A stretch of 40,176 bases of DNA from an uncultured Chloracidobacterium sp. Lineage in GTDB: Bacteria; Acidobacteriota; Blastocatellia; Chloracidobacteriales; Chloracidobacteriaceae. The notes beneath the pieces were generated by a model that ran no database searches, had not been told where the DNA came from, and worked only from the letters and a program-made list of their open reading frames with translations. Position 1 is the first letter of the stretch, and every line of letters starts with the position of its first letter. Positions 1 through 40,176 of the stretch are shown here, piece by piece. The stretch spans positions 1-40,176 of the forward strand of contig CALCKX010000074.1 in NCBI GenBank assembly GCA_937966115.1. Reading direction: 5' to 3'. The position numbers were made by a program, and so were the translations under genes.

Positions 1-1
1 C

Positions 2-502
2 CTGCACAACACACCGGGCTTTATGATCGGCAAAAAAGTCGAGCACGAGGGCATTGTCAAACACGGCTCAAAGATGATTCAGGCTGTCTCCAACGCGAGC
101 GTGCCGCAGTTTTCGGTCATCGTGGGCGGCTCATACGGCGCGGGCAACTACGCCATGTGCGGCCGCGCCTACGATCCGCGCCTGCTCCTTTCGTGGGTCA
201 ACAGCCGGATTGCCGTCATGGGCGGCGAACAGGCGGCGGGCGTGCTCGTCCAGGTGCGGCTCGCGGCCCTGAAGGCGCGCGGGCAAGCGCCGAACGCCGA
301 GCAACTGGAAGCCATGCAGCGCGAAGTCGTGGAGCAATTCGAGGCGCAATCCTCGGCGTACTACGCGACGGCGCGCCTGTGGGATGACGGCGTCATTGAC
401 CCGCGCGAGACGCGCCGGGCGCTTGGGCTGGGACTTTCCATGGCCTATAACGCGGATTTCGTCAGCGAGCCGGCGTCGCGCTACGGCGTGTTCCGCATGT
501 GA
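2..502 (+). CDS. Acyl-CoA carboxylase carboxyltransferase subunit, C-terminal part (5' end outside window)
   Basis: The reading frame is open from base 2 and ends at 502, so only the last 166 residues are present. They match the C-terminal carboxyltransferase half of biotin-dependent acyl-CoA carboxylase beta subunits of the methylcrotonyl/propionyl/geranyl-CoA type. Visible family features are the NTPGFMIGKK segment, the glycine-rich GGSYGAGNYAMCGRAY block and VMGGEQAAGVL. This subunit moves the carboxyl group from carboxybiotin to the acyl-CoA in the cytoplasm. GNYAMCGRAY followed by a seryl-tryptophan segment is closest to methylcrotonyl-CoA carboxylase, which would suggest leucine breakdown. 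The substrate cannot be fixed without the N-terminal half and the biotin-carrying partner. The next gene converges on it from the other strand. Confidence 0.9.
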   Translation: MHNTPGFMIGKKVEHEGIVKHGSKMIQAVSNASVPQFSVIVGGSYGAGNYAMCGRAYDPRLLLSWVNSRIAVMGGEQAAGVLVQVRLAALKARGQAPNAEQLEAMQREVVEQFEAQSSAYYATARLWDDGVIDPRETRRALGLGLSMAYNADFVSEPASRYGVFRM

Positions 503-547
503 GCTTCGGCAGGCGAGCCTCGGTTGCGCTCGATGTCGCCAGCCTGC

Positions 548-589
548 GGCGAGGCTCTCGCCAAGCGAGCCCCCCGCGAGCCAGGCTCG
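548..589. terminator. Inverted repeats between converging genes
   Basis: The 160-base gap between the carboxyltransferase gene and dusB, which run toward each other, holds two short perfect palindromes. GGCGAG-GCT-CTCGCC spans 548-562 and CGAGCC-A-GGCTCG spans 577-589. Neither is followed by a T-tract on either strand, so a classical intrinsic terminator is not shown. A T-less bidirectional terminator is the simplest reading of the position. Confidence 0.25.
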
Positions 590-662
590 ACGCGCCGCCA
601 GCCTGACTTTGCGGGGCAAGGGCATCGATCGCGTTCAAGCGAGGCCGCGAGCGGGCGACCGC

Positions 663-1748
663 CTAGGCGCAGGCGGCGGGGTGGCAGGCATCGTCGGGCA
701 AGGCTTCCAGCGCCGCTTCCTCCGGCTCAGGCAACAGCTCCCCGGCGGCCTCGCGCTCGCCCATTCGCGTGAAGTAGTCCGCGATGCGGTCGGTCAGCTC
801 CATCCGGGTCTGCGCGTGAAAAATCCGCGCCCGGAAAGCCGCCCCGCCCGGCAATCCCTTGGTGAACTGCGCGCATAGCTGCTTGACTTTGCCCATGGCG
901 GCGGTTTCCGTCGGGCACTCGTCGAGCATGAGGGCGAAGTACTCAAGCAAGACGTCGCGCTTGTCCTGGAGCGTCGGCCGATAGGGCGCCGCGCCGCGCA
1001 GGGCGTCGGCCGTCTGACGAAAGATCCACGGGTTGGCCATCGCGCCGCGCCCAATCATGACGCCGTCCACGCCGGTTTCGCGGAAGCGGCGCAGGGCGTC
1101 GGCTGGCTGCCGGACATCGCCACAGCCGATGACGGGAATGGAAACCGCTCGCTTGACCTGCGCGATGATGTCCCAGTTGGCCCAGCCGCTGTAGCCCTGC
1201 ATGCGCGTGCGCCCGTGAATGGCGATGGCCTCCACGCCGCAATCCTCGGCCAGCTTGCCCGCCTCGACGGCGACAATGGAGTTGTCGTCCCAGCCAGTGC
1301 GGATTTTGATGGTCAGCGGAATCGTGATGCGCCGCCGCATTGCCCGCAAAATCGTCGCCAAATGCGGCAGATCGCGCAGCAGCGACGACCCCGCGCCGCG
1401 CCCGACGACTTTTTTCGCGGGGCAGCCGCAGTTGACATCCACCAGATCGGCGCCGGCTTCCTGCGCGATTTCCGCCGCGTCGGCCATGCGGCCCGGATCG
1501 ACGCCAAAGAACTGAATCGCGATCGGGCGCTCGGCGGCGGCGAACTTCATCATCTTGTGCGTTTTGAGGTTGCCGCGCGTCAGCCCCTCGACGCTCACGA
1601 ACTCCGTGACAATCAGCCCGACCCCGCCCAGGCGCTTGATGAGGCCGCGAAAAGCTGAATCCGTCACCCCAGCCATCGGCGCGAGAACGAGCGGCGGCTG
1701 AATGGCGACCTGACGAATGGCGAACGCCGTGGGCAAGGGAAACGTCAT
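663..1748 (-). CDS. dusB: tRNA-dihydrouridine synthase, DusB/NifR3 type
   Basis: This FMN enzyme reduces uridine to dihydrouridine in tRNA in the cytoplasm. The 361-residue product shows LAPMAGVTD near residues 22-30, TEFVSVEGL near 49-56 and NCGCPAKKV at 106-114, where Cys109 is the expected catalytic acid. GCGDV and GVMIGRGAMANPW form the phosphate- and FMN-binding C-terminal part of the barrel. Length is slightly above the usual 320-340. The ATG at 1748 is chosen because it lies clear of the upstream stop at 1762. An in-frame ATG at 1772 would add eight residues and overlap the upstream gene by 11 bases; neither has a strong ribosome binding site. It is the last gene of a wecB / sugar kinase / dusB run, so co-transcription is likely although the functions differ. 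Confidence 0.93.
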   Translation of the reverse strand: MTFPLPTAFAIRQVAIQPPLVLAPMAGVTDSAFRGLIKRLGGVGLIVTEFVSVEGLTRGNLKTHKMMKFAAAERPIAIQFFGVDPGRMADAAEIAQEAGADLVDVNCGCPAKKVVGRGAGSSLLRDLPHLATILRAMRRRITIPLTIKIRTGWDDNSIVAVEAGKLAEDCGVEAIAIHGRTRMQGYSGWANWDIIAQVKRAVSIPVIGCGDVRQPADALRRFRETGVDGVMIGRGAMANPWIFRQTADALRGAAPYRPTLQDKRDVLLEYFALMLDECPTETAAMGKVKQLCAQFTKGLPGGAAFRARIFHAQTRMELTDRIADYFTRMGEREAAGELLPEPEEAALEALPDDACHPAACA

Positions 1749-1761
1749 AGGCGGCTCTGAA

Positions 1762-2775
1762 CTACAAGTCATCGTCCATCGAGAGCGCCGCCTCGATTTC
1801 GGCGGCGGAAACAGTTGCCGTGCCGCGCTTCATAACAGCGATTCCGGCAGCGATGTTGGCCAGGCGCATTGCGGTCTCGAGCGCGGCGCCGGCGGCCAGC
1901 GCCGCCGTGAAGGCGACTAGCACGGTATCGCCCGCGCCGGTGACATCCACTGGCGTCCGCCCGCCATACACGGGAATGGAGAGCGGCGCCACGCCCGGCC
2001 GGGCCAGCGTCATGCCATCCGAGCCGCGCGTGAGCAGCAGGGCGTCCAGCGCCAGGCGCGACCGCAACCGCTCCGCATGGTAGCCCGCGTCGTCAAGCGT
2101 CCGAAAGGCGCTTCCGGCAAGGCTTTCAGCCTCCTCCTGATTCGGCGTCGCCGCCGTCAGCCCGTGAAAGTCGGCCAGCCGCCGCCGCGAGTCGGCGACG
2201 ACCGGCAGGCCCGTCGCGCGCCGCCACGCCTGAAGGAGCGCTGTGACTTCGGACGGCGCGCTGCCGTAGTCGTAATCCGACACCGCGACGCCCGTCACGT
2301 CCGGCAGCGCGGCGCGAATGCGCGCCACGAGCGCGTCCGCGATCGCGGGCGGGAGAGAGGCGGCATCCTCGCGGTCGAGCCGGATGACCTGCTGGCGGGA
2401 GGCGTTAGGGAGTCCGGCCAGGACGCGCGTTTTGGTGGGCGTCGCGCGTCCCGGCGCGATGACCGCCGCGCCCGTCTGAACGCCGCGCCGGCGCAAGTCC
2501 GCCAGGACGCGGCGGCCAGGACGGTCGCGCCCAATCACGCCAATCCACGTCGTCGGCACGCCCAGGGCGGCGGCGTTGGCGGCGGCGTTGGCCGCGCCGC
2601 CCGGTATGGTTTCGGTAAACTCATGCCGAAGAATCAGCACCGGCGCCTCGCGCGAGACGCGGGCGATGGTGCCGTGCACAAACTCATCGGCAATCGCGTC
2701 GCCAATGACGAGCAAGCGCTGCGCTGGGAAGCGCGCCAGCGTCGAGCGTATCAGCGAAGGCCAGTCGAGCGCCAA
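1762..2775 (-). CDS. PfkB-family kinase, D-glycero-beta-D-manno-heptose-7-phosphate kinase-like (RfaE1 type)
   Basis: This is a ribokinase-fold sugar kinase of 337 residues. GDAIADEFVHGTIARVSREA with the following PGGAANAAANAAALG resembles the N-terminal half of HldE/RfaE, which phosphorylates heptose-7-phosphate for the ADP-heptose of lipopolysaccharide cores. The PfkB signature DVTGAGDT carries the catalytic Asp near the C-terminus. The nucleotidyltransferase half found in fused HldE is absent, so an RfaE2 partner would be needed elsewhere. The frame extends upstream to 2904 but would then lie inside wecB. The TTG at 2775 is preferred because GGGAGG sits seven bases before it and it follows the wecB stop by two bases. 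Alternative substrates within the PfkB family cannot be excluded. The wecB neighbour supports a role in surface glycan precursors. Confidence 0.8.
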   Translation of the reverse strand: MALDWPSLIRSTLARFPAQRLLVIGDAIADEFVHGTIARVSREAPVLILRHEFTETIPGGAANAAANAAALGVPTTWIGVIGRDRPGRRVLADLRRRGVQTGAAVIAPGRATPTKTRVLAGLPNASRQQVIRLDREDAASLPPAIADALVARIRAALPDVTGVAVSDYDYGSAPSEVTALLQAWRRATGLPVVADSRRRLADFHGLTAATPNQEEAESLAGSAFRTLDDAGYHAERLRSRLALDALLLTRGSDGMTLARPGVAPLSIPVYGGRTPVDVTGAGDTVLVAFTAALAAGAALETAMRLANIAAGIAVMKRGTATVSAAEIEAALSMDDDL

Positions 2776-2777
2776 GG

Positions 2778-3899
2778 TCAGTCCTCCCGGGCGGCCGCGG
2801 CCGGCGCGCCATCGGTCAGGAGCGCGTCCACGATGCGGACGGCGGAACGTCCATCCCAGAGCGCCGGGCGGCGCGGCTCGACCGGGCAAGGCGACGCCAG
2901 ACACGCTTCAGCGGCGGATAGGATGGCAGCCGGGTCGCGGCCGACGACGCGGTTGGTGCCTTCCCGGACCGTGACGGGTCGCTCGGTCGTCGTCCGCAAG
3001 GTCAAGCAGGGCACGCCCAGCGCCGTCGTCTCCTCCTGCAAGCCGCCGGAGTCAGTCAACACCAGCCGCGCCTGCCGCCACAGTTGCAGGAAATCCAGAT
3101 ACCCCAGGGGCGGCAGACAGCGCAGGAGGGCAATTTCCGGCGCGTCAAGCGCGCTCAGCCGGGCTTGGGTTCGCGGGTGAACCGGAAAAACTATCGGAAG
3201 CCGCTCGGCCAGCCGCGCCAGCGCGCCGATGAGCTGGCGAAGCGTCACCGGGTCATCCACGCTGGAAGGGCGGTGTAGCGTCACGACGGCATAGGCGCCG
3301 GGCGACAGCTTGAGCCGCTCGAGAATGGCGGACTCCGCCGCGCGCGGCAGCGCCACCAGCAAGCTATCCACCATTACGTTGCCGACGCGCCGAATGCGCT
3401 CCGGGGCGACGCCTTCGCGCAACAGATTTTCATCCGCATCGGCGCTTGGCGTGAGCAGCAGGTCGGCCACGGCGTCCACGAGACAGCGGTTGATTTCTTC
3501 CGGCATGGCGCGGTCAAAGCTGCGCAAGCCAGCCTCGACATGCGCCACGCGCAACCCGCGCTTGACCGCCGTGAGCGTCGCCGCCAGCGTGGCGTTGACA
3601 TCGCCCGCCACCACGACCCAGTCCGGCCGTTCCTCGACGAGGATCGGCTCCAGCGCCAGCATCGTTCGCGCCGTCTGCTCGGCATGCGTCCCCGACCCAA
3701 TCCCCAGGGCGTAGTCCGGCGGCGGAAGCTGCAAGTCGCGAAAGAAGACATCCGCCAGCGCGGCGTCGTAATGCTGCCCAGTATGAATGATGCAGTGTCT
3801 CGCTTGCGGCCGCTGGGCTAACTCGCGGGCGATGGGCGCGAGCTTGACGAAGTTGGGCCGCGCGCCAACCACGCTACAGATTTTCATGGGCTTTTTCAT
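2778..3899 (-). CDS. wecB: UDP-N-acetylglucosamine 2-epimerase (non-hydrolysing)
   Basis: The enzyme interconverts UDP-GlcNAc and UDP-ManNAc in the cytoplasm for polysaccharide synthesis. The 373-residue product has the family length. It shows VVGARPNFVKLAPI at the start, HTGQHYD near residue 40, VEAGLRSFDRAMPEEINR in the middle, PVHPRT, and LTDSGGLQEETTALGVP with the EGTN motif near the C-terminus. An in-frame ATG at 3887 would start directly at the conserved segment; 3899 is kept as the longer option and neither has a clear ribosome binding site. It is the first gene of a tight minus-strand run, with the sugar kinase starting two bases after its stop. A possible promoter lies at 4021-4049. 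Confidence 0.92.
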   Translation of the reverse strand: MKKPMKICSVVGARPNFVKLAPIARELAQRPQARHCIIHTGQHYDAALADVFFRDLQLPPPDYALGIGSGTHAEQTARTMLALEPILVEERPDWVVVAGDVNATLAATLTAVKRGLRVAHVEAGLRSFDRAMPEEINRCLVDAVADLLLTPSADADENLLREGVAPERIRRVGNVMVDSLLVALPRAAESAILERLKLSPGAYAVVTLHRPSSVDDPVTLRQLIGALARLAERLPIVFPVHPRTQARLSALDAPEIALLRCLPPLGYLDFLQLWRQARLVLTDSGGLQEETTALGVPCLTLRTTTERPVTVREGTNRVVGRDPAAILSAAEACLASPCPVEPRRPALWDGRSAVRIVDALLTDGAPAAAARED

Positions 3900-4020
3900 G
3901 CGCTTTTTTCATGCGCCTTGCGCTTTCCGCGCGCCCGACCTGAGTTCCTGGGGCGTCTTTCCCGACATTCCCCAGGAACTGTTTGACCGGCCACATTCGC
4001 CAGCCGGCCGACAGCTCACG

Positions 4021-4049
4021 ATAATTGCCCGACCAAGCGCCTGAGACAA
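4021..4049 (-). promoter_or_regulatory. Possible sigma-70-type promoter for the wecB cluster
   Basis: Read on the minus strand, TTGTCT (4044-4049) and AATTAT (4021-4026) are separated by 17 bases, each matching four of six consensus positions. The site lies about 120 bases before wecB in a 252-base divergent gap. It stands out for AT content in a GC-rich window, but matches this weak also arise by chance. Confidence 0.3.
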
Positions 4050-4151
4050 ATTGATTTACGCGACTCGATGGACGCAACCCAGGCGCCGGGCCGAGCTGGC
4101 TTCTCCGGCCAGCGCCCCGCGCGGACCAGGGGCGTCACGAGGAGGTGTCAG

Positions 4152-4475
4152 ATGATGAACGAACCGATGTATGCCCTGCAACGCGCCAACGGCGAGTGGC
4201 TGACGACCGAGATTGAAGGCGCCCGCTGCCTGCCGGTTTTTCAGAACGCCGCCGCCGCGCAGCGCGTCAAGGCGCGCGTCGGCGCGCTGATGGTTTACTT
4301 GCCGCAGCCGCTCGACACCGCCGTTTTGGAACGACTGCGACAGCGTCTGCCGGATTTGAAGTTCTGGCTCGTGGACGAAACCAACCCGAACGCGAGCCTC
4401 ACGCCGGGCCGCTGGCTGTCGGCGCAAGAAGTCGTCGCCCTGGGCGGCGACGGCGACTACGCGCTGACGGCTTGA
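4152..4475 (+). CDS. Small conserved-looking protein of unknown function (107 aa)
   Basis: I do not recognise this protein. It is a 107-residue soluble protein with no signal peptide or membrane segment. It begins with two methionines and alternates predicted strands and helices, for example LRQRLPDLKFWLVDE in the middle. A very good ribosome binding site, GAGGAGGTG, ends five bases before the ATG at 4152, which settles the start although the frame is open further upstream to 4068. It lies 13 bases before the radical SAM gene, so the two are probably co-transcribed. The strong binding site and the coding-like base usage support a real gene. Confidence 0.7.
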   Translation: MMNEPMYALQRANGEWLTTEIEGARCLPVFQNAAAAQRVKARVGALMVYLPQPLDTAVLERLRQRLPDLKFWLVDETNPNASLTPGRWLSAQEVVALGGDGDYALTA

Positions 4476-4488
4476 CCCTTCGCAAGCC

Positions 4489-5307
4489 ATGACGCGCGCG
4501 AACCTGGCGAAAGACTTGGCGCACGACATTGACCCGGCTACGCAACTGCATCTGACCTATGTGTATGGCCCGGTGCCATCGCGGCGGCTAGGTCTCAGCT
4601 TGGGCGTCAACCCGCTGCCGGTTGAAACCAAAGTCTGCAACTTTGATTGCCCATACTGCGAGTGCGGCTGGACGGTTTCCGACCGCCCAGCCGGACGCAT
4701 GCCAAGCGCCGAAACGCTGGCGGCTGAGCTGGAAGCCAAGCTGGCCGCGTGTCAGGCCCAGGGCGTCCGTCTGGACGCCATTACCTTTGCCGGCAACGGC
4801 GAGCCGACCCTGCATCCCCGCTTTTGTCAGATTATCGAAGCCGCATCCGCTTTGCGCGACGCCTACGCGCCGCAGGCCAAAATCGCCGTCTTGACCAACG
4901 CGACCCGCTTGCGGCACCCCGACGCGCGCGCCGGGCTGATGCGCGCCGACATTCGGCAGTTCAAGCTCGACGCCGGGACGGAAGCCATGTTCCGGCGGGT
5001 TGACCGTCCGTTCGGCGGGCTGACGCTGGCGCGCATCGTGGACGACATCTGCGCCTTTGACGCTCCGAAAATGCTGCAAAGCATGTTTTTCCGCGGACAA
5101 TCGGCCGGCGCGCCGATTGACAGCGCCGCGCCGGAAGAAGTGGAAGCCTGGCTCCGCCATGTGGCGCGAATTCGCCCGACGGAGGTTCACCTTTACAGCC
5201 TTGACCGGACGGCGGCCGAGCCGACGCTTGAAAAAGTCTCGCCCGGCGAGCTGGAAGCCATTGCCGAGCGCGTCCGGGCGCTCGGCATCCCCGCCCTGGC
5301 GTTTTAG
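4489..5307 (+). CDS. Radical SAM Fe-S oxidoreductase (COG0731-like)
   Basis: The 272-residue protein carries the radical SAM cluster motif CNFDCPYC (Cx3Cx2C) near residues 49-56, preceded by YGPVPSRRLGLSLGVN, which is typical of the COG0731 group. ITFAGNGEPTLHP gives the SAM-binding GGE-like element, and LTNATRL and FKLDAG follow in the TIM-barrel order. Such enzymes cleave S-adenosylmethionine with a 4Fe-4S cluster to make a 5'-deoxyadenosyl radical. The substrate of this branch is not evident. There is no SPASM or other C-terminal cluster domain, because the protein ends soon after the barrel. The preceding 107-aa gene is 13 bases away and may be a partner. The ATG at 4489 has no clear ribosome binding site. 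Confidence 0.85.
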   Translation: MTRANLAKDLAHDIDPATQLHLTYVYGPVPSRRLGLSLGVNPLPVETKVCNFDCPYCECGWTVSDRPAGRMPSAETLAAELEAKLAACQAQGVRLDAITFAGNGEPTLHPRFCQIIEAASALRDAYAPQAKIAVLTNATRLRHPDARAGLMRADIRQFKLDAGTEAMFRRVDRPFGGLTLARIVDDICAFDAPKMLQSMFFRGQSAGAPIDSAAPEEVEAWLRHVARIRPTEVHLYSLDRTAAEPTLEKVSPGELEAIAERVRALGIPALAF

Positions 5308-5309
5308 CC

Positions 5310-5349
5310 GGCTTTCGCTTCAGCGCGGGCTTTCGCTTCAGCCCGCTTT
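5310..5349. terminator. Tandem 15-base repeat forming a hairpin between converging genes
   Basis: GGCTTTCGCTTCAGC occurs at 5310-5324 and again at 5328-5342, a period of 18 bases. The second copy is flanked by GCGGGC (5325-5330) and GCCCGC (5341-5346), giving a perfect six-pair stem with a ten-base loop followed by TTT on the plus strand. It sits three bases after the radical SAM stop and before the converging permease stop, so termination of the plus-strand transcript is likely. Confidence 0.45.
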
Positions 5350-5382
5350 GCGGCGGGCGGACCGCAGATGGCGCCTGGCCGG

Positions 5383-6645
5383 CTACTCGTAGCGGAGGGC
5401 TTCGGCCGGATCGAGCCGCGCCGCGCGCAACGCCGGCAAGAAGCCCGACAGCAGCCCCACCGCGACCGATATGCCGAACCCGGCCCCTACCGACCACAGC
5501 GGCACCAACGACGGGATGCTCGGCGCAAAGGCGGTCAGCGCCGCGCTCAGCCCCATCCCAATCCCAATGCCGAGCGCCCCGCCAATGACCGACAGCACGA
5601 CCGCCTCGACCAAAAACTGGGTCAGGACATCGCGCCGCCGGGCGCCGATGGCGCGGCGCGTTCCAATCTCCCTGGTGCGCTCCGTGACCGACACCAGCAT
5701 GATGTTCATCACGCCGATGCCGCCGACGAGCAAGCTGACTGACGCCAGCGAAACCGCGATGACGCCCAGCGCCGAGGTGATGCTGTCGAACGTGGCGAAA
5801 ATCGCGTCCGGCGAGCTGATGCCAAAGTTGTCCGGCTGCTCCGACCGCACCCGGCGGCGGCGGCGCAGCAGCTCCGCGATTTCGTCCCGCATCGCTTCCA
5901 GCCGACCTTCGCGGGCATGCGCGATGATCGTAATCCCCCGCTCGCGCAACAGCTCCGGGTAGCGCTGCGCCAGATTCGCATAGGGAATGATGATCTGCCG
6001 ATCTTCCGGCGTGTCGCCAAAAATGCCCGTCGGACCTTTCTCGACCACGCCAATCACGCGATACGAACGCCCCTCGAACTCCACCATCTCGCCCAGCGGG
6101 TTGCGGTTGCCAAACAACTGCTGCGCCGCCACAGGGCCCAAAATGGCGACGTCGAGCTTTCGGTCATGCTCTTCCGGCGTGAAAAAGCGCCCCATCCGCA
6201 GGTTCAGCCACCGGACTTCCGGGTAGTTCGCCCACACGCCGAAGGCAATCGGGCGCGTCGCTTCCTGCCCCTTGTATTTCAGCCGATATTGCGTCGCGCT
6301 GGGGCCAAAGCTGCCCACCACCAACTGGGGCGTCGCCGCCCGCACCGACGGCAGCAGCGCGACGGCCGCCGCATCCGCTTCCGTCAGGGGCTTGCGCTGG
6401 CGCTCATCGGCCGTCAGGCGGGAAAAGCGCGGCCCGATTGAGTCAAACCGACTCACGTAAAGCACTTCCGGTCCCACCTGGGCGGCCAGCTTCGCCGTTC
6501 GATCCTTGACGCCGGTCAGCACGGACGACACCGCGATGACCGTCGCCGTCCCCACCAGCACGCCCAGCATGGTCAGGAGCGACCGCAGCCGGTTGGCCCA
6601 GATATTCGCAATCGCCAGCCTAAGATTTTCAAGCAGTAGTTGCAC
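5383..6645 (-). CDS. ABC transporter permease, MacB/FtsX type
   Basis: This inner-membrane protein of 420 residues has the MacB-type plan. One N-terminal membrane helix (NRLRSLLTMLGVLVGTATVI) is followed by a large periplasmic domain, then three C-terminal helices carrying VGGIGVMNIMLVSVTERTRE and the IGTRRAIGARRRD coupling segment. MacB relatives couple ATP hydrolysis to periplasmic motion for export of peptides, lipoproteins or drugs. The frame runs upstream to 6825 inside the neighbouring gene. The GTG at 6645 is preferred because GGAG lies nine bases before it and it falls just after the upstream stop at 6671. No ATPase or membrane-fusion gene is adjacent, which is unusual, so the partner ATPase must be elsewhere. 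The only nearby co-directional gene is the SPOR-Ycf48 protein. Confidence 0.88.
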   Translation of the reverse strand: MQLLLENLRLAIANIWANRLRSLLTMLGVLVGTATVIAVSSVLTGVKDRTAKLAAQVGPEVLYVSRFDSIGPRFSRLTADERQRKPLTEADAAAVALLPSVRAATPQLVVGSFGPSATQYRLKYKGQEATRPIAFGVWANYPEVRWLNLRMGRFFTPEEHDRKLDVAILGPVAAQQLFGNRNPLGEMVEFEGRSYRVIGVVEKGPTGIFGDTPEDRQIIIPYANLAQRYPELLRERGITIIAHAREGRLEAMRDEIAELLRRRRRVRSEQPDNFGISSPDAIFATFDSITSALGVIAVSLASVSLLVGGIGVMNIMLVSVTERTREIGTRRAIGARRRDVLTQFLVEAVVLSVIGGALGIGIGMGLSAALTAFAPSIPSLVPLWSVGAGFGISVAVGLLSGFLPALRAARLDPAEALRYE

Positions 6646-6670
6646 GCGGCAAAGCTCCAATCCGACTCGG

Positions 6671-8347
6671 TCACGGGCGGTAGCGCAACACCGTCCCGCC
6701 CTGCCCCACCGCCCAGCCAGTCTGCGCGTCGAGGAAGAAGGCGGCGTAAATCTGCGTTCCGGCCAGGGTTTTTTCTTCGCGCCACGTGCGACCGCCGTCG
6801 CGCGTAACCCAGATGCCAACCTCATAGGGGGGGGCGGATCGGTCGCGCGTCAGCAAGGCGCCGATGGTCCAGCCGGTGCGCTCATCGAGAAAGTGCGTCA
6901 CGTGAAAGCCCGGCACCGCCGTCCGCCGCTCGCTCCAGGTCGCGCCGCCGTCGTTTGTCAAGTGCAGCGTGACAAACCGGGCGTCGCCCCGGTAAAGCTC
7001 CGAGACGACAAAGCCGCGCCGGGCGTCAATGAACCGCATCGAAGTGATGTCCGCCGTCGTCGCCGCGAAGGGAATCGGGCAGCGCGTCCAGGTTGTCCCC
7101 CCGTCTGACGTAAAAAACACGCCGGCCGGACGCGCCACGCCCCGCCCGAAAAAGCTGCCCGCCACCCACCCCCGCCGCTCATCGAGAAACTGCGCCTGCG
7201 TAAACGTCAGCACGGCGTCCGGCAGCCCTTCGGGACGCGCAATGACGCGCTGCAAGCCCTCGCAGGGCGACCACGTCGCGCCGCCATCCGTCGTGCGAAA
7301 GACCGAGCTGTAGTTGCCCACCGCATAGCCGACTTGCTCGCTGACAAACCACAGCGCGCGCGCATCAAGCTCGGCCAGCGAGCGCCACACCCGACCGCCA
7401 TCGTCGGTGTAGAGAATCGCCGGCTCGATGCCATCCGCGCGAGGGTCCAGACCGTAGGTGCCGCCAACCGCCGCCCAGCCGACTTTGGCGTTCAGAAAGA
7501 AGAGGCCCGAGACATTGGCTTTCGTTCCCGTCACCTGCTCAATCCAGCGTCGTCCGCCATCCGCCGTGTGGAGGATGACGCCCTGCCGGCCGCCAACCCA
7601 GCCGATTTCCGGGCTAATAAAGTAAGCGCAGTGCAGGTCGGCGCGGGTCGGGGTGCTGAGTCGCGCCCAGGGCGATGGATCAACCCGCAGCTCGACACCC
7701 TCCGGCGTCGCGGGCGCGGCGGGGTCTTCGAGCAAGAGCGCCGGCCGCGCCGCTTGCCAAGGCAGGCGAAAGCCGGGCGGCGACGCGGCGGGCGTTTCTC
7801 CCGAGCTAGCGGCTGGCCGGTCGCTCCCCGGCCCAGTCGCGGCCTTGGTCGGCGGCGCGGCGGGCAAAGCCGGCGGCGACGGCTTGCCCTTCGGCTTGAT
7901 GACCAGGACGGGCGGCGGCAGCGCGCCGGTCGCCCCGGCCTTTTCCGGCGCTGGCGGACGATTGCCGGCTGAAGGTTCCGCCGCGGACCGCGCAGGCAGG
8001 TCCGGGACGCGGGTGAGCGGCGCATCCGCCGGCCCGTCATAAGGCGTGATGAACGCGTCGCGGATGCCAATGGACCGCGCATAGCGTTGGGCTTCGGCGG
8101 GCGTGGCGAAGCGCCCGACTCGCACCCGGTAAAACGTTCCCTGGGGCAGCTCGACCTTCACATAGTAAGCCGCCACGCCGCGCGAGCGATAGGCGGCGAC
8201 CGTCTCGCGGGCGACCGCCTCATCATTCACCGACGCCACCTGAACCGCGCGCGCCCCTCCCTGTCCATAGCCGATTACGCTTATCAGCCAGAGCAGCAGG
8301 GCGGCCGTCAAGGCGCGCCCTGTCGTTATGGCGGGTTTTATGGTCAT
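6671..8347 (-). CDS. Exported SPOR domain plus seven-blade Ycf48-like propeller protein
   Basis: The 558-residue product starts with a signal peptide (hydrophobic run at about 12-28). Residues 33-100 form a SPOR-like domain (VQVASV, YYVKV, YRVRVGRFATPAEAQ), which in other proteins binds denuded peptidoglycan glycan. A Pro/Ala-rich linker of about 130 residues follows. From about residue 240 there are seven repeats of a Gly-Trp/Phe-Val-Gly element followed by xDGGxxW: IGWVGG, VGWAAVGG, VGYAVGN, RGWVAGS, RGFVVSE, TGWTIGA and TGWAVGQ. This is the blade pattern of Ycf48/HCF136, the photosystem II assembly factor, and of BNR-type propellers in non-phototrophs. The SPOR link implies cell-wall location rather than a photosystem role. 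The permease gene follows after 25 bases. Confidence 0.82.
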   Translation of the reverse strand: MTIKPAITTGRALTAALLLWLISVIGYGQGGARAVQVASVNDEAVARETVAAYRSRGVAAYYVKVELPQGTFYRVRVGRFATPAEAQRYARSIGIRDAFITPYDGPADAPLTRVPDLPARSAAEPSAGNRPPAPEKAGATGALPPPVLVIKPKGKPSPPALPAAPPTKAATGPGSDRPAASSGETPAASPPGFRLPWQAARPALLLEDPAAPATPEGVELRVDPSPWARLSTPTRADLHCAYFISPEIGWVGGRQGVILHTADGGRRWIEQVTGTKANVSGLFFLNAKVGWAAVGGTYGLDPRADGIEPAILYTDDGGRVWRSLAELDARALWFVSEQVGYAVGNYSSVFRTTDGGATWSPCEGLQRVIARPEGLPDAVLTFTQAQFLDERRGWVAGSFFGRGVARPAGVFFTSDGGTTWTRCPIPFAATTADITSMRFIDARRGFVVSELYRGDARFVTLHLTNDGGATWSERRTAVPGFHVTHFLDERTGWTIGALLTRDRSAPPYEVGIWVTRDGGRTWREEKTLAGTQIYAAFFLDAQTGWAVGQGGTVLRYRP

Positions 8348-8499
8348 GGCTCGTCTCTAGTGAAGCTGGGGCCGAAGCGAGAAACCTGGCTGGGACTGGT
8401 GGCCGGCGCGCCCGAATCTAGGGCCGCCGATGAGCTAGGAAAGGGCGATAACGCGGAATGCGCCCGTGCGCAAACATACAAACCCAAGCCCGGCGCGGC

Positions 8500-8528
8500 T
8501 TGCCGTATCCGGCGCGGATGATTATGGT
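8500..8528 (+). promoter_or_regulatory. Possible promoter for nuoN
   Basis: TTGCCG (8500-8505) and TATGGT (8523-8528) are 17 bases apart, each with four of six consensus matches. They lie about 57 bases before the nuoN ATG in the 237-base divergent gap between the Ycf48-like gene and nuoN. The spacing is ideal but the element matches are only moderate. Confidence 0.35.
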
Positions 8529-8584
8529 GCGACGCGCAGAGCAGTTTATCCCTCTCGTGAGCGATCCGCTTTCATTCATTCGCG

Positions 8585-10069
8585 ATGCCCGTCAATCCAG
8601 ATATCAACTATACTGCAGTTCTGCCTGAAATTTGCCTTGCGGCGACGGGTCTTGGCGTCATGCTCTACGACGCCTTCGCCCAGGAAAGCCGAAAGTGGGC
8701 CGGCCCGCTGGCCCTGGCGGGCATCCTGGCGGCGGCCTATGCCGCGTGGCGCTGGACCGACTTGCCGCCCAGCGCGAGCTTCAACGGCATGCTGGTCACG
8801 GATCCGATGCGGACCGCTTTCGCTTTCCTCTTCCTTTTCGTGGCGGCGCTCTCAGTCTTGTTGGCGATGCCGATGTTCGGCAGCCAGTCAAAGAGCGGCG
8901 GCGAATATTTCGCGCTCCTCATTTTCGGGACGACGGGCATGCTGCTCGTCGGCGGGGCGGGCGACCTCGCCCTGCTGTTTTTGGGCATCGAGATTCTCTC
9001 GATTGCCTCCTATGCCCTGGCCGGCTTCCGGCGCCATGACCTGCGGTCAAACGAGGCGTCCGTCAAGTATTTCATCCTTGGCTCGTTCTCGACCGGCTTC
9101 CTGGTCTATGGCATGGCGCTGGTCTATGGCGCAACCCGGACAACCAACCTGACGACCATCCGGCTGGTCATCCAAAACGGCGGCTTGACCTCGGAAAGCC
9201 TGCTCTTGACCGGCGCGGCCCTGATGCTGGTCGGGCTGTGCTTCAAGGCCGCCGCCGCGCCGTTTCACTTCTGGGCGCCCGACGTGTACCACGGCGCGCC
9301 CACGCCGGTGACGGCCTTCATGGCAGCCGGACCCAAAGCGGCGGCCTTTGTCGCCCTGCTGCGGGTTTTCGTCGGGATGTTTCCGCCCGAAGCCTTCTCA
9401 GTCCATCAAGCCTGGACGCTGACGCTCGCCGTGGCGGCGACGCTCTCGATGATTATCGGCAACGTCGTCGCCATCACGCAGCACGACATCAAGCGCATGC
9501 TGGCGTATTCCTCGATTGCGCACGCGGGCTATGCCCTGATGGGCGTCATCGTTGGCGACTGGAAAGCGACCTTGTTTTACTTGACCAGCTACGCGGCGAT
9601 CACGCTTGGCGCATTTGCCGTCGTGGCCTATGTGGCGCGCCCAGACGATGACCGCACGGCCATTCAAGACTATGCCGGGCTTGGGACGCAGGCGACGGGC
9701 GCGGCGGTGGCGCTGGCCATATTCTTGCTCGCGCTGGGCGGGCTGCCGCTCACGGCTGGGTTCATCGGCAAGCTGACGCTCTTTCGGGAAGCCTGGCAGG
9801 GCGGCATCCAGTGGCTGGTCATCGTGGCCGTCCTCAATAGCGCCGTGTCGCTTTACTATTACCTGCGCCCCGTCTTGACGATGTTCTTCGAGGAAAGCCA
9901 GTCGCCCGAAGACGACCTGCCGGAGATGTCCTGGCCGCTCACGACGGCATTGTCCGTCGCGCTGGCGGCGGTCATCTACATCGGCGTTTTCCCGGAACCG
10001 CTCCTGGCCGGAATCAAGCGCGAGCCGCTCGCCGGGAAAGCCGCGCCGCTCCCCATTCAGGAGCGGTGA
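8585..10069 (+). CDS. nuoN: NADH-quinone oxidoreductase subunit N (complex I proton-pumping subunit)
   Basis: NuoN is one of the three antiporter-like membrane subunits of respiratory or photosynthetic complex I and pumps protons during quinone reduction. The 494-residue protein is almost entirely hydrophobic with about 14 membrane helices. Family motifs include LGIEILSIASYAL, EASVKYFILGSFS with its functional Glu and Lys, FHFWAPDVYHGAPTPVTAF, and HDIKRMLAYSSIAHAGYALMG with the central Lys and His. Length is normal for NuoN. The ATG at 8585 has no strong ribosome binding site. No other nuo gene is near: the left neighbour is divergent and the right one converges, so this nuoN is separated from any nuoL/nuoM partner. 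Confidence 0.95.
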   Translation: MPVNPDINYTAVLPEICLAATGLGVMLYDAFAQESRKWAGPLALAGILAAAYAAWRWTDLPPSASFNGMLVTDPMRTAFAFLFLFVAALSVLLAMPMFGSQSKSGGEYFALLIFGTTGMLLVGGAGDLALLFLGIEILSIASYALAGFRRHDLRSNEASVKYFILGSFSTGFLVYGMALVYGATRTTNLTTIRLVIQNGGLTSESLLLTGAALMLVGLCFKAAAAPFHFWAPDVYHGAPTPVTAFMAAGPKAAAFVALLRVFVGMFPPEAFSVHQAWTLTLAVAATLSMIIGNVVAITQHDIKRMLAYSSIAHAGYALMGVIVGDWKATLFYLTSYAAITLGAFAVVAYVARPDDDRTAIQDYAGLGTQATGAAVALAIFLLALGGLPLTAGFIGKLTLFREAWQGGIQWLVIVAVLNSAVSLYYYLRPVLTMFFEESQSPEDDLPEMSWPLTTALSVALAAVIYIGVFPEPLLAGIKREPLAGKAAPLPIQER

Positions 10070-10201
10070 GCGGCGGGGTCCGTCGCCTTGCCGCGCCGAT
10101 GTCAAGCGGATGCCAATCGCGAGAGGCGCCGTCCGCGGCGACCTGAGGCGACCGAGGGGGCGCGAAAGCCGTCCCTCCCGCAGGCCCTATAAGCCCAAAG
10201 C

Positions 10202-11398
10202 CTAGACGCCCCCGGCGCTGAGTCGCGCCGGGCGATAGAGACCCATCAGCGCCCGCGCCAGGTGATAAAAGTTCTTGCTCATGATGCGGACGCCGTCGAG
10301 CATCGGCATGCGCGCGAGCGTCTTGTACATGTAGGATTGAAACGTCAAATCCTGCACCCCGCGGTCGCGGCAAATCGCCACAAAAGCCTCCCGGCGGGCG
10401 TCGTTTTTGTAGTACAGGCTTTGCATCAGCTCCAAAAAGCGGAACGTCGCGCCGTATTTTTTCAAAAACGCCTTCTGGTACGCCCGATAGAGCTTTTCCG
10501 CGCGCAAGTCGCGGCGGCATTCGAGCAGCGCCTGCGCAGCCATCTCGCCGCTTTTCATAGCGTAGAAAATGCCTTCGCCGGAGCTGGAAGCGACCAGCCC
10601 GGCGGCGTCGCCGACTAGCGCGACGCGATTCGCAACCCACCGGTCATAGGGGCGCAGCGGAATCGGCGCCCCCTCGCGCAGGGCGGGGCGCTCCGTGATG
10701 CCAAGGTGACGCTTGAAGGCTTCCAGATGGCCCTTGATGTTGGCGCTGCGAATGGCCGTGCCGGTGCCAATGGCGACGTGGTCGGCCTTGGGAAAGACCC
10801 AGCCGTAGAAATCGGGCGAATAGCGTCCGTCGTAGTAGATTTCGCAGCGCTCGTTGAGTCGCCGGGCCGTTTCAGTCTCGAGCGCGAAACGCTCCTGAAC
10901 GGCGGCGGCCACGAGTCCGCCCCGATGCAAGTTGAAGACGCGCGCTACAAAGGAGTTCGCGCCATCCGCGCCGATGACGGCATCCGCGACCAGGGTTTGG
11001 CGAGCGCCATCCGTGGCGGTGCAGGTGACGGTCGCTCCGCGCTCGGTGGCATCCACGCCTTCGACCCGCCCCTCGATGACGAGCGCGCCAAGGTCGCCCG
11101 CCCGCTGGCGAAGAAAAGCGTCGAACGCCTCGCGGCACACCATGCCAACGTAGCCGTTGCGGATGTCCATGGTGACGGCGCGGCCCGACGGCGCATAGAC
11201 GGCGACGGCCGAGACTCGCCGCTGGATGAGCCGTTCGGGAATCTCGAAATCCCGCATCAGTGCCGGCGGAACCGCGCCGCCGCACGGCTTGATCCGGGAG
11301 AAGCTTTTCTCGATTAGAACCGTCTCGACGCCTGCCCGCGCTAAAGTCGCGGCCGCCGTCGATCCGCCTGGCCCGCCGCCACATACGATCACCCGCAT
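10202..11398 (-). CDS. bchP: Geranylgeranyl reductase of (bacterio)chlorophyll synthesis
   Basis: The 398-residue flavoprotein has an N-terminal FAD-binding GGGPGGSTAAATLARAG motif, the SRIKPCGGAVPPAL segment typical of the ChlP/BchP branch, GADGANSFVAR and GDAAGLVASSSGEGI. BchP reduces the geranylgeranyl chain of chlorophyll pigments or geranylgeranyl-PP stepwise to phytyl with NADPH. Relatives also reduce archaeal lipids or menaquinone side chains, but residues such as FYGWVFPKADHVAIGTG and the C-terminal YKTLARM region fit the BchP/ChlP group. A PucC-family gene lies upstream on the same strand, which strengthens the pigment role. AGGAG sits seven bases before the ATG. The leader just before it can fold in two ways (11406-11439). 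Confidence 0.88.
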   Translation of the reverse strand: MRVIVCGGGPGGSTAAATLARAGVETVLIEKSFSRIKPCGGAVPPALMRDFEIPERLIQRRVSAVAVYAPSGRAVTMDIRNGYVGMVCREAFDAFLRQRAGDLGALVIEGRVEGVDATERGATVTCTATDGARQTLVADAVIGADGANSFVARVFNLHRGGLVAAAVQERFALETETARRLNERCEIYYDGRYSPDFYGWVFPKADHVAIGTGTAIRSANIKGHLEAFKRHLGITERPALREGAPIPLRPYDRWVANRVALVGDAAGLVASSSGEGIFYAMKSGEMAAQALLECRRDLRAEKLYRAYQKAFLKKYGATFRFLELMQSLYYKNDARREAFVAICRDRGVQDLTFQSYMYKTLARMPMLDGVRIMSKNFYHLARALMGLYRPARLSAGGV

Positions 11399-11405
11399 AA
11401 AACGT

Positions 11406-11439
11406 CTCCTTCCGAAGAAGCCTTCCGCAAAAGGCTTCT
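11406..11439 (-). promoter_or_regulatory. Two alternative hairpins at the bchP ribosome binding site
   Basis: On the minus strand AGAAGCCTT pairs with AAGGCTTCT (11416-11424 with 11431-11439, perfect nine pairs, six-base loop). The downstream side of that stem, CTTC, can instead pair across a TTCG tetraloop with GAAG (11409-11420), whose 3' arm overlaps the AGGAG ribosome binding site at 11406-11410. The two folds exclude each other: the long stem leaves the binding site free and the tetraloop hairpin partly covers it. The pairing is seen in the sequence; a switching role is inferred. Confidence 0.4.
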
Positions 11440-11561
11440 GAAAAGCCGGACAATGGTCGAGCCGCGAATCAGCCGCCGTTTTTCATCCGGTAAAACTGGT
11501 CTGCGGATTCGAGCAACGTGTGTAACGCCACAGAGAAAAAATGGCGGGAGGCGCAACGTGA

Positions 11562-11681
11562 GCTTGCATTTCCCCACTCAGCCAAGGACACGCGCCGCTT
11601 CCTCGACAAATTCAATTTGCAGAGAAGGAAGCGTCTGCTTGCTGCGTCCCCACTCAACAAGGACACGCTCCTCTCTGCAAA
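11562..11681. repeat. Degenerate 76-base-period direct repeat with nested inverted repeats in the pucC-bchP spacer
   Basis: The 358-base spacer between pucC and bchP (11399-11756) has no convincing gene. TCCCCACTCA...AAGGACACGC is found at 11571-11593 and 11647-11668, each preceded by GCTTGC, with one substitution and a one-base length change. Between the copies, TTTGCAGAGA..GGA.GCGT (11616-11634) pairs with 11664-11681 in a 17-pair stem with two bulged bases. Part of the same arm, AGGAAGCG, can also pair with CGCTTCCT at 11596-11603, so two structures compete. An open frame of 89 codons on the minus strand (11469-11738) resembles nothing I know and looks like chance. Confidence 0.5.
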
Positions 11682-11756
11682 CCCGACCGCATCCCCCGCG
11701 CGCAGGGCGCGGGCGATACGGCTTGCTTTCCTTTTCAAGGGCGCGAGCCTTTTCCG

Positions 11757-13148
11757 CTAGCTCGCGCTCACGGCGTCAGCCAGTCGCTCGACGCCGCGGC
11801 GGGCATCCGGCTGCTCCTCGTCTTGCCGTTGCGGCGTCACGCGCCCCATCAGCATCAAAAGACAAACCGTCGCCACCAAAGCCAGGGCTTCAAGGGCGAA
11901 GACGCCTTGGTAGGCCAGCCCGATGCGTCCAGTCGCAAGCTCTAGCCCAGCCCGCCCCATCCCGGCCGTCAAGCCCGCCACCCCCTGCGCTATCGCCTGC
12001 GCAATGCCCCACACGCCCAGGTACGTGGCGGCCTGCCCGGGGCGCGTCATGTCCATCATCATGGACAGCGCCCCGACCGCGAAAATGCCGTTCCCTGTCC
12101 CTAGCACGAAAATGCCCGCCCGCAGCGCGCCGGTTCCGAAGTCGGCCGCTGCAATAACCAAGCTCAACCCGACCGCGCTCAAGATGGCGCCCGTCATGGC
12201 CAGGCTTTTCCGCGAAATCCGCCGGGCGAGAATGAAGCCGGCAAAGAGCATCGAGACCAGGGTCGCGCTGCCCCACATCGGTTGCAGACGAGTGGTGTCG
12301 GCCAGCGACATTTGGAGCACCTGCGCGCCATACGGCTCGAGCAACACGTCCTGGGCGTTCACGCCAAAGATGCCCAGCGCGACGACGGCGAAGAAAATTT
12401 TGGAGTCGCGGTCAGCGGTCATGACGGCGATGGTTTCGCGGAGCGTCGGGGGCTTGTCCTGCGCGTCGGCTGAAGCTTGGCGGCGCGGCTCCATGCCGAT
12501 GACGGCCGCCGCCATCAGCATCAACGACACCCCGACCACGGTGTAGAACAACCGTCCCAGAACCTGATCGAGCGCCGCCGCGTCGAGCGCGGTAACGTCA
12601 GCGGAAAGCTTGGATAAGTTCAGATCAAAGTACTTGGCGATCACGATGCCGGTCGCCACAATCCCAAAGGCCACCATCATGAACCAGGCGACGGAGATCG
12701 TCCGCGCCCGATGCGGGCCGGAAAGGTCGCTCATCAACGCCAGGTAAGGCACCGAGGCGGCGTTAAGCCCCAGCCCCCAGAGAGCGAACGCCAGCCCGCA
12801 GGCCAGGCTGCCCCACACCGGCTGCGAGCGAATCCACTGCGCCGAGTGCAAGATGAGCAGCAGCGATCCAGAAGCGACCAGCATCCCGCCGACGATGTAC
12901 GGCGTCCGCCGGTAGCCCCAGAGCGGCTTCGTATCGGAAGCGTAACCGGCCAGCGTGCGCATCGGGCACACCACGTAGTGCGCGCAAACGAATATCCCCA
13001 CCAGCGCCGCGTTGATTTCCCACTCGCTGATCATGACGCGGTTGAGCACCCCGAAAACGAGCAGGGCGTTCATGCCGATCGTCACATTGAGCAGTCCCAA
13101 TCGAATCGTGGCGAATAATGACAAAGGGGGCGCGGACGGGGATGACAT
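11757..13148 (-). CDS. PucC/BCH2/LhaA-family membrane carrier
   Basis: The 463-residue protein has 12 predicted membrane helices and belongs to the major facilitator superfamily branch that contains PucC, LhaA and BCH2. Those proteins occur in phototrophs and help assemble light-harvesting antennae or handle bacteriochlorophyll. Signature regions are LGLLNVTIGMNALLVFGVLN at the start, AHYVVCPMRTLAGYASDTKP, WGYRRTPYIVGG and the mid-protein VLLEPYGAQVLQMS. The C-terminus is a short charged tail. GAGAG lies close before the ATG. It precedes bchP on the same strand with a 358-base structured spacer, so co-expression is likely but not certain. The divergent neighbour is the MoaD-like gene. Confidence 0.88.
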   Translation of the reverse strand: MSSPSAPPLSLFATIRLGLLNVTIGMNALLVFGVLNRVMISEWEINAALVGIFVCAHYVVCPMRTLAGYASDTKPLWGYRRTPYIVGGMLVASGSLLLILHSAQWIRSQPVWGSLACGLAFALWGLGLNAASVPYLALMSDLSGPHRARTISVAWFMMVAFGIVATGIVIAKYFDLNLSKLSADVTALDAAALDQVLGRLFYTVVGVSLMLMAAAVIGMEPRRQASADAQDKPPTLRETIAVMTADRDSKIFFAVVALGIFGVNAQDVLLEPYGAQVLQMSLADTTRLQPMWGSATLVSMLFAGFILARRISRKSLAMTGAILSAVGLSLVIAAADFGTGALRAGIFVLGTGNGIFAVGALSMMMDMTRPGQAATYLGVWGIAQAIAQGVAGLTAGMGRAGLELATGRIGLAYQGVFALEALALVATVCLLMLMGRVTPQRQDEEQPDARRGVERLADAVSAS

Positions 13149-13372
13149 AGGCTCTCAGGTAGCTGGGGGGCGGTGATTCAGCGCATCTGTTACCAACCTA
13201 CTTTCAACTCGGCGCAAGTCAAAGCAAAACTGTCTTTTTACACACACAACCCCCCGGGGTAGCCGCTGGCGAGTCGCTTCGCGATCCGCTTTCAACTTTT
13301 CAACCTCGCGTCTCAACCTCGCGCGGCTTGTCATCCTGCGCGTCTTTGCGCGGCGAGTGTTTACCTACGCAC
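13149..13372. other. Divergent regulatory spacer between pucC and the MoaD-like gene
   Basis: The whole 351-base gap (13149-13499) has no convincing gene. It contains a TGT-N12-ACA match at 13231-13248, the spacing recognised by CrtJ/PpsR in purple bacteria, but it lies in a low-complexity CACACA run and may be chance. TCAACCTCGCG occurs twice near 13298-13320. I could not fit a good promoter to pucC. Confidence 0.4.
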
Positions 13373-13401
13373 TTGAGTCGGCCAAAGTCTTGGCGTAAAA
13401 A
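13373..13401 (+). promoter_or_regulatory. Possible promoter for the MoaD-like gene
   Basis: TTGAGT (13373-13378) and TAAAAA (13396-13401) are 17 bases apart, followed by an AT-rich AATATTAG unlike the surrounding sequence. The leader of about 90 bases contains the small stem CCTCA-AAAGTTC-TGAGG and a twice-repeated GCGTCCTCAAA. No known riboswitch consensus was recognised there. Confidence 0.4.
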
Positions 13402-13499
13402 AATATTAGCGCCGGCATCCGCTCCGGCGGCGCTGCGTCCTCAAAGATTGCCGCGTCCTCAAAAGTTCTGAGGCGTTACCCGCGGAGATTTCCAAACCC

Positions 13500-13793
13500 A
13501 TGGCTGTCACCATTGAGCTTTCTTCGGTATATCTTCCTCTGACTGAAAACAATCGCGCCGTCTCGGTCGAGGCGACCACGGTTGGCGAAGCGCTGCGGAA
13601 ACTGACCGAAAAGTACGCCAAGCTCAGCAAAGAGATTTACAACGGGCGCGGGCTTCGGCAGCCAACCGTCAGCATTTATGTTAACAGCCGCGACATCAAC
13701 ACGCTGGAAGACATCAACACGCGCCTTGAGAAAGGCGATGTCGTGACCGTGGTGCCGTCGGTTGGGTGGAAGCGCCCCTACGGCGCGATTTGA
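13500..13793 (+). CDS. MoaD/ThiS-family beta-grasp protein without C-terminal Gly-Gly
   Basis: The 97-residue protein has the ubiquitin-like fold pattern of small sulfur carriers: VEATTVGEALRKLTEKY, SIYVNSRDINTLEDINTRL and GDVVTVVPSVG. MoaD and ThiS end in Gly-Gly, whose terminal carboxylate is adenylated and thiocarboxylated for molybdopterin or thiazole synthesis. Here the aligned position reads VGWKRPYGAI, so the Gly-Gly is missing and a short tail follows. Either it has lost carrier function or the tail is replaced or removed. No other molybdopterin or thiamine gene is near. The ATG has GGAG about 12 bases upstream, which is rather far. The DUF1684 gene starts two bases after its stop. 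Confidence 0.8.
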   Translation: MAVTIELSSVYLPLTENNRAVSVEATTVGEALRKLTEKYAKLSKEIYNGRGLRQPTVSIYVNSRDINTLEDINTRLEKGDVVTVVPSVGWKRPYGAI

Positions 13794-13795
13794 TC

Positions 13796-14584
13796 ATGGC
13801 GGTCTCGCTTGGCGGCCGGGGCGCGCGCGGCGCGGCGCGGCGACTGGGCATATCGCTTCTCGCCAGCGCGCTTCTCGCCAGCGCGCTTCTCGCCAGCGCG
13901 CTAGCCGGTTGCGCGACCAACGCGCCGCGCCTGGCTCAGCCAGCCGCGCCGGCGGCGGCTTCGCCGCAGCCTGCGGCCAGCTCCGCGCCAACGGAACCGC
14001 TGCCAATGAATCCGCTAGACGACCCGCGCGCCACGGTCGAGGCGGTCGAGCGGGCGACCCAGGCTCAGCGACAGCTCAGGGATCGCGCATTCAAGCTCGA
14101 CGCCGACTCGCCGCTGCCGCCCGACCGGCGGGAAGCCTTCACGGGGCTGCGCTATTTTCCCTTTGACGCCCGGTACCGCTTTGTCGTCAAGCTTGAGCCG
14201 TGCCCGCGGACAGCCATCATCGAGACGGCGACGACGCGCCCGGACGACGCGCGCCGCTACCGCTGCGCCGGCGTGTTTCGATTTACGGCGGAGGGCGTTT
14301 CCTGTGCGCTGTTGGCCCTGACTCCAGACCTGGGCGCCCCAGACGCCGCGCCCGACCTCTTCGTTCCATTCCGGGACGCGACCGCCGGCAAGGAAACTTA
14401 TGCCGCCGGGCGGTACTTGCAGCTCAAGCGGCGCGGCGCGGATGAAGATGAATACGTTCTGGATTTCAACCAGGCGTTCAATCCGTATTGCGCCTATGGC
14501 GGCAATTACAGTTGCCCCCTGCCGCCCCCGGAAAATCGCCTGCCGGTGCCCATCCGGGCGGGCGAGAAGCTCCCGCAGCGATGA
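13796..14584 (+). CDS. DUF1684-family lipoprotein
   Basis: The 262-residue product has a signal peptide ending in a lipobox (ALAGC), so it is probably lipid-anchored in the envelope. After a Pro/Ala-rich linker come DUF1684 hallmarks: SPLPPDRREAFTGLRYFPFD, the variable middle strands, and LDFNQAFNPYCAYGGNYSCP followed by PPENRLPVPIRAGEK. The function of the family is unknown. The start at 13796 is chosen because it falls two bases after the previous stop; the frame is open to 13766. The signal peptide is encoded by a triplicated 15-base repeat. Four cysteines, two in the NPYCAY..CPLP block, may bind metal or form a disulfide. Confidence 0.82.
   Translation: MAVSLGGRGARGAARRLGISLLASALLASALLASALAGCATNAPRLAQPAAPAAASPQPAASSAPTEPLPMNPLDDPRATVEAVERATQAQRQLRDRAFKLDADSPLPPDRREAFTGLRYFPFDARYRFVVKLEPCPRTAIIETATTRPDDARRYRCAGVFRFTAEGVSCALLALTPDLGAPDAAPDLFVPFRDATAGKETYAAGRYLQLKRRGADEDEYVLDFNQAFNPYCAYGGNYSCPLPPPENRLPVPIRAGEKLPQR
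13854..13898 (+). repeat. Three tandem 15-base repeats in the signal peptide of the DUF1684 lipoprotein
   Basis: CGCTTCTCGCCAGCG is repeated exactly three times (13854, 13869, 13884) with a partial fourth copy. Each unit encodes five residues in frame, giving LLASA three times in the hydrophobic core. Perfect identity points to recent slippage. Confidence 0.9.
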
Positions 14585-14675
14585 CGCGGGCGAGGGTTGG
14601 CGGCGACCGGAGCAATCCAGGCTCCATTGCGGCGGGGAACGCGCTCCCGCCAGCGCCGATCCCCGAGCGCGCGTC

Positions 14676-16172
14676 CTAGCGCGCCGCGTCCAGCGCCTCC
14701 CCGAGTCGCTCTCGAATCGCGGCAATGCAGGGCGTCAGCGGCGTGTCGGCCTCAAGCGGCGGCACGAGGCTATGGATGAAATCCTCGACCCGTTGCAGCC
14801 GCGGGCTGGTTCGCCGCGGACGCAAAAACGGCAGCGCCTGCGTCGCCGCGAGCAGCTCGATGGACAGGATGTTGGCGACGTTTTCGACGATGGCCCGCAG
14901 CTTGAGCGCAGCCGTCATCCCCATGGAGACGAAGTCCTCCTTGGCCGCGCCGGTCGGCAACGACCCGACCGAAGCGGGATGCGCCAGCCCCATGTTTTCA
15001 TTGCACAGCGCCGCGGCGGCGACCTGCGCCATCATCAGCCCCGACTGCATCCCTGGCTGACGCGCCAGGAAGGCTGGCAGCTCCGACAAGTCAGGGTTGA
15101 GCAGGCGCTCGATACGCCGCTCGGCGATGCCGCCGAGCGTCGCCGCGGCCATGGCGCAGGCGTCAAGAGCCAGCGCCACGGGCGCGCCGTGAAAGTTGCC
15201 GCCGGAGATCACCTCGCCCGTATCCGTAAAAACCAGCGGATTGTCGGTGGCGCTGTTGAACTCTGTTTCCAGCGTTTGTCGCCCGAAGCTCAATACATCG
15301 CGGGCCGCGCCATGAACTTGCGGCATGCAGCGCAAGCTGTAGGCGTCCTGCACGCGCGGGCAGTCCCGATGCGCCTGCATAAGCTCGCTGTCGGCCAGCA
15401 GGGCGCGCAGGCGAGCGGCGACGGCGACCTGCCCGGCGTGCGGGCGCGCGGCGTGAATGCGCTCGTCGAAGGCGGCGACTGTGCCGTGCAGGGCGTCGAG
15501 CGAAAGCGCTCCGGCAACGTCGGCGAGATCGGCGAGGTCGAGCAGCCGCGCCAGCGCCAGCCCGCCGACCGCGCCCATGGCTTGCGTGCCGTTGAGCAGC
15601 GCCAGGCCCTCCTTGGCCTCCAGCGTCAGCGGCTCAAGCCCGGCCCGGGCCAGCGCGACGCGCGCCGGCAACCGCTCGCCGCGAAAGCGCGCCTCGCCTT
15701 CGCCGATGAGCGCCAGCGCGAGATGCGCCAGCGGCGACAGATCGCCGCTGGCGCCGACCGAGCCTTTCTCCGGCACGATCGGGTGAACGCCGGCGTTGAG
15801 CAGGGCGACCAGCCGCTCCAGCGCCAGCGGGCGCACGCCGGAGGCCCCGCGCGCGAGGACATTGGCCCGCAGCAACATCATCGCCCGGGTTTCAGCTTCG
15901 GAAAGCGGCTCGCCCACGCCGCAGGCGTGGGAGCGAACCAAGTTGACCTGCAGCTCGGCTAGCGCCGACGGCGGAATGGTCACGGAAGACAGCTTGCCGA
16001 AACCGGTGTTGACGCCATAGACGATGCGGCCCTGCGCCAGGATGTCCGTGACGACGGCGCGGGCCGCGGCCGCCCGCGCGAGCGCCTCCGGCGCAATTTC
16101 AACTGGCGCGGCGTTTTCGCGCGCCGCCTCCGCAAGGTTTTCCAAAGTCAGGCCATAACCGCTGAGCTGCAT
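14676..16172 (-). CDS. hutH: Histidine ammonia-lyase
   Basis: HutH removes ammonia from histidine to give urocanate, the first step of histidine degradation. The 498-residue product has [11 protein letters not shown] at 51-61 with the catalytic Tyr52. [14 protein letters not shown] at 137-150 carries Ala-Ser-Gly at 141-143, which cyclises to the MIO cofactor. TQAMG and QDAYSLRC also fit. Length is normal. The start at 16172 has GGAGAGG nine bases upstream; the frame continues to 16256. The other hut genes (hutU, hutI) are not in the window. Related tyrosine or phenylalanine lyases share the fold, but NTGFGK and the overall match favour HutH. It is divergent from gatA, with 207 bases between. 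Confidence 0.92.
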
Positions 16173-16379
16173 GGGGGAAAGCCTCTCCATCCGAAAAAAG
16201 CCGAAGCCGGCCACGCGCTTCCGCCGCGCGCCATCGCCGCCCGCGGCGACCAGCAAAAGCCCGCCGCGGCGCTATTGCGAAAAGCGGACTCGATTGACGA
16301 CGGCGCGGGCGACCAGTTACCGTCTTGTGGCTGCGCGATCGCGGTCGCGGGCGACCCTCTGCCGTTTCTCGACACAACC

Positions 16380-17837
16380 GTGGCGAATTTACTCGATTTT
16401 GACATTGACCGCCTGCAGGCGGCGCTGCTGGCGCGGGATTGCTCGGCGACCGAAATTTGCCGGGCGGCGCTGGAAGCCATCGAGCGGCGCAACCCGGAGC
16501 TTAACGCGCTGCTGCTGACGCTGCCCGACCGGGCGCTCGCGCAGGCGGCCGCCACCGACGCCCGCCTGGCGGCCGGCGCGCCGCCGCGCCCGCTGGAAGG
16601 GGTTCCGCTGGTTGTCAAGGACAACCAATGCCTCGCCGGCGCGCGCGTGACCTGCGCTTCCAAAATTCTGGCCAACTACACCGCGACCTACACGGCGACG
16701 GCGGTGGCGCGGCTAGAGGCCGCCGGGGCGGTCATCGTCGGCAAGGCAAACCTGGATGAGTTCGCTATGGGCTCGTCGAATGAGAACTCGGCTTTTGGCC
16801 CCGCGCGCCATCCGCTCGACCCCACTCGCGTGCCGGGCGGCTCCAGCGGCGGCAGCGCGGCGGCGGTCGCGGCCGGGATGTGCTTGGCGGCGACCGGCAG
16901 CGACACCGGCGGCTCGATTCGTCAGCCGGCCAGCTTTTGCGGCATCGTCGGCGTCAAGCCGACTTATGGCCGCGTGTCGCGCTACGGGCTGGTCGCCTTC
17001 GGGTCATCCCTGGACCAGATTGGCCCGATGACGCGCACCGTCCGCGACGCGGCGCGCCTGCTTGGCGCGATGGCGGGCCATGACGAGCATGACGCCACCA
17101 GCTCGCTGCATGCGGTTCCAGACTATTTGGCTGAGTTGAGCGAAGAGGCGGGCGCCCAGGACCTGCGCGGATGGCGCATCGGGGTGGCGCGCGAGGCGTT
17201 TGGCGACGGGCTGGACGCGGAAGTCGAAGCCGCCGCGCGAGCGGCGCTCGCGGCATATGAGTCGCTCGGCGCGACGCTGGTCGAGGTGTCGCTGCCGCAT
17301 CTGAGCTACGCGATTGCCGACTACTACATCATCGCCACGGCTGAGGCGAGCGCCAACCTGGCGCGCTTTGACGGCGTTCGGTATGGCTATCGCGCGCCGG
17401 GCGTGACGACGGTGCATGATCTCTACGCCCTGAGCCGCGAGCAGGGCTTTGGCCCCGAAGTCAAGCGGCGCATTTTGCTGGGCACCTACGCGCTGTCGTC
17501 GGGCTACTACGACGCCTACTACCTGAAAGCCCAGAAAGCGCGCGCGCTCTTGCGGCGCGACTTCGACCAAGCGTTTCAGGCCTGCGAGATTCTCGTGATG
17601 CCGACGACGCCCACCCCGGCGTTCAAGCTTGGCGAAAAAACGGACGACCCGTTGCAGATGTATTTGTCCGACATCTACACGGTCACGCTCAATCTAGCTG
17701 GCGTGCCAGGCATGAGCCTGCCCTGTGGACAGAGCGGCGCGGGGCTGCCGATTGGGCTTCAGATCGTCGCGCCCGCCTTTGAGGAAAGCCGGATGTTTCG
17801 CGCCGGGCGGGCGTTAGAGCGCGCGCTGGCGTCGTAG
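16380..17837 (+). CDS. gatA: Asp-tRNA(Asn)/Glu-tRNA(Gln) amidotransferase subunit A
   Basis: GatA hydrolyses glutamine to supply ammonia for converting Glu-tRNA(Gln) or Asp-tRNA(Asn) to the amidated form. From the GTG at 16380 the product is 485 residues, the usual length. It shows the amidase catalytic Lys80 in VVKDNQ, the cis-Ser in [14 protein letters not shown] near 155-156, and Ser179 in [16 protein letters not shown]. These positions are one residue from those of characterised GatA, which supports this start over the open frame reaching 16275. [19 protein letters not shown] and FDGVRYG also match. gatB and gatC are not adjacent. No good ribosome binding site precedes the GTG. Confidence 0.92.
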
Positions 17838-17869
17838 CGAGCAAACGAGTAGCCTTGGAGTCGCCAGAC

Positions 17870-18868
17870 ATGGCAAGCCGAAAGCGACGTTATGCAGGAA
17901 GGGCGAGCGGCGCGCTGTTGTTGAGCGGCGCGCTGTTCGCGGCGGTCGGCGCGCAGTCGCCGCCGGGCATCCCCCCGCAAGCGATAACGGTCGGCCCCGC
18001 GCGGATGGCTTTGGAAGAAACGCCGGAAGAGCGCCAAGCCAACCTCGAAGCCGCCCGGCTGGTGCTGGAGCAGGGGCTTATGGAGCGCAACGCCGACCGG
18101 CGGGCCGAAGTCGCCATGGCGCTGAGCCTGACGCGCGTCGAGAACAACCCGTTCCCGCTGCTTGAAATCGCGATTGCCGACAAGGACATCTACGTGCAGG
18201 TCGCGGCTTGCGCCTCGCTCGCGGGGCTGCGCGATTCGCGCGCCCTGCTGCTGCTGAAAAAAGCGCTTGACAGCGAGACGCCGGAAGTCGCCTTCGCCGC
18301 CGCCAAGGCGCTTTACTTGCACGGCGACCCGGAAGGCAAACAAGCCCTGATAGACATCGCGACCGGCGAGCGGCCGGCTAAATCCGGGTACTTTTCGGCT
18401 CAGCGGCGCGCTATGTTTCGCTCGATGAAAACGCCCGGCGGCTTTTTTCGGCTGGCCTTTCGCTACGGGATTGGGTTCGCGCCCGTGCCGGGCCTTGGCA
18501 TGGGGATTTCCTCGCTGGCTGGACTGCTCGCGGACGCCAGCCTTTCGGGGCGAGCGCAGGCAATTGCCGCGCTGCCGCCCGTCACCAGCGAAGACACCGT
18601 CGCCATGCTGCGCGAGGCGCTGACGGACGAAGACTGGGCGGTGCGGGCGGCGGCGGTTCACGCGCTGGCGATGAGCGACCAGACAGCGGCGCGGCGCGAC
18701 CTTGCGCCGCTTTTTCAAGATAAGAAAGAAGCCGTCCGGTACCGGGCCGCGGCGGCGTACCTGCGCCTGGACACAGAGCCAGCGGCGCCGGCGGAGCCAG
18801 CCGCCAAGCGCCCCGCCAAGCCGGCGACAAAGCCCCGGCCAGCCAAGCGCGCCCGCGCGCGCGACTGA
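17870..18868 (+). CDS. Exported HEAT-repeat protein with Lys/Pro/Ala tail
   Basis: The 332-residue protein starts with a basic N-terminus and a signal peptide (GALLLSGALFAAVGAQS). It contains HEAT-like helical repeats at about 100-170 (VQVAACASLAGLRDSRALLLLKKAL, VAFAAAKALYLHGD) and again near 245-305 (LREALTDEDWAVRAAAVHALAM, AVRYRAAAAYLRLD). A hydrophobic glycine-rich patch lies near 190-220. The last 35 residues are rich in Pro, Ala, Lys and Arg. HEAT arrays form scaffolds for protein contact; the partner is unknown. GGAG lies nine bases before the ATG at 17870, and a TTG at 17855 is less likely. A GC-rich hairpin follows the stop. Confidence 0.75.
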   Translation: MASRKRRYAGRASGALLLSGALFAAVGAQSPPGIPPQAITVGPARMALEETPEERQANLEAARLVLEQGLMERNADRRAEVAMALSLTRVENNPFPLLEIAIADKDIYVQVAACASLAGLRDSRALLLLKKALDSETPEVAFAAAKALYLHGDPEGKQALIDIATGERPAKSGYFSAQRRAMFRSMKTPGGFFRLAFRYGIGFAPVPGLGMGISSLAGLLADASLSGRAQAIAALPPVTSEDTVAMLREALTDEDWAVRAAAVHALAMSDQTAARRDLAPLFQDKKEAVRYRAAAAYLRLDTEPAAPAEPAAKRPAKPATKPRPAKRARARD

Positions 18869-18874
18869 CGCCCA

Positions 18875-18898
18875 GGCGGCGCCCGCTGGAGCGCCGCC
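18875..18898 (+). terminator. GC-rich hairpin after the HEAT-repeat gene
   Basis: GGCGGCGC at 18875-18882 and GCGCCGCC at 18891-18898 form a perfect eight-pair stem with an eight-base loop, six bases after the stop. No T-tract follows, so this may slow or protect transcript ends rather than be a full intrinsic terminator. Confidence 0.4.
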
Positions 18899-18956
18899 CG
18901 CCGAGGAGCCGTTTCGCCTGCCCTGAAAAAGCCCCTCCGCCGCGCCTGGCAAGCGC

Positions 18957-18986
18957 CTGGCACAGTCAACGCTAGCGGAGTACAAT
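18957..18986 (+). promoter_or_regulatory. Possible promoter for the large ATPase gene
   Basis: TACAAT at 18981-18986 matches five of six -10 positions, and CTGGCA at 18957-18962 (four of six) lies 18 bases upstream. The leader to the ATG at 19099 would be about 105 bases. This is one of the better promoter-like matches in the window. Confidence 0.4.
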
Positions 18987-19098
18987 GGCGTGCGCGACCT
19001 GCTCCTGCTCGCCTCCCGATTTGCTCCGATTCGCGGCGACTTCTTCATCAAGCCTGACGCGCGGGCAATAGACGCTAGACTCGTCGCAAACAAAACCC

Positions 19099-22000
19099 AT
19101 GGCTCAGAAAATACGCGATTGCCTAAACGTTGCCGAGTTCGTCCCGGTAGACTTCGCCGCCCCGGGCTGGGAGCGCGACCTGCTTCAGCGGGCGCTCCTC
19201 ACTTACGAGTTCGGCGACATCCTGCAGCGGCTCAGCGAGCGGTTGGTTGAGCCGACGCCAGCCGGCCACCGCGCTTCGCTGCTGGTTGGGCCGCCAGGCA
19301 GCGGGAAGTCGTTTTTGCTGCGGCTAATCCATGCGCTGGCGCAGTCTGCGGGAAAGCCGCTCGGCCCGGCTTCGCAGCGGCTACAGGATATCCATGCCCA
19401 GCTTGGGGCGCGGCGCTGGCATGTGGTCAGTCTTTACAGCGGGCAAGTTGGGCAGCCGGCCGTCTCGTTGCCAGCGCTCGACTACTTGGGACGCTTTGTC
19501 AGCTACGCGATCACAGCCGACGGCCTGGCCTCGGGAGGGGATCAGCCGGCGCTGGGTGATATTCTCGCCGCCTCTCAGTCCCTGCCTAAGGGCGAGGGAG
19601 GGGTCATCCTGATTGACGGGCTGGACGATCTCCTCCACGAGCGCTCGCCGCGCACGGCGAAGCCAGTGGTGAAAACGCTCGAGCTGCTCAGTCAGGCGTC
19701 GCGCCAGTCGCCGTTTTGCGTTTATGTCTCAGCGACGGATGATTTGCTCGATCCGGTCAAAGGTCGCCGGCTGTCAGCCGAGCAGGTCGCCACGCTGCTT
19801 GGCGGCTACAGCGTCGAATACCTTGGCGAAAACGCCATCCCGGCTCTCATCGGGGCGCATCTGCTGACCAAAAACGCCCGCCAGCGGCACTCGATCGCGC
19901 AGGTGCGCAAGCAGCTCCAGTCGAAGCTTCCAGAGCTGCGACTGGATGAGCAACGACTCATCAACCTCTATCCGCTGCATCCGATGGCGTGGGATATTGG
20001 GGCGCGACTGCGGCGTTACCTCAGCGGCTTCTCTTTCCCAGCTTTCGCTCTGAAAGCCGTCGAGCGGATTCGGAATCGCCCATCGGAAAGTCTTTTTACG
20101 GTGGACGAGATGTTCGACGCGTTGGAGCCGTTGTTGCGCGCGGCGCCGGCTTTGACGTATGCCTTTGAAAACTACGACCAGGCGACCGAGACGGTGCTTC
20201 CGCGCATCAGTCAGGGTCAGCGCCTGCACACGCGCATGCTGCTCAAGGCGATGCTGATGCACTCGCTGGCTGAGGTGCCCGCGACGGTGCGCAACCTGAC
20301 CAACAGCATCCTGTTTTATGATCTTTACGGTCAAAAGCCGACCTACAAGCTGTCGGCGGCGCTGCTTCAGCAAATCAAGGCGCTGTCCAAGAATGTCATC
20401 TTTACTGGGGACAACGCGGACGAGCGGGAATATCGGTTCCCCCTGCAGCCGGGCGAGGCGCTCGACAGCCTTGTGGATGCGCAGGCGAGCGCGCTCAGCG
20501 ACAGCGATCCTCGCCTCAACCTCGCCCTGCTGGCGGCCGGCAGTCTGCTTTTCGACGACTTTCCGCTTGGATTCGCCGTGGATGGCGATAAGCTCTGGAC
20601 TATCCGCTGCGCCGACTTCTGGCATATCATCCAGCAGGACGCGCTGGGCGTCGTCTGGGAGCCGGCCCAAGCGCAGCGCGGCAGCGCCCATCAGATACGG
20701 GTGCACTTTCCGCGCCGCGCCGGGCAAGCCGACTTCGACCTGGCAGCGTTGCAGTCCGGCGAGCTGGGAACCCATTGGCTGCCGGGCGCGCTTGACTTGG
20801 AAGATATCTGGACGCTCAAGCGGCTAGTCTGTCTCTCAGACCCGACGCTGCTCGGCGGCGGCGCGCCAGATGACGCGATTGCCCGGCGCATCATCGAGGA
20901 AGCGCGGCAGGCGGGGCTGGCGCTCTTCCGCCGCAAATACCTTTCCGAAGGGCGCTTTGTCTTTCGGAGCGGCACGGTCAGCGACGTTCCGCTACCGACC
21001 CTGCCCGCGCCTTGGCAGATGTGGGAGTGGCTCCTGCCGCTCACGTCGCCGGTTGCGCCGGAAGGGGCGTCTGAAGCCCTGTCGCTCGACGCAGCCCTGT
21101 GGATTGGCCATCTCGCCGCGCCTGCCCGCCAGCGCGCCGAGATGTTCATTCCCGAGGACGCTGAGCGGGCGCTCGGGGAGCTGAGCGCCTACTGCTACGC
21201 CTGGCGGCAACGCGACCTCTCGAAGGCGGTCGAGACGCTGTCACAAGCGCCGGCGCAGGAAACTGAAATCTGGGAGGCGCTGCGCGTCGTCCGGCAGTTT
21301 GAGCGGGTCGCCGCCCATGCGCGCCACGCTGTCATGCGCAAATCCATCACGGAAGAGCTAGAAGAGATCATCCTGCTTTTCGACAGCGATCTGGACGCCT
21401 TCTGGCGCGACCGCGCCACGCTGGAATCGGTCTATAGCTACAGCCAGGCGCAAGCGAGCTGCGAAGCCAAGCTGCGCTATCTCAACGAGAGCTTCCCCAC
21501 GAGCAATCCGACCGCCGAGCGGATTCGCTCCACCTTCAAGCTCCGGGGCGCGCCGCCGTGGCGGTTGTTTTACGCCAACAATCGCAAGCAGGTGGATTTG
21601 GCGTTCGGGGCCTTCCAGCCGGTCTATGCCGAGTTTTACAGCCTGCTTCACGCCGGCGCGACGCAGTCCAACGTCATCGAGCCGCTATGCACGCGACTGG
21701 TTTCCAGTCCCGAATGGCAAAATATGGAGCTGATCACGCAGCTCAGCATCAGCCGCCAGGACTTCCTCGTGGACGCCATCAACGAAATCTCGAGTCTCTA
21801 TCAGATGGTGTGTACCGAGCCGGTTGACGAGATTCTGCTCGTCCAGCCCAGGTGCCGCTGCGGCTTCGCCCCGGAAGAGGCGGGCCGGTTGCGCGCCGCG
21901 GAAGAGCGCGCCATGAGCCTGATTCGGCGCGGGCTCGACATTCACCGAGACATTCTGCGCGGCATGCGCAATGAAATTCGGGAGCGTCTCAAGCGGCGAC

Positions 22001-22116
22001 GGCAGCAGGTTTCGCCAGAAACCATCCACAAAATCGCGGCCCTGGTGGGGAATGACGAGATGCCGCTGCTGGATGACGAAACGATCCGCGTCCTCAATGA
22101 AGCGCTCGCCGAGTGA
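19099..22116 (+). CDS. Large P-loop ATPase of unknown function (possibly DUF6079/PglY-like)
   Basis: The 1005-residue cytoplasmic protein has a Walker A motif GPPGSGKS at 64-71 and a Walker B-like VILIDGLDDL at 169-178. An arginine-rich sensor-type stretch and winged-helix-like segments follow, giving an AAA/STAND-type N-terminal half. The C-terminal half is helical and ends with a PRCRCGF knuckle near residue 918 and a basic coiled-coil (RNEIRERLKRRRQQ). The layout resembles the DUF6079 proteins that include PglY of phage-defence (BREX type 2) loci, but I cannot confirm family membership by eye. No other BREX gene is near. Three genes follow in the same direction with short gaps: a small acidic protein, P-II and Amt. 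Defence, signalling or a nitrogen-linked role are all possible. Confidence 0.65.
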   Translation: MAQKIRDCLNVAEFVPVDFAAPGWERDLLQRALLTYEFGDILQRLSERLVEPTPAGHRASLLVGPPGSGKSFLLRLIHALAQSAGKPLGPASQRLQDIHAQLGARRWHVVSLYSGQVGQPAVSLPALDYLGRFVSYAITADGLASGGDQPALGDILAASQSLPKGEGGVILIDGLDDLLHERSPRTAKPVVKTLELLSQASRQSPFCVYVSATDDLLDPVKGRRLSAEQVATLLGGYSVEYLGENAIPALIGAHLLTKNARQRHSIAQVRKQLQSKLPELRLDEQRLINLYPLHPMAWDIGARLRRYLSGFSFPAFALKAVERIRNRPSESLFTVDEMFDALEPLLRAAPALTYAFENYDQATETVLPRISQGQRLHTRMLLKAMLMHSLAEVPATVRNLTNSILFYDLYGQKPTYKLSAALLQQIKALSKNVIFTGDNADEREYRFPLQPGEALDSLVDAQASALSDSDPRLNLALLAAGSLLFDDFPLGFAVDGDKLWTIRCADFWHIIQQDALGVVWEPAQAQRGSAHQIRVHFPRRAGQADFDLAALQSGELGTHWLPGALDLEDIWTLKRLVCLSDPTLLGGGAPDDAIARRIIEEARQAGLALFRRKYLSEGRFVFRSGTVSDVPLPTLPAPWQMWEWLLPLTSPVAPEGASEALSLDAALWIGHLAAPARQRAEMFIPEDAERALGELSAYCYAWRQRDLSKAVETLSQAPAQETEIWEALRVVRQFERVAAHARHAVMRKSITEELEEIILLFDSDLDAFWRDRATLESVYSYSQAQASCEAKLRYLNESFPTSNPTAERIRSTFKLRGAPPWRLFYANNRKQVDLAFGAFQPVYAEFYSLLHAGATQSNVIEPLCTRLVSSPEWQNMELITQLSISRQDFLVDAINEISSLYQMVCTEPVDEILLVQPRCRCGFAPEEAGRLRAAEERAMSLIRRGLDIHRDILRGMRNEIRERLKRRRQQVSPETIHKIAALVGNDEMPLLDDETIRVLNEALAE

Positions 22117-22161
22117 GCGCCCTTCGCCAGCGCGCCGCGCATCTTCGACGGAATCGCCGTC

Positions 22162-22470
22162 ATGCTCAAGACCGAACGCATTTACCTTGGCAAGCTTGGC
22201 TTGATACTCAACTCGCGCTACATTACCCAGACCGACGATGACCAGGTGGAGTATCGCTACATTGCCTCTTGCGGCGAGAGCTATTTGTTTGAAGTCATCG
22301 GCGATGACGTGTATGTCGTGGCCGAAAACGGCGACTTCGACGAGTTTGAGGCGTATGCCCGATACCTAGCCGAGGAAGCTTACCCAGCGCAGCGCGCCGG
22401 TCAGCCAGCCGGGGACAGCGCTGCCGCGGACGGCGACGCGCCGTCCGCTCCCCAGCGAGCCGGACCCTGA
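22162..22470 (+). CDS. Small acidic protein next to the large ATPase
   Basis: I do not recognise this 102-residue protein. The first 75 residues look like a compact beta-rich domain (RIYLGKLGLILNSRYITQ, YRYIASCGESYLFEVIGDD) followed by an acidic helix (FDEFEAYARYLAEEAY). The rest is a low-complexity Ala/Pro/Gly tail. Isoelectric point is clearly acidic. It starts 45 bases after the ATPase stop and ends 43 bases before the P-II gene, so all are probably one transcript. It could be a partner of the ATPase, whose C-terminus is basic. Confidence 0.6.
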   Translation: MLKTERIYLGKLGLILNSRYITQTDDDQVEYRYIASCGESYLFEVIGDDVYVVAENGDFDEFEAYARYLAEEAYPAQRAGQPAGDSAAADGDAPSAPQRAGP

Positions 22471-22513
22471 GCCGGCCCCGGAATCAGTCCCGAGCGAAAA
22501 GGCGGCGCGCGCC

Positions 22514-22936
22514 ATGAAACTCATCACAGCCATTATTCGTCCCGAGCGCCTGGCGGACGTCAAATCCGCCCTTTTCCGGGTTGGCGTGACCGGACTTTCA
22601 GTGAGCGGCATTCGGGGTCATGGAGGCGAGCCGGAGATCATCGAGCACGTTCGCGGGCAGCGCATCGTGGTGGAGTTTGCCGAAAAAGTCGAGTTGCGCA
22701 TCGCCGTATCCGAGGCGTTTGTCGAGCCGACGGTCGCCGCCATCCTGACGGCGGCCCGAACCGGCGCCGTCGGGGATGGGAAAATCTTTATCCAACCGCT
22801 GGAGCGCGTCATCCGCATCCGCACCGGCGAAGAAAACGAAGCCGCCCTGACGCCGCTCACAGCCGACCAGGTGCAGGCGCGGGCGTTGCAGGAAGCGCCC
22901 GTCCAAGGGACGGACAAGCTTGGAAAGACGCCATGA
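22514..22936 (+). CDS. P-II family nitrogen regulator with altered T-loop
   Basis: P-II proteins sense ATP/ADP and 2-oxoglutarate and gate the Amt channel. This 140-residue copy aligns with E. coli GlnB without gaps through residue 103. Lys58, Gly87-Asp88-Gly89-Lys90, Arg101 and Arg103 for nucleotide and 2-oxoglutarate contact are kept, as is the VGDGKIFI signature. In the T-loop, Tyr51 (the uridylylation site) is Ile, Tyr46 is Val, Gln39 is Glu and Lys40 is Pro; Arg47-Gly48 are kept. Uridylylation at Tyr51 is therefore impossible, and the Gln39 ligand for magnesium-2-oxoglutarate is changed. A 28-residue tail follows the normal end. The amt start overlaps its stop by four bases (ATGA), so the two are translationally coupled. 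Confidence 0.9.
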   Translation: MKLITAIIRPERLADVKSALFRVGVTGLSVSGIRGHGGEPEIIEHVRGQRIVVEFAEKVELRIAVSEAFVEPTVAAILTAARTGAVGDGKIFIQPLERVIRIRTGEENEAALTPLTADQVQARALQEAPVQGTDKLGKTP

Positions 22937-24198
22937 ACGAGACAGGCATTTCAGCCGGCGATACGGCTTGGCTGCTCGCCTCAGCCGCCCTGGTCTTTTT
23001 GATGACGCCGGGACTCGCTTTCTTTTACGGCGGACTGGTCAGCCGGCGACATGTCCTCAACACCTTGATGATGACGGTTGGGGCGCTCTGCGTCGCCGCG
23101 CTGGTCTGGGCCGCAATCGGCTACTCGCTGGCCTTCGCGCCTGGCGGCGCCTGGATTGGCGGGCTGGCGTGGGCTGGCTTTCAGGGCGTCGGCGGGGAGC
23201 CGCAGGCGGATTACGCCGCCACGGTGCCACACCTGGCCTATGCGGCGTTCCAAGGGATGTTCGCGGTCATTACGCCGGCGCTCATCGCCGGGGCGGTCGT
23301 GGGGCGCATGGACTTCCGGGCATACCTGCTCTTTGTGGCGCTGTGGTGCGTCGGCGTTTACGCCCCGGTGGCCCACTGGGTCTGGGGGCTTGGCGGATGG
23401 ATTCGGGCGTCCGGGGCGCTGGACTTCGCCGGCGGCGCGGTCGTGCATATCACGGCCGGGGCAGCGGCCCTGGTTGCGGCCGCCGTGGTCGGCGCGCGCG
23501 CCGATGTCAGGCGCTCGCCGCTTCGCCCGCACAATATCCCGTTCGTCCTGCTGGGAGCGGGGCTGCTGTGGTTTGGATGGTTCGGATTCAATGCCGGCTC
23601 GGCGCTGACGGCGGGCAGGCTGGCGAGCCTGGCCTTGGTCACGACGCACTTGAGCGCGGCGGCGGCCGTCCTGGTCTGGCTGGCGATTGAGACCGCTCGC
23701 GCGGGCAAGGCCACCGCGGTTGGGGGCGCCACGGCCGCCGTGGTCGGCTTGGTCGGCATCACGCCCGCGGCCGGCTTCGTGTCGCCGCTCGCGGCCATGG
23801 CGATTGGCGGCATCACGGCGGCGGTCTGCTACGCGGCTATCCAGTGGCGGACGCGCCTCAACCTCGATGACACGCTCGACGTTTTCGCCTGTCACGGCGT
23901 AGGCGGCATGTGCGGCGCGCTGTTGACGGGCGTCTTCGCGCAGCAGTCGCTCAACGAGGCCGGGGCGAACGGCTTATTGGCCGGCAACCCGAAGCTGGTG
24001 CTGACGCAGATGATCGCGGTCGTCGCCACGCTGGCTTACACGCTGGCGGCGACGTTTGTCCTGCTGAAGCTCATTGGTCTCGTCCTGCCGCTGCGCCTGC
24101 CGCTCGCCCAAGAGCTGGAAGGCATTGACCGCCACGCCCATGGCGAGGCCGCCTACCATGAAGCCACCGGGGACGACCTCTTTGACCCGGCGGTATAG
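22933..24198 (+). CDS. amt: Ammonium transporter Amt
   Basis: This 421-residue inner-membrane channel conducts ammonium. It has 11 membrane helices and the family signature DFAGGAVVHITAGAAALVAA, with the first pore His in VHITAG and the second in ACHGVGGMCGALLTG. FFYGGLVSRR near residue 31 and FGWFGFNAGSAL in the middle are typical. The cytoplasmic C-terminus (GIDRHAHGEAAYHE) is the usual P-II and gating contact. It overlaps the P-II gene by four bases, the standard glnK-amt arrangement. No leader-type signal peptide is needed in this family, and no odd residues were seen in the pore. Confidence 0.95.
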   Translation: MNETGISAGDTAWLLASAALVFLMTPGLAFFYGGLVSRRHVLNTLMMTVGALCVAALVWAAIGYSLAFAPGGAWIGGLAWAGFQGVGGEPQADYAATVPHLAYAAFQGMFAVITPALIAGAVVGRMDFRAYLLFVALWCVGVYAPVAHWVWGLGGWIRASGALDFAGGAVVHITAGAAALVAAAVVGARADVRRSPLRPHNIPFVLLGAGLLWFGWFGFNAGSALTAGRLASLALVTTHLSAAAAVLVWLAIETARAGKATAVGGATAAVVGLVGITPAAGFVSPLAAMAIGGITAAVCYAAIQWRTRLNLDDTLDVFACHGVGGMCGALLTGVFAQQSLNEAGANGLLAGNPKLVLTQMIAVVATLAYTLAATFVLLKLIGLVLPLRLPLAQELEGIDRHAHGEAAYHEATGDDLFDPAV

Positions 24199-24283
24199 CG
24201 CCAGGCAAGGGCTTGACCAACGCCCGCGCTTCAGCCGGCGAAGGCGCCTCGCGAAGCCCGGGCGCGAACGACGCTTGCGAATT

Positions 24284-25360
24284 GTGAACTACATCGGCAG
24301 TAAGCGCTCGCGGCTTTCTTTTCTGGAACGGCATATTCTGGAATTTTCATCGCCAGAAACGAGCTGGTCGTTTTTCGATGTCTTCGCGGGCACCGGAGCC
24401 GTGGGGCGACACTTCAAAAGGCTTGGCTTTCGCGTCATTTCAAACGACATTCAGCGCTATAGCTATTGCCTCAATCGGGCATACATCGGCATCAGCCAGG
24501 CGCCAGCTTTTGGCAACTTGGCAAGAACGCTGTCAACTTCCCTTGACCCTGCGCCCGATGAAGCCGCGGACGTCGTTCTTGGCTATTTGAACCAGCTCAG
24601 CGGGGTTGGCGGCTTCGTCTATCGCCATTACTGTTTGGGCGGCACGCTTGGCGGCCCCTTTCCGCGACAGTATTTCACGGACGAGAACGGAAAGCTTTGC
24701 GACGCCATCCGTCTCCAGATCGAGCAATGGCGTCAGGATGACCTCATTTCTGACGATGAATATTTCTACCTGCTGGCGAGCTTGATTGAGGCGGTTGACA
24801 AAGTGGCCAACACGGCTTCCGTTTACGGCGCTTTTCTCAAGCGAGTCAAGCCCAGCGCCCGCAAGTCGCTCAAGCTCGAGAAGCTCGAAATCATACCGAG
24901 CCAAAAGACGCACCAGGTTTATCAGCAGGACGGCAACCCGCTGGCGCGCAGCGTCGCCTGCGACATCCTCTACCTTGACCCGCCCTATAATCAACGCCAG
25001 TACGCCACCAACTACCATGTCCTGGAAACCATCGCCCGCTACGACAGCCCGGCGCTTCGCGGCGTCACTGGATTGCGCGACTACGCGCATCAGAAATCAG
25101 ACTTTTGCTATAAGTCAAAGGCGCTCAAATCGCTCGAGGACCTCATCCAAAACGCGAAAGCGCGCTATGTCTTCCTGAGCTACAATAGCGAGGGACTGAT
25201 GTCTGAACAGGACGTCATCTCCCTGATGAAGCGCTACGGCAAGGCGGAGCTGCGGCAAGAGGCACATCGGCGCTTCCGCGCCGATCTCAACCGCGAGAAC
25301 CGACGATACAGGGCGGATCAGGTCATTGAGTATCTGTTCTGTCTTGAAAAACTCGCCTAA
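24284..25360 (+). CDS. D12-class N6-adenine DNA methyltransferase (orphan)
   Basis: The 358-residue product starts with NYIGSKRSRLSFLE, typical of Dam/DpnM-type enzymes. It has the SAM-binding FDVFAGTGAVGRHF at 31-44 and the catalytic DPPY at 232-235, in the order of alpha-class N6-adenine methyltransferases. It transfers a methyl group to adenine in a short DNA motif. The motif recognised is unknown. The GTG at 24284 places the conserved NYIGSK directly at the start; a TTG at 24275 would add three residues. The frame runs upstream into amt but is not coding there. No restriction endonuclease gene is adjacent, so it may be a solitary methylase. Codons are less GC-rich than in the neighbours, which suggests acquisition by transfer. 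Confidence 0.85.
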   Translation: MNYIGSKRSRLSFLERHILEFSSPETSWSFFDVFAGTGAVGRHFKRLGFRVISNDIQRYSYCLNRAYIGISQAPAFGNLARTLSTSLDPAPDEAADVVLGYLNQLSGVGGFVYRHYCLGGTLGGPFPRQYFTDENGKLCDAIRLQIEQWRQDDLISDDEYFYLLASLIEAVDKVANTASVYGAFLKRVKPSARKSLKLEKLEIIPSQKTHQVYQQDGNPLARSVACDILYLDPPYNQRQYATNYHVLETIARYDSPALRGVTGLRDYAHQKSDFCYKSKALKSLEDLIQNAKARYVFLSYNSEGLMSEQDVISLMKRYGKAELRQEAHRRFRADLNRENRRYRADQVIEYLFCLEKLA

Positions 25361-25394
25361 AGGCTTTTTCGACGAGACCTGACTTCGCGCCGCC

Positions 25395-25880
25395 ATGGAA
25401 AGCATCGCCAGACTCATTCCACAGGTCATGAGGTTTGCCGCCGGGCAGAACGACATGCTCCTGGCGGTCTGTCGCGCCGCCTGGGCGCTGGCGGCGGGCG
25501 AGGTCACGCGTCAGGTCAGCGAGGTTGTCGGGCTCGCCGACCGGACGCTGACGGTGGCGGCGCGCGACGCCCAGTGGAAGCGCCAGCTTGAAGCCCTTGC
25601 GCCCCAGATCATTTTTCAGCTCAACAGCATTTTGCGGCAGCCGCTGGTGCTTCGCATCCACATCGTCGTGGATGCGAAGCTTTTCAAGCTGGCGCCGCGG
25701 CCGGAAAAGCCGCTGCCGACCGCCCCGCTGCCGGAGGAGCTCGTGGCGAGCGCAGGCGCCATCGCCGACGCGGCGCTGCGCGAGCAATTTCTGCGCCTTG
25801 CCGCCGCTTGTCTGGCCCGCGACCGCGCTGGCGACGCTCGCGCCCGGCGTCCCGACTCCGCCCAATCAAAAGACCGATGA
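25395..25880 (+). CDS. DciA-like (DUF721) protein
   Basis: The 161-residue protein resembles DUF721/DciA, which loads the replicative helicase DnaB in bacteria lacking DnaC/DnaI. The KH-like domain pattern is visible: AVCRAAWALAAGEVTRQVSEVVGL, then LTVAARDAQWKRQLEALAPQIIFQLNSIL and LRIHIVVD. The C-terminal part after about residue 100 is helical and low-complexity, ending in RDAR-type charge. It starts 34 bases after the methyltransferase stop. The ATGA at its stop also offers a start for the next gene. Without a search the DUF721 call is likely but not certain. Confidence 0.7.
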   Translation: MESIARLIPQVMRFAAGQNDMLLAVCRAAWALAAGEVTRQVSEVVGLADRTLTVAARDAQWKRQLEALAPQIIFQLNSILRQPLVLRIHIVVDAKLFKLAPRPEKPLPTAPLPEELVASAGAIADAALREQFLRLAAACLARDRAGDARARRPDSAQSKDR

Positions 25881-25931
25881 CCAGCCCGCCAGGGTCCAGC
25901 CACGGCGCTGGCGGGTGCGCTCGGCGGCTGG

Positions 25932-25959
25932 ACGGGATAGAGTCTGAACGGGATAGAGT
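25932..25959 (+). repeat. Tandem repeat of ACGGGATAGAGT before the S8 peptidase
   Basis: ACGGGATAGAGT occurs at 25932-25943 and 25948-25959, a 16-base period, in the 161 bases between the DciA-like stop and the preferred peptidase start. Codons here (ATA, AGA, GTA, TTA) are rare in the window, which suggests non-coding sequence. The pair could be an operator or a slippage product. Confidence 0.6.
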
Positions 25960-26041
25960 AAAGACACGCTTCTTACGCTTGGGATGGTTGCCGTCCGGCT
26001 TCGGCGAGCTTTTGTCGGCGGCGGCAGGGTTTTATTCGCGG

Positions 26042-27409
26042 ATGTTCGTTTGCGCTGTTTGTCACTATGCGCTTGATGACGACCTGCGTGTCGCGGCTTC
26101 AGCCATGTCGAGCCTTGCGCGCGACTTATTGCACCTGAACCTGCCCCACTGGGACGAGCGCAACGCCGTCTGCCGCGACTGCCTGGATCGCTTTACCCAC
26201 GCCCGGGCGCGGCTGGGCTTGTACCTGCCGCCAGCCAGCGGCCCGGAGCCGCCCCAGTTCAAGATTTTACCGACGCCTCTGCGGCTTGGCGCCAGTCCGC
26301 GCTACACCGGGCGCGGCGTCACGATCGCCTTCCTGGATTCCGGCTTTTACCCGCATCCGGATATTACCCAGCCGGTCAATCGCATTCTGCACTACCACAA
26401 CGTCTTGACGCGCCGTTCCGATCCGTCCGAGCTGGCCGCGCCGGATGACTCCAGTTGGCATGGCCTGATGACTTCGGTCGTGGCGGCCGGCAACGGCTTT
26501 TTGTCGAAGGGGCTATATCGCGGCATCGCTTCGAGCGCCAGGCTGGCGCTGGTCAAGGTCGGCACGACGCGCCGGATTTACCACGACGACATTCGACGCG
26601 GTCTGGATTGGGTGTATCGCAACCGCCAGCGGCTTGGCATTCGCATCGTCAATCTTTCGTGCGGCGGCGACTACGAGGCGTCCTATCTGACGGATGCGCT
26701 CTCGCAGTCGGCCGAGCGGCTGGTCAAAGCCGGCGTCGTGGTGGTGGCGGCGAGCGGCAATGCCGGCCACCAGGCCGAACACCCGGTGCTGCCGCCCGCC
26801 AGCGCCCCTTCGGTCATTGCCGTCGGCGGCTTTGATGACAAAAACACGCTCGACCCCAACGAGCATGGCGTGTATCAGTCGAGCTACGGCGTGACGCCGG
26901 ATGGCCTTCAGAAACCGGAGGTCATCGCCCCCAGCATCTGGATCGCCGCGCCGATTCTGCCGGGCACGCCCACCGCGCAGCAGGCTGCCCTCTACGAGCA
27001 GCTCACCCGCGCCCAGGACGGCGACCTCAAGGCGCTGCTCGCGCAGCATCCGGGCGTCGACCGCGAGCTAGACGCCGCAGCGCGCCTCGAGCCATATCAA
27101 CTGCGCCTGCTCGTGGAAGGCAAAATGCGAAATGAGAAGGTCATCTCCGGCCACTACAAGCATGTGGACGGCACCTCGTTCGCCGCGCCGATTGTGTCCT
27201 CCATCGTCGCGCAGATGCTGGAAGTCAACCCGCGCCTCACGCCGCAACAGGTCAAGCGCATCCTGATCCGCACGGCGCGGCGACTGCCCAACATTGAGCC
27301 GGACCGCCAGGGATGGGGCGTCGTCAATGCCCGCCAGGCAGTCGCCGCCGCGCTCAATGGCGGCGACGCCCTGCCGTCAGGGAATCACCGTGACCTCGAC
27401 CGGTCGTGA
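26042..27409 (+). CDS. Cytoplasmic S8 (subtilisin-like) peptidase with N-terminal zinc ribbon
   Basis: From the ATG at 26042 the protein has 455 residues. Cys4, Cys7, Cys44 and Cys47 form a CxxC...CxxC zinc-ribbon candidate. The S8 triad is Asp99 (IAFLDSGF), His140 (SSWHGLMTSVVAAGNG) and Ser379 (GTSFAAPIVSSIV), with Asn240 (AASGNAG) as oxyanion residue. A charged insert of about 65 residues lies between IAPS and GTSF. No signal peptide or propeptide is visible, so it probably acts inside the cell. The frame is open to an ATG at 25877 that overlaps the DciA-like stop as ATGA and would add 55 residues. Rare codons there argue against it, but the longer start remains possible. Its 3' end overlaps the converging FN3 gene by 33 bases. 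Confidence 0.85.
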   Translation: MFVCAVCHYALDDDLRVAASAMSSLARDLLHLNLPHWDERNAVCRDCLDRFTHARARLGLYLPPASGPEPPQFKILPTPLRLGASPRYTGRGVTIAFLDSGFYPHPDITQPVNRILHYHNVLTRRSDPSELAAPDDSSWHGLMTSVVAAGNGFLSKGLYRGIASSARLALVKVGTTRRIYHDDIRRGLDWVYRNRQRLGIRIVNLSCGGDYEASYLTDALSQSAERLVKAGVVVVAASGNAGHQAEHPVLPPASAPSVIAVGGFDDKNTLDPNEHGVYQSSYGVTPDGLQKPEVIAPSIWIAAPILPGTPTAQQAALYEQLTRAQDGDLKALLAQHPGVDRELDAAARLEPYQLRLLVEGKMRNEKVISGHYKHVDGTSFAAPIVSSIVAQMLEVNPRLTPQQVKRILIRTARRLPNIEPDRQGWGVVNARQAVAAALNGGDALPSGNHRDLDRS

Positions 27410-28481
27410 CGGCGCGCTCTCGTTGCCGAAAACATCCACCGCCGTGACGACATAGCGATACGTCTGGCCGCCGACGCCCGTTCGATCCTGGAACGTCGTC
27501 CGCTGAATGGGCGTTGGCGTGAGCTTGACCGGCGCGGCGTCCGTCCCCGCCTCGCCGCGGTAAATGATATAGCCGCTGACATCGGGTTCGGGGTTGGCGG
27601 GAAAGAACAGGCTGACCAGTCCGGCCGCCGAAGCGCCTGTGACATTGGCGGGGGCCGACGGCGGGAAAGCGTCCACGGGACGCACCCGCAGCGGCGCCGA
27701 GGCGCGGCTCTCGATCAGCTCGCCGCGCGCCAGGCTCACCGCCCGAATGACGTACTCGTATTCCTCGCCAAACGCAAAGTCGGTATCGGCAAAGGCGGGC
27801 GAGGTCAGCGGCGCGTTGTTCCGGCGGGACTCCAGCCCGCCGTCCGTCCGTCGCCGATACACATTGAACTGCGCGTCAACCGCCGGCGACCCATCCAGGC
27901 TCCGCGCTGGCGGCTGCCAGGCCAGCCGAATGGCGTCCTGGGTTACTTCCGCCCGCGCCTCGCCAGGGGCGTCGGCGACGCCGCCAAAGGGATAGGCCAG
28001 GGCGTAGCTCGACAGCGGCGACGGCCGCCCGCGCTCATCGATCAGCCGGACGGCGTATCGAATCCGCTTGTCCCGCCAACTCGCGTCCAGCGGGTCAAAG
28101 AGGTCAGCATAGGTCGGCGCGGCGGCGGCCAGCTCCAGCCCGCCAACCGAGCCAACCAGCCGCGCTTCGCGCAGGAAGACTTCCTCCGGCAGCGCGAGCG
28201 GCGCGTCGCGCGGCTCAACTCGGCGGAGGACATCGGCGCGGACGGCGCGGACGTCGCGGGCGAACCGCAAGATAATCTGGTCGCCATACTGCGTGGCGAC
28301 CAGCTCGTCCGTCGCCGCCAAGGCGAAGCGCGGCGGCGGAACAGGCGGGCCCACCTTGGCGCAGCCAACGCTGACGAGGGTCAGCCCGCCCCAGGCCAGG
28401 GCCAACGCCTTCCGCGCCCAACCCGGCGACCTCCGGCAGGCGGGCCGCGGCGCGCCGCCTGGAGCGCCGCCGCCTGCGGCG

Positions 28482-28510
<29 letters not shown>
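27377..28510 (-). CDS. Lipoprotein with fibronectin type III domains
   Basis: The 377-residue product has a basic n-region ([16 protein letters not shown]), a hydrophobic core and a lipobox VSVGC, so it should be a lipid-anchored envelope protein. From about residue 140 on there are two FN3-type domains with the typical VxLxWxPP and YxYxVxAxD patterns ([40 protein letters not shown]). Function is unknown; such proteins often bind surface partners or glycans. The ATG at 28510 lies inside the hslU end by 29 bases and supplies the basic n-region. A TTG at 28405 is the alternative and leaves the signal peptide without positive charges. The gene may be co-transcribed with hslU. Confidence 0.75.
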
Positions 28511-29867
<1,357 letters not shown>

Positions 29868-29906
29868 GGAGGTAATGACGGGAATAGCTGGGTGTGAAGA
29901 ATGTGA

Positions 29907-29931
29907 CGCTGCCGCCGGGTCGGCGGCAGCG
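29907..29931. terminator. Ten-pair GC hairpin between kmo and hslU
   Basis: CGCTGCCGCC at 29907-29916 pairs perfectly with GGCGGCAGCG at 29922-29931 around a five-base loop. It lies in the 197-base gap between the kmo stop (30065) and the hslU start (29867), both on the minus strand. No T-tract follows on that strand. It could end the kmo transcript or lie in the hslU leader. Confidence 0.4.
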
Positions 29932-30064
29932 CAGCTGAAAGCAGCCGTCCGCGTGCACATAATCCGATTGCCCTGGCTTGTCAACGGACGGATGGCGGGC
30001 GGCCCCGCCGCCCGCTCGCATCGCCAAAGGCCGGCTTCGGGCGAATCCAGACGGCTGCCCGCGC

Positions 30065-31417
30065 TTACCCGAGCCGCCGCCACAGCAGCCACAGCAGGGC
30101 GAGGCAAGCGATCAGCGCGCTCGTCGCCAGCGCCGCGTCAAGCCATCGCGCCTGCCGTTCGGCGCGGGCGCGGGCTTCCGCATAGGGAATCCGCGTAAAC
30201 GACACCATGGTATAGAGCGGCAAAAAGCGGTCGCCCACGAGGCCGGAGAGCGCGTATTCCAGCCGCCGCCGCAGTAAAAACCAGGGCGAAGCGACCTTGG
30301 CGCGCATCTCCAGGTAGTTTTCATAAGCCAACTCGGCCAGCGCGTCGGCGTTGACCTTGCGCTGCCGCTGGTAATCGAGAAACGCCGCGGTCGTATCGCC
30401 GTTGTGTCGCCGGAGGCACTCGTCCAAGACAAAGCAGTCTTCAAACGAGGCGTTCATGCCCTGCCCGTAAAATGGGACGACGGCGTGGGCCGCATCGCCC
30501 ACTAGGACGACCCGTCCGGCGTATTGCCACGGAAAGCAGCGAATCGTCACCATCGCGCCGGTCGGGTTGCGCTTGAAGTCATCCAGCAGCGTCGGCATCA
30601 GCGGCGTGACATCCGGGAAATGCCGGTCGAAGAAGCCGCGGATGGCATCGTCGTCGGTCAGCCCAGCGAAGCTTTCCGGGCCTTCATAAGCCAGGAACAG
30701 CGTGCAGGTAAACGAGCCGTCCAGGTTCGGCAGCGCGATGAGCATGAAATCCTGGCGCGGCCAAATGTGGAGGTAGTTTTTTTCGAGCGCGTGCGAGCCG
30801 TCGGGCAGCGCCGGAATGGTTAGCTCCTTGTAGCCATGCGGCAAAAAGGACTGCGCGTAGTCATAACGCTCGGCGCGCTGGAGCGCCTGGCGGACGGCGG
30901 AAAAGGCCCCATCCGCGCCAACGACCGTTTGGGCGCTGACCTGGCGCGTCGTCCGCGCTGGCGCGTCTTCGATATCCAGCGTCATCGCGGACAGGTTCAG
31001 CCCGACGCAGCGGGCGGAAAAATGGATCTCCAGATTGGGCCAGCGGGCGGCGGCGTCCAGCAGGGCGCAGTTCAATTGCTGACGCGAAATGGAAAAAATC
31101 GTCTCTTCGGCGGTTCGCCCATAGGGCTGGAAGGTCAGCTCGCCCTGCGGGCTGTGGATCATGCGCCCGCGCATCGGAATGGTCAGCGGGCGAATGGTCG
31201 CAGCGAGCCCGATGGCGTCGAGCGCGTGGAGCCCGCGCGTCGAAAGCGCCAGGTTGATCGAGCGCCCGCGCGGAACGGCCGCCGCCCGCAGATCGGGGTT
31301 GCGCTCGTAAAGCGTGACGCAATGGCCCTGTCGGGCAAGGTAGAGCGCCGCGAGCGTCCCGGCCAGCCCGGCGCCGCAAATGGTGAAACTTGGCCTAACC
31401 ATCAGCTCGCTCGACAT
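30065..31417 (-). CDS. kmo: Kynurenine 3-monooxygenase
   Basis: KMO is an FAD enzyme that hydroxylates L-kynurenine to 3-hydroxykynurenine with NADPH and oxygen, in tryptophan breakdown or de novo NAD synthesis. The 450-residue protein has the FAD-binding [47 protein letters not shown] and [22 protein letters not shown], all characteristic. A C-terminal hydrophobic helix ([17 protein letters not shown]) resembles the membrane anchor of eukaryotic KMO. The ATG at 31417 is used; an ATG at 31402 is possible. No other kynurenine-pathway gene is close. It is divergent from the kinase gene, with a 125-base gap between. Confidence 0.95.
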
Positions 31418-31542
31418 GACAGCTCAGATGATCGCCACAAAGGCGTTTGACAATGCCAGCATAGTCTCCAACAATCCTCGCAGGCGCTTGACTTTCGACA
31501 ACGTTCAGCGGCAGCCCGTTCAGAGAACGACGACCAACCACA

Positions 31543-33576
31543 ATGAAGCAGTGTCCAGCGTGTGGGCAAGAATACGACGACAGTGTGACGTTTTGTCCCG
31601 TGGATGGCAAAGGCCTCATGCCGGCCATCATTGACGGCAAATACCGCATCGAGAAAAAAATCGGCGAAGGCGGGATGGGTCAGGTCTATCGCGCCATTCA
31701 CGTCGAAATCGGGTCGCCGTTCGCTGTCAAGGTGCTGCACGCCCAGTTTGGCGAGGATGAAAAGGCCGTCGAGCGCTTCCGGCGCGAAGCGCAGGCGGCG
31801 GCGCAAATTCGCCACCCCAACGCGGTCAGCGTCACGGACTTCGGCGTGACGAAGGACTCCAAGCTGGTGTACTTCGTCATGGAATACCTTGAAGGGCTAT
31901 CGCTTGGCGACCGGCTGCGGGAAACCGGCGCCCTGTCGCCCGAAGACATCTACTTCATCTATTCGTGCGTTTGCCCCGCGCTTCATGCGGCCCATGTCAA
32001 GGGGATCGTCCACCGGGATGTCAAGCCGGACAACATCTTTCTGCTGCTCGACGAAAACAAAGCCATCAAGGATGTCAAAGTGCTCGACTTTGGCATCGCC
32101 AAGCTCAAGCGGCAGGACAAAAGCACGCTCACGGCTTCCGGCACGGTCATCGGCACGCCTGATTACATGTCGCCCGAGCAGTGCCAGGGCATAGAGCTTG
32201 ACGCCCGCTCGGACATTTACAGCTTGGGTATCATTTTGTACGAGCTGTTCACCGGGCGGGTCCCATTCCAAAACGACAGTTCCATGGCCACGCTGGTCGC
32301 GCACGTTTCGCAAGCGCCGCGCCCGCCAATCGAGGTCAACCCGTCCGTGCCGCCGGAAATCAATCGCGTCATTTTGCGAGCGATTGCCAAACGACCCGAT
32401 GACCGCCCCGACACGGCGCTCCATCTGTTCGCCGAGCTTGAGCAGGCGCTGCAATCCGCCGGCCTGACGTTCAGCGCCGGCCCCTTGACCAGCTTGCTCA
32501 AAACGCAGCGGCGCATCACTGGCGCCCGCGCGGCCGGCGAGGGCAAGTCGTCAACCGCCGACTTGGGCGACGGCTCGCCAACCGCCAACCGCACGCTGGC
32601 GATCACGGATGTCGGAGTCGATCGCGCCACGCTGGAAGGCAAGCGACCAACCGACCCGAGCCACCGGAGCGCGGACGAGGCCGGCGGCGAAACCAGGACC
32701 TACGTCACGGTGGATAGCCCGACCGCCGGCCACGCCAAAGGCTGGCTGCCACTCGTGGCCAGCATCGCCGTTGCCGCGCTGCTTTTGAGCGGGGGCGGGT
32801 GGTATTTGTTCCAACGCGGCATCCCCGCCGACAAGACCATCGCCAACGTTGAGCCCAAGCCGCCTCCCGCGCCGCCGGCCCCGCCCGGCATGGTCTATAT
32901 TCCCGGCGGCATCTTTACCATGGGTAACAACGCGAGCGCCGATGACTTCGAAAAGCCCGAGCATGAGCGGAAAGTCGCGCCATTTTTCATGGACAAGACC
33001 GAGGTGACGAACGAGCAGTACGCGCAGTTTGTCCAGCAGACCGGGCATCCGCCGCCGCTCAACTGGAAGGGTCAGAAAACCTTTCCGCCGGGAACGGCCA
33101 AGCTGCCGGTGGCGGAAGTCAGTTGGGACGACGCCCAGGCCTTTGCCAAGTGGGCGGGCAAGCGCCTGCCGACCGAAATCGAGTGGGAGTACGCCGCGCG
33201 CGGCACGGACCGCCGCCTCTATCCGTGGGGCAACGAGTTTGACCCGTCCAAGCTCAACGCCGGGCGCGACATCAGCCAAATTAAGGATCAGCGCCGTCAG
33301 GTCGGCAGCTTCAGCGGCGAAAGCCCCTTCGGCTTGCTCGACATGGCGGGCAATGTCTCGGAGTGGACTGAAAGCGGCTATGACCTCTATCCCGGAAGCC
33401 AGGCGGTCATCAAGCCGCAGTTTCAACCGCTCAAGATTGTCCGCGGCGGTTGCTTCGCCGATGATGCCCGCAAGACAATGGCGACGCGCCGGCTCATGAA
33501 TGAGCGAACGTTCCGCGATCTCTCAACCGGATTCCGGTGCGCCCAGGATGCGCCGCCGACCGCTGCCCCGCAGTAG
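31543..33576 (+). CDS. Ser/Thr protein kinase fused to a formylglycine-generating-enzyme-like domain
   Basis: The 677-residue protein begins with a zinc-ribbon-like CPACG...CPVDG. A Hanks-type kinase domain follows at about 34-300: GEGGMG loop 41-46, Lys63 in FAVKVL, Glu82 region, HRDVKPDN with Asp159, DFG at 182-184 and GTPDYMSPEQ. The catalytic residues are intact, so it should phosphorylate Ser/Thr in the cytoplasm. One membrane helix lies at about 405-425, then an FGE/sulfatase-modifying-factor domain from about 445 to the end: PPGMVYIPGGIFTMGNN, EVTNEQYAQF, RLPTEIEWEYAARG, GNVSEWTESGYD and GGCFADD. That places the FGE-like domain outside the membrane, where it may act as a binding module rather than an enzyme. 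The start has no clear ribosome binding site. Confidence 0.92.
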   Translation: MKQCPACGQEYDDSVTFCPVDGKGLMPAIIDGKYRIEKKIGEGGMGQVYRAIHVEIGSPFAVKVLHAQFGEDEKAVERFRREAQAAAQIRHPNAVSVTDFGVTKDSKLVYFVMEYLEGLSLGDRLRETGALSPEDIYFIYSCVCPALHAAHVKGIVHRDVKPDNIFLLLDENKAIKDVKVLDFGIAKLKRQDKSTLTASGTVIGTPDYMSPEQCQGIELDARSDIYSLGIILYELFTGRVPFQNDSSMATLVAHVSQAPRPPIEVNPSVPPEINRVILRAIAKRPDDRPDTALHLFAELEQALQSAGLTFSAGPLTSLLKTQRRITGARAAGEGKSSTADLGDGSPTANRTLAITDVGVDRATLEGKRPTDPSHRSADEAGGETRTYVTVDSPTAGHAKGWLPLVASIAVAALLLSGGGWYLFQRGIPADKTIANVEPKPPPAPPAPPGMVYIPGGIFTMGNNASADDFEKPEHERKVAPFFMDKTEVTNEQYAQFVQQTGHPPPLNWKGQKTFPPGTAKLPVAEVSWDDAQAFAKWAGKRLPTEIEWEYAARGTDRRLYPWGNEFDPSKLNAGRDISQIKDQRRQVGSFSGESPFGLLDMAGNVSEWTESGYDLYPGSQAVIKPQFQPLKIVRGGCFADDARKTMATRRLMNERTFRDLSTGFRCAQDAPPTAAPQ

Positions 33577-33685
33577 CGCTCCCCAGCCCCGACCAGGCCC
33601 TGACCAGCCCGCCGCGCCGGGCGGCGGCTTTTCGCGCCGCCACTGCGGCGGCAAGCGCGCCAAGCGCGATTTTCAGGCCGCTTTT

Positions 33686-34462
33686 ATGCCGCGATTGAAG
33701 CTCACCATCGAGTATGACGGCACGGATTACGCCGGCTGGCAGACGCAGTCCAACGCCCGCAGCATCCAGACCGCGCTGGCCGAGGCGTTCGTTCCGCTCA
33801 CCGGCCGTCCGGCGCAGCTCCACGGCGCCGGGCGAACGGACGCCGGCGTTCATGCGCTTGGCCAGGTCGCGCACACGGATGTCGCCGAGACGCGCTCGCC
33901 CGACGCCTGGCGCGCCGCGCTCAACGCGCATTTACCGTCCGACATTCGCGTCCGGCGCGTCGAGATTGTCGGCGCGGATTTTCATGCCCGCCGGTCGGCC
34001 CGGGCGAAGCTTTACCACTACGCCTTTTGGCGCGGCCGCGTCGAAAGCCCGCGCTGGCGACGCTACAGCCTGACCGTTCCGGCGACGCTGGACTGGGACG
34101 CCATGCGCGAAGCCGCGCAACATTTCGTCGGTCGCCATGACTTCGCGCCCTTCACCGTAGCCGACCGCGCCACGCTGACCACGGTTCGCGCGATTCACCG
34201 CGCCACTTGGCATTCGGCGGCGGATGCGGGCGACCCCGACCAGCGCTATCCGCTTTGCCCGCCGGAGCTGATCGCGGTCGCCTTCTATGGCGATGGCTTC
34301 CTGCGCTACCAGATACGTCGCATGGCGGGCGCGCTGTTGGCCGTCGGGCGGCGAAAAATGCCGCCGGAAGCCATTCGAGAAATACTTTGCGGCGCAAAGC
34401 CATTTGCCCCTATCGCGACCGCGCCGCCCCGGGGCTTGACGCTCATGCGCGTGGATTACTAG
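33686..34462 (+). CDS. truA: tRNA pseudouridine(38-40) synthase
   Basis: TruA isomerises uridines 38-40 in the anticodon stem of tRNA. The 258-residue product has LTIEYDGTDYAGWQ at the start, the catalytic Asp52 in GAGRTDAGVHALGQVAH, KLYHYAFWRG, and FLRYQIRRMAGALLAVGR near the C-terminus. Length is normal. The ATG at 33686 is chosen because it begins the conserved domain. The frame is open to 33500, where it would overlap the kinase end, and that extension looks non-coding. It follows the kinase gene by 109 bases and precedes uppS by 73. Confidence 0.95.
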   Translation: MPRLKLTIEYDGTDYAGWQTQSNARSIQTALAEAFVPLTGRPAQLHGAGRTDAGVHALGQVAHTDVAETRSPDAWRAALNAHLPSDIRVRRVEIVGADFHARRSARAKLYHYAFWRGRVESPRWRRYSLTVPATLDWDAMREAAQHFVGRHDFAPFTVADRATLTTVRAIHRATWHSAADAGDPDQRYPLCPPELIAVAFYGDGFLRYQIRRMAGALLAVGRRKMPPEAIREILCGAKPFAPIATAPPRGLTLMRVDY

Positions 34463-34535
34463 TATCCGCGCTAATCGCACCGCACGCGCGCCGGCGCTGG
34501 TCGCCGTGATCCTGGCTTGGTCACGTGAAGTTTGA

Positions 34536-35330
34536 ATGCACGAGCTTGAACCCCTTATCGAACGCGGCTCTCCTGACGATTTTCTCCTGCGCCAACTCGA
34601 TCCCAACCGCTTGCCCCGGCATCTCGCCATCATCATGGACGGTAACGGGCGCTGGGCCAGTCGCCAAGGCAAGGCGCGCATCGCCGGACATCCGGCCGGC
34701 GTCGAGGCCGTGCGCGCCACGGTTGAAAACTGCGCTCGACTAGGGATCCCAACCCTCACGCTCTACGCCTTCTCGTCGGAAAACTGGCGGCGCCCGCAGA
34801 TCGAAGTCATGATGCTGATGCGCCTTCTACAGCAGTGCCTGCGTCGGGAAGTGCCATTACTGAACCGCCATGGCGTCCGCCTGCGCTTCATCGGGCGGCT
34901 GGACGCGCTCTCCAATGAAACGCGGAAGGCGCTCGATTACGCCGTCGCGGCCACCGCCAACAACCACCGCATGACGCTTAACATAGCGTTCAACTACGGC
35001 GGGCGGGCGGAGCTAGTGGACGCCTTCCGCGCCGTGGCGCGCGAGTTCATGAGGCTGGGGCGACCGCTGGACACCCTCACGGAAGAGGATGTCGCCCGTC
35101 ACCTTTACACGGATAGCGACCCCGACTTGCTCATTCGCACGAGCGGCGAAATGCGCCTGAGCAACTTTCTGCTGTGGCAAATGGCTTACACGGAAATCTT
35201 CGTGACCGACACGCTGTGGCCGGACTTCAACCGCACGCATCTGCTCGAGGCGCTGGCAGCCTATCAGCAGCGGCATCGCCGGTTTGGAGGCGTCGAAAGG
35301 GTTGGCGTTCCCGTGTCGGCGCTGGCATAG
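34536..35330 (+). CDS. uppS: Isoprenyl transferase / undecaprenyl diphosphate synthase
   Basis: UppS condenses farnesyl diphosphate with isopentenyl diphosphate to make the C55 lipid carrier for peptidoglycan and glycan export. The 264-residue product has HLAIIMDGNGRWA with the catalytic Asp35, HPAGVEAVRATVENCARLGI, LYAFSSENWRRP, LNIAFNYGGRAE and DLLIRTSGEMRLSNFLLWQ. Length is normal. It is followed after eight bases by the TPR membrane gene. In a phototroph some UPP-synthase relatives make other polyprenols, but nothing here sets this copy apart. Confidence 0.95.
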   Translation: MHELEPLIERGSPDDFLLRQLDPNRLPRHLAIIMDGNGRWASRQGKARIAGHPAGVEAVRATVENCARLGIPTLTLYAFSSENWRRPQIEVMMLMRLLQQCLRREVPLLNRHGVRLRFIGRLDALSNETRKALDYAVAATANNHRMTLNIAFNYGGRAELVDAFRAVAREFMRLGRPLDTLTEEDVARHLYTDSDPDLLIRTSGEMRLSNFLLWQMAYTEIFVTDTLWPDFNRTHLLEALAAYQQRHRRFGGVERVGVPVSALA

Positions 35331-35338
35331 TTGCGCCT

Positions 35339-36622
35339 GTGACCGACCTGAACGCCCAGCGCCGCCCGCCCGCCTATCGCATCCAAACTGAACAGGGACG
35401 CTACTACTTTGCCGCCGGGCTGACGCTGATGCTGTCGAGCGTGGCGTTTCGGACGGGGCATGGCGTAGCCGGCGCGGCGCTTTTGGCAGCCTTTCCGCTC
35501 GCGCTGGTCTTGGCGCGCTTTGAAGTCTTGTCCTTCGACGGCGCTTGCCTGCGCCGCCGCGGCCCTTACGCTTGGGCGCAGGCTAACCTGCTTGGCGCGA
35601 AAACGCAGCTTCCGATTGACCAGCTCGAGCTGACAATCACGGAAGCGCTCTATCTGCCGCTGAGCGCCAAGCGCTATCGCTTCCGCACGATTCTGGCCGG
35701 GGCCGGCTTCGAGGCGGTCATCTTCTCTAACAGCGCGGGCTATCAGTCGTTCGTCGCCGCGGTCTTTGCCGTGACGGACGAGTCCAAGCTAGACTTTCAT
35801 TCCAACGCCTGGCGCTGCTATGGCGCGCCGCCGCCCTTGATGTCAGTCGCCCAGGCGCTTGACGACGACCATCTGACGCAAATCACGACGCCGCTCCTGC
35901 GGCGCGTCGCAAACCATCTGACGCTCATTGGCCGCCTCGACCCAGCCCTGCGCTATTTCCGCCAAGCCTACGGGCGCGACCGCGGGAACCCGCACCTTCT
36001 GTGCGAAATGGGGAACTTCTTCCGCTATTTCGCCCTGAGCGATAACCCGCGCTGGCAGCTCCGCGCCGGGGCGTGCCTGCGGCTCGCGGCGCGCCTGGCC
36101 CGCCATGAGCCGCGCTTGCTGGAACGCATCGGCGAGGCCTACTGCGAGCTGTTTGACTTCGCCCGCGCCGAGCGGTGCTTTCGGCGGGCCATCGAGATTG
36201 ACCGAAACCTGTTTCGCGCTTATGCCGGCTTGGCCGAAATCGCGTTTCGCGACGGGCAACTGGCGCGCGTCGCGCACTACTACTATGCGGCGGCTCAGGG
36301 GTCTGACGACCCGGCGCTCCGCCACCGAGCGCAGCGCGAGGCGCGATACTACGAGCGGCTCAGTCAGGACGACCAATATCTGGAAGCCGAAGTGCGCCGC
36401 ATGACGTTTTTGCACCACGTGCGACAGATGCGCGCGGTCGCCGGGTATGCGTTTTTCACCGCCTGGCTGGTCGTCGGTCTCGCGGGGCGACTGTCGCCCG
36501 ATCTGCAAGATGGCGGGCTGGCTCTCATGGGGTCTTCCGGGCTGGCCTGGCTTGGACTCTCGGTCGGCCTGCGCTGGCGTCGCCAGCGCGCGAAACTGCC
36601 GGAAACCGTGCCTTCGGAGTAA
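35339..36622 (+). CDS. TPR-repeat membrane protein of unknown function
   Basis: The 427-residue protein has two or three N-terminal membrane segments (FAAGLTLMLSSVAF, GAALLAAFPLALVLARF). Next comes a soluble PH-like stretch (LPIDQLELTITEALYLPL, YRFRTILAGAGFEAVIFS) and then TPR-type helices at about 200-350 (LIGRLDPALRYFRQAYGRD, YCELFDFARAERCFRRAIEIDR). Two closing membrane helices lie near 375-415. I do not recognise the family. The GTG at 35339 starts eight bases after the uppS stop; the frame is open upstream to 35174 inside uppS. Likely co-transcribed with uppS. Confidence 0.75.
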   Translation: MTDLNAQRRPPAYRIQTEQGRYYFAAGLTLMLSSVAFRTGHGVAGAALLAAFPLALVLARFEVLSFDGACLRRRGPYAWAQANLLGAKTQLPIDQLELTITEALYLPLSAKRYRFRTILAGAGFEAVIFSNSAGYQSFVAAVFAVTDESKLDFHSNAWRCYGAPPPLMSVAQALDDDHLTQITTPLLRRVANHLTLIGRLDPALRYFRQAYGRDRGNPHLLCEMGNFFRYFALSDNPRWQLRAGACLRLAARLARHEPRLLERIGEAYCELFDFARAERCFRRAIEIDRNLFRAYAGLAEIAFRDGQLARVAHYYYAAAQGSDDPALRHRAQREARYYERLSQDDQYLEAEVRRMTFLHHVRQMRAVAGYAFFTAWLVVGLAGRLSPDLQDGGLALMGSSGLAWLGLSVGLRWRRQRAKLPETVPSE

Positions 36623-36672
36623 CCGCGCCGCAACGCGCCCCGCGATGAGCGGCGGGATGAGCGGCGCGCCGG

Positions 36673-37398
36673 TCACGTCGTCAGCGCGGCTCGGACGTAA
36701 AAGCCGGTGACCCCGGCCGCCGAAACGGTCACCCCATCCTTCAGCCGCGCGGCGAGCTGCGGCAGGGCGGCGGGCGCGAGCCACGGCGGCGGCGGGCGCC
36801 GCGCCCAGTCGCCAAGCGCCGCGCCGAGGGGCGGATCATCCAAGAGCGTCAGGGCATCGCCCGTGACGACGCGCAGCCGGTCGCCTGGCGACTGCGCGAC
36901 CAGCGCTTCCGCGACCTGCGCGACATCGCCCGCGAGCGCTTCGGTGAACGCCTGCGGAAACGCGCCCGGCGCGACCAGAAACCCCTGGCCATGAACTGCT
37001 CGGCGGTGCGACACATTGATGACCAGCGCCGCCGTCGGCGCGCGAGCCGGGACGGCGGCGGCGGCGACTTCGAGCGTGGTCGCCGTCACGATGGGCAGGT
37101 TGCGCGGCTGCGCCAGTCCCTTGACGGCTGCCAGCCCTACCCGAATGCCGGTGAAGCTGCCCGGGCCGACCAGCGCGCCGACGGCGGATAAGTCCCCGGG
37201 CTGAAGTCCCGTCCGCTCAAGCAGGTAGTCCAGGTCGGCGACGACCTGGTGGGCGCTTGGCTTCTGACTTTTGACGCCCCACTGGGCGTACAGCTCGCAG
37301 CCGCGCGCGAGCGCCAGGCTCAGGCGCGGCGACGCCGTATCCGCGATCAGCCACCAGTCCGCGCGCCCGCGCGTCGCTGTCGAGTCGGTCGCTTCCAC
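36673..37398 (-). CDS. tsaB: tRNA threonylcarbamoyladenosine biosynthesis protein TsaB
   Basis: TsaB is the scaffold partner of TsaD in making the t6A modification at position 37 of ANN-decoding tRNAs. The 241-residue product shows the family pattern IADTASPRLSLAL, SQKPSAHQVVADLDYLL, and LVGPGSFTGIRVGLAAVKGLA, followed by a variable C-terminal half. The GTG at 37398 begins five bases after the gcvPB stop and gives the usual length; the frame runs on into gcvPB but is not coding there. Co-transcription with gcvPB is likely. Confidence 0.88.
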   Translation of the reverse strand: MEATDSTATRGRADWWLIADTASPRLSLALARGCELYAQWGVKSQKPSAHQVVADLDYLLERTGLQPGDLSAVGALVGPGSFTGIRVGLAAVKGLAQPRNLPIVTATTLEVAAAAVPARAPTAALVINVSHRRAVHGQGFLVAPGAFPQAFTEALAGDVAQVAEALVAQSPGDRLRVVTGDALTLLDDPPLGAALGDWARRPPPPWLAPAALPQLAARLKDGVTVSAAGVTGFYVRAALTT

Positions 37399-37403
37399 GG
37401 GCG

Positions 37404-38933
37404 CTACATGCCGGCCGCTTTGGCGGTTTGCGATGGGCGCCACCGCAACACCGGGTTGCGCGCCGCCGCCGTCTCGTCGAGCCGGCGCAGCCGCGCCTGG
37501 TGCGGCGCGGTTTTGACCACTTCTGGGACTTCCTCGCATTCCCGCGCAATGGAGCGCATGGCCTCGATGAACAAATCCAGCTCGGCGCGGCTTTCGCTCT
37601 CTGTCGGCTCCACCATGATCGCGCCCGGCGCGACGAGCGGAAACGACATCGTTGGCGGGTGGAAGCCATAGTCAATCAGGCGCTTGGCAATGTCGCCGTT
37701 ACGGATGCCAAAGGCCTGCTGCCGCCGGTCGTTGAACACGACTTCGTGCAGAACCGGTCCGTCGAACGGCACTTCGTAGTCGGCTTCCAGATGGCGCTTG
37801 ACGTAGTTGGCGTTGAGCACGGCGGTTTCCGTCGCCGCCCGCAGCCCTTCCGCGCCTAGCGCCCGAATGTAAGCCAGCGCGCGCGCCATCATCCCAAAGT
37901 TGCCGTAGTAGGCTTTGACGCGCCCAATCGAGCGCGGGCGGTCGTAGTCGAGGACGACCGTCTCTTCATCCGCCCGCCGCAGCGTCGGGTAGGGCAAATA
38001 CGGCTCAAGCTCGCTGGCGACCGCCACGGGGCCGCAGCCCGGGCCGCCGCCGCCATGCGGGGTCGAGAAGGTTTTGTGCAGGTTGAGGTGCATGACATCC
38101 ACGCCCATGTCGCCCGGACGCGCCACGCCGACGAGCGCGTTCATATTCGCGCCGTCCATATAGACCAGCCCGCCGCGCCGGTGGATAAGCTCGCAGGCGC
38201 GCGCAATATCCTCTTCAAACAGCCCCAGCGTATTGGGATTGGTGATCATCAGCCCAGCCACTTCGTCCGTCATGGCTTTGTCGAGGGCGGCGAGGTCGAG
38301 CAGCCCGTTTTTCTTGGAAATGAGCGTGATGACCTTGTAGCCGCACATGACGGCGCTGGCTGGGTTGGTTCCGTGCGCGGCATCGGGAATGAGCACGTAT
38401 CGGCGGGCGTCGCCGCGCGCCGCGAGCGCCGCCCGGATCATCATCATGCCGGTTAGCTCGCCATGCGCGCCGGCCGTCGGCTGGAGCGATACGGCGGCGA
38501 GGCCGGTGATTTCACACAGCGCCTCCTCAAGCTCCTTCATCAGCCGCAGGTTGCCGCGCACCGTGACTTCCGGGGCGAGCGGGTGCGAGCGGGCGAAGCC
38601 GGGCAGGCGCGCGACCCATTCGTTGATTTTGGGGTTGTATTTCATCGTGCACGAGCCGAGCGGAAACAGGCCCGTGTCCGTGCCGTAGTTCCAGGTCGAA
38701 AGCCGCGTGTAGTGGCGAACCACCTCGGGTTCGGACAGCTCCGGCATCTCGCGCAAGTCATCCTGCCGTAGAAAGCGCGCCGGCACAAGGTCGGCAACGG
38801 GCGCGGCGGGCACATCGCTTGGCGGCAGGTGGTAGGCTCGACTGCCCGGACGCGAGTTTTCAAAAACGAGGTTTTCGTTCTGGCTGACGTGGATGCCGGC
38901 CTTCTTGATGCGAGGAGCGGTAGGGAGAGCCAT
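37404..38933 (-). CDS. gcvPB: Glycine dehydrogenase (decarboxylating) subunit 2
   Basis: GcvPB is half of the two-subunit P-protein of the glycine cleavage system and decarboxylates glycine onto the lipoyl H-protein. The 509-residue product has LSTWNYGTDTGLFPLGSCTM, SLQPTAGAHGELTG, PDAAHGTNPASA and the PLP-binding Lys287 in LHKTFSTPHGGGGPG. Length is normal for GcvPB. The partner gcvPA usually lies directly upstream, but here the upstream 307 bases are empty and the next gene is unrelated. gcvT and gcvH are not in the window either. tsaB follows after five bases. Confidence 0.95.
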   Translation of the reverse strand: MALPTAPRIKKAGIHVSQNENLVFENSRPGSRAYHLPPSDVPAAPVADLVPARFLRQDDLREMPELSEPEVVRHYTRLSTWNYGTDTGLFPLGSCTMKYNPKINEWVARLPGFARSHPLAPEVTVRGNLRLMKELEEALCEITGLAAVSLQPTAGAHGELTGMMMIRAALAARGDARRYVLIPDAAHGTNPASAVMCGYKVITLISKKNGLLDLAALDKAMTDEVAGLMITNPNTLGLFEEDIARACELIHRRGGLVYMDGANMNALVGVARPGDMGVDVMHLNLHKTFSTPHGGGGPGCGPVAVASELEPYLPYPTLRRADEETVVLDYDRPRSIGRVKAYYGNFGMMARALAYIRALGAEGLRAATETAVLNANYVKRHLEADYEVPFDGPVLHEVVFNDRRQQAFGIRNGDIAKRLIDYGFHPPTMSFPLVAPGAIMVEPTESESRAELDLFIEAMRSIARECEEVPEVVKTAPHQARLRRLDETAAARNPVLRWRPSQTAKAAGM

Positions 38934-39240
38934 TGGAAAGTTTCAACGCAGTTTTCTTGATGCTGGAGTCGTTGGCGCTTCGGGGCGGCGCGATGCGCGT
39001 ATCGTAGCCGAAGGCTTCGCGGCTTTTCCACCGAAGTCGCGGAAGCGACGCCCGGGGCGCTATCGGCTCAAGCGAACCGCGCCTGGAGCCGCTCCTGTCT
39101 CAGCTCGCCACCCGCCTCGGCGAAGCCGCCATCGACATTCGCGCCTATCACAAAGCATCCCGCCGCCACGACCGAAACGCCGCTTGCCGCCCTGCGCTGC
39201 GGCGGCTTCGCCTCCTTTGAGGCATCTCAATTGACGCATC
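38934..39240. other. Gene-free stretch upstream of gcvPB
   Basis: These 307 bases contain no convincing gene. GTCGC-GGAA-GCGAC forms a small tetraloop stem near 39038-39051, and GCATCTCAAT occurs at 39222-39231 and 39236-39245, the second copy running into the next gene's stop. I saw no glycine-riboswitch-like core and no clear promoter. Confidence 0.4.
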
Positions 39241-40176
39241 TCAATCCGGCGCACCGGAAGCGCGCGGAAACAAGCGGAAGGCGCCCCCGGTATCCCACCT
39301 GTACGCCCCCGACAAAGCCGGCATCCCCGGTTCATCCGGGCGCGGCGCGGCGCGCCGCGCCAGCGCCGCGAAGCTCTCAGGGTCAAAGCGATAGAGGAGC
39401 GCTCCCGACGCCCTGACGCCCTGGGTTCCGGCTAAATCCCGTGCCCAGCCAGCATCTGGCGGACGCAGAAACAACACGACGATGTCGTATTTCCGTCCGG
39501 CATGGCGGGTGACATCAGCCGCGATGGCCGCCACGGACGGCGCGTAATAAACCCGCTTGCCGGACAGGGCCAGCAGGTGCGGCGGGTCGGTGGGGATCTC
39601 AAAATCAGGCGAAAAAACGATGTCGGACTCCGTGACCGCCTCGCGGACAAAGCGCCCGAGCGGCTCGATGATCGGTGACGGCTCAGGGAAAAGGGCGTGA
39701 AACTGCGCATGGAGCGGCGCGACATAGGCCAGCGCCGCAAGCCATAGGGCGGCCGGGATGCTCACCCGCCAGACGCGGCGCGCCGTCCAGTCCGGCGCAA
39801 AGCTTGCCAACAAGGATACCGGAAGCAACGCGAAGGGCGTCGTCGCCAGCGGCAGCTCGAACTTGAGCGCGCTGAAGTCATGAATCGCCGAGTGATTGCG
39901 CAGGGCGTACGCCTGCAAAAAGCAGGGCGCGGTCAGCAGCGCCATCGTCCACGCGGCGAGCGCCGCGCCGGGCGGCGACGCGCGCCCGCGCCACGCCTGC
40001 CGCCACAGCCAGCCGCCCAGGGCAAGGCAGCCGATCAGGGCCAGCCAAGCCAGCCACGGGCCGGCGGCGCCAAACTGCGCAGGCATGTATTCGCCCCAGA
40101 AGATGGCATTGAATCGCCCTGTAAGCTCAGCATTGACTTCCGTCGCGCCAATGCGCTCCAGGAATCGCTCCTTCAG
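39241..40176 (-). CDS. Polytopic membrane protein, probably GT-C type glycosyltransferase, C-terminal part
   Basis: The frame is open to the end of the window, so the 5' end is missing; 311 residues are seen. They hold four or five membrane helices (AGPWLAWLALIGCLALGGWLW, AWTMALLTAPCFLQAY, FALLPVSLLASFAP, SIPAALWLAALAYVAP) followed by a soluble C-terminal domain of about 150 residues. ALRNHSAIHDFSALKF resembles the post-helix loop of dolichyl-phosphate-mannose or ArnT-like (GT39/GT-C) enzymes, which move lipid-linked sugars at the membrane. The catalytic N-terminal part lies outside, so this is tentative. A methionine at 40086 is internal, not the start. Confidence 0.6.
   Translation of the reverse strand: MKERFLERIGATEVNAELTGRFNAIFWGEYMPAQFGAAGPWLAWLALIGCLALGGWLWRQAWRGRASPPGAALAAWTMALLTAPCFLQAYALRNHSAIHDFSALKFELPLATTPFALLPVSLLASFAPDWTARRVWRVSIPAALWLAALAYVAPLHAQFHALFPEPSPIIEPLGRFVREAVTESDIVFSPDFEIPTDPPHLLALSGKRVYYAPSVAAIAADVTRHAGRKYDIVVLFLRPPDAGWARDLAGTQGVRASGALLYRFDPESFAALARRAAPRPDEPGMPALSGAYRWDTGGAFRLFPRASGAPD

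What the first reader, a model, noticed from the sequence alone, without database searches (positions are those of the whole stretch)
19099..22470. Large P-loop ATPase plus small acidic partner upstream of glnB-amt
A 1005-residue ATPase with a C-terminal CxCG knuckle and basic coiled-coil is followed by an acidic 102-residue protein, then P-II and Amt, with gaps of 45 and 43 bases and a four-base overlap. Its layout recalls DUF6079/PglY ATPases of phage defence, but no other BREX gene is present. This may be an undescribed two-gene system, or a module tied to nitrogen status by P-II.
Basis: inference. Interest (0 to 1): 0.7.

Follow-up and report, generated by a model that had tools for sequence, protein, structure and literature searches.

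The report
Stand-alone chromosomal relative of BrxC
The large gene encodes a distant cousin of the scaffold ATPase of the BREX anti-phage system that one family of bacteria carries on the chromosome, in nearly all its genomes without the rest of BREX; its small neighbour and the nitrogen genes beside it look like lineage-specific neighbours rather than a system.

Summary
The window is Chloracidobacterium-like. The 1005-residue protein is a divergent DUF6079/BrxC-type ATPase: DUF6079 37.8 bits (cut-off 23); its predicted fold matches BrxC first, ORC/Cdc6 next. It is not BREX: PglZ was found in 0 of 7 genomes of the genus and 1 of 10 of the family, the ATPase in 10 of 10. The small gene is adjacent in 7 of 7 genomes of the genus, apart in 2 other genera (G007, G009), undetermined in a third (G008, contig ends); no glnB or amt lies near either gene in the stretches fetched there. 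A P-II link is unsupported and a two-gene system unproven. New: the protein belongs to a clade, apart from BREX BrxC (SH-aLRT 99), with a longer paralogue in five of nine families of the class. There the catalytic Walker B glutamate is replaced (11 of 11 short, 59 of 60 long forms); 7 of 7 BREX or other DUF6079 controls keep it. The short form has lost BrxC's second winged helix and keeps a C-x13-C-x-C knuckle. Best reading: an ATP-binding, slowly hydrolysing, DNA-binding scaffold with a chromosomal role. Its cellular role is inferred.

The parts
19099..22116 (+). BrxC-like (DUF6079 superfamily) ATPase, short form, 1005 aa
   Evidence: PF19557 37.8 bits; Foldseek best hit BrxC 9zdx, E 1.6e-7; orthologue in 10 of 10 genomes of the family among 98 searched
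19288..19311 (+). Walker A, GPPGSGKS, residues 64-71
   Evidence: Lys70 in 11 of 11 short forms and 58 of 60 long forms, the other 2 having no residue there
19603..19629 (+). Walker B, VILIDGLDD, residues 169-177; Asp173 kept, the catalytic Glu position 174 is Gly
20995..21099 (+). Site, about residues 633-667, where the second winged helix of BrxC and of the long paralogue is missing
   Evidence: three blocks of median 52, 25 and 70 residues absent
21811..21867 (+). C-x13-C-x-C-G-F knuckle, Cys905, Cys919, Cys921, in the C-terminal helical arm
   Evidence: 11 of 11 short forms, 49 of 60 long forms
22162..22470 (+). 102-aa acidic protein, family-restricted orphan; residues 1-70 form a confident beta-meander and the start of a helix
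   Evidence: strong match in 10 of 98 relatives and 6 of 297 genomes of the phylum, all in one family; block pLDDT 92-96 over residues 1-70; no fold match at E 0.001
22514..22936 (+). glnB (P-II); neighbour, not held to be part of the system
   Evidence: PF00543 85.8 bits; follows the small gene in 6 of 7 genomes of the genus, the 7th contig ending
22933..24198 (+). amt; neighbour, not held to be part of the system
   Evidence: PF00909 375 bits

Best explanation
The ATPase is a chromosomal, stand-alone relative of BrxC, the ORC/Cdc6-type AAA+ scaffold of BREX. It most likely binds ATP at a normal Walker A site, self-associates through the AAA+ module and the C-terminal helical arm with its Cys knuckle (zinc assumed), and binds duplex DNA through the winged helix and the alpha+beta domain. 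Because the Walker B glutamate is replaced, hydrolysis should be slow or absent, so the ATP-bound, DNA-bound assembly should be long-lived. This resembles the E269Q form of Acinetobacter BrxC, which still binds DNA and dimerises more firmly. With no PglZ in the genus, and kept through the family, it probably serves the host chromosome as a DNA-bound scaffold or switch, not BREX restriction. The 102-residue protein is a separate conserved protein that lies in the same run of genes as glnB-amt in this genus. SHOWN: homology, fold similarity, conservation, absence of a PglZ match, the substitutions, where the linkage holds. INFERRED: oligomerisation, DNA binding, slow hydrolysis, zinc, chromosomal role, co-transcription.
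For: DUF6079 over its cut-off, for the short form in 10 of 10 genomes of the family; PADLOC BrxC 26 bits. Predicted fold (mean pLDDT 80, pTM 0.46): the best six PDB hits are BrxC chains, followed by ORC/Cdc6. Profile match to four BREX BrxC/PglY proteins over 226 columns, probability 90.8; to the long paralogue over 972 columns, which aligns with BrxC over 475 columns. Orthologue in 10 of 10 genomes of the family; PglZ in 0 of 7 of the genus and 1 of 10 of the family; no match in 72,556 plasmid or 50,697 phage records at E 0.001. Short forms on one branch (100/99); 11 short plus 59 long forms on one side of a branch against 4 BREX proteins, L110 and L100 (SH-aLRT 99). Walker B Glu replaced in 11 of 11 short and 59 of 60 long forms, kept in 4 of 4 BREX proteins and in L110, L117 and L100. 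BrxC E269Q keeps ATP-dependent DNA binding and favours dimers (PMC13326643, passages).
Against: A possible substitute acid exists at +3 in 11 of 11 short forms (D in 9, E in 2), so hydrolysis may persist. The TM-score to BrxC is modest (0.28 by query, 0.46 by target). In the careful tree the deepest fork between the clade and BREX is weak (75/35); several rows are long branches. PADLOC also gives SspC, another defence ATPase, at 21.4 bits, and the genes just downstream, a D12 methyltransferase and a subtilase, have PADLOC matches too. A fixed gene can still be a defence gene; no phenotype is known. DNA-binding residues were not tested, and the second winged helix, one of BrxC's proposed DNA contacts, is lost. 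The class as a whole does not keep the gene: no match in 4 of 9 families sampled.
Confidence: 0.6

Rival explanations
1. A stand-alone defence gene: the BrxC-like ATPase senses or traps phage DNA by itself, with or without the small protein.
For: The relatives described in the passages and sections I read act in defence (PMC12839542). Besides BrxC, PADLOC matches SspC weakly, and two downstream genes of the four proteins scanned match its methyltransferase and subtilase models.
Against: Present in 10 of 10 genomes of the family, whereas PglZ, as a marker of BREX, is over the cut-off in 6 of 98; dN/dS about 0.1. The rest of the window was not scanned with PADLOC, so a defence island is not excluded by a search.
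Confidence: 0.18
2. The ATPase and the 102-residue protein form a two-gene system.
For: Adjacent in 7 of 7 genomes of the genus, possibly also in G008, where both lie at contig ends; close orthologues of both occur in the same 10 genomes of 98.
Against: Apart in G007 and G009; G017, with two homologues of the short clade, lacks the small gene. Co-occurrence in one family is expected of any two family-specific genes.
Confidence: 0.13
3. A nitrogen-status module: P-II controls the ATPase.
For: glnB and amt follow with short gaps in 6 of 7 genomes of the genus; no terminator-like site in the two gaps of the window.
Against: No glnB or amt match in the stretches fetched around the ATPase or the small gene in G007, G008 and G009, nor around the two G017 copies. 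glnB-amt pairs are usual without such an ATPase (recalled).
Confidence: 0.05
4. A decaying remnant of BREX with no remaining function.
For: Loss of the second winged helix and of the Walker B Glu.
Against: Strong purifying selection over the whole gene and Walker A Lys, Asp173 and Cys knuckle in 11 of 11 short forms.
Confidence: 0.04

Closest known systems
BrxC (BREX type I), Acinetobacter, PDB 9zdx/9zll
   Same: Fold of the AAA+ and first winged-helix region; Walker A; order of domains as far as the model shows
   Different: 12.8 bits against a cut-off of 400 for NF033441; Walker B Glu replaced; second winged helix lost; no PglZ match in the genus
PglY (BREX type 2) and DUF6079 of the BREX-related capture systems (PMC12839542, section 36)
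   Same: DUF6079 superfamily
   Different: No PglZ match in the genus; the PglY model NF047891 was not hit at E 1, whereas G007's own PglY scores 972.6 bits (its cut-off is 1700)
Long BrxC-like paralogue in Blastocatellia (mostly 1150-1290 aa; G000:C76, L090 and others; no name found)
   Same: Homologous over 972 columns; Walker B Glu replaced in 59 of 60; Cys knuckle in 49 of 60; same clade
   Different: Keeps the second winged helix; flanked by an M48 peptidase in 42 of 62 loci and a DUF2520 protein in 39 of 62
DUF499 ATPases (BREX-related systems)
   Same: Similar N-terminal ATPase and winged-helix plan, as described in PMC12839542 (passages)
   Different: No PF04465 match at E 1 and no helicase among the nine proteins scanned

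Membership tests
DUF6079/BrxC superfamily | PF19557 over its curated cut-off | tested here: met
   37.8 bits, cut-off 23; short form over the cut-off in 10 of 10 genomes of the family
DUF6079/BrxC superfamily | ORC/Cdc6-type AAA+ followed by a winged helix | tested here: met
   Foldseek: BrxC 9zdx/9zll first, ORC/Cdc6 next; TM-scores modest
DUF6079/BrxC superfamily | alpha+beta domain after the first winged helix | tested here: inconclusive
   Strand and helix order in residues 508-629 fits; not compared by structure, since the solved BrxC chains hit end at about 551
DUF6079/BrxC superfamily | second winged helix | tested here: not met
   30 residues where BrxC L113 has 64 and the three long forms shown have 101-104
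DUF6079/BrxC superfamily | C-terminal coiled-coil arm | tested here: met
   Mostly helical from 722 to 1004; oligomer state not testable
DUF6079/BrxC superfamily | Walker B catalytic Glu (BrxC E269) | tested here: not met
   0 of 11 short forms; 1 of 60 long forms; 4 of 4 BREX controls have it
BREX BrxC | NCBIfam equivalog NF033441 over its cut-off | tested here: not met
   12.8 bits against 400; control L113 BrxC 749 bits
BREX | PglZ in the genome | tested here: not met
   0 of 7 genomes of the genus (the window's own is 85% complete, the other six 95-100%); over the cut-off in 6 of 98
BREX | PglX-type methyltransferase beside it | tested here: not met
   The nearest methyltransferase, 24263-25360, is D12 class and is absent from 3 of 5 loci of the genus spanning amt to dciA; whole genomes were not searched for PglX
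DUF499 BREX-related systems | DUF499 profile and helicase partner | tested here: not met
   No PF04465 match and no helicase among the nine proteins scanned from 17855 to 28750
STAND NTPases | NACHT or STAND profile over its cut-off | tested here: not met
   NACHT 18.9 bits (cut-off 26.7), nSTAND5 13.1 (cut-off 34)
P-II regulated protein | Physical binding of P-II | not testable with these tools
   -

The most novel reading that the evidence does not exclude
Several families of a bacterial class keep a housekeeping branch of the BREX scaffold ATPase: an ORC-like, DNA-bound, naturally hydrolysis-impaired AAA+ protein that works on the host chromosome, present as a long and a short form in this family. 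BrxC of BREX would then be either the source or a recruited offshoot of a cellular chromosome protein.
Probability: 0.35. Interest if true: 0.72.

Novelty: new variant of a known kind. Interest (0 to 1): 0.5.

Why it matters
If right, BREX's central ATPase has relatives that are kept by descent and work without PglZ. That would give a simple model for what BrxC itself does (DNA-bound scaffold), show a natural version of the E-to-Q trap used in the laboratory, and make the question of where BrxC came from testable. It also warns that DUF6079 or BrxC hits alone should not be counted as defence systems.

Tried and rejected
Two-gene system: not shown, because the genes are apart in G007 and G009; G008 cannot be told. 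P-II module: the link was seen in the genus only. Mobile origin: tblastn against plasmids and phages gave no match; viral contigs were not searched. Rfam: nothing at the gathering score in the window. PHROGs: nothing convincing for the ATPase (best E 0.17), the small protein (best E 0.22) or its relative in G008 (none). Fold of the small protein: no match at E 0.001; the best, profilin at E 0.36, is not meaningful. PDB by sequence: 150 matches at E 1, 60 shown, nearly all P-loop proteins, with a coatomer and a CBS protein among them. Promoter/terminator scan: one promoter-like site at 18957-18986 upstream of the ATPase (0.6 expected) and 8 terminator-like sites (5.1 expected), none in the two gaps. 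GTDB scan by pattern found 6 loci, all of the short clade; its patterns are strict, so absence elsewhere is not proved. Paper searches for an already described stand-alone BrxC: DUF6079 (2 papers, both listed); BrxC with PglY and ATPase (6, all listed); two of Chloracidobacterium, phage defense, BREX (165 papers, 10 listed); two of BrxC, orphan, ORC (137 papers, 12 listed); and terms within PMC12839542. None of what I saw describes it; unlisted papers were not seen and most subscription papers are not held.

Rows dropped before counts: L100 (a DUF6079 protein outside the clade that keeps the Glu) and L102 (N-terminus missing) were left out of the 60 long forms (62 loci; several loci can come from one genome, e.g. 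G010, G011 and G013). L049, a fragment, was also left out of the tree (59 long forms), and L117, a fragment, of both trees. G008 has only the first 735 residues of the ATPase and so is not among the 11 short forms; its Walker B stretch also lacks the Glu.

The upstream neighbours are not fixed through the genus (HEAT protein and gatA found in 5 of 7 loci, not in G002 or G003). The gene is absent from 4 of 9 families of the class.
Full report
OBSERVATION. The spacing of 45 and 43 bases and the four-base overlap follow. Walker A (GPPGSGKS, residue 64) and CRCGF (residue 919) are present. Both genes are under purifying selection: dN/dS against the window is 0.085-0.143 for the ATPase in 6 of 6 genomes of the genus, and 0.037-0.073 for the first 75 codons of the small gene in the 4 of 6 where dS could be computed. 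These are genes, not chance ORFs.

ORGANISM. The whole-genome search places the window in a genus of which six other genomes are held. A named record with an 85% identical ATPase is Chloracidobacterium sp. CP2_5A. The genus is therefore taken as Chloracidobacterium, class Blastocatellia.

WHAT THE ATPASE IS. Pfam gives DUF6079 (PF19557), 37.8 bits against a cut-off of 23, best stretch residues 47-305; the short form is over the cut-off in 10 of 10 genomes of the family. PADLOC gives BrxC at 26 bits, E 4e-7, and SspC at 21.4 bits, E 1e-5. The NCBIfam BrxC equivalog NF033441 gives 12.8 bits against a cut-off of 400. The AlphaFold2 model from 12 aligned sequences has mean pLDDT 80 and pTM 0.46. 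Foldseek against the PDB ranks six BrxC chains of the Acinetobacter BREX system first (9zdx, 9zll; best E 1.6e-7, TM-score 0.28 by query and 0.46 by target), then ORC/Cdc6 proteins. The global TM-scores are modest; the ranking is the point. Profile comparison with four BrxC/PglY proteins from BREX-type loci of the same class (alignment A3) aligns 226 columns at probability 90.8, E 1.2e-6.

DISTRIBUTION AND DESCENT. Among 98 relatives, 62 have some match to the ATPase at E 0.001 or better; by family, matches lie in five of nine families (f1, f2, f4, f6, and one genome of f7) and none in f3, f5, f8 and f9. Close orthologues (45-85% identity; G008 58% over 735 residues at a contig end) are in 10 of 10 genomes of the family, the window's included. 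Two homologues of 27-32% identity are in G017 of another family. All ten genomes of the family also hold a longer paralogue, in G000 and G008 as fragments. In a spread of 297 genomes of the phylum, 65 match at E 0.001, many of them only weak P-loop matches. A careful tree of 36 proteins puts the 11 short forms on one branch (100/99), 17 long forms on another (99/99), and four BREX proteins apart (one group in 98% of bootstrap trees); its deepest fork is weak (75/35) and several rows are long branches. A quick tree of 76 proteins puts 11 short and 59 long forms on one side of a branch (SH-aLRT 99) and the four BREX proteins, L110 and L100 on the other, with the same warnings about long branches. 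Inside the genus the short and the long forms both pair G001 with G004 and G003 with G006, as expected from descent. There is no match in plasmid or phage records.

NOT BREX. PglZ (PF08665) has no match in 7 of 7 genomes of the genus, the window's own being 85% complete, and is found in 1 of 10 of the family; it is over the cut-off in 6 of 98. The exception, G007, is a useful control. It has a PglY-like protein (972.6 bits to NF047891, whose cut-off is 1700) directly upstream of a PglZ-domain protein on contig 35, and separately, on contig 29, the stand-alone ATPase. A type I BrxC in G061 scores 749 bits to NF033441.

THE SUBSTITUTED WALKER B. Aligning short, long and BREX proteins shows Lys70 and Asp173 kept, but the glutamate after the Walker B aspartate gone: in 11 of 11 short forms (G 5, S 3, A 1, D 1, N 1) and in 59 of 60 long forms (T 39, D 9, G 8, N 2, S 1; E in 1, from G005). 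It is present in 4 of 4 BREX proteins and in three other DUF6079 proteins (L110, L117 and L100). In Acinetobacter BrxC this residue is E269; its change to Q lowers hydrolysis, keeps ATP-dependent DNA binding and favours dimers (PMC13326643, passages read). The short forms all carry an acid three residues after the aspartate (D in 9, E in 2), which could take over the role, so slow hydrolysis is a prediction only.

ARCHITECTURE. BrxC is described as ORC/Cdc6 AAA+, winged helix, alpha+beta domain, winged helix, coiled coil with a small terminal subdomain (PMC12839542, section 16 read). The order of elements in the model fits, except that the short form lacks the second winged helix: relative to the long forms three blocks with medians of 52, 25 and 70 residues are missing between residues 633 and 667. 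In the columns of the BrxC winged helix (L113, residues 809-872) the window has 30 residues and the three long forms shown have 101-104. Long forms align with BrxC over 475 columns, through this region, and with short forms over 972 columns. A C-x13-C-x-C knuckle is in 11 of 11 short and 49 of 60 long forms, and is missing from the 6 long copies of the genus that are not cut off. In BrxC the end of the coiled coil is compared by its authors with the hook of other coiled-coil ATPases; whether the knuckle lies at that place and binds zinc is assumed.

THE SMALL PROTEIN. At E 0.1 it matches in 13 of 98 relatives: 10 strong matches (E 6e-17 or better), all in the family, and three weak ones (E 0.015 to 0.056) in other families, not counted, as is one further weak match in G003. 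In the phylum it matches in 6 of 297 genomes, all in the family. It lies next to the ATPase in 7 of 7 genomes of the genus, 13 kb away in G007, and on another contig in G009. In G008 the ATPase runs off its contig and the small gene begins 39 bases into another, so adjacency there can be neither shown nor excluded. glnB and amt follow in 6 of 7 genomes of the genus; the HEAT-repeat gene and gatA upstream were found in 5 of 7. No glnB or amt match was found in the stretches fetched around either gene in G007, G008 and G009. Its model is confident over residues 1-70, a beta-meander followed by one long helix, and matches no solved fold at E 0.001. No profile of Pfam, NCBIfam or PADLOC matches it at E 1.

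NEIGHBOURHOOD OF THE LONG FORM. Among 62 loci, an M48 peptidase lies on the opposite strand in 42 and a DUF2520 protein on the same strand in 39 (families confirmed on L090). This repeated place argues for a fixed chromosomal gene where it occurs; the six long copies of the genus shown whole have neither.

MECHANISM. The best-supported reading is an ATP-binding, DNA-binding, self-associating scaffold with impaired hydrolysis and a role on the host chromosome; the binding steps rest on BrxC and are inferred. That it is a defence gene acting alone is not excluded; two genes downstream also match PADLOC models (a D12 methyltransferase present in 2 of 5 loci of the genus, and a subtilase). The linkage to the small protein is real in the genus and may reach G008; that to glnB-amt was seen in the genus only.

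NOVELTY. The paper searches, of whose larger listings only 10 of 165 and 12 of 137 papers were shown, and a search for such terms inside PMC12839542, showed no description of this clade. The library holds open-access papers only. I rate it a new variant of a known kind.

Noticed in passing
24263-25360: D12-class N6-adenine methyltransferase between amt and dciA; present in the window and G002, absent from the three other loci of the genus that span amt to dciA. No restriction partner among the nine proteins scanned.
   Followed up: partly
22514-22936: The P-II protein seems to lack the tyrosine of the T-loop that is uridylylated in enteric GlnB (motif recalled, read by eye), so control may be by ligands only.
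   Followed up: no
25952-27409: Subtilisin-like protease with a CxxC near the N-terminus, distantly like mycosins, found at 86-92% identity in 4 other loci of the genus.
   Followed up: no
L090, L091, L093, L094 and others: Repeated block in the class: long BrxC-like ATPase, DUF2520/Rossmann protein downstream, M48 (BepA-like) peptidase divergent. The long form deserves a study of its own.
   Followed up: partly
L045 and L046 (G017): Two diverged copies of the short form in one genome, on different contigs, without the small protein.
   Followed up: partly
L107 (G007:C35): PglY-like and PglZ-domain pair of BREX type 2 in a relative of the same family that also has the stand-alone ATPase.
   Followed up: yes
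G000:C76:25045-26463: The long paralogue of the window's own genome is cut off by the end of its contig.
   Followed up: no
L061: A record titled Actinomycetota carries the family's ATPase (58% identity) on a scaffold named WN_Acidobacteria; the title looks wrong.
   Followed up: no
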